This document shows, piece by piece, positions 1-64,000 of a DNA stretch of 64,000 nt; within the stretch, counting starts at the first letter, position 1, and each line of letters starts with the position of its first letter. Location: the NCBI RefSeq assembly GCF_041647995.1, contig NZ_JARRIB010000002.1, positions 186,001-250,000 of the forward strand. Direction: 5' to 3'. The notes under the pieces are model-generated. The model had not been told where the DNA came from and did no database searches. It was given only the letters and a program-made list of their open reading frames with translations. The position numbers and the translations under genes were made by a program. The stretch is from Pyrococcus kukulkanii (GTDB lineage Archaea; Methanobacteriota_B; Thermococci; Thermococcales; Thermococcaceae).

Positions 1-2
1 GT

Positions 3-776
3 AGGGTACTTTCAAAGCTCCCAGGGGAGTTCTGGGAGTGCCTTGTGCATGGTGAACCTGAGCTTATGTTCAAAGATCAGTACGAGAGGTATGGGTTCGG
101 AAAGTTCGTTACCCTAATGACGATGCTCGCGCTCAACGATTACAGGCTTAAGGGTCCTGCTGAAAAGTATTACTGGCCTCCACTTCACGAGATAATCAGT
201 AAAAACCCTGTCCCGGAGAACCCCGAAGACTTGATCCCAATACTAGAGCAATTTTACCTTAAAGAAATGGCAAAGACCGCGAAGATCAAAAGACTCCACA
301 AGTTCCTTAAAAGCAGTCTAGCAAAGAAGCTTTGGAACTCAACGCCGGACTCCGTCGCCAGAAACTTCAAGCAGATATGGCACGAATTAGCAAAGACCAT
401 GAGCCAAAGGAGAGATGCTAAAACCATAGTGTTTGCGATGAAGGTTATTGGGGAGTGCCTAATACTGGCCGGAAGGAGAGACTTCGACTTTACCGGAATA
501 CCGATCCCCGTAGACAGCAGGGTGAAGAACATAACTCAGAAAATCCTGGGGAAGGAAGTTGATGAAAAAGATGTCAGGAAGTTCTGGGAGCTCGTGTTAA
601 GGAACATCGAAGTTGAAGGAGTAACCATGATCCAGCTCGATAGCTTGGTGTGGCAGGTGGCGGGTCTTGAGTCATGTGAAGAGATAAGGAAGTATTTCCA
701 CGAAAAATGCAAAGTAAAGCCCTCCCAAGAGATAGATGAGGTCATCGAGTACTTTTGCAATTTAGTCGGTGAGTGA
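3..776 (+). CDS. N-glycosylase/DNA lyase AGOG (archaeal 8-oxoguanine DNA glycosylase), 5' end cut off
   Basis: The frame is open from the first bases of the window, so the true start lies upstream; the GTG at 45 is only the first in-window start-like codon. The protein matches the archaeal AGOG family of helix-hairpin-helix glycosylases, which remove 8-oxoguanine and nick the strand. Family marks visible are the AKTIVFAMK segment holding the Schiff-base lysine and the GIPIPVDSRV segment with the catalytic aspartate. About 257 residues are present here, close to the usual full length (roughly 240-260), so only a short N-terminal piece is missing. The stop is directly followed by the ATG at 778, suggesting co-transcription with the next gene. 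Confidence 0.85.
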   Translation, partial: RVLSKLPGEFWECLVHGEPELMFKDQYERYGFGKFVTLMTMLALNDYRLKGPAEKYYWPPLHEIISKNPVPENPEDLIPILEQFYLKEMAKTAKIKRLHKFLKSSLAKKLWNSTPDSVARNFKQIWHELAKTMSQRRDAKTIVFAMKVIGECLILAGRRDFDFTGIPIPVDSRVKNITQKILGKEVDEKDVRKFWELVLRNIEVEGVTMIQLDSLVWQVAGLESCEEIRKYFHEKCKVKPSQEIDEVIEYFCNLVGE

Positions 777-777
777 C

Positions 778-1122
778 ATGAGAATAGCGGTCTACGGAAC
801 ACTACGAAAGGGAATGCCTCTCCATGGGTACCTAACGGGGGCCAAGTTCCTAGGTGAAGACTGGATAGAGGGATTTGAGCTCTACTTTAAATACCTTCCA
901 AAGGCAGTTCGAGGAAAGGGAAGGATAAAAGTTGAAGTGTACGAGGTTAACGAAGAGACCTTTAGGGCTATTAACGAGATGGAGATAGAGAGTGGATATA
1001 AACCGATCGAGATAAACACGAAATTTGGAAAGGCCGTGCTGTGGGAGTGGCCCAGCAAAGTCGATGGAGCAAAAGTAGAGAGCGGAGATTTAGTAGAGTA
1101 CTTCAAGAATGTTCGAAACTAG
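778..1122 (+). CDS. Gamma-glutamylcyclotransferase-fold (AIG2-like) protein
   Basis: A 114-residue protein of the GGCT/AIG2 superfamily, single-domain enzymes that usually release 5-oxoproline from gamma-glutamyl amines. The N-terminal YGTLRKG motif is the family's substrate-binding loop, and the glutamate-rich INEMEIESGYKP segment is where the catalytic Glu is expected. The substrate in archaea is unknown. I chose the ATG at 778 because GGTGAG lies just upstream; a GTG at 769 is the alternative. It abuts the AGOG stop. Its 3' end overlaps the convergent gene at 1090 by 33 nt on the opposite strand, which is unusual. Confidence 0.75.
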   Translation: MRIAVYGTLRKGMPLHGYLTGAKFLGEDWIEGFELYFKYLPKAVRGKGRIKVEVYEVNEETFRAINEMEIESGYKPIEINTKFGKAVLWEWPSKVDGAKVESGDLVEYFKNVRN

Positions 1123-1932
1123 ATCATTGAGAGCCTTTATCACCTCCCCTACGTTCCTCCCAATTCCTCTAGCCTCAATCATGCCCTCGACGTAGAACGT
1201 TACCTTTTCAATTGCCCTCTCTCTATTTTCTCCCTTATTAACAAGCTCTAAGTACTTTTCAACTCCCTTCCCCAGGATACCCATAATCTCCATGATCTCC
1301 TCCTCATTGGGCACGCTCGGCTTCTCCCTCCAAGGCAATAAATCGCTGACCAAAATTTCCTCTTGGGCAACCTTCCAGAGCAGAGCATCCGTAAAATCAA
1401 ACTTTGGGATTTCCATCCCAACTTCTCTCCGGACATGATCCCAAAGCTTTGAGAAGTCGTGAAGAATTCTCTCGTGAACGTTCCTTAATTTCTCGAGGAT
1501 TCCTGGGGTTAGTCGGATAACATGCTCCAGCTCCCCAATTTCATAGCCAAGGGCCTTTGCACCAACTACGAACTTCTTGTTATATATTGGATACTTGTTA
1601 GGGTCAACGGAAAACAGTATCTCGGAAACTGCTCCAGATCCAAACCCAGGGATTTTCACCTTGAGCCTCTCCGATATTGGAACGCTTTCGTCTATTAACA
1701 AGGCGAAAGCTTTGGCCAGCTCTTCGAGGGCCATGTACTTTAAGACTCTCGCATCAACGTACCACCCAATGTCACTGTAGGTAAACCTCAGGGCCCAGAT
1801 TTCACTTGCCAGTTTAATCAGACCTTCCCTCGTCGGCCCTGATATGAACTCATTGAGTGCCGCGATTATGTTTTCCCTGTGTTGCTTCCTCGTCTCCCAG
1901 AACTTTTTTTCAAGCAATGTTTCAACCCCCAT
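1090..1932 (-). CDS. Hypothetical protein with a helix-hairpin-helix-like segment
   Basis: A 280-residue, helix-rich protein I cannot assign. The only recognisable stretch is PGFGSGAVSEILFSVDPNKYPIYNKK (near residues 93-118), which resembles the 'G-G-x-xA-Sx-iL-x-l-xPdkYPi-n' segment found in restriction-associated and DNA-binding proteins, so a nucleic-acid role is possible but unproven. The start at 1932 is preferred over GTG/ATG codons upstream (1956) because AAGGGGAGA lies directly before it. It is convergent with the GGCT-like gene and the coding ends overlap. Confidence 0.6.
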   Translation of the reverse strand: MGVETLLEKKFWETRKQHRENIIAALNEFISGPTREGLIKLASEIWALRFTYSDIGWYVDARVLKYMALEELAKAFALLIDESVPISERLKVKIPGFGSGAVSEILFSVDPNKYPIYNKKFVVGAKALGYEIGELEHVIRLTPGILEKLRNVHERILHDFSKLWDHVRREVGMEIPKFDFTDALLWKVAQEEILVSDLLPWREKPSVPNEEEIMEIMGILGKGVEKYLELVNKGENRERAIEKVTFYVEGMIEARGIGRNVGEVIKALNDLVSNILEVLY

Positions 1933-2048
1933 ATCTCTCCCCTTCCTTATATTCACTTCTAGAGTTTTTAACAGTTTCTTATATTGAGTTTGTATTTCAA
2001 CTCAAACTTACACGAAACTTGTAGTCCCGAAATCTTACTCTAGAGAGA

Positions 2049-3356
2049 CTATACATCAAAGCATGCAAGAAAGACATAAGCAGGAATCATTAGAGGATCC
2101 CGTGAAAATCCTTCTTTGGATAGCGTGATAACCTCCCGTATCTTCCCAACATGAGCTTTTGAAGCCCCAGGATTTTTCCTCCACTTAACCTCAAAGCCAA
2201 CTCCTTCCCTAGTTACTATGTCAATTTCACTGCTATTCCTCCAATAGCCAACCTCGTACCTCCTAGCAAGGTGAGAGGCAACGACACCCTCAACTATCTT
2301 ATCAATCCCAGGCTCCTCGACAAGGCACCACTTTGAGAAGAGGTGATACAAAAAGGGATCAGTCAGATGAACCTTCTTCTCCTTTTTATAGTTCGGCTCG
2401 AGCGTGTTTGGGTCAAGATACGGCAAAACTTTCACAATAAAAGCCTTCTCAAGGAACTCTATGTATCTAAAAACGGTCTTATGAGAACCAACGTCAATTT
2501 CTTTTGCCAACGTATTCCAGCCAAGAGGAGATGGAGCCTTCTCAAGTATCGCCTTTATAATCCTCTTAACTACCCACTCGCTCTTTCCAAGCCTCAAGAT
2601 ATCTCCCCTAACCCACGCCAAATACGTTTCGTAGGTTTCTTCGCTGACCCTGCCAGACTTGAGAACATCCTTGACAGCCCTAGGAAACCCACCACTCTTC
2701 AAGTAAAGGGAGAAAAGTATTCGAAGCTCATTAGTCCAAGGTTTAGCATCGATGCACTCATCCGCCTCAAAGGGATCGCTAACCCGCGGGATGTTCTTGT
2801 AGACTTCAGGAGATGCTACGCGAACGAATTCCCTAAAGCTCAAAGGATACATAATAATATCCCTTCCTTTCCCCCTTCTCCCAGGGAAAGTCTCAACTTC
2901 TCCCTTCAGGTACATGCTAACGGATCCAGTCAAAACCAGGACATCGTTTCTAAACTTGCCCATGTCTACGTACAGCTTTATCGCTCTAAACCACTCCCTT
3001 GGGAACGTTATCTCATCCAAGAATATGTAAGAGCTTTCAATACCTTCAACTTCTCTCATCTCAAAATATTCATCCAAGACATTAATTAACTCCTTATAAT
3101 CCTCAATATAGTCACACCTCAGGTAGAATACCGCCATTGGGTCAACTTCTTCGTCAAGAAGCTTTTTTATCAGGAGTTTTAGGAGAGTGGTTTTGCCAAC
3201 TTGTCTGGGCCCAAACAGGAAATTCAGGGAGAAAGAGTCAAGAGAAATCTCACTAATTTCTTTGGGTATCCATTTAATCTCACTCTCCTTCCACTTTCGG
3301 TAGTCTTCATCATCCTCGAACCTTCCCCTCCACCATGGATTGAAGTGTTCAATCAT
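2049..3356 (-). CDS. AAA-type ATPase with DUF4143 domain
   Basis: A 435-residue member of the large archaeal AAA_14/DUF4143 ATPase family of unknown function. Walker A is GPRQVGKTT (residues 49-57) and Walker B is IFLDEI (111-116). The middle holds a winged-helix-like segment (LAKEIDVGSHKTVFRYIEFLEKA) and the C-terminus a restriction-nuclease-like core (EIDIVTREGVGFEVKWRK, D/ExK pattern). The gene stands alone on the minus strand. Its promoter is embedded between two identical-arm palindromes (3358-3410), implying tight repression. With a winged helix of its own, autoregulation is plausible. These proteins are strain-variable and often treated as mobile or defence-related. Confidence 0.85.
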   Translation of the reverse strand: MIEHFNPWWRGRFEDDEDYRKWKESEIKWIPKEISEISLDSFSLNFLFGPRQVGKTTLLKLLIKKLLDEEVDPMAVFYLRCDYIEDYKELINVLDEYFEMREVEGIESSYIFLDEITFPREWFRAIKLYVDMGKFRNDVLVLTGSVSMYLKGEVETFPGRRGKGRDIIMYPLSFREFVRVASPEVYKNIPRVSDPFEADECIDAKPWTNELRILFSLYLKSGGFPRAVKDVLKSGRVSEETYETYLAWVRGDILRLGKSEWVVKRIIKAILEKAPSPLGWNTLAKEIDVGSHKTVFRYIEFLEKAFIVKVLPYLDPNTLEPNYKKEKKVHLTDPFLYHLFSKWCLVEEPGIDKIVEGVVASHLARRYEVGYWRNSSEIDIVTREGVGFEVKWRKNPGASKAHVGKIREVITLSKEGFSRDPLMIPAYVFLACFDV

Positions 3357-3357
3357 G

Positions 3358-3410
3358 TTGGTAATTGCACTACCAAGACTTTAAAAATATTTTGGTAATC
3401 CAACTACCAA
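3358..3410 (-). promoter_or_regulatory. Promoter of the DUF4143 ATPase flanked by two TTGGTA-N7-TACCAA operators
   Basis: Two 19-bp palindromes, TTGGTAATTGCACTACCAA (3358-3376) and TTGGTAATCCAACTACCAA (3392-3410), start 34 bp apart. Between them sits an A/T-rich TATA-like element (about 3379-3391, read on the minus strand), about 30 bp from the ATPase start at 3356. One palindrome therefore covers the transcription start and the other the BRE/upstream side. This is the layout of a repressor clamping a promoter. The second palindrome also overlaps the last codons of cbiB. Confidence 0.7.
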
Positions 3411-4256
3411 CTCTTTTAAAAGCAGGACAAAGAGTAGCCACTCAACCACAACTAACCAGTAAACCCTCAGGGCCCTCTTCACGTCTTCAAGCTGGGGCTC
3501 CCTCCCAGGGAACCTGTAATAGCTAGGCTTTTCAAGCCACACCCCAAGGATAGCCGACATCGCGGCTATCGGCTTGTCCGAGTTTATCTTATACTTGGCG
3601 AGCTTATAGTGCCTTATAACCTTCCTGGGGCCAAAGGGAAGGAAGAGCAGAACTGTAATCCTCGCAGGGATGAAGTTCAAGGCATCGTCAAGCCTCGCAG
3701 AGAATTTACCGAAGTACTCGTACCTCTCGTTCCTATAACCAATCATCGCATCTAAAGTGTTCACCGCCCTGTAGATTAGGGCCCCAGGAAGGCCAAACAG
3801 GAGGTAGTAGAACAGGGGGGCAACTACGGAATCGTTCAAGTTCTCTGCAAGGCTTTCGATTGAGGCCGAGATTAAGTGGGGCCTATCAAGTGATTTAACA
3901 TTTCTACTCACGATCATGGATACTGCCCTTCTCATCTCCTCTACATCCTCGGTAATCGTCCTTGCCACGTGCTCATAGAGGCTTCTTATGGCGAATGAGG
4001 ACTTAAGGAGGTAAGTCGCTAGGAAGTAGTTCAGGGGGGACGGAAGATGCCCAGGAAGGAGCGAAAGAGCAAAGGCAAAAGCGATAACGGCTAACGCAAC
4101 TAAACATCCAGCGAGGAAGTCAAGGGCAGGACTTCTACGCTTCCATCTTCTGTCAAGTGCACTAATTAAGTGACCAAACCACACGACCGGGTGAAGTTTG
4201 GTGGGAGGCTCCCCCAAGAGCAGATCCCAGAGTAGCGCGAAGATTAAAATGTCCAT
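3381..4256 (-). CDS. cbiB: Adenosylcobinamide-phosphate synthase CbiB/CobD
   Basis: An integral membrane enzyme that attaches aminopropanol (phosphate) to adenosylcobyric acid in the late B12 pathway. About 291 residues from the ATG at 4256; the conserved family opening [21 protein letters not shown] follows at once, so I prefer this start to the upstream ATG at 4319. Other family marks are [19 protein letters not shown] and [14 protein letters not shown], with several hydrophobic segments. It is divergent from the antitoxin/toxin pair at 4353-4962 and belongs to the cobalamin salvage cluster that continues to about 10.5 kb. Confidence 0.92.
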
Positions 4257-4352
4257 GATGGAAAAATGGGCACCATTTATTAAAATTGCAGTTAAGAGAG
4301 ACAAAGCGTAAATATACATAACAAATTAAGAATAGTGCAGGGTGAAAATAAA

Positions 4353-4584
4353 ATGGGAGAAATAGTCTTTAAGTTAACTATCCCAAATGAATGGGACGAA
4401 GACTTAAGAAAAGCCCTTGAGAGAAAGCTCATCGTTGATGTCATCGAGGAGTTAGAAAAGCCCATAGAAGAGGCAAGAAAGTTTGAAGAGATAATAAAAA
4501 GATAAAATAACTGACGAAGAAGAAGCAGAAAAGCTCAAAAAAGAGGTAGCAAGGGAAGTTGCAAAATATTATGGAGTGATTTAG
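4353..4584 (+). pseudogene. VapB-like antitoxin, frameshifted in an A5 run
   Basis: From the ATG at 4353 (GGGTGAAAATAAA upstream) the frame gives 50 residues (MGEIVFKLTIPNEWDEDLRK...EEIIKR) and stops at 4503-4505. Removing one A from the run at 4496-4500 restores an open frame through DKITDEEEAEKLKKEVAREV and on to KYYGVI with its stop at 4582-4584, directly next to the toxin ATG at 4585. The joined product (about 76 residues) has the charged helical form of a small archaeal antitoxin. It may be a true mutation, a programmed slip on the A run, or a sequencing error; the sequence alone cannot tell. Confidence 0.7.
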
Positions 4585-4962
4585 ATGGATGTTGCTTTAG
4601 ATTATAATGTCGTATTCTCCGCTCTATATAACAAAGGAGTTTCGTATAGGTTATTCCTTGTTAACCATATTACACAAGCTGTTAGATTCTTTGTTCCCTC
4701 TTACTTCTGGCGGGAGCTTAAGAAGAAAGAGGAAGAAGAATATGATATCATTTTCAATATAATCAAGTCACAAATTATTGCCGTTCCGGATGAAATCGTG
4801 AGGCTGGGAGTAGAGGAAGCTAAAGCGATAACTCCCGACCCTGAAGGTATTCCTTATATAGCACTTAAAGTCCCCTTATTAACAGGAGATTTAAAACTAA
4901 AGAACGCCCTTAAAGACAAGATTGTCGTTTATTCTCCCCCTGAACTATTAAAGATACTCTAG
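4585..4962 (+). CDS. PIN-domain toxin (VapC-like ribonuclease)
   Basis: A 125-residue PIN-domain protein. PIN toxins cut RNA using three or four acidic residues around Mg2+. Candidates seen here are D6 in ALDYNVVFSAL, the aspartates in ITPDPEGIPYIAL and the late TGDLKL aspartate. It begins immediately after the antitoxin stop, with no gap, so translation was probably coupled. If the antitoxin is truly broken, an intact toxin next to it is odd: either the toxin is weak, another antitoxin acts in trans, or the frameshift is bypassed. Confidence 0.75.
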   Translation: MDVALDYNVVFSALYNKGVSYRLFLVNHITQAVRFFVPSYFWRELKKKEEEEYDIIFNIIKSQIIAVPDEIVRLGVEEAKAITPDPEGIPYIALKVPLLTGDLKLKNALKDKIVVYSPPELLKIL

Positions 4963-4973
4963 GGGAATAAGCC

Positions 4974-5387
4974 ATGAAAATGAATATGATCTTAAGGAAA
5001 CTTGAGGAGAAAGGAATAACCATACAAGCAATCATAGACACTGCCCTAGAGCTCTACATAGGGGAAGACAAAGATAAAATCAAGGAAAAGCTACACTCCC
5101 TACTCCTCAGGTACCTTGAAGATATAAACGTTCAAGCCCTCCTGCTTTCCGCAATCCTCCTTGAGGAGAACTTCAAAGTTGAGGGGGATCCCGTTAATCT
5201 CATTGCGGACGAACTGATAGGGATAAACATAGCCGAGTACATCGGGGGAAAGTTCGCCCTCTTCAACTTCTTCTACTACGATACAAGAAAACCGGGTATA
5301 TTAAAGGAGCTCCCACCGTTCCTCGACGATGCGATAGGAGGTTTAATAGCTGGGTGCATGACTAAGCTCTTTGAAGATAAAAGCTGA
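4974..5387 (+). CDS. cobZ: Alpha-ribazole phosphatase CobZ (PgpA-like family)
   Basis: A 137-residue helical protein of the PgpA/CobZ family; the DDAIGGLIAG motif near the C-terminus is the conserved acidic signature. In methanogens CobZ replaces bacterial CobC and removes the phosphate from alpha-ribazole-phosphate or B12-phosphate. The CobZ assignment, rather than phosphatidylglycerophosphatase, rests on the position between cbiB and cobS. Start at 4974 is supported by GGGGAATAAG upstream; ATGs at 4980 and 4986 are alternatives. It lies 11 nt after the PIN toxin. Confidence 0.8.
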   Translation: MKMNMILRKLEEKGITIQAIIDTALELYIGEDKDKIKEKLHSLLLRYLEDINVQALLLSAILLEENFKVEGDPVNLIADELIGINIAEYIGGKFALFNFFYYDTRKPGILKELPPFLDDAIGGLIAGCMTKLFEDKS

Positions 5388-5424
5388 TAAAATTACACGT
5401 CACAACAAAGATTAGGTGAACAAT

Positions 5425-5661
5425 ATGGAAATACCAGAGGACATTAAAGGACTGCTGGGACCCAAGCCTGAGAAAGAAATAATGTTGCTTGCCGCAATTG
5501 AACTATATAGGGAAGGAAAGCTTAGTCTAGGAAAAGCTGCTGAATTTGCTGGTCTCACTGTTAGGGAATTCCTATATGAATTAAGAAAGAGAAAGATCCC
5601 AATTAACTACACTGAAGAAGAGGCAGAAAAAGACGTAAAAACTGTCGAGGGTCTTGTATGA
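5425..5661 (+). CDS. UPF0175 family antitoxin
   Basis: A 78-residue helical protein with the UPF0175 pattern (LLAAIELYREGKLSLGKAAE, then AGLTVREFLYELRKRKIP), an HTH-like antitoxin family commonly paired with DUF3368 PIN toxins. Its role would be to bind and silence the toxin encoded directly downstream and to repress their shared promoter. ATG at 5425 is preferred because AGGTGA precedes it; a GTG at 5416 is in frame. The stop overlaps the toxin start by 4 nt. Confidence 0.85.
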   Translation: MEIPEDIKGLLGPKPEKEIMLLAAIELYREGKLSLGKAAEFAGLTVREFLYELRKRKIPINYTEEEAEKDVKTVEGLV

Positions 5662-6116
5662 TCGTTGTTTCCAATACAAGCCCGCTTATTGGACTATCAA
5701 ATATAAGACATCTTGACATTTTGCGGAAACTCTTCGAGGAGATAATAATACCGCCCGCTGTAGCCGAAGAATTCGGAGAAAAACTCCCAAGCTGGGTTAT
5801 TGTAAGACCAGTTTCAGACGAAAAATTCGTGAAAGTACTCTCTTACTCACTTGGAAAAGGAGAAGCAGAAGCCATTGCACTAGCCCTCGAGCTGAATGCT
5901 GATATTATCATTCTTGATGACTTAAAGGCCAGGAAGTTTGCAGAGGATCTTGGCCTCAATATCATTGGAACTGCAGGTGTGATATTATTGGCAAAAAAGA
6001 GAGGAATTATTAAACAGGTATTTCCTGTTCTAAAGGAACTGAGAGAGAAAGGATTCTGGATCTCTGATGCAATAATCAGGCGCATTATGAAGTCCGCTGG
6101 GGAAGAGGTTGAGTGA
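5658..6116 (+). CDS. DUF3368 PIN-domain toxin
   Basis: A 152-residue PIN-fold protein typical of DUF3368 toxins. Recognisable are [11 protein letters not shown] at the N-terminus (N-x-S variant of the first acidic motif), [11 protein letters not shown] in the middle and [13 protein letters not shown] holding the later aspartates. It overlaps the antitoxin by 4 nt and ends 2 nt before the cobS ATG, so this toxin-antitoxin pair sits inside the cob transcription unit rather than beside it. The pair looks intact. Confidence 0.85.
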
Positions 6117-6118
6117 CT

Positions 6119-6805
6119 ATGCGAAACCTGACTCCATTCCTGACGAGGATTCCAATTAAAGGTGACTTTGAAAAGGCCAGGGAGGAAGTTTGGGCCTTTC
6201 CGCTCGTTGCCGTTATAACCTCCCTTCTGCCAACTCTAATCCTGTACCTCAAACTGCCGATGGGGAATTTGCTTGCGGTTTTGGCCCTCTACTTCACCAT
6301 TGGCCTGCTTCACCTTGACGGCCTTGCGGATTGGGCCGACGGGATAATGGTCAAGGGAGACAGGGAGAGGAAGATAAAGGCAATGAAAGACGTAAATACA
6401 GGGATAGCCGGTATTTTCGCGGTAGTTGTTGTTTTGTTAGTTCAGGTGTACTCGCTTGAAAGGGCTCCCTTCTACTCCCTGTATTTGGGAGAGCTGAACT
6501 CGAAGTACGCGATGCTACTGGCCTTAGCGACAAAGAGGCCCCTGGGAAAGGGACTTGGAGCGTACTTCATGGAAGGTATGAACAGGAGAAGCATGGTAGT
6601 CGGAACGGCCCTATACATCATCCTTGTGATCCTCATTTTAGTGTCCTATCCCAGGGCCACAGTTTCACTTCTAGGCTTAGTTTTAGGAGCTTATGCAATA
6701 CACATTTCCCTTAAGAACTTTGGAGGGCTTAACGGAGACTGCATAGGTGCAGTTGCCGAAATAACTAGGGCGGGAACGCTTTTAATTATGACAATTGTCC
6801 AGTGA
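6119..6805 (+). CDS. cobS: Adenosylcobinamide-GDP ribazoletransferase (cobalamin synthase) CobS
   Basis: A membrane enzyme of about 228 residues that joins adenosylcobinamide-GDP to alpha-ribazole(-phosphate). The signatures are [16 protein letters not shown] at the N-terminus, [15 protein letters not shown] (acidic metal-binding motif near residues 66-80), [22 protein letters not shown] at the C-terminus, and several hydrophobic helices between. ATG at 6119 is favoured with GGTTGAG upstream; a GTG at 6113 would overlap the toxin stop. It is the last plus-strand gene of this cob segment. Confidence 0.93.
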
Positions 6806-6913
6806 GGGATTTAAGGAAGTAGGAGAATAAAAGTCTTGTAAGTGGCAATAATGGAGGATATCTAAAAAATTTTCACACAACTGCCTCTTGAGGCTCAAAA
6901 GAGCTCGTAGAAT

Positions 6914-7376
6914 ATGCAAATAAAGTATAGAAAACAAAAGAGACACGAATTCAAATTTACGTGGGAAGGCAAGTTAAAAGACGTGAATATGAGCTCAGTA
7001 GAGCTCCAGCACAAAGCCTTGGAGTGGCGAGTAAATATATCTGATTTTGACACCAACGTATTTCTTGAAATATTGCTAAAACAGAGGAAAGCTGAAATAG
7101 CCAAACAATTCCTAAAAGAACATTCTGGAGAGCTCACAATTACCGATTTTACCTTGCATTCCATTGGAATTATCCTCTCCAGACTAGGACAACCTAACAC
7201 TTTTTTAGAGTTCCTCCAAGACATATTGCCAAATGTCATTGTTGAATCGCCTTGTGGTTGATTCACATTTGAAAAATGGTTTTGACGGTACATATCAATG
7301 TGCGGTAGCCAGTCTAAAAGGACTTACAATTGTCACGATGGACGAAGACTTCAGGAAAGCTCCATACTCAATATAG
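6914..7376 (+). pseudogene. Degraded VapBC-type toxin-antitoxin locus
   Basis: Residues 1-40 of the frame from 6914 look like an antitoxin (HEFKFTWEGKL, SSVELQHKALEWR). They run directly, without a stop, into a PIN-toxin body (ISDFDTNVFLEILLKQRKAE, HSGELTITDFTLHSIGIILS). The frame ends at 7261, but about 7250 onward another frame continues the same PIN domain (FDGTYQCAVASLKG, then [17 protein letters not shown] and a stop at 7374-7376). So antitoxin and toxin have fused and the toxin is frameshifted; the usual acidic pair FDDAYQ reads FDGTYQ. The locus is most likely dead. It overlaps the end of cbiP on the other strand. The 108 nt before it (6806-6913) hold nothing I recognise. Confidence 0.75.
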
Positions 7377-8822
7377 GCTTAACCTTTCTAAAATTCCCTT
7401 TATGTCAAGGTTCTCCTCAACGATTCTGGCAAACCTCTCAATCTCCTCCTCTATGCTCCACTCCTCAATTGATACCGGCTCCAAACCTTTCTCCCTCCTA
7501 AGGAAGTTCAGGAAACGCTCAGTAAAGGAGAAGTTGTGGAAGATTCCGTGGAGGTATGTTCCAAACGCCCTCTCGCCAACGGCACCCTCGGGTTCCAGAG
7601 CCTTTGCCCCGTTTACGGCAGTTATAATGGAGAAAGGCCTCTTGGAGGTGCTCCTACCAAACCTTATCTCGTAGCCCTCCACGCTCATACCCTTGGCAGG
7701 CCCCCACAGGATTTCAGCCTTAAGGTGGTTCGTCCTCTTTACCTTTGAGAATACTGTTTTTGCGGGCAAAAGACCAATGCCCTTAACAACCCCACGCTTG
7801 GACTCAACGTTGTCAACTATCTTCTCCCCAAGCATTTGAAAGCCACCACAGATTCCAACCACGAACGAACCCTCGCGGTGGGCCTCTATTATAGCATCCT
7901 CGAAACCCTCTCGCCTTAACCAGAGCAGATCCTCAACGGTATTCTTACTCCCTGGGATTATTATCAGATCACCCTTAATTTCCTCAGGCCTAGTTACGTA
8001 GTCAACTCCATTGGCCCAATGCAGGGGTTCAAAATCTGTGAAGTTGCTCATGTGGAGGAGCTTTATAATTTGAATGTGGAGCTCGCCCTTAACCTTTGGA
8101 AACTCCACGAGAGAATCCTCCTCGGGAAGGCGGTGCTCCACGTAGGGAATAACCCCCAGGGTTGGCTTCCCGTAGCGTTCCTCTAGGTACTCAAAGCCCG
8201 GCTCGAGGAGTGAGGGATCTCCGCGGAACTTGTTGAAGACGAAGCCTATTATCGCCTCCTTCTCCTCCGGTTTTAGGAGCTCCATCGTGCCAACTATTGA
8301 TGCAAAACTGCCTCCCCGGTCTATGTCCGTAACGAGAATCCCCTTTGCCTTGGCGTGGAGCATAACCCTGGTGTTCGCTATGTCGTAGTCCTTGAGGTTT
8401 ATCTCAACGGGACTCCCGGCCCCCTCAATTATCACGAGGTCGTGCTTCTCCTTGAGCTCATCTAGAACGGCCATTGCTTTCCTAAACAACTCCTCCTTCC
8501 GGGACAGCATGTAATCCCTTGCTGAAACGCTTCCAATGGGCTTCCCCATGAAGACTACCTGGCTCCTCATGTTCCCCTCTGGTTTGAGGAGGATGGGGTT
8601 GAACTTTACCGAGGGCTTCTTCCTGCAGGCGATTGCCTGCAAATACTGGGCTCTGCTTATCTCCCCTCCCTCTATCGTTGGCGCGGAGTTGAGGCTCATG
8701 TTCTGGCTCTTGAAGGGGACAACGTCATAACCCATATTCGAGAAAATCCTGCATAGGGCAGTGGCCAAGAGGGACTTTCCAGCTCCAGATGAAGTCCCCA
8801 GGATCATTAAAGCCTTACCCAT
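7368..8822 (-). CDS. cbiP: Cobyric acid synthase CbiP/CobQ
   Basis: A 484-residue glutamine-dependent amidase that amidates cobyrinic acid a,c-diamide at four side chains. The N-terminal dethiobiotin-synthetase-like ATP-binding motif is GTSSGAGKS (residues 9-17); a family segment [13 protein letters not shown] follows. The C-terminal class-I glutamine amidotransferase domain has [11 protein letters not shown] with the nucleophile Cys. The ATG at 8822 has GGGATGGGG just upstream; the TTG at 8834 is less likely. It is divergent from the cobT-like gene at 8890. No early corrin-ring genes are nearby, so it probably serves salvage of partly built corrinoids. Confidence 0.93.
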
Positions 8823-8889
8823 TCCCCATCCCAAAATGAGTTATAGCAAAGAATATAAATCCTTGGATAATTTCTCCAACGGTGGTGGG

Positions 8890-9894
8890 ATGAAGAGCCT
8901 CTTCGTTCTAGTCCTGGGGAACACTGAGATAAGCTTAATTCCTGGGATAAGCGTTGCGGGAGCAACTCCCGAGCTGACAAAGCTTACTCCTCCTGCAGAT
9001 GCTGAGTACCTCTTCTATGAAAAGCCCAAGATTATAGACGCGATACCCGTAACCCCCGAGGGGCATCCAACTCCAGCCATAATAACCAAGGCAGCAAAGG
9101 AACTTGCCAAGTTTCCGATTCTCGTGGTTAGGGGAGGAACTTACCTGCCTCCGATGCTTCCCCACGTTCACATCAGCGACAAGGTTGGGAGGGACTTCAG
9201 GAGAGAACCTGCACTTCCAGAAGTTGAGGAAATAATTGAGAGGGCCAAGTTACTTGGGGAAGAGCTGAACAAGGCTAACATAGAGGAGCTGGTAATAGGG
9301 GAGTCAACCCCAGGAGGAACAACAACCGCTCAGGCCGTTCTATGGGCCCTAGGTTACGAAGCAAAAACATCCTCAGCCTCGCCATCAAATCCCCAGGAAC
9401 TTAAGAGGAAGGTAATAGAGGAGGGATTCAAGAGAGTCGGAATGGAAAAAGGGAGCCTAAAGGATAAGCCAATAGAAGCGATAAGGCAGTTCGGAGATCC
9501 AATGATCGCAACAGTTGTTGGATTATCGCTAGGATTCAGAAAGAGCGTAGTGCTCGCCGGGGGAACCCAGATGCTGGCTGTTGCTGCCGTGTTAAAGGCT
9601 CTAGGGGAGGACATGGACAGGTTCATGATAGCCACCACCAAGTGGATAGTTCAGGATAAAAGTGCGACCTTCGTCGAGACCGCTAGGGAGATAGGGATAA
9701 TAACTTACTCGGCCGACTTGGACTTCTCTAATAGCAAGTTCAAAGGGCTCCAGGATTACGAAAGAGGCTACGTGAAGGAAGGTGTTGGAGCTGGAGGAGC
9801 CACTTGGTTAGCGGTAAAGGCAGGATTTTCGCCTGAGGACGTCTCAAGAAAGGTTGAAGAGCTGTACGAGAAGCTTATGAGGACGAAGAGTTAG
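8890..9894 (+). CDS. cobT: CobT-like nicotinate-nucleotide:base phosphoribosyltransferase (UPF0284 family)
   Basis: A 334-residue protein of the archaeal UPF0284 branch of the CobT family, expected to make alpha-ribazole-phosphate (or another alpha-nucleotide) from NaMN and a base. Visible marks: [56 protein letters not shown], and the glycine-rich [12 protein letters not shown]. The ATG at 8890 follows GGTGGTGGG; the frame is open upstream to 8761 but that part overlaps cbiP and looks spurious. Its stop overlaps that of the convergent cbiZ by 4 nt. Confidence 0.88.
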
Positions 9895-10472
9895 AGTTCG
9901 CACCACTTCTTTATGCTTTCCTCCAAAGCTTTCCTCACTGCTTTTCCAATGTTTATTCCAAGTCTAGTTGCAGTTCCGGCCCACTCAATATCCCCTTCAA
10001 ACGCGAAAACCCCGATTCCATCGCTCGTCGTTCCAGTGGCTTTATAGCCCATCGTCAAGAGGGTGTAGGTTTTTGCCTCCGTAGCCGTCATCACCGCGTT
10101 CACGAGAGCTCCAACCGTTAGTCCTTCCTCTATTACCAAGGCAATATTTATGGTTCCCGGGCTCCAAGGGGGAGGTTCATCACCGGCTATTGCGGGATTA
10201 GTTATTCCGGCCGTAACGTAAGCTGTGACGCTACCCTTCTTTGCCACCGCGAGTACCTTTTCCACATCAGCCGCAGTCATGAAGCCAACGAAGTTCTTGA
10301 GGTTGTGCTCCTCTTCGAACCTTCTGCAATCTTTCTTGTAGTTTCCGGAGTAGTTCTCGTGAACCATCATGAAGAAGAAGCCGTTAGCCTTGGTTAGCCC
10401 TCCCCTGTAGGGGGCGTTGCTTAGGGCTATCATTGGTTCCTTAAAAGATTTTATGAAGTGGCTAAACTTCAT
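9891..10472 (-). CDS. cbiZ: Adenosylcobinamide amidohydrolase CbiZ
   Basis: A 193-residue CbiZ-family enzyme, which cleaves the aminopropanol side chain of adenosylcobinamide to give cobyric acid, so that archaea can re-use scavenged cobinamide through CbiB. Family marks are [48 protein letters not shown] and [13 protein letters not shown]. The start codon overlaps the stop of the upstream PIN toxin (TAATG), so vapB-vapC-cbiZ appears to be a single translationally coupled operon on the minus strand. Confidence 0.92.
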
Positions 10473-10858
10473 TAAAATTCCCCCTTTATAAGATGGATCT
10501 CGAATCCCATATCCCTCAAGACGGTAAAGTCTTCGTCCATTGTTATTAACGCCAAATTATTGGCGATTGCTATGGATGCTATAAACAGATCTCGGAGGGA
10601 TAAAGGAGTTCCCCTTTCTCGTAATTTTCTATGTATATAAGAGGCCACTTCAGCACATTTACCGTCAAAAGGAAGCTCAGGAAGTAACTCCAACCACATT
10701 AGTTCGTCCTTTCTGGGGAACCCTATAAGAACTTCGAATTTTGTTATAGAAGTTATGTAAAAAGTATTGTCAATAGATGATATTTTCTCGAAAATATCTC
10801 TTCCTCCACCTTTTCTACCAAGCTCGAGTATTATGTTCGTATCAAGGACTGCCCCCAT
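10472..10858 (-). CDS. vapC: VapC-type PIN toxin
   Basis: A 128-residue PIN ribonuclease with all four expected acidic positions: VLDTNIILE (D6), TKFEVLIG (Glu), LRDLFIASIAI (Asp) and ITMDEDFTVL (Asp). It overlaps its antitoxin by 28 nt and its stop overlaps the cbiZ start. Toxin and vitamin-salvage gene thus share a transcript, so transcription of this module and cbiZ should rise and fall together. The pair looks intact and functional. Confidence 0.88.
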   Translation of the reverse strand: MGAVLDTNIILELGRKGGGRDIFEKISSIDNTFYITSITKFEVLIGFPRKDELMWLELLPELPFDGKCAEVASYIHRKLRERGTPLSLRDLFIASIAIANNLALITMDEDFTVLRDMGFEIHLIKGEF

Positions 10859-11067
10859 TTCTCAAACTCCTCCTCAATTTCTTTAAGCCTCTTCTTTGTT
10901 TCCTCGTACTCCTCCTCACTGAAGATACCGCAAATATGCTTCAAAATATCTATATTCCCCTTCTTCTCTCTGAGAAGATCCCTAAGTAATTCACTAAATG
11001 ATCTATTCCCCTTTATCCTAACCAGCTCTTCATACACATCATCGGATATCGTTATAGTTTTCACCAC
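10831..11067 (-). CDS. vapB: VapB-type antitoxin (DUF217 family)
   Basis: A ribbon-helix-helix style antitoxin of about 78 residues: VKTITISDDVYEELVRIKG, then RSFSELLRDLL, then an acidic coiled tail (EEEYEETKKRLKEIEEEFEKW) that would wrap the toxin. The frame is open up to an ATG at 11112. That extension includes CTTAAATATG, a good TATA box about 25-30 bp before a tandem GTG GTG (11067, 11064), so a GTG start near 11067 is much more likely. The antitoxin normally represses this promoter. Confidence 0.82.
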   Translation of the reverse strand: MVKTITISDDVYEELVRIKGNRSFSELLRDLLREKKGNIDILKHICGIFSEEEYEETKKRLKEIEEEFEKWGQSLIRT

Positions 11068-11139
11068 TTTACTGCACCCAGTACACTGAACACATGCATC
11101 ATATTTAAGCATTACCTAGCATTAATTAATCACATAAAA

Positions 11140-11330
11140 TTAAAATTCTTTCCTAAGCCTCTCTTCTACAACCAACACAAGGTCTTGAGGCAATTCTTTT
11201 CCGGTGAGAACCTTATAATATCCCCTCGCGTAGTTCAAAGCCCCTCAATGACTTTATCTCTCTTTTCGGGATAACGCTCAATGTACTTTCGAGCCCACTC
11301 TACTGTAACATCTGTAAAATTCTCATTCAC
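11140..11330 (-). pseudogene. Small hypothetical protein, interrupted by a one-base frameshift
   Basis: From a GTG at 11330 (GGTGTGG upstream) the frame reads VNENFTDVTVEWARKYIERY and on through PEKRDKVIEGL, then stops at a TGA near 11239. Adding one G to the G run just before it opens a continuing frame, NYARGYYKVLTGKELPQDLV and VVEERLRKEF, to a stop at 11140-11142. The rebuilt 63-residue protein is helical and charged, and I do not recognise it. The pattern is a single indel in a homopolymer, like the one at 4496-4500. Confidence 0.55.
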
Positions 11331-11361
11331 TGTCCACACCCTCCAAAAAGAGAAATAAAGG

Positions 11362-12855
11362 TTAGAGGTACCTCTCCCTAACCCACCTGATAAAGTACTC
11401 TGCATCCATTTCTTCTCCGATGGCCCTCTTAAGTAGCTCCTTAGGCGGATAAATTGAGCCCCAGCGATGTATCTTCTCCCTGAGCCATGCCTTTATCGGC
11501 TCGAAGTCTCCCTCAGCAACTTTTGCCTCAACGTCCAAATCCTTCTTCATGTGGTAGTAGAGCTGTGCCGCGAGTATCGTCCCTATGCTGTAAGTGGGGA
11601 AGTAGCCTATGCTACCGTGGGCCCAGTGTATGTCCTGAAGTATTCCCTCCCTGTACGTTTTCGGCCTTATGCCGAGGAGTCTCTCCATCTCCTCGTTCCA
11701 GAGCTCAGGAAGATCCTTGGCCTTAACTCCCTCGTTCAGCATCATCCTCTCGAGCTTGAACCTCAGGATTATGTGGAAATTGTACGTAACTACATCGGCT
11801 TCAGTCCTTATGAAGTCAGGCCTCACCATATTGAAGTACAGGTAGACATCCTCGGGCGTGTACTCCTCAATGAACGGGAGATTCTCCTTAAGCACTGGAT
11901 AGAGTAGCTCGACGAACTCTTTGCTCCTTCCAATTACGTTCTCCCAGAACCTGCTTTGGCTCTCGTGTATTCCCAGGCTAACGCCTCCCGCGATGGGGGT
12001 GAACATGAACCTCTCGTCCTGCTGGAGCTCGTAGAGGGCATGCCCAAACTCGTGGATCGTGCTGAGGACAGTCCTCCTGAAGTCGAAGCCTTCATATCTC
12101 GTGGTGATCCTCACATCTTTGATTCCAAACTCCGTAGTGAATGGGTGGGCTGAAATGTCTATCCTAGCCCTTGTGCCAAGCGGGAAGCCGAACTTCTCGA
12201 GGATCCAGAGGTTAACCTTCTCCATCCACTCCTTCTCGTACTTCTCCTTCTCTAGGGGATGCTCCCTGGGAACTTTGCCCTCCTCTAATATCTTGTCGAG
12301 CAGTGGTTTGAGATCCTTCTCAAGCTTATCGAACATCCTAATTACGTCCTTAGTCCTTAGTCCCTCCTCATACAAGTCAAGGAGAGCATCATAGGGTTCT
12401 TCCTCATAGCCCAGGTAGTCAGCGGCCCTCTTTGCCAAGTCAATTATCTTGTCGAGCCAGGGCTCAAACTTCGAGAAATCATCCTTGGCCTTAGCCTCCT
12501 CCCAGGCCTTTGTGGCTTGGGCTGTAACTTCGCTTACCTCCCTTAAGAACTCGGGTGGGAATGACTTGGTTATTCTAATAGACCTATCGAGGACCCTAAC
12601 TACTCCCTTCTCGTACTCGTTGAGCTCCTGATCCTTGGCCTTCTCAACCAGCTCAACGAAGTCTGGCCTTAGTAGGAGTTCCTGGGAGAGGACTGAGAGC
12701 TCTCCCTGGGCCACTGATCTCTCCATAATTCCCTCTTTGGGCATGTTTACTTCGAGATCCCAGCTAAGAACGCTTTGTGCATGACTTATAGCCCAAATCC
12801 TCCTGTATTTAGCTAAGATCTCCTTGATTATCTCGTTCTGGAAGACTTCTTCCAT
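11362..12855 (-). CDS. Thermostable metallocarboxypeptidase, M32 family
   Basis: A 497-residue M32 carboxypeptidase of the PfuCP type, a cytosolic metalloenzyme that trims C-terminal residues from peptides; it would serve peptide fermentation. The active site HEFGH is at residues 268-272, followed by HESQSR (297-302), the second metal-ligand motif of the family. The C-terminal DIHWAHGSIGYFPTYSIGT segment is also typical. Length matches the family (about 500). It has its own promoter region (12856-12932), divergent from the PfkB gene. Confidence 0.95.
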   Translation of the reverse strand: MEEVFQNEIIKEILAKYRRIWAISHAQSVLSWDLEVNMPKEGIMERSVAQGELSVLSQELLLRPDFVELVEKAKDQELNEYEKGVVRVLDRSIRITKSFPPEFLREVSEVTAQATKAWEEAKAKDDFSKFEPWLDKIIDLAKRAADYLGYEEEPYDALLDLYEEGLRTKDVIRMFDKLEKDLKPLLDKILEEGKVPREHPLEKEKYEKEWMEKVNLWILEKFGFPLGTRARIDISAHPFTTEFGIKDVRITTRYEGFDFRRTVLSTIHEFGHALYELQQDERFMFTPIAGGVSLGIHESQSRFWENVIGRSKEFVELLYPVLKENLPFIEEYTPEDVYLYFNMVRPDFIRTEADVVTYNFHIILRFKLERMMLNEGVKAKDLPELWNEEMERLLGIRPKTYREGILQDIHWAHGSIGYFPTYSIGTILAAQLYYHMKKDLDVEAKVAEGDFEPIKAWLREKIHRWGSIYPPKELLKRAIGEEMDAEYFIRWVRERYL

Positions 12856-12932
12856 GGAACCACCAAAACACTCTTAATGCCTCTCTTTAAAATCTTTTCA
12901 ATGTCAATCTAAACGTTCTACGGGGAAGGAAA

Positions 12933-13754
12933 ATGGTAGAGCTTGTCGTTGTAGGTCATCTATCAATAGACACGATAATTCTACCTGATGGAAAGAAGAT
13001 CGAGACCCCAGGAGGAGCTGGAGCCAATGTAGCGATATCAGCCTCCCTAGCGGGCGCAAAGGTTGGCTTAGTGACTAAGATAGGAACGGATTTCCCAGGG
13101 GAATGGCTGGAGAAGCTCTCCAAGCATGTGGACGTTAGAGGAGTCCAGATTTTGCCTGGTAAAACGCTCCACGTTTGGATGATCTATAGGGAAGATGGAA
13201 GCGTTGAAGCTCCAGTTGAAGTGGGAGTTGCAGAGAGGATGGGAGAAGTTTCAATTCCCCAGGATTACCTAATGGCAAAGATCTTCCATATAGCCCCAAC
13301 TCCTCTAAAGGAACAATTAAAACTCGTGAATAGACTGAGTGAGAGGAAGATAAGCTTGGATTTCAGTCCAACTTACTACGAAGACTACAGGAAAGAGAAG
13401 GAGCTCGTTAAGGAGATAATATCGAAAAGCTATGTGATATTTCCAAATGAAGTCGAAGCTGAGATCCTCACGGGACATAAGGAGGTTAAGAAGGCCGCAG
13501 AAGAACTTCACTCCTGGGGTGCGGAGATTATTGTGATAACCAGGGGGAATAAAGGTGTTTTAGTATATGACGGGGAATTTCAAGAGTTTCCAGCGTTGCC
13601 CGCTAAGGTTGTAGACCCAACGGGAGCTGGGGATGCGTTCGCGGGTGGATTCTTGGCTGGTTTGGTTAAAGGGAAAGGAATAGAGGAAAGCGTTAACATT
13701 GGACTTAAAATGGCTAAAAAGGTTTTAGAAAGATTGGGAGGTTGGAGCATTTAA
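12933..13754 (+). CDS. PfkB/ribokinase-family carbohydrate or nucleoside kinase
   Basis: A 273-residue ribokinase-fold kinase. The N-terminal GGAGANVAISASLAGAKVGL segment binds substrate and the C-terminal DPTGAGDAFAGGFLAGL is the PfkB signature with the catalytic Asp. Substrate cannot be told from sequence: nucleosides (as in archaeal nucleoside kinases) and ribose are the main options. GGGGAAGG precedes the ATG. Its 3' end overlaps the convergent S2P protease gene by 4 nt. Confidence 0.85.
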   Translation: MVELVVVGHLSIDTIILPDGKKIETPGGAGANVAISASLAGAKVGLVTKIGTDFPGEWLEKLSKHVDVRGVQILPGKTLHVWMIYREDGSVEAPVEVGVAERMGEVSIPQDYLMAKIFHIAPTPLKEQLKLVNRLSERKISLDFSPTYYEDYRKEKELVKEIISKSYVIFPNEVEAEILTGHKEVKKAAEELHSWGAEIIVITRGNKGVLVYDGEFQEFPALPAKVVDPTGAGDAFAGGFLAGLVKGKGIEESVNIGLKMAKKVLERLGGWSI

Positions 13755-14320
13755 ACATGGTAAAGCATGAATGATAGGCCTTCAAGAACCGCCCAGTAAC
13801 CAGGGTTCCACTTGAACACCTTAAACCCATCAAGTGGTGGAAAAGGTAGGAGGTTGAAGAAGGCTAGCCAAGCGTTAACGTGGGCCATGTACGATAAGAG
13901 TAGCCAAGCATAGGGATTCATTGAGACTACCTTAAGGATTGCTATAGCAGTGATTGCGACCAAAATGTTAGTTAACGGACCTGCCAGGGCTATCATACCC
14001 TCGCTCCTTCTGTCCTGCCAGTACTGGTAGGGAGCGTAGATGTACACGGCACCTACGGCTGCGAAAACCCAGGAAGATCCCGTTAAGAGCTTGGAAAGCA
14101 TCCCCAGAACGAGTGCCACCGCTATTCCAAAGTCCCACCTCTTGTAATATGCTACGTACCCATAGTGCCTCGCTACCTGTCTATGGGCAAGTTCGTGAAG
14201 GACAAATGCCGTGAAGAGGGCCGGAGCTACGAATAGCATTAACCTAGGCCTAAAGTCTGAGAATATGAGCAATAAAACGATGAAAGATATAGCCAAATCC
14301 TCAAGTTCTCTCTTTCTCAT
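13751..14320 (-). CDS. Site-2-protease-like (M50) intramembrane metalloprotease
   Basis: A 189-residue multi-pass membrane protein. HELAH (residues 42-46) is the zinc site and FNLLPFPPLDGFKV supplies the third ligand Asp (family N-PDG motif). M50 enzymes cut proteins within the membrane, usually in signalling or membrane protein turnover; the target here is unknown. It overlaps the small KH-like gene upstream by 4 nt, so the two are co-translated. Confidence 0.85.
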   Translation of the reverse strand: MRKRELEDLAISFIVLLLIFSDFRPRLMLFVAPALFTAFVLHELAHRQVARHYGYVAYYKRWDFGIAVALVLGMLSKLLTGSSWVFAAVGAVYIYAPYQYWQDRRSEGMIALAGPLTNILVAITAIAILKVVSMNPYAWLLLSYMAHVNAWLAFFNLLPFPPLDGFKVFKWNPGYWAVLEGLSFMLYHV

Positions 14321-14505
14321 CTCGCCCGCACCTCGATTTTCCTGCCAAGGACGAGTTCTGCAGCCTTAACCGCTGCACCTCCAGTCCCGACTGCAATCCT
14401 AACTTGATCCTTTGGGACGTAAACTATTATCTTTTCCCCATCGAACTCTAAGTCTATTATATCGGCCCTTAACATCTCCTTCAGCCTTCTATATATATCG
14501 TCCAT
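14317..14505 (-). CDS. Small KH-like RNA-binding protein
   Basis: A 62-residue protein that looks like a minimal KH domain: the VGTGGAAVKAAELVLGRKIEV segment carries the G-x-G-G-x-x-x-x loop and following helix seen in NusA-type KH folds. It would bind single-stranded RNA. I chose ATG 14505 because AGGTGG lies just upstream; the GTG at 14514 is in frame. It overlaps the M50 protease gene by 4 nt. No function is known for this short form. Confidence 0.65.
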   Translation of the reverse strand: MDDIYRRLKEMLRADIIDLEFDGEKIIVYVPKDQVRIAVGTGGAAVKAAELVLGRKIEVRAR

Positions 14506-14541
14506 ATCAACCACCTAATACTCGGGAATCCTTATTGGGGC

Positions 14542-15072
14542 CTAGAGCTCTTTCTCCGAGGATTCCAAGTTAGTCGCGAGCATCCTAATTCTCTCAACCC
14601 CCCTAATCTCCTTTATGTACTCGGCCACGCTCTTGGGAACGAGATCTTCCCAGGGCTCTCCCTCGATCATCCTCCTCCTTATCTCGGTTGCGGAGAGTAT
14701 GTCCTTTCTGAACATTGGCTGAACTATAACCTTATACCCTCTCTCCCTGAAAAGCTCGGCAACTAGTGAATTTCCCGTGAATACAACCTCAAACTTTGGA
14801 ACCATGGCTTCAACGTACGGAACCCATATGGAGTTGAAGTTTATGTCTGGGAGGGGAATTAGGTAGTACCTCTTCTTGAAGCCCGCCTCATCCAAGGCCC
14901 TTATGAGCATCTCCATTCTCTCTCCCGTCGTAAAGGGGTTCTTAAGGGTGTGGCTTGCCTGGGCACTTCCTATCCCAATTATCACTTCATCCACCTGAGA
15001 GAAGACGAATTCTAAAGCTTTTATGTGGCCATTGTGGACGGGTTGAAACCTTCCAACGAAGAGACCCCTCAT
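14542..15072 (-). CDS. nadM: Nicotinamide-nucleotide adenylyltransferase NadM
   Basis: About 176 residues; transfers AMP from ATP to nicotinamide mononucleotide to make NAD. The nucleotidyltransferase motif GRFQPVHNGH is right at the N-terminus and LSATEIRRRMIEG is the C-terminal ISxxxxR-type motif. The ATG at 15072 has GGAGGTGAGAG upstream. The open frame extends to 15111 but would overlap the SAM hydrolase gene, whose stop lies only 4 nt before this start, so the two probably form an operon. Confidence 0.93.
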   Translation of the reverse strand: MRGLFVGRFQPVHNGHIKALEFVFSQVDEVIIGIGSAQASHTLKNPFTTGERMEMLIRALDEAGFKKRYYLIPLPDINFNSIWVPYVEAMVPKFEVVFTGNSLVAELFRERGYKVIVQPMFRKDILSATEIRRRMIEGEPWEDLVPKSVAEYIKEIRGVERIRMLATNLESSEKEL

Positions 15073-15076
15073 ACTC

Positions 15077-15871
<795 letters not shown>

Positions 15872-15923
15872 TTAACTTCACAAACTTTATTAAACATCAC
15901 TCCAAAAATCATATGGTGAAGTT

Positions 15924-17519
15924 ATGAAACATTTAAAGCTTATCGTGGTAATATTGATATCACTATCATTTGGATGTCTGATAAAGCCCCCTGCTGAGGT
16001 TAAGTTTGAGCTTGATACGAACGTTATAGGCCCAGGGGACATTTTCCATTTAATAGTAACGATTAATAATACAGGGAAGGTTGGCATTCTGGCAGCGAAC
16101 CTTCAGATAGAGGGTGATGATTTCATACTAGTGGGATCCCCCAAACTTACTTCCCCCCTTAAAGTCGGAGAGTCAACTAAGTTGATATGGACTATTAAGG
16201 GACCGGCAATCCCGGGAACTTACACGCTCAAAGTGTACTTAGATATAGTGGATGAACTTCACAGAACTTGGAGGGGAAACATATACGAGACGAGGATAAA
16301 AGTCGTGAATAAGACGGATAAGAATTCTAAGGTCAATATAAGGATCCTAGCTCCAAATCAGACGTACGGGGGTAAGATAATAACAATTCCAATTGCCGTC
16401 ACCAATAACCTTCAGTCCGACATTAGGGTGATTAACTTGGAGGTGAACGCAGGGGGTCTGAAGATAATTGAGGCTCCAAAAGGATCAGTCACAGTGCCCC
16501 CAAATTCCACATACACATTTTTACTTAAGGTTAAGACTCCCCCAGAATTTGAAAGGGCGAGAATATTTGTTATCCTTGAGTACGGTTCTCAAATGGGGAT
16601 AGGAAAGAAGGTTTCAGAAAAAGAGATTACCGTTCTATGGCAACCCTGGATGTTATCTGAGGAAGAAATAAGGGAGGCGTACGGGAATATATCGGAATGG
16701 GTATTTATGGACTCGATCGTGGACAGGTACTGGGAGAACGTTTATGGATCAACATCAATAATTAACAGGCAAGCACTCAGGGAAAGTATAATGCCCATAA
16801 TAAATGGTTCAAAGTCCGATATAGAGGCAGCAAAAGCAATCTTTAATTATATTTTCACGCACTTCACGTTCGAAGACAAGGGGGTTTCGATCCTTAACCC
16901 CCAGGTACTCCAAAATTCGACAACTCTATCGCCCATAGAGGCGAACCTCCTAATGGTGGCCTACCTAAGATCAATCAACGTGCCGGCAAGGGTAATTAGC
17001 GTGTACAATGGCGTAGATTGTACGGAATTCCCGTTTGTTGAAGCCTATATCTCCGGAAAATGGTACGTTATAGACTTCAAGCACATGTTCTTTGGGACGA
17101 GAGAGGAATTCATTTCAAGCAGGTGGTTCCCGACAATTTATCAAGAAATAGGGATATTCAACAACAAACTTGTTGCGATAGAACCTGGAGGAGATCCCCA
17201 TAACCACGAACAACTGACACAGCTATACCTAGGCATAACCAAGAAAAGCCTGCTAAATGCCCTCTACAACAGGTTAGACAAGAGGACTTATATGAAGGTA
17301 AAGGAGCTATTGGCACTCCTCGACTCTGAAAATGAAAGAATATTCGCACTATTCTTATTTACCTCTGGGAGCCCAGATGAGGTTGAGAATCTATTAAACA
17401 CCGTTAGCGTAGAAAAACTCAGTGGAACGATTAAGGCATTTTATGAGTTCTACTATGACATAAAATGGGAGGAAGACTTTAGAGTTTACTGGGAGAAACT
17501 CCTTATGACGTACAGGTGA
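15924..17519 (+). CDS. Secreted lipoprotein with CARDB-like repeats and a degenerate transglutaminase-like domain
   Basis: A 531-residue exported protein. A hydrophobic signal ends in LSFGC, a lipobox with Cys18 as the likely anchor. Residues about 25-260 form two Ig-like CARDB/NPCBM-type repeats (VTINNTGKVGILAANLQI; VTNNLQSDIRVINLEV). Residues about 300-400 resemble a transglutaminase/protease fold (LLMVAYLRSINVPARVISVYNG, AYISGKWYVIDF). The Cys and His that the active fold needs at these places appear to be missing (ANLLM and FVEAY), so I infer a binding rather than catalytic role at the cell surface. Confidence 0.65.
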   Translation: MKHLKLIVVILISLSFGCLIKPPAEVKFELDTNVIGPGDIFHLIVTINNTGKVGILAANLQIEGDDFILVGSPKLTSPLKVGESTKLIWTIKGPAIPGTYTLKVYLDIVDELHRTWRGNIYETRIKVVNKTDKNSKVNIRILAPNQTYGGKIITIPIAVTNNLQSDIRVINLEVNAGGLKIIEAPKGSVTVPPNSTYTFLLKVKTPPEFERARIFVILEYGSQMGIGKKVSEKEITVLWQPWMLSEEEIREAYGNISEWVFMDSIVDRYWENVYGSTSIINRQALRESIMPIINGSKSDIEAAKAIFNYIFTHFTFEDKGVSILNPQVLQNSTTLSPIEANLLMVAYLRSINVPARVISVYNGVDCTEFPFVEAYISGKWYVIDFKHMFFGTREEFISSRWFPTIYQEIGIFNNKLVAIEPGGDPHNHEQLTQLYLGITKKSLLNALYNRLDKRTYMKVKELLALLDSENERIFALFLFTSGSPDEVENLLNTVSVEKLSGTIKAFYEFYYDIKWEEDFRVYWEKLLMTYR

Positions 17520-17525
17520 TTATCG

Positions 17526-18122
17526 ATGATAGTGGTTCTGAGGCTTGGCCATAGGCCGGAGAGGGACAAAAGGATAACGACCCACGTAGCTCTAACTGCT
17601 AGGGCTTTTGGGGCCGATGGGGTAGTTATAATAAGTGAGGAAAAAGATGAAAAGGTAAAGGAGAGTGTTGAGGACGTAGTCAGGAGATGGGGAGGTCCCT
17701 TCTTTATAGAGTTCGATAGGAGTTGGAAGAAGAGAATGAAGGAGTTTAATGGCATTAAGGTTCACCTAACGATGTACGGACTGCACATAGATGACGTCAT
17801 CGACGAACTGAAAGAGAAGTTGAGGGAAGGTCATGATTTCATGATAATAGTAGGAGCCGAGAAAGTTCCCAGGGAGGTTTACGAGCTAGCAGACTACAAT
17901 GTGGCCATAGGAAATCAGCCCCACAGTGAAGTTGCAGCTTTGGCAGTCTTCCTTGACAGATTACTAGAGGGCAAGGGGCTCAGAAAGGAATTTAAAAACG
18001 CAAAGCTGAAGATAATCCCACAGGCAAGGGGCAAGAAGGTAGTGGAGGTTAAAGAAGATGCTGAGCAGGCTAAGACCAGTAACAAGAAAGTACTTAGAGA
18101 AGATAGCAAGTCCAATGGCTAA
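17526..18122 (+). CDS. trm56: tRNA (cytidine(56)-2'-O)-methyltransferase Trm56
   Basis: A 198-residue SPOUT methyltransferase that methylates C56 in the T-loop of archaeal tRNAs, an archaea-specific modification. The opening [28 protein letters not shown] and the knot segment [38 protein letters not shown] are diagnostic. The lysine-rich tail from about residue 175 is encoded by the same DNA that encodes the first residues of the next gene (65-nt overlap in another frame). Confidence 0.92.
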
Positions 18123-18618
18123 AGTCGGGATAACTCCAAATCAGCTGACCATCGTTGGCCTTTTAATAACCCTCTTATCTGCCTATGAGTTTTACCTTGG
18201 CAACCAGATTATCGCCGGGATAATACTAATATTCGGCTCGTTTGTAGATGCCCTCGACGGTTCCCTTGCAAGGCTTACCGGGAGAGTTACGAGGTTTGGA
18301 GGTTTCCTCGATTCAACCCTAGACAGGCTAAGCGATTCTGCAGTCTTGTTCGGAATAGCCCTGGGAGAATTAGTAGATTGGAGGGTAGCTTTTTTGGCCC
18401 TTATTGGATCTTACATGGTCAGCTATACTAGATGTAGAGCAGAGCTCGCCGGCTCTGGAACCTTGGCCGTGGGAATAGCGGAGAGGGGGGAAAGGTTGAT
18501 AATCATAATAGTAACAGCGCTACTGAACGCTGTATGGGTGGGGGTATACTTAGTTGCAATACTCGCATGGATAACGTTTATACAGAGGATAATTGAAGCA
18601 AAGAAAAGGTTGGAATGA
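18058..18618 (+). CDS. Archaetidylinositol-phosphate synthase (CDP-alcohol phosphatidyltransferase)
   Basis: A 186-residue membrane enzyme of the CDP-alcohol phosphatidyltransferase family. The catalytic motif DG-x2-AR-x8-G-x3-D-x3-D is complete: [30 protein letters not shown] (about residues 61-90). In archaea of this group the likely reaction is CDP-archaeol plus inositol-phosphate, giving archaetidylinositol-phosphate. It overlaps trm56 by 65 nt and its stop codon lies inside the C box of a downstream sRNA. Confidence 0.85.
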
Positions 18619-18668
18619 TGAAATTTGCTACCCCTGAAAGGTGATGAACCCTGCCGTTACTGACCGCT
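18610..18668 (+). ncRNA. C/D-box sRNA (2'-O-methylation guide)
   Basis: A complete box set at archaeal spacing: C box ATGATGA (18615-18621), guide of 12 nt AATTTGCTACCC, D' box CTGA (18634-18637), 3-nt linker, C' box GTGATGA (18641-18647), guide of 12 nt ACCCTGCCGTTA, D box CTGA (18660-18663). It fills the gap between two convergent genes, overlapping the stop of the upstream phosphatidyltransferase and the last codons of the HAD gene on the other strand. It would bind L7Ae, Nop5 and fibrillarin. Targets are not assigned. Confidence 0.87.
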
Positions 18669-19358
18669 AAATTCTTCTACTATTTTTATTACTTCCCTTA
18701 GATCGGAAACTACGAACTCACACTCCTTCCAAAGCTCCCTCTTTTCTCCCGTCCTATCTACTAGAACTGAGAGCATATCCAACTGCCTAGCCCCTCCACA
18801 GTCCTTAACTGGATTATCTCCGACGTATATGGCTTCTTCTCCCCTGACTCCAGCTTTCTTTAATGCAACTTCAAAGACCCTGGGATGGGGCTTAAAGAAG
18901 CCTGCTTCCTCGCTCGTCGTTATCGAATCAAACAGGTTAAGAATTCCCAAGGCTTCGAGGTGGGCCTTAAGGTAGTCATTGTCAGAATCCGTTATCAAGC
19001 CAACATGGTAGCCCTTACTCCTTAATTCCTTAAGGACATCAACCACTTCTGGGTAAAGCCTTCCATAAGTTTGGTGCATCTTTAAATGGATATCCCAGAA
19101 GTTCTCAGGGAACTTTATTCCATATTCCTGGGAAAGCCTCTCCATGATCTCCTCTTCTATTACTCTTATTGGCTTGAACGGCTTTCCTGCATAGCTTGAG
19201 AAGGCCTCCCTCGTTAGCCTTTCATACTTTCCGAGAAGCTCCTTTGGATCTATATTGGTTCCCTTTACGACCTCTTCCATTATTTTAAGGTGAGTCTCAG
19301 CTTCAGCCTCATTGCTGAGTAAAGTCCCAACGAAGTCAAAAAATACCGCCTTGATCAT
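18657..19358 (-). CDS. HAD-family phosphatase
   Basis: A 233-residue haloacid-dehalogenase-fold hydrolase. Motif I is FFDFVGTLL (nucleophile D8; the usual +2 acid position is Val-Gly rather than DxDGT), motif II ITDSDND, motif III K in GFFKPHPRVF, and motif IV VGDNPVKDCGG. The variant first motif (DFVGT instead of D-x-D) removes the general acid/base, so it may be a slower phosphatase or have another role. A mainly helical cap lies between residues 20 and 80. Substrate unknown. Confidence 0.8.
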   Translation of the reverse strand: MIKAVFFDFVGTLLSNEAEAETHLKIMEEVVKGTNIDPKELLGKYERLTREAFSSYAGKPFKPIRVIEEEIMERLSQEYGIKFPENFWDIHLKMHQTYGRLYPEVVDVLKELRSKGYHVGLITDSDNDYLKAHLEALGILNLFDSITTSEEAGFFKPHPRVFEVALKKAGVRGEEAIYVGDNPVKDCGGARQLDMLSVLVDRTGEKRELWKECEFVVSDLREVIKIVEEFSGQ

Positions 19359-19396
19359 AGCATCACCAAGAATGGTAAAGATAAAGGATATTTAAA

Positions 19397-21358
19397 TTAA
19401 ATGTTCCAATCAACGCCAAGTATCTGGCTGTACGCATCGAGAACCTTCTTGAGGTACTCCCTAGCGGTTCCTATCTTATCTTTCTCAAACTTTTTGGCCC
19501 ACTTCTCGTTACCAAACTCCTTGCTACCGGTAGCTACCAGATCGATTACCCTCATGCTATCCCAGAAGACTGGAGTGTATCCAGCCCTCTTGGCGTATTC
19601 TATTAGCTTCCTTAGCTGCTTCTTGGCGTGCTCTTCCATATCAACGTTGATCCCATAAGCCTCCATGAAAAGGGCCTTAAGAACAGGCTTCAGCCACCTT
19701 CTGTGGAACCTACACCAGCCGATGTTATCATACCAGAACTCCCAGAGGGCTGAGGAGACGATCTTGCTTGCTAATTCCTCAGGTTCTAGGAAGACACCAA
19801 ACTCATAGAACGTCCAGTACCTTCCCTGTATTGGTAATGGAATGTAGTTTCCAATTGCCCAGTACATCGTTGGGTTGATCTCTCCGTCCTCTCCAAGTGG
19901 CGTAAAGACGGCGTAGTCCTTGAATGACTCGCCATAGTTAAGCCTATCCTTGAACTTCTCATCAAGAATTGCACTCGCCTTCCTCTTGCCGAGACCGATT
20001 ATCTTAGCTATTTCAGTCTTCGCGAAGGCAACCGCATGAGCTAGCTCAGCGACAAGCTTGGCATTAAGCTCACTTGTTTCCACAGGGTTCTGGATTAATG
20101 CATCTTTGCTGAATTCAGGCTTAGCGCTAATTCCAACTTCCTCGGGCTTGAGCAATCCCCTATAGACGAGCTCAAGAACCCATGCGGCTGTTCCTCCAAA
20201 CTCTATCGCATCAAAGCCCATAGCATCGACAGCGTGAACGCTTATGTCACTAGCGTGTAGGGCAATGCTACCGCTGAGAGGTCCGTTGGCTTCATAAGGT
20301 TCGTACTCGACATGATGGCCCTTTCTATGCTTCTTACAGACAACAGGACAGGGCTCCCCACACATCGTCCAGTTCTTGGGCTTTATTGATTCCTCGTTGA
20401 AGGGCTCCCAGTAGTGCTTCATTATGAGCTCGTGGATCTTTATCCTGTCCTCCTTGGGGATGTAGGGCATCTGCCAGTTGAGGATCGGAACTAGATCTCC
20501 CTCAGCCGGATAATTCCCGCCGAAGGTACCACCGGTGTTGAGCTTAGGATTGAACCTGTACTTGACGGTTGCATTTGTTATGACTTCATTGTAGGGCTTC
20601 TTGTGAACTCCTTCAACGATGCCCTTTGCATTCTTGAAGTCACCTATGTTCTCCCCGGGGAACTCCCTCTTCCTCTTCTTTCCACCGAAGATTATTGCGA
20701 CAACATTGTGCGCCCTCAAAAGGACGCTACCTGAACCTCCTCTCGCTGCCCAGTCTTCGCTACCAACCATCCTCTTTCCATTCCTTAGTGCTTGGGAGAA
20801 TATTGCTCCATAGTTGCTGTTCAGGGCGGCAGGGCCTACAACGGCAATCCTGAACTCCATCCCCTTAAACTGCTCGGCGAAGTTATCGAGGAGGTACTGT
20901 GTTAATGCATAAACACCCTCCTCGCCCTTGTAGTCCTTCCATATTTCCATGACCTTCTCAAGCTCCATCTCATAGAAGTCAACGCTCAGGTTTTCTCCAT
21001 CGTTCTTAAGTATTACAACGACGGGCTTCTCCGCCTTACCGTGAATTTCAACGAAGTCAACACCAACGTGCTGGAACTGATAGGCCGCGCCACCCATTGC
21101 CGAGGGAAAGAGAGTTCCATAAAGGGGTGATCTAAAGAAGAACATCAACCTATGAGATCCTGGGAGGGCTGAACCGGCAAAGGGACCTCTCCCCATTATT
21201 ACAACGTTCCTTGGATCATAGGGATCTACTTCGTACGTCTTGAGCTCGTTGTGAACGTGGATTCCGTAGTCGATTATACCGTAGACATCTTCCTTCTCGA
21301 ATTCCTTGAATTCCACTTCCTTCTTCCCTACATCAAGCTTCAGAACTGAGAACTTCAT
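19397..21358 (-). CDS. gor: Glyceraldehyde-3-phosphate:ferredoxin oxidoreductase (GAPOR), tungsten enzyme
   Basis: A 653-residue member of the aldehyde ferredoxin oxidoreductase family; the length and N-terminus fit GAPOR, which replaces GAPDH and phosphoglycerate kinase in the archaeal Embden-Meyerhof pathway and reduces ferredoxin. It needs tungstopterin and one [4Fe-4S] cluster: cluster ligands are in CGEPCPVVC with a late Cys in NIGWCRFHRRW. Pterin-binding segments include AARGGSGSVLLRAHNV and DAMGFDAIEFGG. A TGM-type motif sits just downstream of its TATA region, as expected for a gene switched on in sugar metabolism. Confidence 0.93.
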   Translation of the reverse strand: MKFSVLKLDVGKKEVEFKEFEKEDVYGIIDYGIHVHNELKTYEVDPYDPRNVVIMGRGPFAGSALPGSHRLMFFFRSPLYGTLFPSAMGGAAYQFQHVGVDFVEIHGKAEKPVVVILKNDGENLSVDFYEMELEKVMEIWKDYKGEEGVYALTQYLLDNFAEQFKGMEFRIAVVGPAALNSNYGAIFSQALRNGKRMVGSEDWAARGGSGSVLLRAHNVVAIIFGGKKRKREFPGENIGDFKNAKGIVEGVHKKPYNEVITNATVKYRFNPKLNTGGTFGGNYPAEGDLVPILNWQMPYIPKEDRIKIHELIMKHYWEPFNEESIKPKNWTMCGEPCPVVCKKHRKGHHVEYEPYEANGPLSGSIALHASDISVHAVDAMGFDAIEFGGTAAWVLELVYRGLLKPEEVGISAKPEFSKDALIQNPVETSELNAKLVAELAHAVAFAKTEIAKIIGLGKRKASAILDEKFKDRLNYGESFKDYAVFTPLGEDGEINPTMYWAIGNYIPLPIQGRYWTFYEFGVFLEPEELASKIVSSALWEFWYDNIGWCRFHRRWLKPVLKALFMEAYGINVDMEEHAKKQLRKLIEYAKRAGYTPVFWDSMRVIDLVATGSKEFGNEKWAKKFEKDKIGTAREYLKKVLDAYSQILGVDWNI

Positions 21359-21376
21359 AGGGCCTCCCTCCGATTA

Positions 21377-21393
21377 TACCACTCCCAGTGACG
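21377..21393 (-). promoter_or_regulatory. Thermococcales glycolytic motif (TGM)-like site before GAPOR
   Basis: TACCAC-TCCCA-GTGACG fits TATCAC-N5-GTGATA at 9 of 12 arm positions. It lies between the GAPOR start (21358) and an A/T-rich TATA region on the minus strand (about 21400-21415). A TGM downstream of TATA is the arrangement of glycolytic genes repressed by TrmBL1/Tgr when sugars are absent. Confidence 0.55.
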
Positions 21394-21398
21394 TGATT

Positions 21399-22454
21399 TC
21401 AATAAAAGTGTTTAAAAGTTTTTGTGCTCAACTTTGCCAAATAGCCATACATGTGCAACGTAAAATAGAAGAGGGCCAAGAACCAAAGCACTATCGGGAA
21501 AAGAAGAGCTTCAATGACTTTTCCACCCTCAAATATAATTGGAAGAAGCATTGTAAAGACTTCAAATACTATAAAAGCTAGCAAGAATATATATTCACCT
21601 TTTGTTAGAAAAATTATTGGGAGGGTTATATCTAAAAGAGCAATGAAGTCTCCCAGGAATAGCATTGCATAATCCTTAGGCTCTAGGTGAGCTAGATCCC
21701 CGAGAAACCACCTCTTCCTTTGTTCCCACAGCTCACGAAGTGTTATCGGCATTCGAGTGAAAAGCTTCGCCTTCGGGGCGTAGACAACCTTGCCAAGCTT
21801 CTTTAAAGTCTTAGTCGTTGCGTAGTCCTCAACCTGACTATTTACTATCCCATCTATCTTAAGCAAAGCATCCCTCCTGTAAGCGGAAAGGGGCCCAGGT
21901 GCCAAAGTTAGATCCTCAAGCTCCCTCGCCCTCCTGTACATTGCGATCCTTAGGTGCTCTATGTCCTGAACTAGAGTAAGGAAGGACTCAATGACAACCC
22001 TTATCTGGCCACCGACAGCTAAAACATCTGGAGAATAAAACCTTTCAAGCAACCTCCTTACGGCATCCTTCGCCATAAAGGAATCGGCGTCGGTAGTAAC
22101 TATTACCTCCCCAGTTGCGAGCTTGATACCCTGATTAAGGGCCCAGACTTTTCCTCCATGCTTAACCCTTACGACTTTAACCCTGGGATCATTAATGGAT
22201 TTAGCCTTCTCGTAAGTTCCATCCTCGCTCCCATCATCCACAACTATGACTTCTTTGACGGGATAGTCCTGCTCAAGAACTGCTCTTATAGCTCTCTCTA
22301 TGTTCTCCTCCTCATTATAGGCCGGGATTACCACGGAAACTGTAGGACTCCACTTCACCGTCTTGTAACCCCTAAGTAGACCCAAGATATAGCGGAGGAA
22401 GAAGTAGCCATCCCAGATAAAAACTATCGAGAGAAGGAGAAGCTCAATCTTCAA
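21399..22454 (-). CDS. Family 2 glycosyltransferase, membrane-bound
   Basis: A 351-residue processive-type GT2 enzyme. An N-terminal membrane segment (LLLSIVFIWDGYFFLRYILG) is followed by the GT-A domain, with SVVIPAYNEEENIERAI, VVDDGSEDGT, TTDADS (the metal-binding DAD-type motif) and EDYATTK. An EQRKRWFLG sequence is the Q-x-x-RW motif of polymerising enzymes. Three or so C-terminal hydrophobic helices follow. It likely builds a surface or lipid-linked polysaccharide. Its last codons contain the GAPOR promoter, and its start overlaps the preceding small gene by 11 nt. Confidence 0.88.
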   Translation of the reverse strand: MKIELLLLSIVFIWDGYFFLRYILGLLRGYKTVKWSPTVSVVIPAYNEEENIERAIRAVLEQDYPVKEVIVVDDGSEDGTYEKAKSINDPRVKVVRVKHGGKVWALNQGIKLATGEVIVTTDADSFMAKDAVRRLLERFYSPDVLAVGGQIRVVIESFLTLVQDIEHLRIAMYRRARELEDLTLAPGPLSAYRRDALLKIDGIVNSQVEDYATTKTLKKLGKVVYAPKAKLFTRMPITLRELWEQRKRWFLGDLAHLEPKDYAMLFLGDFIALLDITLPIIFLTKGEYIFLLAFIVFEVFTMLLPIIFEGGKVIEALLFPIVLWFLALFYFTLHMYGYLAKLSTKTFKHFY

Positions 22455-22704
22455 TACTTACCCCCGCCATCTCGTATATCTTCCTCGCCATCTCTTCGGC
22501 CTTCTTTTCATCTTTAAGTTCCTTAATTATTATCTTGCCACTTGGGTAAACGCTGACCTCATAACCCTCGAACTCAACGACGAGCATTAACCCGGGGATT
22601 AAGGTCTTCACCTTGTACCCCTTAGCTTTCATCTCGTTTGCGAGCTTTGATATGTCAAGCTTTATCTCCTTCCAGAGGTACAGCTGAACCAGAACTCCCC
22701 CCAT
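22444..22704 (-). CDS. Small protein with a TBP-repeat-like fold
   Basis: About 86 residues from the ATG at 22704 (reading [14 protein letters not shown]). The C-terminal part, [34 protein letters not shown], resembles one repeat of the TATA-binding protein fold (strand, SGKI turn, strand, acidic loop, long helix), so it may be a stand-alone TBP-like domain; this is inference from pattern only. Its start overlaps the last 50 nt of lon in another frame, and its end overlaps the GT2 start. The frame is open to 22740 but the extra part lies wholly in lon. Confidence 0.6.
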
Positions 22705-25700
22705 GCTCGTGCACGGCTTCGCCACCAGCATTTTCGGCAACCCCCATGGGAAGGCTCTTCCTTATCTTCTCAATCAGCTCCCTCTTTTTCTTGCTCTCCA
22801 CAAGGGCTATCTCAAGCACTTCATCAATCCTCTCAACAGGAATTATCTTAATCCTTGCCCTCTTGTCCGGACTTAGGAAGACATCCTTCTCGTTGGCCTT
22901 GGGGATTATTACCTCCTTTATTCCAGCCTCTATTGCCGCCTCAATTTTTGGAGTTACACCTCCAACTGGCAGGACTTCACCCCTCACACTCAGAGAACCC
23001 GTCATTGCAACGTCCTGCCTCACCGGGATTTCCTCTAATGCAGAGATTACTGCGGTGGCAACGCTTATGCTTGCTGAGTCACCTTCGACACCCTCGTACG
23101 TCTGTAGGAATTGGACATGGATATCATAGCGGCTTATGTCCTCACCCTTGTACCTCTTTATTATAGCTGAAACATTTTGAACTGCCTCTCTAGCGATCTC
23201 ACCAAGCTTTCCTGTGACTATTATCTTGCCCTCCTCCTTGCTCGCCGCTGGAGCGACTATAGCCTCTATTGGAAGGACGATACCGCTCATCTCTCCAATT
23301 ACAGCTAAGCCATTGACCCTACCTACCTCACCGCCCTTAACTCTTATTACCTGGTACTCCTTCTTCCTCTCTATGTACCAATCCGCGAGCTGCTTCTCGA
23401 GTGGTTTAGCGAGCTTGAGAGCCTCGAGAACGTCCTCCCTGGTTACGTACTTCTTGCCCTTCCTCACCGCAATGTCACCCGCAGCCCTGACAACACCACC
23501 GAGGTCTCTGAGCCTCAAGGTGAGATGACCCTTCCTTCCAGCCCTCTTCTGGGCCTCCCTAATTATCTCCTCCACGGCATCCCTCGTGAAGTGCGGAATT
23601 CTTCCGTCCTTCTTGACTTCCTGGGCTACGAACTGGACTAGCTTTCTCCTGTTCTCGGGGGTGTCGGGCATCGTAGTCCTCATGTAGACCTCGTAACCGT
23701 AACCCCTTATCCTCGAGCGCAAAGCAGGATGCATTTTCTCTATCGTATCGAGGTTACCTGCCGCGACGAGGATGAAGTCACAGGGGACTGGCTCAGTTCT
23801 AACCATTGCTCCGCTTGAGAGTTCGCTCTGCCCAGTTATTGGGAACTTCTTCTCCTGCATTGCAGTAAGTAGGCTTTGCTGCATCTTCAGGCTCAAGGTT
23901 GCGATCTCGTCTATGAAGAGGACTCCCTTATGGGCCCTGTGTATCATTCCCGGCTCAACCCTCTCGTGGGCTGGGGTTCCCAAACCTCCGGAGTTCTTAA
24001 CTAGCAAACCATTAGCTAGGAGGTTGCCGGTCTCGGTTGTTACATTGTATGTAATAGGAGTCTTTGATTTTATGACGATAAACTTCTTCTTTTCGCCGTT
24101 CTTTATCCTCTCGAACCACTTCTGCAGTTCGACCTCTCTTTCGGAGTACTTTGAGCCTCCTATCTCGCTAAGGTACTTTTCAATTTCTTTAAGGAGCCTC
24201 TCTCCCTTCGAGGGAGAAAGTGTCAGAGGAATAAGCTCAGCAAATTTCATCACGTTCTCAAGGGAGTGCGAAAGCATCAACCTGACCTTGTACCTACCGT
24301 CGTTGAGGGCATCGACCCTCACCCTCGCATCAACGTCAAGGTACCTAAGGTACCAAGCTATCTCCTCGAAGAACTCCTCCTTATCCCTCGGATTCTCTGC
24401 TATTTGAGCTACCTCCATTGTTCCATGGAACCTTATGCCATCAGGGTACTTAGCAAACTTTGGAACTGAGCCGTCACCACTGTAGAAACCATCAAGGAAT
24501 GATATGAAAAGTGAAGGCCTTAGTGTAACCCACCATGGTAGGGTCAACTTAATCTTAGTCTTGTTTCCGACTGGGGCACCCAAGGCCACAAAGAACCTTA
24601 TTATTCTCCTGTCCCACGTTCTAAAGAGTATGCTCTTCCCGTAGGAGTCTCTATTCTCCTTAATCTCGAACTCAAACTCTCCAAACAGCTCCTTCAATAT
24701 TGAAACAAACCTGTCTATTGCCTCCCTCTCACTGGAGATGAAGCTTAGGGTGTTCAAGTTCTTGTCAATGCTTCCATCGCTGAAGAGGGCACCCAGGATG
24801 AGGGCTATCTTTTGAAGCCTGGGATCGTCATCTTTGAGAGGTAGCAAGTTGAGGGCCCTAAGTTCCTCAACAAGCTTAACTGATTGGGGCTTTGAACCGG
24901 AGTCCCACCATCTCACGGTGCTCTCTTTTATGTTGAGAACCTTTGCCGCTCTCTTATATCCAACCCCAGGATTTTCGGCCTTAAACTCCTCCCATCTTCT
25001 GTAGTCCTTAAGCTTTTCTTCCTCACCATAGGTTCTCCCAATGTCGACTTCGTCAAGAATCACTACAGGTTTCCTTACTATTTCATCGTTCTCAGTCAGG
25101 TCTTGAGCTTCCTTAATTCCCTCCCTAGTGTAGACCTTGTGATCTGGGGTTACAGAAAGCCAGTAGTCCTTTTCCAGATTTGTTATCTTCAGTATCTCCT
25201 GCTCTCCCTCTCTCTTGTTCGCGTAGAGCAACTTAACGTAACCCTTATCGGTAAGTATCTCAACGTTGTCATTCTGGAGGTCTTTATAGGTTATCTTTAT
25301 ACTTCCGTCAAATCCCTCACCAGATGGTGATCTTAAAACCTCTTCAACGAACTCCTTTACCTTAATTCTCTTTTCTTCTCCATTTATTCTCAAAAATACG
25401 GTCTCATAACCGCTAAAACACTGAAACGGATCATGACGCACGTCGCCAAGGAGAGCGCCCGCATGAGCTCCTGTAGCGTCGACAAAGGGCGCTTTCTTTC
25501 TTCCACAGTTGTCAACCAACAGCTTTGGAACTAGAGCCTGAGTCTTAAACCTCATGTTTGCTACGGCCATCAAAGCTACGAGAATCACGAAAACTCCCAG
25601 CAGGATTGTGTTTGGATCTCCCCTGCTCACGAATATTGCCATTGCGACTATGAAGAACACGAAGAACAATAGGTAGGACTTTATATTTTCCTGCTCCTTC

Positions 25701-26029
25701 GCCTTCTTCCTGTACTCCTCAACTATCTTTCTCCCCTGGCAGGCCGGAACCGTCTTTATCCTTGGCATATTTTCATCTTCTGGATTTGGGAAGACGAGAA
25801 TGTCCTCAAGGTTCTCCGTAGGTAATAGCTCGGCCATTGCCTGGCCAAGCATTGACTTACCCGTTCCGGGCTCTCCTATTAAAAGGACGTGCCTTCTCTG
25901 TTTTGCGGCAGTTTTTATAACCTCAACAGCATGATCTTGACCTATCACCTGATCAATTAACCTTTCGGGGACGGGAATCTCCTCAGTAGTCTCAAACTCA
26001 ATTCCAAGATCCATTCTCTCCTCGCCCAT
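22655..26029 (-). CDS. lon: Archaeal Lon protease (membrane-anchored), interrupted by an intein
   Basis: The 1124-residue precursor gives about 648 residues after intein removal, the normal archaeal LonB size. Order: Walker A GEPGTGKS (52-59); two membrane helices (about 118-134 and 140-158) that anchor it to the inner face of the membrane; the intein (204-679); Walker B VLFIDEI (703-709); sensor and arginine-finger segment [15 protein letters not shown]; and the C-terminal Ser-Lys protease domain with GDSASIS holding the catalytic Ser and KEVIIP the Lys. It degrades misfolded and membrane proteins using ATP. The start at 26029 is tentative; M6 (26014) has GAGGAGAG before it. Confidence 0.95.
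23993..25420 (-). mobile_element. Lon intein with LAGLIDADG homing endonuclease
   Basis: Residues 204-679 (476 aa) split the ATPase domain between DVRHDPFQ and [15 protein letters not shown]. The splice start is [10 protein letters not shown] (Cys1) and the block B region contains VTPDHKVYT. Two LAGLIDADG helices are visible as [11 protein letters not shown] and [11 protein letters not shown]. The C-terminal block reads [14 protein letters not shown] before Ser+1. The residue before the final Asn is Lys, whereas most inteins have His there. A short HTH-like stretch ([15 protein letters not shown]) lies before the endonuclease helices. Other Pyrococcus species have inteins at this site too, of varying length. 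Confidence 0.92.
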
Positions 26030-26090
26030 CTCACTCTCGCCACTTAACCTTTTTAACTAGGTCTTATAAAGTTTGAGAGCAGTGATCAAA

Positions 26091-26459
26091 GTGAAAGTAA
26101 AAATAAGGAGAGAGCTCCTTGACTACCTCCTCGAGCTTGCAAGGTCATTTTACCCGAATGAGTTCGCCGGATTGCTGAGGGAAAAGAATGGAGTTTTTGA
26201 GGAAGTCCTAATAGTCCCTAAGGGGTACTTCGGGAGTAAGTCCGTGTACTTCGACTTAACCTTGCTTCCTCACGATGAGAGCATTAAAGGAACCGTTCAC
26301 TCCCATCCCTCTCCCTTTCCCTTCCCGTCCAAGGGAGACCTGCACTTCTTTTCCAAGTTTGGAGGGGTTCACCTGATAGTGGCCTTTCCCTTCACGTACG
26401 AGAGCGTCAAGGCATATAACAGTGAAGGAGAAGAGGTTGAGATTGAAGTAGTTGATTAG
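26091..26459 (+). CDS. JAMM/MPN metalloprotease (JAB domain)
   Basis: About 122 residues forming a single MPN domain. The zinc-binding JAMM motif is present: Glu in [23 protein letters not shown] with both His and the Asp, and a Ser. In archaea such enzymes remove ubiquitin-like SAMP tags or free their C-terminus; target not shown here. The start is uncertain: TTG 26073, GTG 26082 and GTG 26091 are in frame, and GTGATC at 26082-26087 looks like the ribosome site for 26091. It is divergent from lon and convergent with the XPB gene (4-nt overlap). Confidence 0.82.
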
Positions 26460-27799
26460 CCCATGAGCTCAAGCCCCTTCCCTCTCCTCTTGGCTATGTG
26501 AACCTCCGAAGTTCCTGGGGTTATGAGCTCGTAGAGAATTGCTTTCTCCTTCCCTGGGGCCGGCCTTAATATTCTGCCCAACCTCTGGACGAGCTCCCTA
26601 GGGGAACCGGTGCCACTTATTATAACTCCAACGCTTGCATCAGGAACATCTATCCCCTCATCTAGAACTTGGCTACTCACTATAGCCTTGTACTCCCCCT
26701 TCCTGAACTTCCTAAGTATCTCCTCCCTTTCCTTCTTGTCCGTCTTGTGGGTTATAGCAGGAATGAGGAACCTTCTTGAGATCTCATAAACGAGGGAGTT
26801 GTACCTCGTGAATATTATTATCTTCTCACCCCTGTGCCTCTCAAGTATCTCCCTGAGCTTCTCAATCTTTCTTCTTGATCCCATGGCTATCTGTCTAGCC
26901 CTTTCCAGCGCCCTTAAGGCTTTGAACGCCTTATTATCGACCCCAGTCTTCATGATGATTCTTTGAAAGTCTTCAACGTCCCTAATTTTAATTCCACTCT
27001 CCTCAACGTACTTCTTGTAAATGCCGTACTGTTTCCTGTACTCTTCTCTCTCTTCCTTGGCTAGGGGAACCCTTATCCTGACGACCTCGTAGGGGGCCAA
27101 ATACTTCTTAAGCTCGCTCGTCCTCCTCATGTAGACGACGGGCCCTATGAGATCGGGTAGTAAGGTGTGGAGGTTATCTGCCCTCTCGGGGAATGCCGTT
27201 AAGCCTAACCTATAGGGAGCAGCACTCATCTGGGCTATATTCCTGTAGGCCTCTGAGGGAAGGTGGTGGCATTCGTCAAACACTATAAGGAAGAACTTAT
27301 CCCCCAGGGTTTCAGCGTTTATGTAGGCTGAGTCATAAGTCGTGACCGTTATAGGTTTCAACTCCTTCTTCTTTCCCGAGAATTCTCCAACCTCACCGAA
27401 AATGCTGAGCCTCTCCTTCCACTGCTCCAGGAGGGCGAGGGTGGGAACGACAACTAACGTGGAGAGAGACAATCTCCTTATGATCTCCATGGCAATTATC
27501 GTCTTTCCAGAGCCCGTTGGCAGGACTATTATTCCCTTCTTACCTTTCATCCACCTCTCGACGGCTTCAACTTGGTAATCCCTGAGCTCGAACTCAACGT
27601 CATCATAAACGGGAGAAGGAATTGCGTTATCGAAGACATGATCCTCGAATTCAATCTTTTCCTGGGTTAGAAACTCGACTATGTCCCTGTACCTGTAAGC
27701 TAGGGCCCTGTAGCACTTACACCTGGGATCCCACTTAGCGTGAGGCACATAAACTTGCCCTTCTATCCTTATTGTCCCCTTCTCATAGTAGAGCTTCAT
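26456..27799 (-). CDS. xpb: XPB/Ssl2-type DNA helicase
   Basis: A 447-residue superfamily-2 helicase of the archaeal XPB type. After a small N-terminal damage-recognition-like domain come Walker [13 protein letters not shown]-type box VFDECHH, the AFPERADN segment, ThM-like region, and helicase motifs [23 protein letters not shown] and [10 protein letters not shown]. In archaea XPB works with the nuclease Bax1 in nucleotide excision repair, and bax1 is encoded next door on the opposite strand. ATG 27799 follows GGTTGTGAGG; the GTG at 27805 is in frame. Confidence 0.92.
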
Positions 27800-27837
27800 C
27801 CTCACAACCTTTAACTATGGCAAATTTAACTTTTAGC

Positions 27838-28971
27838 ATGCTTCCAAAGGATCTCCTAGATGCGAGGAGAAGGGGAGGTAGGATTTACCTAAACTTTGCA
27901 ACCCAGGATCATCTAAAACTAGCTAAAGCAGTTATAGTTGCCTTCAAATCAAGTGTTGGTCAAAGCTATGGAGAGCTACAGGAGAAGTTAAGTCATATGG
28001 AAAGGGCCGAAAACTATAGAAAGGTCAGGGGATTCGCAAAGATTATAGAAAGGGAGTGCAGGTTTGAAAGGCCAACACCTCTCGACCCCGTAAAGGTTAG
28101 AAAGCTGCTTTGGGGTAGGGGTTACGTTACAAGCGAGCTTGAGAGGGCCAAGGCTCTCCATGAGGTTGCCAAAAGTCTTGGAGTTAAAGTTGAGGAAGTT
28201 GAAAGGGCAATGTTCGCTGACCTTGATGAGGAGAAGATACTAGCGGAGGTTCCCGATATCTCGCCGGAAGAGCTCATAAGGAGGTACAACCTCTCCTTAT
28301 TGCAAACGCTTATGTTCAACGCCCTAAGGATGACCTTTAAGATTTCCTCGAACTTTAAAGAGGTCTTTAGGGCCATAAAGAGGCTCGGATTAATGTACGA
28401 GATTTACGGAGATAAGATAGAGGTAACTGGACCAGCCTCCCTCCTAAAGCTCACGAGGAAGTACGGAACTTCACTTGCAAAGCTTATCCCAGGGATAGTA
28501 AAGGCCGAAGAATGGTGGATATTTGCGGAGGTGCTCGAGGATAAAAGAGTTTATAAGTTCGAGCTCTCAAGCGAGGATGAAGTTTTACTGCCCAGGATGG
28601 AAGTTGATGTGGAGTATGACTCTTCCCTCGAGAGGGAGTTCGCCGGGAAGATTAGGAGGATCCTGGGGGCCAACGTAATTTATGAACCTGGGATACTTAA
28701 GGCCGGAGACTACGTTTACATTCCAGATTTCTTGGTCGAGAAGAATGGGAGGAAAGTGTACATCGAGATAGCCGGCTTCTGGACGAGGGAGTATATAAGG
28801 AGGAAGCTGGAGAAGCTCAAGGCTTTAGATGAGCCTTTGATAATAATAGCGAACGACGAGCTGTTAGCTGAGAAGCTCTCCAAGATCGGTAAGGAAGTAA
28901 TCCTCATGAGAAAGGGTAAGATTCCCTACAAGGAGGTCATCATGAGGATAAAGGAATACCTCAAATCTTAG
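27838..28971 (+). CDS. bax1: Bax1 nuclease, partner of XPB (DUF790)
   Basis: A 377-residue DUF790 protein, the structure-specific nuclease that binds XPB. The opening LPKDLLDARRRGGRIYLNFA is typical, and the C-terminal nuclease core is IPDFLVEKNGRKVYIEIAGFW (PD-x-E-x-K-like pattern). I prefer ATG 27838: a TATA-like TTTAACTA lies about 25 bp upstream, fitting a leaderless message, whereas ATG 27817 overlaps that element. It is divergent from xpb. Its end overlaps the convergent ASCH gene by 11 nt. Confidence 0.88.
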   Translation: MLPKDLLDARRRGGRIYLNFATQDHLKLAKAVIVAFKSSVGQSYGELQEKLSHMERAENYRKVRGFAKIIERECRFERPTPLDPVKVRKLLWGRGYVTSELERAKALHEVAKSLGVKVEEVERAMFADLDEEKILAEVPDISPEELIRRYNLSLLQTLMFNALRMTFKISSNFKEVFRAIKRLGLMYEIYGDKIEVTGPASLLKLTRKYGTSLAKLIPGIVKAEEWWIFAEVLEDKRVYKFELSSEDEVLLPRMEVDVEYDSSLEREFAGKIRRILGANVIYEPGILKAGDYVYIPDFLVEKNGRKVYIEIAGFWTREYIRRKLEKLKALDEPLIIIANDELLAEKLSKIGKEVILMRKGKIPYKEVIMRIKEYLKS

Positions 28972-29533
28972 GCTCCATAATGCCCCTCTTCTTCAGCTCC
29001 TCATAGGCCTTCCTTAGGACTTCCCTTATTTTGTACCTCTTATTGAGCCCACCAAGCTTCATCCCTGCCTTCCTAAGGCTGCCCTCCTTCAAGAACAGCT
29101 TCAACAGGGCAACTTCCTCAAAGCTCAGGTTATCCAAGTGCTTTAACGCGAGTTCGGCAATTTCAATCGGATTGTTGCCCTCATAGGGATAGTCCGCCGA
29201 GAGAATTGGCTTGTCAAGTACTTTAACCATCTCAAACTCCACTATCGTTGCGGGGGAGTTAGGCTTAACGAACTTGTAGTGCTGTCTTAGGGCCTCAATT
29301 AGCTCTTCCCTGTTCCTAAAGCCGTCCTTCTTTGCATCCTCATCCGTTAATTCGGCTACTGTCTTTGTTTCAACCCTAGTGATTTTGGCCTTTCCCAGGA
29401 CGTAGCCTCCAGCGTGAACTAAAACCTCCTCTCCCGGCCTTAGGTTTATCTTCTTGCCCAGCCTTATCGTGGCCTTCTTCCTTCCCGAGAGTATGTCATC
29501 CTTGTACCTTCCGTCGAACTTCAGGTTCTTCAC
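28961..29533 (-). CDS. ASCH/PUA-like domain protein with helical C-terminus
   Basis: A 190-residue protein. Residues 1-110 are an ASCH domain ([25 protein letters not shown], then [16 protein letters not shown]), a PUA-like fold thought to bind RNA or act on nucleic-acid bases. Residues 125-190 form a separate helical part with an HTH look ([32 protein letters not shown]). It overlaps the second ASCH gene by 4 nt, so two different ASCH proteins are made from one message. Function unknown. Confidence 0.75.
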
Positions 29534-29871
29534 TCCTTATCCCTCCCCAGGATTCTGAACTTTATCGCGAGAACTCCATAGCGGTACTCCTTCCACTTAG
29601 GATAGAGATTGTGGAACCTCCTCAAGGCCCGTTCAAAGCTTGGCTCGTCGGGAAAAATCTTGTCTATTGGTTCCTCTCTAAGGACTTGGCGGAATGTTTC
29701 ATAGTGCTTGACCTCTAAGACCTCAGCTGGAATAGTATCATTGAATATAATTTTATCCCCCTTCTTCATGCCCTTGAGCTGAGGGTAGGCAACTCTAACT
29801 TCAATCTTTTTCTTTCCAGACTTGATCATCTCCAAGTATTCATCCCTAAGGTAGAGGCGGTAAACTCTCAT
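29530..29871 (-). CDS. ASCH domain protein
   Basis: About 113 residues from ATG 29871 ([19 protein letters not shown]). The segment [29 protein letters not shown] is the ASCH signature (basic first motif, then the strand with charged residues). Such proteins are predicted RNA-binding regulators. The frame is open upstream to 29940, but that part overlaps the prepilin peptidase gene and is unlikely to be used. It is translationally coupled to the following ASCH gene. Confidence 0.75.
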
Positions 29872-29903
29872 CGCGCTAAACTTCTCAAGTAAAGTTAAAA
29901 ATG

Positions 29904-31094
29904 CTATGCTAAGCCTGAGACCTTCAGGATCAACCACCAAAGAATGTCCCCAAAGAAGTAGCTTGTGAGAAAGCCCAAGAATAGGGCTGGAGCAAATGGC
30001 ATGGCCTTTCTAACCAGGAATTCGTTCTTAAGCTTACCTTCTTTAACTAAAGCACTCAACTTCTCAATCTGTTCCCTTGTTAGGCCCTCAACACTGAATC
30101 CAGCTATCTCCTCACCTTCAATGCTCTCGTACTTGCCCTCTTTAAGCAACCTTGAGAGCTTCTCGAAGAAGTCCTGCCTGTCCCTAACGATCTTATCACC
30201 AACTTTAACTATCCTCTCCCCCAACACATCTCCTTCCCTGAGCTCCTCAACCCTCTTTACATCAACGAGAACTTCCTTTCTTAAGAGCCTAACCGCCGAG
30301 AAAAGTAGCTTAAATGCATATAATGTTAAGAAAAGCTTTGCAAGAGGATAAAGGAAAGAGGTACCCAGGAGGTAGAAGCCATAGACTATAGCACCTAGGC
30401 CAAGAACATCCCCCACAATCCTCACCTTGGCGAAGATGGCTAGGAGAAGAAAGGTTAGTACCCACCTTATTACCGGATTTATCGTGATGCCAAGGTTTAC
30501 CTGAATGAACGCAAAGACAACGATTGAGAATGTTATCCATAGGGTAACCTCTACAACTGTCCTTAGGCCTTCCCTGAACAATAGGATCAAATGCTTAACC
30601 TTCCCCTTAATTACCAAGCCAAAGAGCGCGTAGATGAACAATAGTGGGAAGATCAAGAGGAGGGAATTGAATAGGATAGTCAGGCCATTTAAGGGAAGCA
30701 TGGTTGAGTAGGGGGCCGGATACCTTACAGAGAGAGGAGCAAAGGGCAAAAGTCCCGAAAATGCAGCTAGAATTATTACATCACCGCTAGCCCATCCTCC
30801 CGTATAATAGAGCAACATTCCCAATAGAACTCCGATAAAAAGGCCTATTATGCCTGAAAAAGCTTGAAGAAGGTTTCCATTCTTTACTCCGAGGATTAGG
30901 TAGTACAGTATCCCAATCTCCACTATAGGGATGAAGGGCCCTTTGACTTCATACTCGCAACCTTTCTTTGAACACCACCACTTTGATAGCAAGGAGACCG
31001 TGGGGAAGAAGTGCTCCTCATAAATGTAACTTGTTTTTATGTCCGTGTAAGAAGTAACTATCCCCACTAATGTGCCCAGGATTAGGGGGAGCAT
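29904..31094 (-). CDS. Type IV prepilin peptidase (A24 family, archaeal)
   Basis: A 396-residue polytopic membrane aspartic protease that trims the signal of type IV pilin-like proteins. The two catalytic aspartates are in [10 protein letters not shown] (residues 16-25) and [12 protein letters not shown] (the GxGD-type motif). It is larger than the simple archaellin peptidase: a soluble region of about 90 residues (about 275-365) lies before a last membrane helix pair. GGAGGTGA precedes the ATG. A class III pilin gene ends only 17 nt upstream, a likely substrate. Confidence 0.88.
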
Positions 31095-31111
31095 TACTTC
31101 ACCTCCGCTGA

Positions 31112-31276
31112 TTATAGGTTCTCAAGTAGTTTTTTGCGCATAACCTTCACGTACTCATCTACCGAATTACTCAGGGTTCTCATACTGTCCATAACTACCC
31201 TATACACAATAACCACAAGAATCAGTGTTGCCGCAAGCATCAAAAGGTACTCTATAGCCGTTTGGGACCTCTTCAT
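31112..31276 (-). CDS. Class III archaeal type IV pilin-like protein (54 aa)
   Basis: A short gene encoding MKRSQTAIEYLLMLAATLIL followed by a hydrophobic helix and a charged tail of about 28 residues. MKRSQ-x-A-x-EY-x-L is the class III signal peptide (DUF361), cut before the Gln by an EppA-type peptidase. The mature protein would be about 51 residues, the size of small archaeal pilins. TGAGGG precedes the ATG and a TATA (CTTATATTTAA, about 31303-31313) lies upstream. Directly followed by the prepilin peptidase. Confidence 0.85.
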   Translation of the reverse strand: MKRSQTAIEYLLMLAATLILVVIVYRVVMDSMRTLSNSVDEYVKVMRKKLLENL

Positions 31277-31329
31277 AATCCCTCAAACTTTATTAGCTGG
31301 GGTTAAATATAAGGGTTTTGGAGATCGGA

Positions 31330-31989
31330 ATGAAGCTCATAAAGCAGGGTGCCGAAGCCAAGATTTACCTCGCGGAGTTTTCTGAGCTTTATTTCGATTA
31401 CCCAATTAGGGTTATTGTGAAGGAGAGGATTAGGAAGAGGTATAGAATAGAAGAGATAGACACCAAGCTGAGGAAGGAGAGGACTATAAGGGAAGCAAGA
31501 ATACTTCATAGGGCCAAGGAGTTCGGCGTCAACGTTCCCTATGTTTTTGAGGTGGACACGAAAAATATGATAATAGTAATGGAGTACATTGAGGGGGAAA
31601 GGCTAAAGGAGCTCCTAGAGAAGATTTCACTTAAAGAAAGGCTTGAAATATGCAGGGAAATTGGAAGACAGATAGGGAAGCTACACGAGGCTGGAATAGT
31701 TCACGGCGACCTCACTACTTCAAACATGATAATGAGGGAAGGAAAGATTTATCTCATAGACTTCGGCCTCGCAGAGTTCGACGATACTCTGGAGGCCCAG
31801 GGGGTTGATCTGCATTTGCTCAAGAGGGCCATGGAGAGCACGCACTACAGGTGGTTTGAGGAGGGATTCAAGGCCATCCTAGAAGGGTACGCCGAGGTCA
31901 GGGGGGAGGAGAAGAGGAGAGAAATAGAGGAAAAGATCAGGGAAATAGAACTCAGAGGAAGGTACAGGGAAAGGAGCTGGCTCACGTAG
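31330..31989 (+). CDS. bud32: Bud32 protein kinase (KEOPS complex)
   Basis: A 219-residue minimal kinase of the KEOPS complex, which with Kae1 and Sua5 makes the t6A modification on tRNAs reading ANN codons. Visible: the GAEAKIY nucleotide loop, [15 protein letters not shown], the catalytic loop [11 protein letters not shown], metal-binding DFGLAEF and a basic C-terminal tail ([11 protein letters not shown]). ATG 31330 follows GGAGATCGG; a TTG at 31318 is in frame. Kae1 is not fused here. Its end overlaps the convergent MCP gene by 8 nt. Confidence 0.93.
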
Positions 31990-33274
31990 CTATTTCTTTT
32001 ACCTGCTCTTCATGCTCTCGACTTAACTTGAACTTACCGATGTGCTCCATAAGAATATTAACGAGCCTCTCCAACTCCTTAACGCTCTCTCTGACCTCAT
32101 TAAGTGCTGCGGTCTGTTCCTCAGCTGCAGCGCTGACTTGCTCAGCTGCAGCAGTAGTTTCTTCGGCACTTGCCGCAAGGTTCTCAAGGAACTTTAGACC
32201 TTCATCAATCTTTTCTCCTTCTTGAATCACCTTCTCCTTGAGTTCCGCAGCTTTAGCTTCCATTTCCTCCATCATATCAGCAATCTGGGTTAGGTAGGCA
32301 ACGCTCTCCCTAATGACTTCAGTTGAAGTTCCAACTACCTCAGCACCTTGCTTAGTTACCTCAACGCTCTCCCCGATCTTGTCGACGATCTGCTTGATCA
32401 AGTCCCTTATATCTTCAGCGGCCTTCTTGCTTTCCTCGGCAAGCTTTCTAATTTCATCTGCAACTACCGCAAATCCCTTTCCGGCCTCTCCAGCTCTTGC
32501 AGCCTCAATTGCCGCGTTTAGGGCGAGTAGGTTGGTTTGCTCCGCAATGTTGCTTATGACGTTGGTTATGTTCTCGATGTTCTTACCCATCTCTGCAACT
32601 CCCCTTACAGTCTCCTCTATCTTGGCCATCATATTCCTTATCTCCTCTATCTGAGTTACTGCCTCCCTTCCCTTCTCTCCACCTTCCTTGGCTAGGCTGG
32701 CCATCTCTCTCATTGAAGCCTCGAATTCCTCCATTGTAGACGCGGTCTCCTTACCGATCTCGTCAATGTACCTCATCGTATCAGTCATCTTGTTTATGTT
32801 CTCCTGCTCCCTCTGTGCCTCAATGCTAACCTGGTTTATGGCCTCCGCGACCTGGTTAATTGCATCTGCAACTTGATCGATGTTCTCTCTGATGACTTTG
32901 GTGTGGTTCTTGACGTCTATGGCGGCGTTCTTTACGTTTAAGACAAGCTGGCTTAGTGAACTCCTTACCTTTTCTATTGCTTCTCTAACCCTGGTCAACT
33001 CGCCGCTTATCTCCGTATCTTCAACGCTTAGATCTCCTTGAGCTATCCTCTCGAGTATCTCAACCACTTCATCAATTCTTTTCTCGAGATTCTTTCTTAA
33101 CTCTTCGACATCCCCCGATACCACGGGTACTGCTTCTCTCTTGTTCAAATATATTGCTACTCCAGTACCAATTATCCCTCCAACCGTCGCTCCCACTAGA
33201 TTACCCATAGCAGCTGGAACTATTGTTAGTATGAAAGGGATAACGGGAGAAATAAGGGACACTCTCACTACCAT
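31982..33274 (-). CDS. Methyl-accepting chemotaxis-type protein without an external sensor domain
   Basis: A 430-residue protein with one N-terminal hydrophobic region (about residues 7-45, possibly a hairpin), a HAMP-like coiled linker, then a long coiled-coil signalling domain. The hairpin tip [35 protein letters not shown] is the site where CheW/CheA dock. There is no extracellular ligand domain, so it may sense membrane state or a cytosolic partner. No che gene lies nearby. ATG 33274 has GGTGGTGAG upstream. Confidence 0.9.
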
Positions 33275-33349
33275 CACTCACCACCCCATTATCAAAATTT
33301 GTGCAAAAATTATTAGTAGATTTTGTGTAGGTATTTATGTATGCCTTAA

Positions 33350-35038
33350 TTAGGTTTCGTTTCTGAACTTACTCAGCACTCTTAGTAATATCTTTCTCTC
33401 TTCTCCCTTCCTCTTTTTTGCAAGCCTTTCAACGATAAGCTCGGGGGTGCTCCTTCCGATTATTCCGAACTTCGGTTGCCTGTCCACTATCAAATTTAAG
33501 TTTTCATCAAGGCCACTTGCCTCTATTCCGTCAACCCTAGCAAAGGGGAGCTCTTTCTTGAGATCTTCCCCCAAGTGAGAAACTATTACCACGTAGAAGG
33601 CCTTTTCATGTGCTATCCTCAGCATCTCGGCCAAGATTTTAACCGCTGCACCAGGCTCGGTTATAGCTTCGAACTCATCTATTAGTATCAACTTCTTCCC
33701 CCTACCCTTTAGTGATCTAACAAGGGCTTTAAGCGAGTTCTCAAAGGCTCCAGCCCCATAAACTGCCCTCTTCCTTTTGAAAAAGAAGACCTCATCCAAA
33801 GGTTCAACCCAAGCTTCCCTAGCCGGAACAGGAAAGCCCATGTGGGCAAGTATAACTACCTGAAGGGTGAGCTCAAGCAGAGATGTCTTACCACCGCTGT
33901 TCGCACCAGTCAAAACCACGATATTCGCTTCCTGAATTCCTTTAAAGGGATCTTTGACCTTGCCTATAAAATAGCTCACCGGCTGTGGGTTCTCTATGAA
34001 CAAGTTTTTCCCCTCAACGAACCCTATTCCACCTCCCTCTATCCTGGGGAAAACAAAGCCCCGGGAAAACTCCTTTACGGCGAGGAAAAACTCGAGCTCA
34101 TAAGCCCTCCTAATTTCGTCTTTTAACTTTGGGAGAAGGGGAAGAATTTCCTCAACTATCTCCCTAGACTTGAAGTACAGCTCAACTTTCACTTCCTTCT
34201 CAAGCTCCCTCCTTATTCCCTCAATAACATCAGGGCTAACCTCTATGGGGTACTCCCTGGGGAAGACCTCGACGTAAACTCCCAACTTCTCGCTTATTCT
34301 CTCCTCAGCTTTCCTTATCTCCTCGAGTATCTCATCGTTTAGGCTTGAGAACTTCGAGAGGAGAAAGTCAACGTCTCCAGACTTTAAAGCCTTTAAAAAT
34401 TCAACGAGATCCCTACCGCTCAGCGTTAGCTTGAACCTCTCAAGCTTCTCCTCTATGGCCTCGTTTAGTTTTCTCTCTTCCTCAGTTATTATCTCCCCAA
34501 TCCTTTCAATGCTCTCTTTCCTCCTCATAACATCTTTAAGTGGTTCTAAGGCTTCGAGTATCTTTCCAGCCACACCTTCAGGGAACAGCTTAGCTAAAGC
34601 CTTGAGAACATCTCGGTTCTCCCACAGGGGCATTACGTAAAGTTCGGGGGCAATATCATAGGGCTTTAACTCTACCTCAATGCCGTAACCAGTTGTACTT
34701 AGAATTAAATCGTAACCTTCAACTGGCTCCGTTGAGACCATGCAGAGACTCAGCTTTTCAGCTTCCTCAACTTCCTCTTCGCTGACTATGAGTATCCTAT
34801 CGTGCAGGTAGTCCCTCCTAAACCTTATCGGCCTTATCCTTTCTATGTACCCCCTAACATCTTCGCTGACCTTTTCCATTCCTTCCCTCAAGTACTCCTG
34901 CCTTCGCAGGATCTCTTCCCTATTAGATGTCGGGGCAAAATCGTCAAGGAACTTTTTTGCTTCCTCATGCTTAATTTTCTCAAGGATTATTTTTCTTATC
35001 GCCTTGTAGATTTCCCTCGCATCTCCCCTGAGCTTCAT
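33350..35038 (-). CDS. MutS2-like ATPase (no Smr domain)
   Basis: A 562-residue MutS-family ABC-type ATPase. Walker A is TGANSGGKTSLL, followed by the Q-loop-like region, AFENSLKALVRSLKGRGKKLILIDEFEA (Walker B) and the late His switch (VIVSHLGEDLK). The N-terminal half is coiled-coil/clamp-like as in MutS2. The Smr nuclease domain of bacterial MutS2 is missing. Role unknown; suggested functions in this family are recombination control or ribosome rescue. It overlaps the eIF2B-like gene by 4 nt. Confidence 0.82.
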   Translation of the reverse strand: MKLRGDAREIYKAIRKIILEKIKHEEAKKFLDDFAPTSNREEILRRQEYLREGMEKVSEDVRGYIERIRPIRFRRDYLHDRILIVSEEEVEEAEKLSLCMVSTEPVEGYDLILSTTGYGIEVELKPYDIAPELYVMPLWENRDVLKALAKLFPEGVAGKILEALEPLKDVMRRKESIERIGEIITEEERKLNEAIEEKLERFKLTLSGRDLVEFLKALKSGDVDFLLSKFSSLNDEILEEIRKAEERISEKLGVYVEVFPREYPIEVSPDVIEGIRRELEKEVKVELYFKSREIVEEILPLLPKLKDEIRRAYELEFFLAVKEFSRGFVFPRIEGGGIGFVEGKNLFIENPQPVSYFIGKVKDPFKGIQEANIVVLTGANSGGKTSLLELTLQVVILAHMGFPVPAREAWVEPLDEVFFFKRKRAVYGAGAFENSLKALVRSLKGRGKKLILIDEFEAITEPGAAVKILAEMLRIAHEKAFYVVIVSHLGEDLKKELPFARVDGIEASGLDENLNLIVDRQPKFGIIGRSTPELIVERLAKKRKGEERKILLRVLSKFRNET

Positions 35039-35865
35039 TGCAAGTCCCTCGGCGGAACTATAATACCGAGCTCAGTTATTATCCCCCTTATGAACCTCCA
35101 AGGGGTTATGTCAAAGAGAACGTTCCTAACTTCGAATTTACCCCTCTTAAGGGGCCTCTCCACCAGCTCTACATCTTCGGCTTTTTGAGTTGGGTGGAAC
35201 TTGTAAGTTTCGGCGGCGACGTAGAATGGAACATTGTTTTCATGGCAGGCTAGAGCCAGAAGATAAGTGCCGACCTTGTTAACAACATAGCCATCTTTAG
35301 TTACCATATCGGCCCCAACCAGGGCGAGCGTAGCCTTCCTGCAGAACAGGCCCATCTGTGAGTCAGTTATTATCTCAAAATCTATCCCAAGGGAATTCAA
35401 CTCTTCAGCGAGCTTCAATCCCTCATAGTCAGGGGCACTCTCGGTAAGAATTACCTTAAACTCCTTTCCACGGGTTTTTGCCAGCTTGAATATCTCGAGG
35501 ACCGCTGAAGACAGCGAGTGGGTTATTATCACATCCCCAGGATCGATGAGCTGGGCTCCTATAGAAGCGAGCTCCCTCTTTGCTTCCTCTATCCTCCTGA
35601 GGAACTCCTCAGCCCTTGCAATTATCTTCTCCCTATCATTGGTTACCGGAAAGAATCTTGCAAGGTTATGGAGGGAAGCCATGCTTGGGTTTACCCTCAC
35701 GATCTCCTCCTTAAGTTCCCTGATTGCATCTTCCAGGAGCGATTCATCCATTTCCCTCGCGAGAACTAGAAAGGCTTCAGCACCTCTCTTTGCTAACCAG
35801 CTTGCTCCCCTTATTCTCTCCTCCCTCATCTCCTTGAGTATGGAAAGAACGCTGTCCGGAAGCAT
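35035..35865 (-). CDS. eIF2B alpha/beta/delta-like protein, probably not a catalytic isomerase
   Basis: A 276-residue member of the eIF2B/5-methylthioribose-1-phosphate isomerase superfamily. Key places: THSLSSAVLEIF, TESAPDYEGLKLA, ALVGADMVTKDGYVVNKVGTYLLALA. The enzymes of this fold (MtnA, ribose-1,5-bisphosphate isomerase) use a Cys in the TxCxxS-type position; here the sequence is THSLSS with no Cys, while the Asp (VGADM) is kept. So I infer a regulatory or binding role. Overlaps of 4 nt with the MutS2-like gene and a 2-nt gap to the CinA-like gene suggest one operon. Confidence 0.75.
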   Translation of the reverse strand: MLPDSVLSILKEMREERIRGASWLAKRGAEAFLVLAREMDESLLEDAIRELKEEIVRVNPSMASLHNLARFFPVTNDREKIIARAEEFLRRIEEAKRELASIGAQLIDPGDVIITHSLSSAVLEIFKLAKTRGKEFKVILTESAPDYEGLKLAEELNSLGIDFEIITDSQMGLFCRKATLALVGADMVTKDGYVVNKVGTYLLALACHENNVPFYVAAETYKFHPTQKAEDVELVERPLKRGKFEVRNVLFDITPWRFIRGIITELGIIVPPRDLQ

Positions 35866-35867
35866 GG

Positions 35868-36626
35868 CTACCAGCCTTCCATGAACCTTATTCCCTTGCC
35901 CTCCATGAACTCAACCACTTCTTTAACCTTAGCCTCGTCCTCGGCGAATATTATTATCCCAATGAACTTACCGAAACCCTTTGGGGAGGAGTGAATCTTG
36001 ACCTTAAACCTCTCAATTGCCTCATTCAGTATGGGAGCAAGCTTGCTCTCATCGGTTATCTCTGCCAGGAACTTCTTCTGGACGAACTTCCTCTCCCCTA
36101 TCCTGGGGAGGACTTCCCTCTCGAGCATGGCCTTCATTTCCCTGGGCATCCCGGGGAGAACGAAAATTTTAACTCCCCCATATTCTATGTAGGCCCCAGG
36201 AGCAGCTCCTTCCGTGTTCTTTAGCGGAGTTGCACCTTCTGGGAGGTAGGCCATCTTCTTTCTCGCCTCGTTAAGCGTTGGATCATCAATTAACCCCTTC
36301 CTGTGAAGCTCTTCATAGAACTGCCTTATCCTCTCCAAGCAATCCTCACACAGTACAAGATCCCTACCTAAGGCCTTTGCAACGGCGAGCATAGTTACAT
36401 CATCGTGAGTTGGCCCCAAACCCCCAGAGATCACGAGAACTGAAGGCTTCCTTTCAAGTATCTCCCTTATCACATTCATTATTTCCTCAACATCGTCGCC
36501 AACCGTAGTTATCCTCCTAACCCGGTAACCCCTCTCGGTCAGCTTTTGGGCTATATAAGCGGAGTTGCTGTCGACGGTATTCCCCGTTAAAAGCTCATCA
36601 CCTATCGTGAGAACCTCAGCTATCAT
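35868..36626 (-). CDS. CinA-like (MoCF-biosynthesis fold) protein
   Basis: A 252-residue COG1058 protein related to the N-terminal domain of CinA, which has a MogA-like fold. Motifs: IGDELLTGNTVDSNSAYIA, VISGGLGPTHDDVTM, PGAYIEYGGVKIFVLPGMPREM. Bacterial CinA hydrolyses ADP-ribose and deamidates NMN with an extra C-terminal domain that is absent here. The archaeal form may be a pyrophosphatase; unproven. It starts the four-step minus-strand set with the eIF2B-like and MutS2-like genes. It is divergent from the hydrolase at 36684. Confidence 0.8.
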   Translation of the reverse strand: MIAEVLTIGDELLTGNTVDSNSAYIAQKLTERGYRVRRITTVGDDVEEIMNVIREILERKPSVLVISGGLGPTHDDVTMLAVAKALGRDLVLCEDCLERIRQFYEELHRKGLIDDPTLNEARKKMAYLPEGATPLKNTEGAAPGAYIEYGGVKIFVLPGMPREMKAMLEREVLPRIGERKFVQKKFLAEITDESKLAPILNEAIERFKVKIHSSPKGFGKFIGIIIFAEDEAKVKEVVEFMEGKGIRFMEGW

Positions 36627-36683
36627 AGCACCACCACCCTATTTTAGGTAAGGGCTTTATAATCCTTTGAGGAATCTGAACCT

Positions 36684-37454
36684 ATGATATTCAAGGCCAA
36701 GTTTGGAGAGCCCAAAAAAGGATGGGTAGTGATAGTGCATGGCCTGGGAGAGCACAGTGGAAGGTACGCAAAGCTCGTTGAGATGCTAGTTGATAGGGGC
36801 TTTGCGGTCTACACCTTCGACTGGCCTGGACACGGAAAGAGCTCAGGGAAAAGAGGGCACACAAGCGTCGAGGAGGCAATGGAGATAATTGACGGAATTA
36901 TTGATGAGATCGGGGAAAAGCCTTTCTTATTTGGGCACAGCTTAGGCGGGCTAACCGTTATAAGGTACGCAGAAACGAGACCTGAGAAAGTGAGGGGAGT
37001 TATAGCTTCTTCACCAGCGCTGACAGAGAGCCCAAACACTCCAGGATTTCTAGTTGCGTTGGCGAAGTTCTTAGGTGTTGTAGCCCCAGGAATTACGTTT
37101 TCTAATGGGATCAACCCAAGCTTACTCTCAAGGAACAAAGATGCGGTGAGGAGGTACGTAGAAGATCCCTTAGTTCACAACAAGATAACGGCGAAGCTTG
37201 GAAGGAGCATATTCATAAACATGGAGCTTGCCCACAGGGAAGCAGAGAAAATCAAAGTGCCAATACTGCTCCTAGTAGGAACCCAAGACGTCATAACTCC
37301 TCCTGAAGGAGCTAAAAGATTGTTTGAGGAACTTAAAGTTAAAGATAAGGAGATTAGGGAATTTGAAGGAGCTTATCACGAGATATTCGAGGATCCGGAC
37401 TGGGGAGAAGAATTTCACAGGGTGATAGTGGAGTGGCTGGAGAAGCGCAGTTAA
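36684..37454 (+). CDS. Alpha/beta hydrolase (monoacylglycerol lipase/lysophospholipase type)
   Basis: A 256-residue serine hydrolase. HGLGEHSGRY (oxyanion loop), nucleophile Ser86 in GHSLGG, Asp in LLVGTQDVITPP and His in FEGAYHEIFEDP form the triad. The organisation matches monoglyceride lipase/lysophospholipase enzymes; the natural ester is unknown. No signal peptide is seen, so it is cytosolic. The following metalloprotease gene starts 22 nt before its end, so they are coupled. Confidence 0.88.
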   Translation: MIFKAKFGEPKKGWVVIVHGLGEHSGRYAKLVEMLVDRGFAVYTFDWPGHGKSSGKRGHTSVEEAMEIIDGIIDEIGEKPFLFGHSLGGLTVIRYAETRPEKVRGVIASSPALTESPNTPGFLVALAKFLGVVAPGITFSNGINPSLLSRNKDAVRRYVEDPLVHNKITAKLGRSIFINMELAHREAEKIKVPILLLVGTQDVITPPEGAKRLFEELKVKDKEIREFEGAYHEIFEDPDWGEEFHRVIVEWLEKRS

Positions 37455-38251
37455 TCGATACATTTCCAACAACGTTCTTAGAGTACTGGAACGGGACGAA
37501 GGAGGGGTGGTTAGGGTACATTAGCAGGTATCCTGAACTATTTGAGAAGATAACATGGGACTATGAAAGGTACAAAATTAATTGGAAGGAATACCTCGAA
37601 ATCGTTATCAAAAAGATAGAGATAGAGAAGTTAAGGGCTGTCCACAATGCCCTTATGTCTTCCCTAGAGGAAGTCCTCCACAGGGCGCATGCAATGTTCG
37701 ATATAAATGAGGACTACATTATCGTCATTTACATTGGATTGGAGAATGGTGCTGGATGGGTAACGGAGTTTAAAGGCAAGCCAGCGATTCTCTTCGGACT
37801 CGAGGCAATAGCAAATCTCGATTGGGCTGAAAAAGTAAAAGGCTTAATAGCCCATGAATTCGGACACCTGGTTCACTGGCTAATTAGGGGCGAGAACATA
37901 GAGGAAATAGAGGATGAGCAAATAATGTGGCTCTACACCGAAGGATTCGCACAGAGAATTGAAGATATCCTCACTGGCAGACCATGGCACTTAGAAGAGG
38001 AGGGGTGGTTTGAGTGGTGTGAAAGGAATGAAGGAATGATAAAACAGGAATTCTTAAGGAGAATTGAAAATGGGGAACCTTTAAATCCATTCTTTGGCTC
38101 ATGGTACCAAGTATTTGGAAAGCAGTTCCTGGGTTATTATTTGGGATACAAGTTTATTGTATGGCTTGAACGCCAGTATGAGCGGACGGAAATAGCAAAA
38201 CTAAAGAAGAACACGATAAAAGAGAAGATCATGGAATTTTTAACATACTAA
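37433..38251 (+). CDS. Putative zinc metalloprotease with HEFGH motif (DUF2268-like)
   Basis: A 272-residue protein starting at a GTG (37433) with GGTGAT upstream. The central IAHEFGHLVHWL is a zinc-protease motif; TEGFAQRIED about 30-40 residues later would give the third Glu ligand. The layout is like the predicted protease family DUF2268 (gluzincin). No signal peptide or membrane helix is seen. Overlaps the hydrolase gene by 22 nt in another frame. Confidence 0.72.
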   Translation: MAGEAQLIDTFPTTFLEYWNGTKEGWLGYISRYPELFEKITWDYERYKINWKEYLEIVIKKIEIEKLRAVHNALMSSLEEVLHRAHAMFDINEDYIIVIYIGLENGAGWVTEFKGKPAILFGLEAIANLDWAEKVKGLIAHEFGHLVHWLIRGENIEEIEDEQIMWLYTEGFAQRIEDILTGRPWHLEEEGWFEWCERNEGMIKQEFLRRIENGEPLNPFFGSWYQVFGKQFLGYYLGYKFIVWLERQYERTEIAKLKKNTIKEKIMEFLTY

Positions 38252-38298
38252 GCTAAATTATTTATACTATCCATGGGAAACTTAAAGAGGTGGTTATA

Positions 38299-38478
38299 GT
38301 GGAAGAAAGAAGACATCTAAAATGTCCCCTCTGCGGAGGAACTAGCTTTAGGGTCGAGGAAGGAAAGCTTGACAGCAAGTGGGGATTTACGGCTCATAAG
38401 GTGAAGATCGTTATATGCGAAAACTGTGGCTACGTGATGCTATTCTACAAGGGAAGAACTATATGGGACTTTGACTGA
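38299..38478 (+). CDS. Small zinc-ribbon protein
   Basis: A 59-residue protein with two Cys pairs, CPLCGGTSF near the N-terminus and CENCGYVML about 35 residues later, a zinc ribbon. GAGGTGG lies before the GTG at 38299; a GTG at 38290 is in frame. TATA-like ATTATTTATAC (about 38258-38268) lies upstream. Its stop is 1 nt before the ATPase start, so they form an operon. Role unknown; such ribbons often aid RNA or DNA binding. Confidence 0.7.
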   Translation: MEERRHLKCPLCGGTSFRVEEGKLDSKWGFTAHKVKIVICENCGYVMLFYKGRTIWDFD

Positions 38479-38479
38479 G

Positions 38480-39484
38480 GTGTTTTCTATATTTTTTAAC
38501 AGGGAAAAGGAGCTAGAAGAGCTTGGGAGGTTAATTAAGAGTGAACCAAACTTGATAACCTTCGTCTATGGCCCAATAAACTCTGGTAAAACATCTCTAA
38601 TGCTAGAATTCACGAAGAAGGTAAAAGGAGAACATGTTCCCTTCTATATAAACCTCAAAAGATCTCCAGTTGCAAGCTACGATGACTTCCTCGAGATTTT
38701 GTTCTCCATAGACTTTGATGACAGAATTAAGACAGAGGATATAGCTTCCCTGGCCATTTCAATGACGGGAGAATTGTTCGGAATACCCATTCCGGGAGAG
38801 ATCTTAGAGAGGATAAGGAGAGACAAAAAGCCAAGAAATGCATTTGAGTACGTCGCCAGGGTTCTAGAGGGTGTAAAAAGAAAAGGGAAGATATCAATTT
38901 TGATTCTCGACGAACTGCAGGTGATAAAAGATCTAAGGGTTAATGAGCCATTAATATACGAGCTCTTCAACTTCTTCATCCACCTGACTAAAGAAGTTCA
39001 TCTCTCCCACGTTTTCGTGGTAACGTCGGACAGCCTCTTTATCGAAAAAGTCTATAATGAGACGATGCTCCAGGGGAGATCAAGGTACTTCTTAGTTGAC
39101 GACTTCGATAAGGAAACGGTGATAGAGTTCCTTAGGGAGAATGGATTCACGAAGGAGGAAAGCGAGCTCGTCTGGAGCTACATCGGAGGAAAGCCTGCTC
39201 TGCTCATTGAAGCGGTAAATAATAGGAGAAAACTAAAAGAATGGCTAGAGACAATATTGAGGCTCTCAACGTACAGAGTTAAGGGCCTACTAAGAGAGAA
39301 AGAAGAATACAGGGGGGTCTTAGAAAATTTCATAGAAGATGAGGAGATTCCTTTTGAAGGCTACATTGAAGAAGAAATTAGGGGGCTAATCCAAGCAAAC
39401 ATCTTATTCTTGGATCCGCTAAAAGGAGTAATAAGACCCCAGGGAAGGCTCGAACTTTTGGCGATAAGGGAGGCCCTCAAATAG
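38480..39484 (+). CDS. Archaeal AAA ATPase (COG1672 family)
   Basis: A 334-residue STAND-type ATPase. Walker [13 protein letters not shown], Walker [11 protein letters not shown], sensor-like [16 protein letters not shown], and a C-terminal winged helix. It is a close paralogue of the ATPase at 45866: [16 protein letters not shown] and [12 protein letters not shown] occur in both. A GTG start at 38480 is chosen by alignment with that paralogue. These archaeal ATPases have no known role; they vary between strains. Its end overlaps the convergent purA gene by 8 nt. Confidence 0.82.
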
Positions 39485-40496
39485 TGTCTCTCCTGTCTAT
39501 TATGTGCTCAAGCTCCGGGCCTGTCTTTATTAGACCCACTGGAACACCAACTTTCTCCTCTATCTCCTCGATGAACTCCTTGGCTCTCCTGGGGAGCTTG
39601 TCGTAGTCCGTAACACCAAATGCCTCCTTATCGTACTTATCGAGCATGGTAACTGCAAGCATCGTTGCACCATTGATCCTCGCGGAGTAGCGGGCCATCT
39701 CAAAGTCGAACCAGCCAACCCTTCTTCTCCTTCCAGTAACGGTTCCGTACTCAACCAAGCCAAGCCTATCGGCTTCCTCCATGGGCATCTCCGTTGGGAA
39801 TGGGCCAGCGCCAACCCTAGTGGGGAAGCTCTTGAACACTACTATAACTTCATCAACCCTCGTCGGCCCTATTCCCACATCTGCAGCTATTGAAGAGGCA
39901 GAAACGTCCTTGGACGTTACGTACGGATAGGTTCCGTAGTAGAGGCTCAGGCCAAATCCCTGGGTTCCCTCCACCAAAACCAAGGCCCCCTCGTCTAGGG
40001 CATCGTTCACTTCAGCGGCAACATCCGTTAAGTAGGGCTCAAGCTCCTTGATGTCCTTGGCAAGCTTCGCCTTCCTCATGACCCTATCGGCATTTGCGGG
40101 GCCACAGCCCGAGCCGGTAGTTCCTATCTTCCCGTGGAGGTAGCCATTAGTTCTGTCGAGTTCCTTGTGCTTCTCCTCAATTATTGCGCAACGGTAGTCA
40201 ATACCAACCCTCTCTTTAACGTTGAAGTCTTTGAGGTGCTCAAGTTCGTGGAAGAAAACTTCAGGATCAACTAAAACACCAGCTCCAACCAGAAGCCTCG
40301 CCTTCCTTTGCATAAATCCGGTGGGTAGCTGTCTTACAGCATATTTCTTTCCATTTATAAAAACACTATGTCCAGCGTTCGTTCCAACACCGCCCCTCGC
40401 TATTATCTTGGGCTCGTCATGCAAGGCGAGGTAGGCTATTATTGAACCTTTCCCTTCATCTCCCCATTGTCCACCAACAACTATCATGCTTGGCAT
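39477..40496 (-). CDS. purA: Adenylosuccinate synthetase (short archaeal form)
   Basis: A 339-residue enzyme joining IMP and aspartate with GTP in AMP synthesis. The N-terminal GTP loop is [11 protein letters not shown], then [11 protein letters not shown] and [35 protein letters not shown]. Bacterial PurA has about 430 residues; thermococcal enzymes lack about 90 of them, as here. It is a single gene with a convergent neighbour. Confidence 0.95.
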
Positions 40497-40598
40497 GGTT
40501 CTTACCCAACCCTAAGTCAATAACCCCCTTAAAACAGTTGCGGATTTGACATTAATATTTAAACTTCTCATTGTTTTGTTCTATTACTATTACTACTG

Positions 40599-40745
40599 CT
40601 GACCTCCTCCCCGCCCTGAAGGGCGAGGCTTCCACCCTGCAGTGGGTGTGAGGAGAGAAAAATTTGAAACCCACTCAGATACTAGGTGCATTTTTGCAAC
40701 TGGTATGGTTGGCTTTCACCCTCGTTCACGTTGGGCTGTTTCGTA
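40599..40745 (-). mobile_element. IS200/IS605-type right-end remnant (minus strand)
   Basis: The plus strand opens CTGACCTCCTCCCCGCCC, TGAAGGGCGAGGC, TTCC. Read on the minus strand this is a terminal GCCTCGCCCTTCAGGGCGGGGAGGAGGTCAG, the hairpin end typical of IS1341/IS605 TnpB elements. A second hairpin (CACCCTGCAGTGGGTG) lies beside it. Just inside, the minus strand can be read PNVNEGESQPYQLQKCT and a stop, which could be the very end of a tnpB gene. No transposase remains. Confidence 0.5.
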
Positions 40746-40762
40746 GATAGTAAAAAGTGTAA

Positions 40763-40971
40763 AATTTAGCATTAATTTTTATATGGTCTTGCGGGCAGTT
40801 TTGGTGGCGTGGCAGTCCCCAGTATGTGGGGTTTGTAAGCCCGAATGAGGACTGCCGAAAGCCTGAAGATGTGGGGAGTCACCGTTCCCCCGAAAGCCCT
40901 CCAATGAAGATTGGAGTGGGGAAGGTCAGTCGTAACGACATTTACGAACTTTACACAAGTTACGGCTGACC
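40763..40971 (+). mobile_element. Second IS605-type right-end remnant or structured RNA
   Basis: A plus-strand frame ends at 40967-40969; its last part, GSPQYVGFVSPNEDCRKPED and VGSHRSPESPPMKIG, resembles a TnpB tail. The DNA has a set of strong hairpins: GGCAGTCC (40811-40818) with GGACTGCC (40849-40856), CTCCAAT-GAAG-ATTGGAG (40900-40917), and a 13-bp stem GGTCAGTCGTAAC (40924-40936) with GTTACGGCTGACC (40959-40971, one G-T pair). The piece AAGCCCTCCAATGAAGATTG, then GAGTGGGGAAGGTCAG, parallels the end hairpin at 40599 in opposite direction. GC is clearly above the surroundings, and a TATA-like TTTTTATATGG lies at 40776-40786, so an independent ncRNA is an alternative. Confidence 0.45.
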
Positions 40972-41094
40972 AGAACGGTCTCCTCAAGAGGTTCTCAAGA
41001 GGTCACCAGCCCAGGCCGAACGGAAATACCCAAAATCACAAAATTTACGATTGCAAAATACATAAACACAACAAAAGAACAGGCTTAAAGACCA

Positions 41095-43416
41095 TCACAT
41101 CATCAAGTCTTCACTGTTGAGGTAGCCTTCTAAGTACAGCCCCCCAAGAAATGCCTGTCCAACGTTTATTCCGTTGTCCCCCCTTGGAACTTCATAGGTT
41201 GAGTAGAACTTCAGCCCCTGGGCCTCAACGAACTTTCTTACTGTCTTGACTATGAGCTCGTTGTACGCAACTCCTCCGCTCATCGCAATCCCTTTAACAC
41301 CAAACTCTTTTGCCTTCTCAACTGCAAGTTCCGCAAAGGTTCTCGCCAAGGCAAGGTGGACTGAATAGGCAATATCCGCTGGGTTTGCTTTGTCTATCAC
41401 TTCGAGGACTTCTCTAAACAGCTCAGTTATTTTTATCTCCTCTCCCTCAACTGGAACCTTGAGCCCTAAATCGTTCTTCCCCTTGAAGGCGAAGCTCTCA
41501 AGCTTCATGGCTGGCTCTCCCTCGTAGTGCCTCCTGTAGGCGACGTTCAATAGGACTGCAAACGCATCGAGAACCCTTCCCGTTGAGGAGGCGTAGGCTA
41601 CGTTAATCCCCCTTGCGAGCTGGTTGAATATTACATTGAACTCTACCCTTCCATATTTTAGGCTTTCAACGGCCTTCGGGCAGAGCCTTTCAATTGTACT
41701 TCTAACTTCCTCGAGCTCGTACATCTCGCTTAGAATTCCTATTAGAGCCCGCAGTGGATAATAGCTCGCGAGATCCCCACCGGGAAGGGGATAGTACTCT
41801 ATGTGAGCCAGCCTCTCCACGTCTTCGTAGCTGAGGTAGATAACTTCTCCGCCCCATGTTTTTCCATCGGTTCCGTAGCCAACACCATCTAAGGCTATCC
41901 CAACCACCTCCTCAAGCCCATGCTCGGCCATGACTGAGGCTATGTGGGCATAGTGATGCTGGACTTGAAGTAGCTCTGCGTTTGTTTCCTCGGCTATCTC
42001 CATGGCAAGCTTCGTCGTGTTGTAAGAGGGATGCAGGTCGGCGATTATTAAATCGAAGTCAGAAACCCTAAGGATTTTCCTGAAGTGGGCTACTGCCTCT
42101 CTCATGAACTCAAGGACTTCAATCTTCGATGTGTTCCCTATGTACTGGCTAGGATAGACCCTATTCCCCTTTACAACACCAAAAGCATTCATTAATTCGG
42201 CCCCTACAGCTAATCCCTTGTATTCAAAAGGTATCTCAATGGGCAGGGGAACGAATCCCCTTGATCTTCTAATCACTGCCCTCTTCCCATCGACGAACCT
42301 TACTACGCTATCATCGGCCCTGTTGGGAATTCTCCTGTTATGTAGGAGGAGATAATCTGCAACATCCTTAAGCTTTTCAAATGCCTCATCGTTGTCCTTT
42401 ATCATCGGCATGCCAGGGAAGTTGGCGGATGTCATGACGTAAACAGGAGTTTTCGACCAGTGGAAGAGTATATAGTGGGTTCCAGCGTAGGGAAGCATGA
42501 CTCCAATTGTGTGGAGTCCTGGGGCAAGATTCTCAGGGAGTGGGAACGGCTCCTTCTTCCTCAATGCCACTATTGGCCTCCTGTAGCTCGTTAGCTCTTC
42601 CTCTTCCTCCTCGGTTACATAGGCGAATGTCTTAATCGTCTCCAAGTCCCTGGCCATTATCGCGAAGGGCTTCTGCGGCCTGAACAGCCTTTTCCTTAGC
42701 TCAGCGACAACGTCTTCCCTTGTAGCGTCACATGCCAGATGAATTCCACCGATTCCCTTTATCGCTACTATGTAGCCCCTATCTATCAGCTTTGCCGCTC
42801 TCCTTAGGGGGTCCCCAATTACCTCCTCTCCGGTAGAGGTGTAGAGTCTATAGCTCGGCCCACAGGTCGGACATGCAACTGGCTCCGCATGGTACCTTCT
42901 GTTTAATGGATCTTCATACTCGCTCCTGCAGAAGTCGCACATGGGAAATTCTCTCATCGCCGTGTTTTCCCTATCGTAAGGGAGATCCTCTATAATGGTA
43001 AACCTAGGCCCACAGTTGGTGCAGACTATAAACGGGTACATGAACCTCTTATCGTTTGGATCAAACAGCTCTCTTAAGCAGTCTTCACAGATCGCTATAT
43101 CTGGGGGAATTATTGAATCTCCTTCTCCCTTCTTTTCCGTGGAGCTCTTTTCTATGTAGAATCTGCCAAAGCCCTGAATTGGGATTTCCTTTCTAATGAC
43201 CTTTTCTATCTTAGCTAGGGGAGGTTTTTTCTTGTATAAATCTTCTAGAAATGCCTCAATATCTTCCTCTCTTCCTTCAACGACTATTTCAACTCCGGCA
43301 TCTCCCAAATTCCTCACGTAACCCCTCAAGTTGTGAGCGTGAGCTATCCTGTACACGAAAGGTCTAAATCCTACAGCCTGAACTATTCCTTGAACGTGAA
43401 TCCTGTATGCCTTCAT
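41095..43416 (-). CDS. hypF: Carbamoyltransferase HypF ([NiFe]-hydrogenase maturation)
   Basis: A 773-residue protein that uses carbamoyl-phosphate to start making the CN ligands of the NiFe site. Order: acylphosphatase domain (YRIHVQGIVQAVGFRPFVY), two zinc-finger pairs (CEDCLREL / CTNCGPRF; CDFCRSEY / CPTCGPSY), YrdC-like domain (KGIGGIHLACDAT), and Kae1-like carbamoyltransferase domain (HHYAHIASVMAEHG; ALDGVGYGTDG). ATG 43416 follows GGGGGAGAGG; the frame extends to 43470, but that part covers the promoter. It has its own SurR-type promoter, separate from hypCD. Confidence 0.95.
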   Translation of the reverse strand: MKAYRIHVQGIVQAVGFRPFVYRIAHAHNLRGYVRNLGDAGVEIVVEGREEDIEAFLEDLYKKKPPLAKIEKVIRKEIPIQGFGRFYIEKSSTEKKGEGDSIIPPDIAICEDCLRELFDPNDKRFMYPFIVCTNCGPRFTIIEDLPYDRENTAMREFPMCDFCRSEYEDPLNRRYHAEPVACPTCGPSYRLYTSTGEEVIGDPLRRAAKLIDRGYIVAIKGIGGIHLACDATREDVVAELRKRLFRPQKPFAIMARDLETIKTFAYVTEEEEEELTSYRRPIVALRKKEPFPLPENLAPGLHTIGVMLPYAGTHYILFHWSKTPVYVMTSANFPGMPMIKDNDEAFEKLKDVADYLLLHNRRIPNRADDSVVRFVDGKRAVIRRSRGFVPLPIEIPFEYKGLAVGAELMNAFGVVKGNRVYPSQYIGNTSKIEVLEFMREAVAHFRKILRVSDFDLIIADLHPSYNTTKLAMEIAEETNAELLQVQHHYAHIASVMAEHGLEEVVGIALDGVGYGTDGKTWGGEVIYLSYEDVERLAHIEYYPLPGGDLASYYPLRALIGILSEMYELEEVRSTIERLCPKAVESLKYGRVEFNVIFNQLARGINVAYASSTGRVLDAFAVLLNVAYRRHYEGEPAMKLESFAFKGKNDLGLKVPVEGEEIKITELFREVLEVIDKANPADIAYSVHLALARTFAELAVEKAKEFGVKGIAMSGGVAYNELIVKTVRKFVEAQGLKFYSTYEVPRGDNGINVGQAFLGGLYLEGYLNSEDLMM

Positions 43417-43448
43417 CCTCTCCCCCGAATGTTTTACGAAATTAAAAG

Positions 43449-43481
43449 CTTTATACGTTTCTAAAACCAAAAGTTGGGAAC
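43449..43481 (-). promoter_or_regulatory. hypF promoter with a perfect SurR-type site
   Basis: On the minus strand GTTCCCAACTTTTGGTT (43481 to 43465) matches GTTn3AACn5GTT exactly. Seven bases further on comes the TATA-like CGTATAAAGC (43458-43449). The expected start of transcription is then near 43425, just before the ATG at 43416. A SurR site immediately upstream of the TATA element is the arrangement of genes SurR activates when elemental sulfur is absent. Confidence 0.75.
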
Positions 43482-43506
43482 GGGAGGGGAGTTTTCAACC
43501 ATGGGT

Positions 43507-44610
43507 TTAGAACAGGGCTCCGTACTTGTAGAATATTGAGCACGTGCCTTCGTAGGAAACCATGCAGGGCCCTATGGGGTGCCTCGGGGTGCAGGTCTTG
43601 CCGAAGTGCGGGCACTGGGGAGGTAAAGCTAAACCCCTGAGGATCGCACCGCAGAGGCAACCCTTTTCCAAGTCAGGAAGCTTCGGAACTTCCGGATCGT
43701 AGTAAGTCCTTATCTCCAACTCCCTCCACTCCCTCCTGAGCTCAAGTCCGCTCTCTGGAATTATTCCCAGGGCCCTCCACTTTGCATCCTTAACCTCGAA
43801 GAATTTGTCAATTAACTCTTGGGCCTTGACGTTTCCCTCCCACTTCACGGCCCTCGTGTACTCGTTTAGTATCTTTGCCTCTCCCTTCTTAACCATCTTT
43901 ATGAGTAGGAGTATTGCCAGTAGCATATCAACGGGCTCGAAACCGGCAACTACCTGGGGAATTCCATATTTTTCAGTTATATGAACCCATCCCTTAACGC
44001 CAATTATCGTGGAGACGTGCCCGGGGTCAATTAGCCCATGGAACCTTGTTCCCCCCTTTACCAAGGCTTCAACTGCTGGAGGCGTTAGCCTGTGAACCGA
44101 ATAGATCTTAAAGTTCTCCAATCCCTCCTCCACAACGGCATTAAGCATTCCAGCGGCTGGAGCTGTTGTTGTCTCAAAGCCGGGTGAGAAGTGAACTACT
44201 AGCTTATCAGGATTCTCCTTGGCTATTTTGTAGGCATCGTAAATTGAGTAAACGACTCTAACATCGTAGCCTTCGCTCTTTAGATCGGCGAAGCTTCCCC
44301 TTGGTGTAGGAATTCTGTACATGTCTCCAAAAGTCGTCAAAATAATCCTCTCACCCTCTTCATAGGCTTGTTTCATAATCTCCATCATTTTTACTATGTC
44401 CTCTACTGGAGTTATACACACAGGACAGCCCGGTCCGCTCATTATTTTGACGTTCTCCGGCAGTAGTGATCTTATGCCTGCCCTTGTGACGGTATCCTCA
44501 TGTGTTCCACAGACATGCATGAACCTTAGTTCCTCAAAACCTTTAGCTTCCTCATGTATCTTTCTGACTATCCTTTGGGCGATCTGCCTATCCCTGAATT
44601 TCTCAAGCAT
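43507..44610 (-). CDS. hypD: Hydrogenase maturation protein HypD
   Basis: A 367-residue iron-sulfur protein that, with HypC, holds the Fe(CN)2CO unit. Marks: FMHVCGTHEDTVTRAGIRSLLP, GPGCPVCITP (catalytic Cys pair), HFSPGFETTTAPAAG and the C-terminal Cys set CLCGAILRG...CPHFGKTC...GPCMVSYEGTC that binds [4Fe-4S]. ATG 44610 follows GGAGGGAT. It starts 2 nt after the hypC stop, so hypC-hypD is an operon. Confidence 0.95.
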   Translation of the reverse strand: MLEKFRDRQIAQRIVRKIHEEAKGFEELRFMHVCGTHEDTVTRAGIRSLLPENVKIMSGPGCPVCITPVEDIVKMMEIMKQAYEEGERIILTTFGDMYRIPTPRGSFADLKSEGYDVRVVYSIYDAYKIAKENPDKLVVHFSPGFETTTAPAAGMLNAVVEEGLENFKIYSVHRLTPPAVEALVKGGTRFHGLIDPGHVSTIIGVKGWVHITEKYGIPQVVAGFEPVDMLLAILLLIKMVKKGEAKILNEYTRAVKWEGNVKAQELIDKFFEVKDAKWRALGIIPESGLELRREWRELEIRTYYDPEVPKLPDLEKGCLCGAILRGLALPPQCPHFGKTCTPRHPIGPCMVSYEGTCSIFYKYGALF

Positions 44611-44612
44611 GA

Positions 44613-44837
44613 CTATCCCTCCAGAGCTGAGAGAACTTCTTCCCACGCTTCAAGAATTTCCTTTGCTCTCTCCTCGTCGAGTTTCTCTATTGCAAAGCCA
44701 GTGTGAACTATCACGTAATCGCCAACCTTGATGTCTGGGAGTAGATCTAACCTTACTTCCCTTTTAATGCCCCCAAAATCCACTATTCCAACGTTACCCC
44801 TAATTTCCACGACTTTCCCAGGAACGGCCAAGCACAT
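44613..44837 (-). CDS. hypC: Hydrogenase maturation chaperone HypC
   Basis: A 74-residue chaperone. It must start with Met-Cys, because Cys2 carries the iron unit; from ATG 44837 the protein reads MCLAVPGKVVEI, which fits, whereas the frame upstream (44846) would bury that Cys. AGGTGGGAAG precedes the ATG. It delivers Fe(CN)2CO with HypD to the large subunit of the hydrogenase, encoded 2 kb away. Confidence 0.95.
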   Translation of the reverse strand: MCLAVPGKVVEIRGNVGIVDFGGIKREVRLDLLPDIKVGDYVIVHTGFAIEKLDEERAKEILEAWEEVLSALEG

Positions 44838-44885
44838 TCTTCCCACCTATTCTACCCTTCCCCGGCCGAACTTTTAGGTGTTTTT

Positions 44886-44900
44886 GGAACCTATGGTTCC
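44886..44900. promoter_or_regulatory. Inverted repeat upstream of hypCD, near-match to SurR site
   Basis: GGAACC-TAT-GGTTCC is a perfect 15-bp inverted repeat about 50-60 bp before hypC. It contains AAC-n5-GTT, the second half of the SurR motif; the outer triplet is a mismatch on each side. A weak TATA (CCTAAAAGTT on the minus strand) follows about 12 bp downstream. I infer SurR or a similar factor; the match is weaker than at hypF. Confidence 0.45.
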
Positions 44901-44915
44901 CATCCAAAGGAAGTT

Positions 44916-45863
44916 TCAAATGAATCTCCAGAAGTTTCTGATGTAGAATTTTACCTCCCTTATCCAATCCTCTACTGGCGGGAGACTTCTTGAGGTTGCA
45001 AGACGGGTGTAGATTGTTCTTAAATATTCCTCAAGTACTTCTGAGTCTAAGCCAAGGGAAAATACGAGTTCCCACACCGTTTTATCTTGAGCCAATAGAA
45101 AGGCTATGTCGTTTTTAATTTTTACTAATCTTGGTGCCATATTATCCATCCACCATTTGACAAAACTTCTTTCATCTTGTTCCGAGAACCATACTGAACT
45201 TGTATAATCCATGTACACAAATCTTATCCCCTTCTGTAGGATCTCCTCCCAATTTTCCTGGAGGAATTTCGATGTTATTATGATATTCCCAAGCTTATAG
45301 GTGGGGAATACCCTGGGGGATTTACGTCTTACCTTTGACGAAGTTATTTTCTTTGGATTTTGACGTTTCTGAGGTTTAGCATTGCCTAAGCCAGACTCAA
45401 TATCTGCCAAGATCTCATTAAAGTGCTTATCCAAGAAATCTAAAACATCTAAAAGCATGTTGCTATAATATGGACTCCAAAGTCTGTTCTTTATTCGTTT
45501 GAGTATCTCTGATTTTGGAAAGATTTTCCCAACGGTTCCTATGTAATCTAGAGCATGATGCAAAAATACGCATTTAACTCCATCCTCTCCATAGGCCCCG
45601 TAGGCTAAGTCCAAAAGAAAGTCAAGTTCCCACTTTCTTCTTCTCCCCCAGTCGTGGTGCAAAGGTGAAAATCCCGTTATTACCCCAATTTCTTGAAGGT
45701 ATCGGATATGGACATTAAGATCAAGGTCATCTGCTTCAATATTTTTTGATATCCAGTTTTCAGGAAAATCTATAAGCTCATTGGTGCCATCTGCTACTTC
45801 TTCCGAAATACCCAACTTCCTACACCATTTTCTGTGGATCACCCATTTGGGCAATACAATCAC
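44916..45863 (-). CDS. Conserved hypothetical protein with His/Asp motifs
   Basis: A 315-residue protein starting at GTG (45863, GGGTAGGG upstream), beginning IVLPKWVIHRKWCRKLGI. Possible metal ligands cluster in the first half: PKWVIHRKW, SPLHHDWGRRRKWELD and CVFLHHALDYIG, which recalls helical phosphohydrolase folds, though I cannot assign a family. The second half has a basic linker (PQKRQNPKKITSSKVRRK) and an unrelated C-terminal region. It starts 2 nt after the ATPase stop, so the pair is one unit. It sits between hypCD and the hydrogenase operon; link to hydrogenase is unproven. Confidence 0.6.
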   Translation of the reverse strand: MIVLPKWVIHRKWCRKLGISEEVADGTNELIDFPENWISKNIEADDLDLNVHIRYLQEIGVITGFSPLHHDWGRRRKWELDFLLDLAYGAYGEDGVKCVFLHHALDYIGTVGKIFPKSEILKRIKNRLWSPYYSNMLLDVLDFLDKHFNEILADIESGLGNAKPQKRQNPKKITSSKVRRKSPRVFPTYKLGNIIITSKFLQENWEEILQKGIRFVYMDYTSSVWFSEQDERSFVKWWMDNMAPRLVKIKNDIAFLLAQDKTVWELVFSLGLDSEVLEEYLRTIYTRLATSRSLPPVEDWIREVKFYIRNFWRFI

Positions 45864-45865
45864 CC

Positions 45866-46873
45866 CTACCCTACAATCCTCCTAATAGCCAAGAGCTCAA
45901 GCCTTCCCTGAGGTCTTAAAATTCCCTTCTTCGGATCTAAGAAGAGAATATTCTGCTTCACTAACCATCTTATTCCTGGGCTTACATCCTCTATCTTGAT
46001 GAACTCGCTGTCCATAAAGCTTTTTAATATCCTTATAACTTCCCTGTAAATGATCCCGTTTTCCCTTTTGAGGTCATTCAGCTTAAATTTTATCCAATTC
46101 TCTCTTGTATCAAGTTCTCCCCTGCACCATTCTTCTAGGTTGTCCTTGTGAAGAGAAGCAAGTGTGAGATAGGAGGGCTTTCCCCCAAAGTGCCTGATGA
46201 CTAATTCTATCTCTTCCCCCTTAAATCCAAGTTCTTCAAGGAATTCTCTCGCAGTATCCTCATCAAAATCATCTACCAAGAAGAATTCGGCCCTACCGTG
46301 GAGCATTGCTTCGCTGTACACCTTCTCAATGAAGAGAGAATCTGAGGTTATTGTGAAGACGTGGGCTAGGTGTAGTTCTTTCGTAAGTCCGACTAGGAGG
46401 TTGAAGAGTTCATAGAGTAGTGGTCCATTTATTTTGAGGTCTTCAACCTTCTGGAGCTCATCTAAGATTAGAATTGGAATTTTTCCACTTTTCCTAATCT
46501 TTTTCAAAGTCTCAATTATATAGGAAAAAGCGTTTTCGTGGTTCCCAATTACCTCTCTCAGCAGAGCTTTTGGAACTGGAATTCCGTGGATAATCCCAGG
46601 TAGATCCTCTACTATTGCTTTAACAACGTCCTTCTTGCCTCTGTGTATCGAGAACAGAATATTAAGGAAATCAGAAGGGCTGGATATAGCATGCCACCTG
46701 AGGTTTATATAGAATGGAACAAAATCCTCGGAAAGTCTCCTAGAAAATTCCATTAGTAGTGTTGTTTTGCCCGAGTTTATCGGGCCGTAAATGAAGAAGA
46801 TTGTGTTTGGCTCGCTCTCAACGAAAGTTCTGAGGAGAGCCAGCTCTTTCTCCCTGTCGTAAAACATGAACAT
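45866..46873 (-). CDS. Archaeal AAA ATPase (COG1672 family), paralogue of the one at 38480
   Basis: A 335-residue ATPase. Walker [14 protein letters not shown], Walker [12 protein letters not shown], sensor [22 protein letters not shown], and a C-terminal winged helix ending [19 protein letters not shown] 46873 fits a leaderless or short-leader message from a TATA (TTTTTATATTT on the minus strand, about 46900-46910); a TTG at 46894 is less likely. It forms a two-gene unit with the unknown protein at 44916. The partner differs from that of the paralogue, which goes with a zinc ribbon. Confidence 0.82.
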   Translation of the reverse strand: MFMFYDREKELALLRTFVESEPNTIFFIYGPINSGKTTLLMEFSRRLSEDFVPFYINLRWHAISSPSDFLNILFSIHRGKKDVVKAIVEDLPGIIHGIPVPKALLREVIGNHENAFSYIIETLKKIRKSGKIPILILDELQKVEDLKINGPLLYELFNLLVGLTKELHLAHVFTITSDSLFIEKVYSEAMLHGRAEFFLVDDFDEDTAREFLEELGFKGEEIELVIRHFGGKPSYLTLASLHKDNLEEWCRGELDTRENWIKFKLNDLKRENGIIYREVIRILKSFMDSEFIKIEDVSPGIRWLVKQNILFLDPKKGILRPQGRLELLAIRRIVG

Positions 46874-46913
46874 CCCAAAGAAATGTTCGCTCAAAAAATA
46901 TAAAAATTTAAGC

Positions 46914-48152
46914 TCAAAGTCTAACGAAGTGCACTGAACAGGAGATACATGGGTCGAATGCTCTAACTATCTCCTCCAATTTTTTCTTCAAAGACTCCTC
47001 TGGCACTGATCCATACATCTTCTTAGCGTCTTCAAGTAAGCTAAGCTCCATCATCCCTTGATTAAATGCAGTCGGTGTGATCGTGTTCGACCACACGACT
47101 TTTCCATCTTCGATTCTATAGTGATGGACTAGAACTCCTCTGGGAGCTTCAACATATCCAATCCCTTCCCCGCTTTTTTCTTCCGGTTCCACAATGCCTT
47201 TTTCTATTCCCTCACTTGCTATTTTATTGCTGAGCTCAGCAACTCTCTCTAAAGCATAGACAAGCTCTATGGCTTGGGCTAAGTTGTTGTATATTACGTA
47301 TCTGCTCTCAATTTTGTCTTTGTAGGTATCTAGCAGTCTCCCCGCTTCCCCCTGAATGTATTTTTCTTTCAATAATAACCTAGCCAATGCACCGACAAAA
47401 ATAGGTTTGCCTTTGTAGTAGGTATGCTTTGCAAAGCTGTAGTTTACTGGAACTTCGTCAAGCTCTATATATTGAATTCTGTCTTCCCCAACTATTAGGT
47501 CATCTCCCCACAAGTATTCACTGGTAACCATCGGAATTTCAGCTTTAGCCCCTCTTGGTTCTTGAGAAGCAAATATTCCAACTATCCTTCTGGCAAATTT
47601 AACTAGTGACTCTGCATGCTTTGCTATTCCTTCCAGTTCTTCTTCTCTTGGATACCTTCCAAATCCTCCTGGCTTTATGTTTATTCCATGAATTTCTCTT
47701 CCCCCTAGGAGCTCTCTTATCGTGTTACCAAATGCCTTTATTGTCAATCCTTCCTTTATTAACTCCCCATGCTTTGGTATCATTGAGATTGCATCTGGAT
47801 AGCCAAAAATATCCGGCAACGCTAGGAGGTAAAGGTGCAGGGCGTGGCTCTCTATTATTTCTCCCCATAGAACAAGTTCTCTAAGCTTCTCGACGGTTGG
47901 TGGAACATCTATCCTGAGGGCATTTTCTATGGCTCTCACCGATGCAACGGAGTGAGCTACGTAGCAGATAGCACATATCCTTGCCTCAAGATCGGGAACG
48001 TCCCAGTAGCTTCTTCCTAACGTCAGGATTTCGAAGAATCTTGGTCCTTCAAGTATCTTAACTCTCGCCTCCTTAACAGTTCCATCCTCAACAACTATCT
48101 CTGCCTTTCCGATCCCCTCAACCCTGGTGAATTCATCAAGCTCTATTATCAT
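46914..48152 (-). CDS. shyA: Sulfhydrogenase II alpha (large, NiFe) subunit
   Basis: A 412-residue NiFe-hydrogenase large subunit; it most resembles the SH-II type of Pyrococcus. The N-terminal nickel ligands are in EARICAICYVAHS and the C-terminal ones in DPCISCSVHFVRL; a maturation protease normally cuts after the His, removing the last four residues. EFTRVEGIGKAEI and GYVEAPRGVLVHHYRIEDGK are family marks. ATG 48152 follows GAGGTGG. It is last in shyBCDA. The enzyme is cytosolic and exchanges electrons between H2 and NAD(P)H; it may also reduce polysulfide. Confidence 0.95.
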   Translation of the reverse strand: MIIELDEFTRVEGIGKAEIVVEDGTVKEARVKILEGPRFFEILTLGRSYWDVPDLEARICAICYVAHSVASVRAIENALRIDVPPTVEKLRELVLWGEIIESHALHLYLLALPDIFGYPDAISMIPKHGELIKEGLTIKAFGNTIRELLGGREIHGINIKPGGFGRYPREEELEGIAKHAESLVKFARRIVGIFASQEPRGAKAEIPMVTSEYLWGDDLIVGEDRIQYIELDEVPVNYSFAKHTYYKGKPIFVGALARLLLKEKYIQGEAGRLLDTYKDKIESRYVIYNNLAQAIELVYALERVAELSNKIASEGIEKGIVEPEEKSGEGIGYVEAPRGVLVHHYRIEDGKVVWSNTITPTAFNQGMMELSLLEDAKKMYGSVPEESLKKKLEEIVRAFDPCISCSVHFVRL

Positions 48153-48154
48153 AA

Positions 48155-48871
48155 CTACCACCTCGTGAACGTCCTAAGCTTCTTTGCAATTTCCTCCTCT
48201 GGCAGGATTTTCTTTAGAACTTCGACAAGCCCAGGAATGTTTGCGTCCATTGAAGGCCCCCTGCACCCTATGCATCCTAATCCTAAGGCAGGGCACTGGG
48301 CATTACACCCTCCAGCCGTTACTGGTCCAAGGCATGGAATCCCCTTCTTTAAGAGAACGCACTCGTACTCGTTGAGTTTGCACTCAAGGCAGACCGGATA
48401 GTCCTTTGCAACAGGCTCAACTCCTCTCGCCAGGTTCATCAGGACTTGAAATACCTCCTCCTTATTGTAGGGGCACCCAGGAATGGCGAAGTCAACGGGG
48501 ACGTACTCCGTTATCGGTCTTGGTTCAAGAACTTTCGTTGGTCCTTTGATGTCTCCATATATCCTTCTAAATGCCTCCTTTGCATTTTCAACGCTCCCTT
48601 GAACGCTACCGTGGGTTGCACAAGTTCCTAGGGCTATCAAGTATTCACTCCTGTTTCTTGCTTCCCTAAGGACCTCAAGGTCTCTCTGCGTTGAAACCGT
48701 TCCAGTTACAAGGGCAACGTCAACCCTCTCCTTACTTTTGCGTGAGCTCGCCATGTGAAACTCAACTATATCGTAGAACTCAAGGATGTCAAATAACCTA
48801 TCGTACAGGAACAGCAAGTTGAGGGCACAACCCCCGCAATCCGTAAGCTCAAAAACTGCTAACTTCATCAT
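48155..48871 (-). CDS. shyD: Sulfhydrogenase II delta (small, Fe-S) subunit
   Basis: A 238-residue electron-transfer subunit of the NiFe hydrogenase. Cysteines typical of three cubane clusters appear in ELTDCGGCALN, ALGTCATHGSV, IPGCPYNKEEV, CLECKLNEYECVL, GIPCLGPVTAGGCNAQCPALGLGCIGCRGP. The ATG at 48871 overlaps the shyC stop (ATGA); the next codon is also ATG. Two bases separate it from shyA. No signal peptide, consistent with a soluble enzyme. Confidence 0.93.
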   Translation of the reverse strand: MMKLAVFELTDCGGCALNLLFLYDRLFDILEFYDIVEFHMASSRKSKERVDVALVTGTVSTQRDLEVLREARNRSEYLIALGTCATHGSVQGSVENAKEAFRRIYGDIKGPTKVLEPRPITEYVPVDFAIPGCPYNKEEVFQVLMNLARGVEPVAKDYPVCLECKLNEYECVLLKKGIPCLGPVTAGGCNAQCPALGLGCIGCRGPSMDANIPGLVEVLKKILPEEEIAKKLRTFTRW

Positions 48872-49734
48872 ATCAACCCCCTCGTCGAGAGGGCATCCCA
48901 GTAGGTGAAGACGGGTCCATCCTTGCAGATGTACTTCCAGCTCGTGCTCGTCCCAACGACGCAGTGGCCGCACTTTCCAACTCCGCACTTCATCCTCCTC
49001 TCAAGCGTCATGTATATCCTCCCTGGGGATAGTCCTCTGTTCAGAAGTTCCCTTATCACGAACTTGTACATAACTGGTGGACCACAGATCAGTGCATAGG
49101 AATTGTTAACATCAAACTCCTCCCCCCTGAACAGATCCGTAACTACTCCTTTGCACACTTTCTCCGAGAACCCCTTCTCAAGGTAGACACATGAAGGAGT
49201 CTCAACTTCGTAAGCAAGCTTGACGTGGCAGTTAAGCTTTTCCCCATGCTTGAGTAGATATATTATCTCATCCCTGAACAATATATCTTCGTAGCTCTTC
49301 GTCCCGTAGAAGAGGTATATCTTCTCGAATTTGCCCGTATCAATTGCGTACCACAGCACGGAACGTAAGGGAGCCATTCCCAGGCCACCAGCAACAAGAA
49401 TTAAGTTCGATCCTTCCATCTTTTCAAGAGGGAAGCCGTTGCCATAGGGTCCTCTAATTCCTATTGATTCTCCTTCACTAAACTTGTGGATGAACCTCGT
49501 TAACCTTCCAACCCTCCTTATGCAGAGCTGTATCGGCTTCCTTGTGGGTGGTGAGCAGATGCTGATTGGGAACTCTCCATAACCCCTCAGGTCAACTATA
49601 ACGAACTGCCCTGGCTTGAAGATAAAGTTTTCTTCAACTTCCCTATCGGTAAAGCGGAGTGTGAAGAGTTTTTCCCTTGGTGTGAGCTCCCTAATCTCAA
49701 TTATCTTAGCATCGTAGCTTTGATAGGGGTTCAT
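48868..49734 (-). CDS. shyC: Sulfhydrogenase II gamma subunit (FAD/NAD(P)-binding)
   Basis: A 288-residue ferredoxin-NADP reductase-like subunit that passes electrons to nicotinamide nucleotides. FAD site: FPISICSPPTRKP; NAD(P) site: LVAGGLGMAPLRSVL; C-terminal [2Fe-2S] cysteines: MKCGVGKCGHCVVG and YICKDGPVF. It overlaps shyB by 4 nt and shyD by 4 nt. Confidence 0.94.
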   Translation of the reverse strand: MNPYQSYDAKIIEIRELTPREKLFTLRFTDREVEENFIFKPGQFVIVDLRGYGEFPISICSPPTRKPIQLCIRRVGRLTRFIHKFSEGESIGIRGPYGNGFPLEKMEGSNLILVAGGLGMAPLRSVLWYAIDTGKFEKIYLFYGTKSYEDILFRDEIIYLLKHGEKLNCHVKLAYEVETPSCVYLEKGFSEKVCKGVVTDLFRGEEFDVNNSYALICGPPVMYKFVIRELLNRGLSPGRIYMTLERRMKCGVGKCGHCVVGTSTSWKYICKDGPVFTYWDALSTRGLI

Positions 49735-50735
49735 AACAATCCCTCCCGAATCTCCTCAAGAACCTTTACATGTTCTATCCTTGCTGGACAGAATTCATCA
49801 CACCTTCCACAACCAACACAGTTGAAGCCCGCAGAGGGGTCGAAATAACTCTTGCAGTAGTAGCGATGCCTAAATCTATCCAAACGGGTGGGTCTGAAGT
49901 TGTGGCCTCCAGCTACCAAGCCGTGAGTTGGCATAAAGCACGAATCATATCTCCTCTCTCTCACGACCTCATAAGCCCTAATCCAATTGTCGCAGACCTC
50001 GTAGCATCTGCACGTTGGGCAGACGAGGGTGCAGTTTCCACAGCCCAGGCACTTCTCAGCGTACTTCTTCCACACCTGGCTGTTGAAGGCTAAGTCAAGG
50101 ATATCTGCCAGGCCTTCTTTGTTTAGACTCCTCTTGAACGCTTTGGCTCTCTTCTCTTCAAATTCTTTGAAGTGCCTTAGATCCTCCTCCGTAACTTCTT
50201 CGAATAACTCTTGGTTCTCCCACACTACCTCGTGACCCCGAACGCTTCCTACTCTCACTAGCCAGCCATCCGGTAGTTCGTGAAGAAAGAGGTCGAAGCC
50301 ATCCATCGCAAAGTCCGTTCCCAAGCTCTTGCAGAAGCAGTATTCATCAGGCATACAGCTTATCCCTACTATAAACGCATTCTCTCTCCTTGACTTGTAG
50401 TATGGATCTGGAGGATCTCCAAGGTACGTTTTGTCCAAAATCTTGAGCCCATGAATGTCGCATGAGTGAAGTCCGAAGAGAACGAATCTTTCTTCATCCT
50501 TTATCTCTTCCCACTTATCCCCTTTTAACCTGAATAACTCATCTCTGGGTTTCACGAAGAACTTCTTTGGGGGGAGTATAGTTCTCGTGTAGTCTAAGCT
50601 GAGCTCTTTAATATCATCAACCTGCATAAATACATATGTCGAGTTACGTTTTACTGGACCATATATTTTGCCAAGTTGCTTGAGAGATTCAAAAAACGCG
50701 GGAAAGTTTTCGGCAGAAAGCTTGACGTACCTCAT
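49731..50735 (-). CDS. shyB: Sulfhydrogenase II beta subunit (4Fe-4S)
   Basis: A 334-residue iron-sulfur subunit resembling anaerobic sulfite reductase A, the reason these enzymes are called sulfhydrogenases. Two ferredoxin-type clusters: CLGCGNCTLVCPTCRC and CVGCGRCDEFCPARIEH. Extra cysteines occur in GLHSCDIHGLK and GISCMPDEYCFCKSLG. First gene of the operon; AGAGGGTGAA lies before the ATG. The promoter is shared, in opposite direction, with nfnI and carries a SurR site. Confidence 0.94.
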   Translation of the reverse strand: MRYVKLSAENFPAFFESLKQLGKIYGPVKRNSTYVFMQVDDIKELSLDYTRTILPPKKFFVKPRDELFRLKGDKWEEIKDEERFVLFGLHSCDIHGLKILDKTYLGDPPDPYYKSRRENAFIVGISCMPDEYCFCKSLGTDFAMDGFDLFLHELPDGWLVRVGSVRGHEVVWENQELFEEVTEEDLRHFKEFEEKRAKAFKRSLNKEGLADILDLAFNSQVWKKYAEKCLGCGNCTLVCPTCRCYEVCDNWIRAYEVVRERRYDSCFMPTHGLVAGGHNFRPTRLDRFRHRYYCKSYFDPSAGFNCVGCGRCDEFCPARIEHVKVLEEIREGLL

Positions 50736-50817
50736 AAATATTCACCCTCTTAGTATTTTCTTATTTTCTATTGGTAAAATAATAAAATAATAAGGATTTC
50801 CAAAACGCTATTTTGAC

Positions 50818-50834
50818 AACCTCAAGTTTTAAAC
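50818..50834 (-). promoter_or_regulatory. SurR-type site between shyB and the nfnI operon
   Basis: On the minus strand GTTTAAAACTTGAGGTT matches GTTn3AACn5GTT exactly; the core GTTTTAAAC palindrome is at 50826-50834. A/T-rich TATA elements lie on both sides: about 50776-50790 for shyB (minus) and TTTTTATTATAATTT at about 50857-50871 for nfnI (plus, ATG 50903). One site can thus serve both operons. Confidence 0.75.
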
Positions 50835-50902
50835 AAATGGTAAAATACATGGAAGAATTTTTATTATAATTTGGAAACAGAAATATTTGTGAGGTGATGC
50901 AA

Positions 50903-51739
50903 ATGTACAAAATTTTACGGAAAGAACGGCTTGCTCCTGGCATTAATCTTTTTGAAATAGAAGCTCCTAGAGTGGCTAAACACGCGAAACCAGGGCAGTT
51001 CGTGATCGTGAGATTACATGAGAAAGGTGAAAGAATACCCTTGACAATTGCCGACGTTGACAAAAGTAAAGGTTCAGTTACGATAGTTGCCCAAGAGGTC
51101 GGAAAAACAACTCACGAATTGGGCACGTACAATGAAGGGGATTACATCTCGGATCTCCTGGGGCCCTTGGGAAACCCAAGCCACATAGACAAGTTCGGAA
51201 CGGTAGTAATGGTTGGGGGTGGAGTTGGTGTTGCGGAGATATACCCAGTCGCGAGAGCCATGAAGGAAGCGGGCAACTATGTGATCTCGATCCTGGGGTT
51301 CAGGACAAAAGAGTTAGTTTTCTGGGAGGACAAGCTTAGAGACGTTAGCGATGAAGTAATAGTCACGACAAACGATGGAAGTTATGGAATGAAGGGCTTT
51401 ACAACTCATGCGCTTCAAAAGTTAATCGATGAGGGTAGGAAGATTGACCTGGTACATGCAGTTGGACCTGCAATAATGATGAAAGCCGTTGCGGAGCTAA
51501 CCAAGCCCTACGGGATAAAGACTATGGCAAGCTTGAACCCGATAATGGTCGATGGAACAGGGATGTGCGGAGCGTGCAGGATTACGGTGGGGGGAGAGAT
51601 AAAGTTTGCTTGTGTCGATGGGCCCGAGTTCGATGCCCACTTAGTTGATTGGGATGAGCTAATGAAGAGGCTCAACTATTATCGTGATTTAGAGTTGATA
51701 AGCTTTGAAAAGTGGAAGAGGGAAAGGGGGATGGTTTGA
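50903..51739 (+). CDS. sudB: NfnI / sulfide dehydrogenase small (beta) subunit
   Basis: A 278-residue FAD and [2Fe-2S] protein. FAD/NAD domain: FVIVRLHEKGERIPLTIAD and VMVGGGVGVAEIYPVARA; cluster cysteines: GTGMCGACRITVGG and KFACVDGPEFD. With the large subunit it forms the NADH-dependent ferredoxin:NADP+ oxidoreductase that bifurcates electrons; it was earlier described as sulfide dehydrogenase. GAGGTGATGCAA precedes the ATG at 50903; the GTG at 50894 is part of that site. Its stop is directly followed by the sudA ATG. Confidence 0.94.
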   Translation: MYKILRKERLAPGINLFEIEAPRVAKHAKPGQFVIVRLHEKGERIPLTIADVDKSKGSVTIVAQEVGKTTHELGTYNEGDYISDLLGPLGNPSHIDKFGTVVMVGGGVGVAEIYPVARAMKEAGNYVISILGFRTKELVFWEDKLRDVSDEVIVTTNDGSYGMKGFTTHALQKLIDEGRKIDLVHAVGPAIMMKAVAELTKPYGIKTMASLNPIMVDGTGMCGACRITVGGEIKFACVDGPEFDAHLVDWDELMKRLNYYRDLELISFEKWKRERGMV

Positions 51740-53164
<1,425 letters not shown>

Positions 53165-53638
53165 CTACCATTTATTTTTTCTGTACCCCAAGAAAAAGCC
53201 TCTAAATGTCATGCCCATGAAATCTTCCCCTAGGAAACCATCAAAGAACTTCCTTGTCTCTTCTGGGTTAAGCCACTCTATGTGATCAGGAATGCCTTCG
53301 TCGAAGTAATAAGTTATTGCATCGTCCTTTTTGCTTGCTATATCCAACGTGTATATTTTTTTGTTAAACCTCTTCGCCTTCTCAACCTCCCTGCATACTA
53401 GGGAGGAGAACTTTCCGTACACGGCAACGGCGACGACGTAATCAACTTCCCTGATTTTGTCACTTACATCTCTTATACCATAGTCCGAGGGAAGAATGAC
53501 GTTTGTTGAACCAAGTTTCTCTTTGATTATCTCCAAAATAATTTTCTCAGTTTTCGTGTGATACAAAATAGTAGGCTCGCTTAGATATACTGGAGGCCCG
53601 TAAGCTTTTTTCTTTTTCCTAAATATTTTAAACACCAT
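53165..53638 (-). CDS. Conserved hypothetical protein
   Basis: A 157-residue protein I do not recognise. It begins VFKIFRKKKKAYGPPVYLSE after the initiator and holds a nucleotide-fold-like middle part (VDYVVAVAVYGKFSS, VEKAKRFNKKIYTLDIASKK). ATG 53638 has GAGGTGTTCCGA upstream. The frame is open to 53722, but that DNA is a C/D-box sRNA (53644-53712) so I reject the longer form. It ends against sudA on the other strand. Confidence 0.65.
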   Translation of the reverse strand: MVFKIFRKKKKAYGPPVYLSEPTILYHTKTEKIILEIIKEKLGSTNVILPSDYGIRDVSDKIREVDYVVAVAVYGKFSSLVCREVEKAKRFNKKIYTLDIASKKDDAITYYFDEGIPDHIEWLNPEETRKFFDGFLGEDFMGMTFRGFFLGYRKNKW

Positions 53639-53643
53639 TCGGA

Positions 53644-53712
53644 ACACCTCAGGTGGGGACTTTACGTCATCATTGACCCCCGAATCAGCAGGGATGACAC
53701 TCATCATAGGTG
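53644..53712 (-). ncRNA. C/D-box sRNA in the leader of the downstream gene
   Basis: On the minus strand the full set is present: C box ATGATGA (53707-53701), 12-nt guide GTGTCATCCCTG, D' box CTGA (53688-53685), spacer TTCGGGGGTCA, C' box ATGATGA (53673-53667), 14-nt guide CGTAAAGTCCCCAC, D box CTGA (53652-53649). The D box runs into the GAGGTG ribosome site of the gene at 53638. A TATA (CCTATTTTATTT, about 53727-53738) lies 25 bp before the RNA 5' end. The sRNA and mRNA thus seem to share a promoter. Confidence 0.87.
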
Positions 53713-53716
53713 CTCC

Positions 53717-53738
53717 TTTCAAATTTGAAATAAAATAG
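53717..53738 (-). promoter_or_regulatory. TATA box with 14-bp palindrome for the sRNA/mRNA unit
   Basis: TTTCAAATTTGAAA (53717-53730) is a perfect 14-bp palindrome between a TATA-like element (53727-53738, minus strand) and the predicted RNA start near 53711. It could be an operator or simply A/T-rich promoter DNA; no factor is known to me for it. Confidence 0.4.
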
Positions 53739-53850
53739 GGCTATTTTAACTTTATCGGGGATCTTAGCTTTGCGTTTCCTTCTGCTCTATAACAAAAGAT
53801 AAAGGATTTAAAGCTCGGAAAAATTTTTGAAAAATATGAAAGGCCTTGTA

Positions 53851-54144
53851 CTACCCTTTGATTATTTTTGCTAGTTTTTTTGTGAGGGTGTCGAGGAATT
53901 CTATGAATTCTTTTTCGTTGTACATTACTAGGTGTTTTTTCTCTTCGATTAGTTCTTGTAGTTCTAGTAGTTCTGGGGTTGCTTTTCCCTCTTCTTTCAT
54001 TATTTCGATTAGCCTTGCAGCTGCATCGATTAATCTTAGGGGTCCGTACAGGGGAGGCTCATCAACACAACCTCTAGCGCTCGTTATTAAGAAGGCTAAA
54101 AGCTTGAAGTGGCTATCATTTAATATGTTGTCCGTACTTTTCAA
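53851..54144 (-). CDS. DUF6092 family protein
   Basis: A 97-residue helical protein. HFKLLAFLITSARGCVDEPP, then LYGPLRLIDAAARLIEIM, is the mark of a small conserved family of unknown function. The only in-frame start is a TTG at 54144, which lies 29 nt inside the nitroreductase gene, so the two are translated from one message. No ATG or GTG occurs before the conserved part. 53723-53850 upstream of the next gene holds the promoter described separately. Confidence 0.65.
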   Translation of the reverse strand: MKSTDNILNDSHFKLLAFLITSARGCVDEPPLYGPLRLIDAAARLIEIMKEEGKATPELLELQELIEEKKHLVMYNEKEFIEFLDTLTKKLAKIIKG

Positions 54145-54640
54145 CGTGAACCACCTCCTCTAGGGGTCTCCTCTTTGGTGGTTTAGGCCAGAATTCAGGG
54201 TACCCAAAACTTATCATTAAGACGGGCTCTATATCTTCGGGAATTTCCAGGAGTTCTTTTAATGCCACCTTGTTAAACGAGACTATTGGACAAGAGCCAA
54301 TTCCCAGGGAGTACGCCATTAACATCATGTTTTGAGCTGCCATTGAAATATCCATTAATGCGATCCGTTCTCCCTCCCTACCTCCCCTTTCGGCCCGTTT
54401 TTTGTTAATGCAGAGAATTATTAAGGCTGCTGGATTCCCAAACAATCCTGGAGAGACTAGTTTTATCTTCCCTATCATCTCCTTATTTGTCACTAAAATG
54501 AACTCCCAAGCCTGAATATTACTACCACTCGGGGCCCAAATTCCAGCCTCAAGAATCTTAAGCAAATCTTCCTTGGGAATCCCCTTATCCTTAAACCTCC
54601 TCACAGCCCTACGACCCTTAATGATATCTAGAAGCTCCAA
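54116..54640 (-). CDS. Nitroreductase-family flavoprotein
   Basis: A 174-residue FMN-dependent oxidoreductase. KGRRAVRRFKDKGIPKEDLLKIL and APSGSNIQAWEFILV form the FMN site; LGIGSCPIVSFNK and SFGYPEFWPKPPKRRPLEEVVH the C-terminal part. Start is TTG 54640, with GGAGGGAG upstream; it lies 3 nt after the racemase stop. Substrates of such proteins range from nitro compounds to flavins and quinones. It follows the racemase/peptidase operon and may belong to it. Confidence 0.88.
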   Translation of the reverse strand: MELLDIIKGRRAVRRFKDKGIPKEDLLKILEAGIWAPSGSNIQAWEFILVTNKEMIGKIKLVSPGLFGNPAALIILCINKKRAERGGREGERIALMDISMAAQNMMLMAYSLGIGSCPIVSFNKVALKELLEIPEDIEPVLMISFGYPEFWPKPPKRRPLEEVVHVEKYGQHIK

Positions 54641-54643
54641 TGA

Positions 54644-55351
54644 CTACTCCCTCCTTTTTTCGTGTGGGGGATGGAATGATACCTTACTATGAGAAAGACC
54701 TAGCTTAACAAGGTCTTCTGCAATTTTTAGGGCTACTAGCCCAGGTTCAATTACCGGAACACCTAGCTGGTCTTGAAGCCATTTCCCTAGCCCAATTAAA
54801 CTTCCACAACTTAGTACTATTACTTCAGCGCCATCATTCTCAATTGCGTCCTTTGCTTCTTTTAGCAAAGCCTGTTTTATGTCCTCTATTCTATTGGCTA
54901 TATCAAGAACCGTAAAATCGACTGTTCTTATAGATGCTAATTTGTTTTCTAGTCCGTACATCCTAACAGCATCGAGGGTTTTTCCTCTAGAGTTCTTTGA
55001 ACCAACTCCAACTATTGAGAATTTTCTACCCAACATTGATGCAATATGGAGGGCACTTTCTCTTAGCCCTACTACTGGGATTGTTAACTTTTCCCGAGCT
55101 GCGAATAAAGCAGGATCGCTAAAGCAATAAATTATAACTGCATCGTACCCTTCTTCTTCGGCTTTTTCTGCCTCTTTTAAAGTTTCGAGCTCTGACCATG
55201 CAATATCATAGTACTGCTCTATAGATTCCGGGCCTCTAGTTAAGTTAACAACTGTTATCTCCGTATCTGGATCCTTTACTTTGTTGTATGCATCTTCTAT
55301 CCCTTTATTCCAAAGTTCGGTTGAAACAGGAACAATGACCTTTATCCTCAT
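54644..55351 (-). CDS. Asp/Glu/hydantoin racemase family protein
   Basis: A 235-residue protein of the cofactor-independent racemase family (HyuE/AspR type). The two active-site cysteines are expected in VIIYCFSDPALFAAREK and VIVLSCGSLIGLG; both Cys are present. It likely inverts an alpha-carbon in an amino acid or hydantoin. GAGGAGG lies before the ATG. A second, different member is encoded at 63053, so the cluster has two such enzymes. Confidence 0.82.
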   Translation of the reverse strand: MRIKVIVPVSTELWNKGIEDAYNKVKDPDTEITVVNLTRGPESIEQYYDIAWSELETLKEAEKAEEEGYDAVIIYCFSDPALFAAREKLTIPVVGLRESALHIASMLGRKFSIVGVGSKNSRGKTLDAVRMYGLENKLASIRTVDFTVLDIANRIEDIKQALLKEAKDAIENDGAEVIVLSCGSLIGLGKWLQDQLGVPVIEPGLVALKIAEDLVKLGLSHSKVSFHPPHEKRRE

Positions 55352-55354
55352 ATC

Positions 55355-56608
55355 TTAATCCTCCTCTAACAGGCTTACCACAGCAAAAACTTTGGAGTCT
55401 TCAACCATGTTTTCTATCTTGGCATATTCATTGGGCTGATGAGCAGTTTCATCACAAGTGCACCATACGGCGGCAGGAATTCCGAGTTTTCTGAAGAAAG
55501 CTGCAAAAGTTCCACCACCAATGCCACCTACATACGGAGTTATGTTACGAAGTAGCCGGAGGGCTTTTTTGAGGAGCACTACAATTTCTGAGTCTTCGGG
55601 AGTGGGACTTGGGGCTTCAAATTTCCTTAAGACTGAGATTTCAATTTTTGCTCCATAACTTCTTTCAAAAACTGAGGCTATATTCTGTATGGTCTCTAGG
55701 ATATCATCCAAGTTGTGTTCTGGAAGAACTCTGCAATCGAAGTACAAAATATCTTCCCCGGGGATTATGTTTATTGCATCTACGTTCTTCTCTTTCTTCG
55801 TAGGCTCAAACGTACTTATTGGGGGATCAAAAAGCTCATTTCTTTCTGAATATTTTGCATAGAGCATTTCGTGAAGGGTTGTTGCGAATTTCATCCCTAC
55901 TAAATGGGCATTAATACCCTTTTCGGGACTCATGGCATGAGTTTGCTTCCCAACTGTTTTAACTTGAAAGACTAATCTACTTTTTTCTGCTATTTCGATG
56001 AATGTTCCTTCTGGGTTTCCTGCGTCGGGGACTAGGACTAGGTCGTCTTTTCTGAATAGTTCTGGGTGGTTTTCCATCAACCATTTTATTCCATAGTTAC
56101 TCCCTGTTTCTTCATCACTTACGAAGGCTAGGATTATTGTTCTCTTAGGCCGTATCCCGAGGTTCATTAGGGCTTTAACAGCGTACAGAGAGGCAACGAG
56201 ACTCTGGCCGTTGTCCTCACTACCCCTACCGTACACTTTTCCATCCTTTACAATAGGTTCGAAGGGTTTTGTAACAGTCCACTTGCTCAAATCTCCGGGA
56301 GGCACAACATCTAAGTGTGTAAGAATCCACAGTCTTGGGCTTTTCTCACCCTGCTCTCCATAATAGTACGCTAGAATATTGGGTCGTACACCATTCTTAG
56401 CCCTTGGATCAGGGGCATTGTACTGTTCAATCTTGTCAAATGGCCAATCCTTAATAATCTCAAGCAATTTTTGGGCCTTATCGTACTCCCCCTCACCACC
56501 ACTATCCGGACTAATTGCAGGAATCCTAATAAGCTCCACTAAGGTCTGAACCATATCATCCCTAAGAGAATCAATTTCATTACAAATTGCCCCTATCTCC
56601 TTTTTCAT
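55355..56608 (-). CDS. M20-family metallopeptidase (dipeptidase/deacylase type)
   Basis: A 417-residue M20 enzyme, annotated elsewhere as dipeptidase, acetyl-ornithine or succinyl-diaminopimelate deacylase. First metal ligands LWILTHLDVVPPGDLSKW (H-x-D), then GRGSEDNGQSLVASLYA, FVSDEETGSNYGIKW (Glu-Glu pair), DLVLVPDAG, and the last His in CDETAHQPNEYAKI. The frame is open to 56668, but ATG 56608 has GGAGGAAGGGAG before it. 3 nt separate it from the downstream racemase gene. Confidence 0.87.
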   Translation of the reverse strand: MKKEIGAICNEIDSLRDDMVQTLVELIRIPAISPDSGGEGEYDKAQKLLEIIKDWPFDKIEQYNAPDPRAKNGVRPNILAYYYGEQGEKSPRLWILTHLDVVPPGDLSKWTVTKPFEPIVKDGKVYGRGSEDNGQSLVASLYAVKALMNLGIRPKRTIILAFVSDEETGSNYGIKWLMENHPELFRKDDLVLVPDAGNPEGTFIEIAEKSRLVFQVKTVGKQTHAMSPEKGINAHLVGMKFATTLHEMLYAKYSERNELFDPPISTFEPTKKEKNVDAINIIPGEDILYFDCRVLPEHNLDDILETIQNIASVFERSYGAKIEISVLRKFEAPSPTPEDSEIVVLLKKALRLLRNITPYVGGIGGGTFAAFFRKLGIPAAVWCTCDETAHQPNEYAKIENMVEDSKVFAVVSLLEED

Positions 56609-56664
56609 ACTCCCTTCCTCCTTAAGGTTAATTAAAAATGTAAAATAGACAAAATTAAACAAAT

Positions 56665-57714
56665 TCACTTTTTAAGCTCTTTAGCGAGTTTTGCAAGTTC
56701 GGGTGGGTAAATAACATTTCCTTCGTCCATTATCTGCACATCATCTATCCACACTGACGAATCTAGACAAATCCCATCGCTGTGGGATGCTGCTGGGACT
56801 CCTCCCGGAATATCGGGAACTAATCTTGGCCCTATGTTTCCTATTCCCCACTCAGTGGCTCCCCAAACTCTTTCATCTTCGACAACATTTCCGGTGAGTT
56901 TGGCTCCAGGATTGAAGCCATAAGATATATGGGCTAATTGGTACATGTTAGGATCATTAAATCTTTCTAACCAGTTAGCGAATTCTCTAGCTTCTCTTCC
57001 TCCTTCTATATTAACTATCCTTCCTTTTTCAACCTCTAGCTTAATGGGTTCTCTCAGAAGACCTATTGGGGGTGTTACTGAACCATCAAAGACTATAACT
57101 CCATTGATAGTTTCTAATTTGGGAGTCCAGCTTATCTGACCTGGCAACATCTCGTAAGTTCCTTTTGGAACGTACCCTGAGTGGACTATCATTGGCCTAT
57201 CTGGATGATTTTCAAACTCAACGTCAGTTCCAGCTGGAGTTGTGATTCTGACGTGTTTTCCATTCTTTGTTATCTCGGCTATTTTTTCGAGGAATTCGGA
57301 AAGTTTTTTCATATCAACTTTTCCAATTGTTCTAACCATCATGTCGGGGTTCATGCCCACTAGACAAATGTACCTCAACTCTTTGTTTTCTCTGATAACG
57401 GTGTCAAAAACTGTTGAGTATAATAGCCACTGATAGTTGAACTCTATCCAAACATCAACATTCGTCAATGCTCCTATTAGAGCCTTCTGAGGTAACATGG
57501 GGTCAGCAGCTTTTCCTACACCATCAGGAGTTGCGACCCAAATAACAAGGGGCTTTGCTCCAGCCTCAAAAACTGCCCTTGCAGTTGCATTGACGACTTC
57601 TTCGCTTGAAAGGGTATCGGCGGTTATACCTACAATCTCCCCTGGTTGTACATCCAAAATATCTCTTACGAGCCTTCTTGCAGCAAGACCAAGCTCAAAT
57701 TCGTACGTTTTCAT
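56665..57714 (-). CDS. M29/NicX-like aminopeptidase-family protein (A)
   Basis: A 349-residue protein of the thermophilic aminopeptidase (M29) and dihydroxypyridine dioxygenase NicX superfamily. Metal-site candidates are HISYGFNPGAKLTGNVVEDERVWGATEWGIGN and PAASHSDGICLDSSVWIDD. The N-terminal half (VQPGEIVGITADTLSSEEV) is the nucleotide-like first domain. A paralogue lies at 59399. GGAGGTGG precedes ATG 57714. Confidence 0.75.
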   Translation of the reverse strand: MKTYEFELGLAARRLVRDILDVQPGEIVGITADTLSSEEVVNATARAVFEAGAKPLVIWVATPDGVGKAADPMLPQKALIGALTNVDVWIEFNYQWLLYSTVFDTVIRENKELRYICLVGMNPDMMVRTIGKVDMKKLSEFLEKIAEITKNGKHVRITTPAGTDVEFENHPDRPMIVHSGYVPKGTYEMLPGQISWTPKLETINGVIVFDGSVTPPIGLLREPIKLEVEKGRIVNIEGGREAREFANWLERFNDPNMYQLAHISYGFNPGAKLTGNVVEDERVWGATEWGIGNIGPRLVPDIPGGVPAASHSDGICLDSSVWIDDVQIMDEGNVIYPPELAKLAKELKK

Positions 57715-57798
57715 TTTTACCACCTCCTTGGGGTTATATTTCTGAGCAAAGCAAAATAAAAGATAAGTGGATAAAATAGAGCTAAAAACTAAAAGACA

Positions 57799-59388
57799 TC
57801 ACTTCTTGCCAAGCTTGAGTGTTGATGTGAAGAAGCTTACTAGTGTTGATCCTGCTATTAGTCCTGCACCGAGGACGTACAAGGCGTTTTGCCCTTCCTC
57901 TTTGTACTTGTGTGTCACGGCAAGTCTTATTGCAAGGGCTATGAGAACTGTTATTCCTGCAATTGGATATTTTATGAGTAGACCTGTAGCGAAAAGAATA
58001 CCCAACTGTCTGTCTGGTCCTCCGATTGCCTGGACTATTGCTCCTGGGATTGCCCATAGTAGTAGGTATTTTGCTATTTGTGGATTAGCTCCTGCCTTGA
58101 TTGTGGCTACGTATACCCTGTCTACAGGAGGAACGAGATCTTGGAGGAGGTACGTCTTAGCGAATATTGCTACCATTGCAGCGGCAACGATTAGTCCTGT
58201 AATCTCTGCAAAGTACTGTTGCTTTCTTCCTTCTAGTTCAAATTCTTTGTCTTTTCCTTCTCCTCTTATTATCCATCCGGTCTTAAGGTCATAACCCATA
58301 TCAGCGAAGGCGGGACCTGTAGCTGCTGTAAATCCTACGAGAAGTCCTAGTGCAGGAGCAGGGAATCCCATTAGAATACCTAGAACTAGGAAGATCAGGG
58401 CAGTTGCAAATGCTGGGAACCATCCTGCGTGCATTGCTGAAAGTCCTACAATTAGCTCCGAGACTAAAGCAGCTATCGCTGCAAATATGAACCACCAAAC
58501 GAACATTCCTGCTGACATTCCACTGTACAGACCACCTAGGAGGGCGAGGAGTAGTGCAACTGCAATGTACAATCCAAATCCTCTAGTTAGAGCAAACCTA
58601 ATGTCTTTTTCTGTTCTTGTGAATTCATAATTGCTTTCGGCTTCCTCTTTCATTGACTTCTTTTTCTTGGTTATAATCAAGATAATCTGAATTAATGCTA
58701 CTATTCCCGCTCCTATCATGATACCGTGGGGAACATAGTACTGGTTAATGTCTACTCCAATGAGCTTCGGAGAATATCCTCTAACTATAAGGCCTATTCC
58801 AAACATTGCCAATGCCCACATATTTCCTATCCATGCAACACCTGCAATATCCGCTGGAATTCCAAGGTATCTAACTATACCTCCCGCAATCATTCCGTAT
58901 AGCAAGAGCATTGCTCTCTTACCTTTCTTAGCTGCTGCTATGAGCGTTTCAGCTGTTGCTATTCCTGGGGGCCATGGATTCTTTGCTGGGAATATTCTTG
59001 TGTCAAATAACCAGTAAATCATTGTCATATCTATAATAGCTGCTAAGGTTGCACCAATCCACATTGGCACTAGGAGATCTTCCCTCCCGAGCAGCCAAGT
59101 CACACCAACAGGCAGGAATATCGCATTTGCAGCTCCAAATGTTGCTCCAGAAATTGCCGTCTGAACCAAGTTCTGTCTGTTTAGGTCCAAAAATGCTTTT
59201 AATGCTCTCACAGGAATTCTAGCAAGAAGTATCGCAATCAATGCACCAATGATTGATGTATTTGTTGAAATTCCCAAACGTGTAATGAGTTCTAGACCAA
59301 TAATGGCACCGAGCACCGCCATTATGATATTCAAAACTAATACTCCCGGTTCAAATGCAGAGGGGTGTTTTCTTTTTGGTTCTTCCAT
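57799..59388 (-). CDS. OPT-family oligopeptide transporter
   Basis: A 529-residue polytopic membrane protein with about 14 hydrophobic helices. The OPT/YSL family marks are LPVGVTWLLG, NPWPPGIATAETLIAA, and GPAFADMGYDLKTGWIIRG. OPT carriers bring peptides, or metal-chelate compounds, into the cell with protons. ATG 59388 has GAGGTGG upstream; the GTG at 59397 is in frame. It sits between two M29-like genes, which fits import of the substrate that the cluster breaks down. Confidence 0.88.
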   Translation of the reverse strand: MEEPKRKHPSAFEPGVLVLNIIMAVLGAIIGLELITRLGISTNTSIIGALIAILLARIPVRALKAFLDLNRQNLVQTAISGATFGAANAIFLPVGVTWLLGREDLLVPMWIGATLAAIIDMTMIYWLFDTRIFPAKNPWPPGIATAETLIAAAKKGKRAMLLLYGMIAGGIVRYLGIPADIAGVAWIGNMWALAMFGIGLIVRGYSPKLIGVDINQYYVPHGIMIGAGIVALIQIILIITKKKKSMKEEAESNYEFTRTEKDIRFALTRGFGLYIAVALLLALLGGLYSGMSAGMFVWWFIFAAIAALVSELIVGLSAMHAGWFPAFATALIFLVLGILMGFPAPALGLLVGFTAATGPAFADMGYDLKTGWIIRGEGKDKEFELEGRKQQYFAEITGLIVAAAMVAIFAKTYLLQDLVPPVDRVYVATIKAGANPQIAKYLLLWAIPGAIVQAIGGPDRQLGILFATGLLIKYPIAGITVLIALAIRLAVTHKYKEEGQNALYVLGAGLIAGSTLVSFFTSTLKLGKK

Positions 59389-59398
59389 ATTTTCCACC

Positions 59399-60370
59399 TC
59401 AAATTACCAAATTTCCATCTCTAAACAAATATTTTCCATCAATTAACACAGTTGGCTTTTTAATAATCCCATCCAGATGGATGGGGGCTTTTACTTTCCC
59501 ACCAAAGTCGTAGTTGCTTCCTAGGGCAATATGGACCGTTCCAAAAACTTTTTCATCTTCTAAAATGTTTCCACTAATTCTTGCCTTTGGATTAGTTCCT
59601 ATTCCAAACTCTGCTATATTTCTTGCTTCCTTCCCATACCTAGACAAAATCTCCTCTAACTTCTTTGCTTCATCACCTCCTTCAATTTTTTCAACAAAAC
59701 CATCCTGAACGATAAGCTTAATGGGATTTTTTAGAACTCCAATTCCTGCCATAGAGCCGTCAATGACAACAGTCCCATTTGCCGTTCCTTCGACAGGTGC
59801 TATGTACGCTTCAGCTCCAGGAAGGTTACCACACTCACCAGGGTTCCTATAAACTCCTGTGCTTCTCATGGCTTTTCTGCCCTCTATTGAGAATTCCAAG
59901 TCCGTGCCAAGTGAAGTTGTAATTTGGACTGTGCTTCCATTATCCAGAATATCGGCTATTTTGTTTGTAAGGGCTAATATTTCCTCGTAGTCAGCGTTCA
60001 TTGTCCTAATAAATATTTCTTCCGTGATACCTGGGAGCGTAGCTACTCTTGCTCCTCTTTCACATGCTTCTTTTTTCGCTAACGTGTGGGTTATAGATTT
60101 TGAAGTTGGAGCTATTACGACATCTGCTACTTTCATAGCTTCAGCAACTGGTTTGGGAGGTTCTTCTCCATGCATTTTCCGTGGAATAATCTCTATGTAA
60201 ACGGCTTCAGTGTTTAATTCCTTGGCTTTCATCCAGAGGCTGTACCCTATTTTGCGCTCTGGTTCATCTGCGATTATAAGGACTGACTCTCCCTCTTTAA
60301 CACCTAGGCACTGCTTTAATGCAATCTCACATGCTTTGTACAGCTCCGGATTAATTTCAAGAAACTCCAT
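59399..60370 (-). CDS. M29/NicX-like aminopeptidase-family protein (B)
   Basis: A 323-residue homologue of the protein at 56665, same fold and the same metal-site pattern: NIAEFGIGTNPKARISGNILEDEKVFGTVHIALGSN, and PIHLDGIIKKPTVLIDG at the end. It is shorter at the C-terminal side. Two diverged paralogues flanking one transporter suggest two steps or two substrates. GGAGGGATAG precedes the ATG. It is 10 nt upstream of the transporter start. Confidence 0.75.
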   Translation of the reverse strand: MEFLEINPELYKACEIALKQCLGVKEGESVLIIADEPERKIGYSLWMKAKELNTEAVYIEIIPRKMHGEEPPKPVAEAMKVADVVIAPTSKSITHTLAKKEACERGARVATLPGITEEIFIRTMNADYEEILALTNKIADILDNGSTVQITTSLGTDLEFSIEGRKAMRSTGVYRNPGECGNLPGAEAYIAPVEGTANGTVVIDGSMAGIGVLKNPIKLIVQDGFVEKIEGGDEAKKLEEILSRYGKEARNIAEFGIGTNPKARISGNILEDEKVFGTVHIALGSNYDFGGKVKAPIHLDGIIKKPTVLIDGKYLFRDGNLVI

Positions 60371-60373
60371 ACT

Positions 60374-61033
60374 CTATCCCTCCAAAAGTTCTCCAATAAC
60401 TCTTGCCATCAGAGTTCTAGGCAAAACAACAGGCTTTTTTGTGATTTCTTTCACGATTTCCTTAAAAGATAGCTTGTATCCGATGCAATCCATCACAATG
60501 AGATCACATTCTTTCAGCTCTTGAGCAGCTCTTATGAACTCATCTTCCTTCCCAACGTACGGAGAAACACTTCGAACTTTGATACTTTTAGCAACTCCTT
60601 CCCACTTTCTTTTTGTTATTTCTACCTGGTCTGGATCTGGAACTATAACTCCAAGATTTGAGACGTTTAGAGCTTCTACTGTTTTTAAAAGAAGTAAAGA
60701 GGGTTCGACAAGTAATTTCCTAGAGGTTAATTCTGGAAACTCTCCAGTACAAAGCACTCCAATGACATCAACTCTTTCTTCTAGCTTTTTAATGCACTCT
60801 TGGAGTCTCTTAATGATTTTTTCCCTGCTGAGTCTAACTTGAGTACCATCCCTGAGTCTGGTTACTAAAACATAATCACCTTCTTTTGGAGCTAATTTTT
60901 TGATTTCTTCAAGCGTTAGGTCATCTAAGGCTCCACACTCGATAATCTCAACTCCTGCTCCCAAGTACGGCTTTATTTCGGGAACTACGTCTACTCTAGG
61001 AGATTGACCTATCGTTACAAAGCCTACTCTCAT
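60374..61033 (-). CDS. AroM family protein
   Basis: A 219-residue AroM-like protein. Although named after a gene near aroL in E. coli, its reaction is unknown; the fold is related to Asp/Glu racemases. Marks are VGFVTIGQSPRVDVVPE, IECGALDDLTLEEIK, LVTRLRDGTQVRLSREKI and CTGEFPEL. Two Cys places, one in VLCTGEFP and one in VMDCIGYKLS, could be a racemase-like pair. ATG 61033 follows GGGAGGAAG. Confidence 0.85.
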   Translation of the reverse strand: MRVGFVTIGQSPRVDVVPEIKPYLGAGVEIIECGALDDLTLEEIKKLAPKEGDYVLVTRLRDGTQVRLSREKIIKRLQECIKKLEERVDVIGVLCTGEFPELTSRKLLVEPSLLLLKTVEALNVSNLGVIVPDPDQVEITKRKWEGVAKSIKVRSVSPYVGKEDEFIRAAQELKECDLIVMDCIGYKLSFKEIVKEITKKPVVLPRTLMARVIGELLEG

Positions 61034-61034
61034 T

Positions 61035-61967
61035 TTACTTCCTCCCAAGAGTTTGGAGGTGTTTCATGGAGCCATAGAGCTCAACTAGGCGTTTGAATTC
61101 CTCTTCGTCATAGAATTTTACTTTCCCTCTACCAAAGCCCTTAGCGACTTCAATGCAGAATCTAGCGGCCTGCTCAATATCTACTACGTGGCTAGCTCCT
61201 GTTGCACATCCTGGAACTGGAACCTCGGCAGTTATGGCGACTCCAACTACGGGTGCATCTGTCGCGGTTGCTGGCTGTAGGATGCTGTTTATGTGATAAA
61301 CTCCGTTTCCATATGGTGTTATGTCTTGCATTGTAATTGGGACTACAGCAGGCATTCTTCCAGTTACGTACTGCATTATGTCAAGTAAATCGTCACTTAC
61401 TCTTAATATCCATCCTTCTTTTACAGTTGGAGTTATAGCAAAGCCCCTGACATTTATGATTCTATTTCCCTTCGTTGTATCTACGGAAAGGATTGCATCC
61501 ATCCTTGGATCAACTTCATACTTGTTCATGGTAGCCATATCTACTGGAGAACCCATAAAGGGAACGGGGTCGTGAGGCTGTGTTGGAGCATTCGGACAAA
61601 TGTGAGTGGCAATTATTACATCACCGTCTAGAATGTCTCCATTTCTTCTCATATCAGCTAGTTTTAAGGCAACTGCTATTGCAGTTATTGCCCCGTCAGC
61701 GTCAGAAACCAGGCCTATCATCTCTGGCCTGGCACCTATTCCTCCTAGTCTTCCAATGATACCAAGTGTTGGAGCATCTCCACCGGAAAGCTTTCCATTC
61801 TTTCCGGGCACTATAATCTTGATGAAATCAGTAGATCCTTTTTCGCCTTCTATCCTTTTGACTTCAACGTTTTCTAGTCCCCTTTCTCTAAGAACCTCTG
61901 CAACTTTTTCTCCTGTAACATATGCGCTGTCTAACAATTCATAGGCTTCTATAACTTGTTTCATCAT
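61035..61967 (-). CDS. DUF1177 family protein
   Basis: A 310-residue protein of a family of unknown function. Marks: TLGIIGRLGGIGARPEMIGLVSDADGAITAIAVALK, DVIIATHICPNAPTQPHDPVPFMGSPVD and PVPGCATGASHVVDIEQAARFCIEVA. Conserved His, Asp and Cys suggest a metal-dependent enzyme with a peptidase-like arrangement. GGAGGG precedes the ATG pair. It overlaps nothing; AroM begins one base after its stop. Confidence 0.85.
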   Translation of the reverse strand: MMKQVIEAYELLDSAYVTGEKVAEVLRERGLENVEVKRIEGEKGSTDFIKIIVPGKNGKLSGGDAPTLGIIGRLGGIGARPEMIGLVSDADGAITAIAVALKLADMRRNGDILDGDVIIATHICPNAPTQPHDPVPFMGSPVDMATMNKYEVDPRMDAILSVDTTKGNRIINVRGFAITPTVKEGWILRVSDDLLDIMQYVTGRMPAVVPITMQDITPYGNGVYHINSILQPATATDAPVVGVAITAEVPVPGCATGASHVVDIEQAARFCIEVAKGFGRGKVKFYDEEEFKRLVELYGSMKHLQTLGRK

Positions 61968-61979
61968 TTTTAACCCTCC

Positions 61980-63056
61980 TTACAAGATCTTCTTTCCAAT
62001 TACCTCCTCAACTTGTCTCAAAACTTCAGGATCCTTGACTCCAGCACCTAAGATAATGTGCTCTTTGGGCACTACGAGCAAGAGAACATTATCACCTCGT
62101 TTTACCTCTGCAGACGTTAGAGGAAGTCCTGTTTGCAAATCTATCATGACTATTAGATCTGGAAAAGTTCCATATCTCTTTCCTTTGGAATCCTCTATCG
62201 TCATAAATTCATTCCAAAATGTTACTTCGTACCTTGTGCCATTGCGACCTTTTACAATTACTTTTCCTATATCAAAACCTCCCTTTGTTTCTAGTGTAAC
62301 CTGCTCTACTTCTCCTTTGCTTATGACATCTCCGCCACCGAGGTACCCTAGTATCTTTTCTACCATTTGATCTACGTCTGACCTGTTCTCTTGGATTATC
62401 TTACCAACTTCTGTGGCCTGAGAAATAGCTCCTACTGCGGCATTTTCCTTTACGTACTCTGGTGTTACAGGATTTCTTGTTACTGCTACTAATCCTCCGG
62501 CCTGAACTGCTGCTTCTCTAATCATTCTTGCCGCTTTTTCTAAAGGGCCTTTTACAATGACTTCCACATACCTCCCTTTTTCTTTGTTTCCTCCGACTGC
62601 AGTCTGGATTGAAACATAGTCAGGAACTTTATGTAGTCCAATGGCACCCATGACACCAGTGGGATGAGCCCTGCCATCTGCAGGAGCATCTACAATTGGA
62701 ATTTCTAGAACGGCAGACTGAATCCACCCGTTTATTGTTGAGTACCCTCCGTTTTCGGATGATATTAGACCTCCCAGAGGAACCTTGGCAACATCCATAA
62801 AGAGCTCTGTAGATTTTATCGCGTGGACAGGTAGAAGATACCCTTCTTTAGCAGCAGGGGCTCCTACCATGGAGGCTGTGGCTATATACTTGTCTTTGGG
62901 TACATGATCAACATCTACTATTACAACTTCACCAAGTTCAATAGCGAGTTTTGCATGCTTTAATCCAAGTCTTAAATCTCCCCCTCCTCCCCCTCCAAAG
63001 AAAGCGCCACCAAGAACAGCAGCCTCGGCGAGTTTTTCATCAACCTTTAACTTCAT
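61980..63056 (-). CDS. DUF917 family protein (hydantoinase-related)
   Basis: A 358-residue DUF917 protein; such domains are found beside or fused to hydantoinase/oxoprolinase-like proteins. A glycine run opens it (GGAFFGGGGGGDLRLG), followed by VSMVGAP-like and SSENGGYSTINGWIQSA segments and VDAPADGRAHPTGVMGAIGL. No reaction is established to my knowledge. It overlaps the racemase gene by 4 nt, so it is tightly coupled to it. Confidence 0.87.
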   Translation of the reverse strand: MKLKVDEKLAEAAVLGGAFFGGGGGGDLRLGLKHAKLAIELGEVVIVDVDHVPKDKYIATASMVGAPAAKEGYLLPVHAIKSTELFMDVAKVPLGGLISSENGGYSTINGWIQSAVLEIPIVDAPADGRAHPTGVMGAIGLHKVPDYVSIQTAVGGNKEKGRYVEVIVKGPLEKAARMIREAAVQAGGLVAVTRNPVTPEYVKENAAVGAISQATEVGKIIQENRSDVDQMVEKILGYLGGGDVISKGEVEQVTLETKGGFDIGKVIVKGRNGTRYEVTFWNEFMTIEDSKGKRYGTFPDLIVMIDLQTGLPLTSAEVKRGDNVLLLVVPKEHIILGAGVKDPEVLRQVEEVIGKKIL

Positions 63057-63727
63057 GTACTGTCACCCCACACATCTAGTCCCCTAAGAGCATGAAGGGT
63101 AACAGCTCCTGCGGCAATTACGGGATCGATAACTGGGATACCAACTTTCTTTTCAAGAACAGGAGCAATCATGATTGTTGACATTCCAGTACATCCTAGA
63201 ACTATTACGTCAACACCTTCTTCTTTCAATCTCTTCGCAGCCTCTATTGCCTCTTTTCGCCCCCACTCAGTCATTAAATCAAGGGTGTTTGAGACCCCTT
63301 TTGGGTGATCTTCGGCAATTAGATTGTCACCAAGAACTTCCTTTATTACCTTTGGAGTTTCTTCAGTCAAGTTAAGGACACCAACTTTCCTACCGTACGC
63401 TAGGGCTAATGCAGAGGCAGAGGATCCAGCCCCAATAACGGGAACTGAGACCAATTTCCTAGCTTCTTCAACGGCTGGATCGGCTGCACAGCTTATTATT
63501 ATTGCATCAACTCCTTCCTCTTCAAACTCCTTTGCTAATCGTAAAATTTTTGGTTTTGCTTCGTTTTCAGTTTTTTCGTCATATATCCCCTTTGGTTGCT
63601 CTTCAATGCATCTACTAACTATCTTTAACTCTGGAAATGCTTTCTCAATTAGCTTTCCATGAATATTTAGGAGTTCCTCGTCTTGAATTGTTAACACTCT
63701 TATTAGTCCAACGGTGTACTTTTCCAT
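63053..63727 (-). CDS. Asp/Glu/hydantoin racemase family protein, first gene of the operon
   Basis: A 224-residue racemase-family protein with both expected cysteines: AIIISCAADPAVEEA and VIVLGCTGMSTIMIAP. Other marks are PVIGAGSSASALALAYG and DPVIAAGAVTLHALRG. Its coupling to DUF917 makes a hydantoin- or lactam-related role possible, but the family also holds amino-acid racemases. The promoter is in 63734-63769. Confidence 0.85.
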   Translation of the reverse strand: MEKYTVGLIRVLTIQDEELLNIHGKLIEKAFPELKIVSRCIEEQPKGIYDEKTENEAKPKILRLAKEFEEEGVDAIIISCAADPAVEEARKLVSVPVIGAGSSASALALAYGRKVGVLNLTEETPKVIKEVLGDNLIAEDHPKGVSNTLDLMTEWGRKEAIEAAKRLKEEGVDVIVLGCTGMSTIMIAPVLEKKVGIPVIDPVIAAGAVTLHALRGLDVWGDST

Positions 63728-63733
63728 TCAATA

Positions 63734-63769
63734 CACCTACAAAAGGTGCAATAAGTGATGGTATATACC
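63734..63769 (-). promoter_or_regulatory. Promoter of the racemase/DUF917/OPT operon
   Basis: GGTATATACC (63760-63769) is a TATA element about 35 bp before the ATG at 63727. CACCT-n5-AGGTG (63734-63748) is a 15-bp inverted repeat covering the likely RNA start and holding the AGGTG ribosome site. It could be an operator for the divergent Lrp/AsnC-type regulator. Confidence 0.5.
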
Positions 63770-63893
63770 CATTATTGAACCAAAATTTAGAAACATAGGC
63801 GCTACATTGAATAATAATTTGAGAGATATTATAGTCCAATGAACTAAAAACTTATTAAGTTATTTTTGTAACAAACAAAATTGAGGGGGTAAA

Positions 63894-64000
63894 ATGAAAA
63901 CAAGATTGTCAAAAAAAGATTGGCAAATTATAAAGCTCTTGAAAGAAAACGCTCGAATGAGTGATGCTGAGATTGGGAGGAGAATTGGCCTCTCAAAATC
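63894..64000 (+). CDS. Lrp/AsnC-family transcription regulator, 3' end cut off by the window
   Basis: Only the first 35 residues are in the window: MKTRLSKKDWQIIKLLKENA, then RMSDAEIGRRIGLSK. This is the N-terminal helix-turn-helix of Lrp/AsnC regulators (L-x-x-LKENAR-x-s-xAEIG-R-iGLSks). GAGGGGGTAAA lies before the ATG, and AACTTATTAAGTT (about 63849-63861) may be the TATA region. Being divergent from the catabolic operon, it is its likely regulator, with an amino acid as effector. Confidence 0.8.
   Translation, partial: MKTRLSKKDWQIIKLLKENARMSDAEIGRRIGLSK

Follow-up and report, generated by a model that had tools for sequence, protein, structure and literature searches.

A predicted eleven-gene operon of Pyrococcus kukulkanii with a possible role in the catabolism of cyclic dipeptides

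The window analysed here is a stretch of 64,000 nucleotides from Pyrococcus kukulkanii (contig NZ_JARRIB010000002.1, positions 186,001 to 250,000). At its right-hand end 11 minus-strand genes occupy 63727 to 53851, and an Lrp/AsnC gene lies divergently upstream. Reading away from lrp, the features are as follows.

63894–64000, plus strand: Lrp/AsnC-family regulator (PF13404 and PF01037), divergent, ATG at 63894; 161 amino acids when whole, extending beyond the window
63728–63893, no strand: divergent promoter region with two TGAACYAAAA repeats, at 63776 and 63840; candidate operator
63053–63727, minus strand: rac1, Asp/Glu/hydantoin racemase family, Cys80/Cys179 pair (PF01177, 8.5e-33; PDB 2eq5, 383 bits)
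61980–63056, minus strand: DUF917, S-Me-THD-like, candidate cyclic-amide hydrolase (PF20906 and PF06032; PDB 2o3i)
61035–61967, minus strand: DUF1177, predicted MH-clan (M20/M28/M17-like) fold, candidate ring-opening hydrolase (PF06675, 5e-146)
60374–61048, minus strand: AroM, racemase fold, Cys100/Cys188 pair (PF07302, 1e-81; NF007788 above cut-off)
59399–60370, minus strand: M29a, M29-type aminopeptidase with an E/E/H/H/D ligand set (PF02073 above cut-off)
57799–59397, minus strand: OPT-family oligopeptide transporter (PF03169, 1.4e-25)
56665–57723, minus strand: M29b, NicX-related metalloenzyme with an H/H/D site (PDB 7cn3, E 1e-15)
55355–56668, minus strand: M20 metallohydrolase of ArgE/DapE type (NF010589 above cut-off; PF01546)
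54644–55351, minus strand: rac2, hydantoin/allantoin-racemase-like, Cys76/Cys182 pair (PF01177, 1e-45; PDB 3qvj, 1.6e-30)
54116–54640, minus strand: CDOA, predicted catalytic flavin subunit of cyclodipeptide oxidase (best PDB match AlbA, 8uc3, 8e-28; PF00881)
53851–54144, minus strand: CDOB (DUF6092), predicted small subunit of cyclodipeptide oxidase (AlbB, 8uc3, 2e-8; PF19585, 2.9e-30)

Neighbouring genes overlap or are separated by gaps of 0–75 nt, an arrangement that identifies the 11 as one predicted operon. A single operon beside a divergent Lrp/AsnC gene had been proposed in a sequence-only reading of this DNA, and both points hold; every gene named there lies at the position and on the strand given, and the families are borne out by Pfam and NCBIfam (PF01177, PF06032+PF20906, PF06675, PF07302, PF02073, PF03169, PF01546, PF00881). 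That list of real genes was nonetheless one short, having overlooked CDOB, a 97-aa open reading frame that starts at a TTG preceded by the Shine-Dalgarno-like sequence GAGGTGG. The likely true starts of M20 and AroM are at about 56608 and 61033, respectively. The complete Lrp/AsnC gene occupies 16894–17379 of locus L002, and its divergent position is also conserved in relatives. The TGAACYAAAA direct repeats (63776–63849), which lie between lrp and rac1 at a spacing of 64 bp and are partly kept in relatives, may form an operator; the motif has three matches in the whole window versus 0.6 expected. Beyond CDOB, at 53165–53722, lies a gene for a 185-aa protein without a Pfam match, a 50% identical homologue of which adjoins the operon's Lrp gene in relative G114 (L022, 8039–8569). 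In relative G094 (L016, 7783–10914) AroM, DUF1177 and a mere fragment of DUF917 stand beside an M20-like gene, an apparent case of operon decay.

The adjacent genes for CDOA and CDOB share a 29-nt overlap and, judged by their sequences, encode a cyclodipeptide oxidase (CDO) pair. CDOA had been labelled a nitroreductase, a label now replaced on the strength of its AlbA match; a nitroreductase as unrelated neighbour is rejected, the protein being the partner of CDOB. Equivalents of AlbA R24, R28, S54 and R175 and of AlbB E33, P34, Y37 and R41, to which PMC11055893 ascribes FMN-binding or catalytic roles, are all retained, both in the window and throughout the full-length Thermococcaceae pairs. 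That paper also places the covalent-FMN Cys115 of AlbA in CDPS-linked CDOs and describes non-CDPS CDOs as being without it. The Cys115 position is Asp in CDOA of all Thermococcaceae pairs compared, and no CDPS (PF16715) was found in P. kukulkanii or the other Thermococcaceae genomes searched, the one match lying in another family. Characterised CDOs act on 2,5-diketopiperazines (DKPs), and those known to us require oxygen; no obvious redox partner for the CDO is encoded.

Characterised CDO clusters are biosynthetic (PMC11055893), and the operon could by analogy make or export a dehydro-DKP or a comparable metabolite. This is highly improbable. Catabolism is likelier than biosynthesis because no CDPS occurs in the Thermococcaceae genomes searched, the ground on which a biosynthetic CDO cluster is rejected. 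Furthermore, the transporters are of import type, hydrolases are several, and the operon genes include no methyl- or prenyltransferase. The logic of uptake plus catabolism, already put forward in the sequence-only reading, is supported, and with no CDPS in these genomes it is the likeliest direction.

Three operon proteins share the racemase fold. To our knowledge AroM, the gene for which has been known since 1986, has no assigned function. Two catalytic cysteines are present in 24/24 rac1, 4/4 rac2 and 52/52 AroM sequences, and in all 19 racemases of CDO clusters. rac2 is nearest to racemases with ring substrates and also matches OpaE (9qbx, 2.4e-15), which matches rac1 too. The remaining PF01177 matches in the P. 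kukulkanii genome whose surroundings were read are ordinary-looking racemases beside which the module genes are absent. NozR, a two-cysteine racemase homologue, isomerises a diketopiperazine (PMC10156859), and OpaE acts as an epimerase on a residue of a fused ring derived from a peptide (PMC7530659, PMC12661438).

M29a and M29b have the same nearest PDB relative by sequence, NicX (7cn3), and had been regarded as possible alternatives for similar substrates; they prove to belong to two metal-site classes which travel with different modules. Against the Pfam M29 family (PF02073) M29b scores 20.2, the cut-off being 27. The M29 ligands, which we take to be E250/E316/H345/H376/D378, correspond to E/E/H/H/D in 32 of 57 M29-like sequences and to Q/H/(E,N,V)/H/D in 25, with no mixed site. 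M29a falls in the first class and M29b, as Q/H/E/H/D, in the second, and with so clean a split two redundant M29 copies are rejected. In the dipeptide-ABC/CDO clusters of Thermococcaceae all nine M29 proteins belong to the M29b class, and in bacterial DUF1177 loci having an M29 nearly all are of the M29a class. Equivalents of NicX H265/H318/D320 are found in 25/25 members of the M29b class, with Gly for Ser302 in the same 25. M29b should not be named a NicX because this serine ligand is absent, and oxygenase activity is implausible if the host is, like the Thermococcales generally, a strict anaerobe.

DUF1177 has no match in the PDB by sequence. An AlphaFold2 model built with 56 diverse sequences reached a pLDDT of 90.6 (an earlier model from 11 sequences, 57), and a Foldseek search with it returned 171 PDB matches at E < 0.001, the best being 3b3t (E 1.4e-8, TM ~0.5). 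Aminopeptidases of the M28, M17 and M20 families and glutaminyl cyclases are among the matches, and the prediction of an M20/M28/M17 (MH-clan) peptidase fold carries high confidence. A profile alignment to M20/M42, weak and non-significant, has the M20 register of the fold match and keeps the Asp-x-Asp-Gly motif; in it, Asp89 and Asp163 look equivalent to MH-clan metal ligands and the catalytic Glu-Glu motif seems to be replaced by His-Ile-Cys. The model suggests that DUF1177 may be a hydrolase or cyclase-like enzyme.

The distribution of DUF1177 is patchy: of 115 genomes in the phylum, nine Thermococcaceae and three others have it. The same nine Thermococcaceae genomes, and no others of the family, have full-length AroM, adjoining DUF1177. 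CDOB is present in 13 of the 115; DUF917 accompanies it in 12 of the 13 and occurs in 7 of the 102 without it, although related genomes are not independent. When 84,980 species genomes were scanned, the best 80 of a larger number of DUF1177 loci (63–86% identical, from many phyla, and as a sample biased to close relatives) had within 6 kb AroM in 50 cases, DUF917 in 26, a racemase in 25, an M29 with EEHHD ligands in 25 and OPT in 19; these neighbours almost always shared the strand of DUF1177. The arrangement is not due to chance: AroM is almost always a single-copy gene in 28 other genomes, and 25 of these carry it within the DUF1177 locus, where ~0.2 would be expected at random. The families are thus co-located elsewhere; a lack of such co-location would, by the terms of the original proposal, have refuted it.

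Judged by gene content across genomes, the window operon is a merger of two separable modules. The first, DUF1177-AroM-M29a with a transporter, a racemase and often DUF917, is spread over many phyla of bacteria and archaea and mostly stands apart from CDO. Of the 28 genomes with this module, 27 have no CDOB, the exception being an Anaerolineae genome in which both sets lie within ~11 kb; CDO therefore says little directly about the DUF1177 module. The second, racemase-DUF917-racemase-M29b-CDOA-CDOB with a dipeptide ABC transporter, is conserved in Thermococcaceae. In eight intact neighbourhoods and one contig fragment the genes run in the order dipeptide ABC transporter, racemase, DUF917, racemase, M29b; CDOA-CDOB, and in most cases an Lrp gene too, adjoin this set or lie a few kilobases from it; DUF1177 and AroM are absent from all nine clusters. 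In relative L023 CDO directly follows M29b, and in L020 (11484–17230) the place of OPT and M29b before CDOA-CDOB is taken by an M20-type hydrolase and an ECF transporter. The ECF transporter includes a 187-aa putative S component without a Pfam match, and its substrate could be that of the pathway.

Transporters are exchanged among loci, between OPT, dipeptide ABC, ECF and PF02133 (cytosine/purine-type permease), the last in five bacterial DUF1177 loci. A compact version of the module, IclR-OPT-DUF1177-AroM-PepE-racemase, is found on annotated plasmids of Klebsiella and Sodalis, and Salinigranum has an ABC transporter, DUF917, DUF1177, AroM, an aminopeptidase, a racemase, an aspartoacylase-family gene and Lrp. 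The DUF1177 module is mobile: in Klebsiella pneumoniae it lies between insertion sequences on the conjugative plasmid pRHB26-C08_2 (L134, 5553–10960). The metagenome-assembled 'bacterium GBS-1' (L088, 7070–15219) has a full rac1-DUF917-DUF1177-AroM-M29a-OPT-M29b operon with an 85% identical DUF1177, reflecting either lateral transfer or a mislabelled genome. Six Bathyarchaeota loci (L033, L036, L038, L042, L048 and L066) place DUF1177 in another setting, in which the next genes encode a universal stress protein and an M24 peptidase and AroM is absent.

Together these observations suggest that the two modules take up and degrade cyclic dipeptides (DKPs) or cyclised peptides close to them, a reading given a probability of about one half. 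Cyclic peptides had been among several substrates guessed at before, and it is the overlooked CDOA/CDOB pair which provides the best clue to substrate class. The OPT transporter would import the ring compound, a task that elsewhere would fall to the dipeptide ABC, ECF or cytosine/purine-type systems. The two-cysteine proteins rac1, rac2 and AroM might epimerise alpha-carbons of the ring or its product, in the way NozR acts on a DKP, and DUF1177, the anchor of the widespread module, would open the ring. M29a (elsewhere apparently PepE) could then split the resulting dipeptide, with M20 taking off acyl groups. For substrates resisting direct hydrolysis, CDOA/CDOB may dehydrogenate the alpha-beta bond, with DUF917 and M29b hydrolysing the dehydro product, while Lrp would sense an amino-acid product. 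Spontaneous cyclisation of dipeptides is faster at high temperature. Linear dipeptides can cyclise in this way, as documented at pH 11 for proline dipeptides (PMC8273163).

The dipeptidases could also act on linear or damaged dipeptides with D- or iso-residues, such as D-Asp or isoaspartyl. The transporter would import these, M29a, M20, DUF1177 and PepE would hydrolyse them, and rac1, rac2 and AroM would racemise the freed amino acids. Such a pathway is unlikely. It would make good use of the peptide transporters, the exchangeable dipeptidases (PepE, M29, M20), the several two-cysteine racemases and the aspartoacylase-family gene of Salinigranum, but leaves unexplained CDOA/CDOB and DUF917, which travel with racemases and M29b in Thermococcaceae, as well as the kinship of rac2 with ring-substrate racemases.

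Several features count against the DKP reading, namely the oxygen need of known CDOs, the lack of an obvious redox partner, and the hydantoinase/oxoprolinase genes or PF02133 permeases of some bacterial DUF1177 loci. Alternative substrates would be hydantoins or thiohydantoins, the cyclised forms of carbamoyl and thiocarbamoyl amino acids, with DUF917 and DUF1177 opening the ring, M20 acting as carbamoylase and CDO dehydrogenating the hydantoin. PMC11055893 proposes and favours hydantoin/allantoin-like substrates for non-CDPS CDOs, and the resemblance of rac2 to hydantoin/allantoin racemase, the five PF02133 permeases and the hydantoinase genes near DUF1177 in Planococcus are in keeping with this. 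DUF917, previously described as lacking a reaction, has relatives named thiohydantoin desulfurases in NCBIfam, but itself scores 307.9 versus a cut-off of 440 and 266.6 versus 450 (NF058529 / NF058532). Hydantoinase B (HyuB, PF02538), the mark of the ATP-dependent hydantoinase pathway, was not found in the P. kukulkanii genome, and M29 and PepE partners suit dipeptides rather than carbamoyl amino acids, all of which makes hydantoins a distinctly unlikely substrate. The exchangeable dipeptidase (PepE, aminopeptidase) suggests a dipeptide as the intermediate and therefore favours cyclic dipeptides over hydantoins.

It is tempting to go further and see in DUF1177-AroM, with its exchangeable dipeptidase, racemase and transporter, a widespread and undescribed cyclic-dipeptide pathway, in which DUF1177 would represent a new peptidase-fold class of cyclic-dipeptide hydrolase and to which Thermococcaceae would add an oxygen-independent CDO. 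This fuller proposal is tentative and, taken as a whole, doubtful. The operon brings together a little-described gene set, which recurs in numerous bacteria and archaea, and a pair of flavin enzymes that has up to now been known chiefly from antibiotic biosynthesis. If the proposal is true, DUF1177, AroM and non-CDPS CDO gain one shared, testable pathway, which would show how microbes recycle cyclic dipeptides and would include a cyclodipeptide oxidase working without oxygen.

As a gene association, the link of CDO with racemases, DUF917, AroM and OPT is already known. In 2024 CDO clusters without CDPS were reported in PMC11055893 to be enriched in PF01177, PF06032, PF07302, OPT and peptidase genes, with Thermococcus among the hosts. 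That paper gives family enrichments, and its accessible text makes no mention of DUF1177, two modules, the M29 split or transporter exchange. A literature search covering few subscription journals found no description of the DUF1177 module, its cross-phylum composition, the DUF1177 fold, the two-module structure or the M29 split, and nothing on DUF1177 beyond an unrelated mention.

Comparison with characterised enzymes reveals differences as well as parallels. Whereas AlbA/AlbB of Streptomyces noursei has the covalent-FMN Cys115, the window pair has Asp, no CDPS and an anaerobic host lineage. M29b keeps the H265/H318/D320 pattern of NicX, a 2,5-dihydroxypyridine 5,6-dioxygenase, but has Gly for the Ser302 ligand, and Arg293 is not aligned. 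The operon's DUF917 belongs to the same family (PF06032) as the thiohydantoin and S-methyl thiohydantoin desulfurases, yet falls well under their equivalog cut-offs, and the copy in Thermococcaceae CDO clusters is farther still. The window operon resembles the non-CDPS CDO clusters of PMC11055893 in joining CDOA/CDOB with PF01177, PF06032, PF07302, OPT and peptidase genes. rac1, rac2 and AroM share the family and cysteine pair of NozR, whose context is biosynthetic, and the window pair shares with AlbA/AlbB a two-gene organisation, the catalytic S54/Y37 and the FMN-phosphate arginines.
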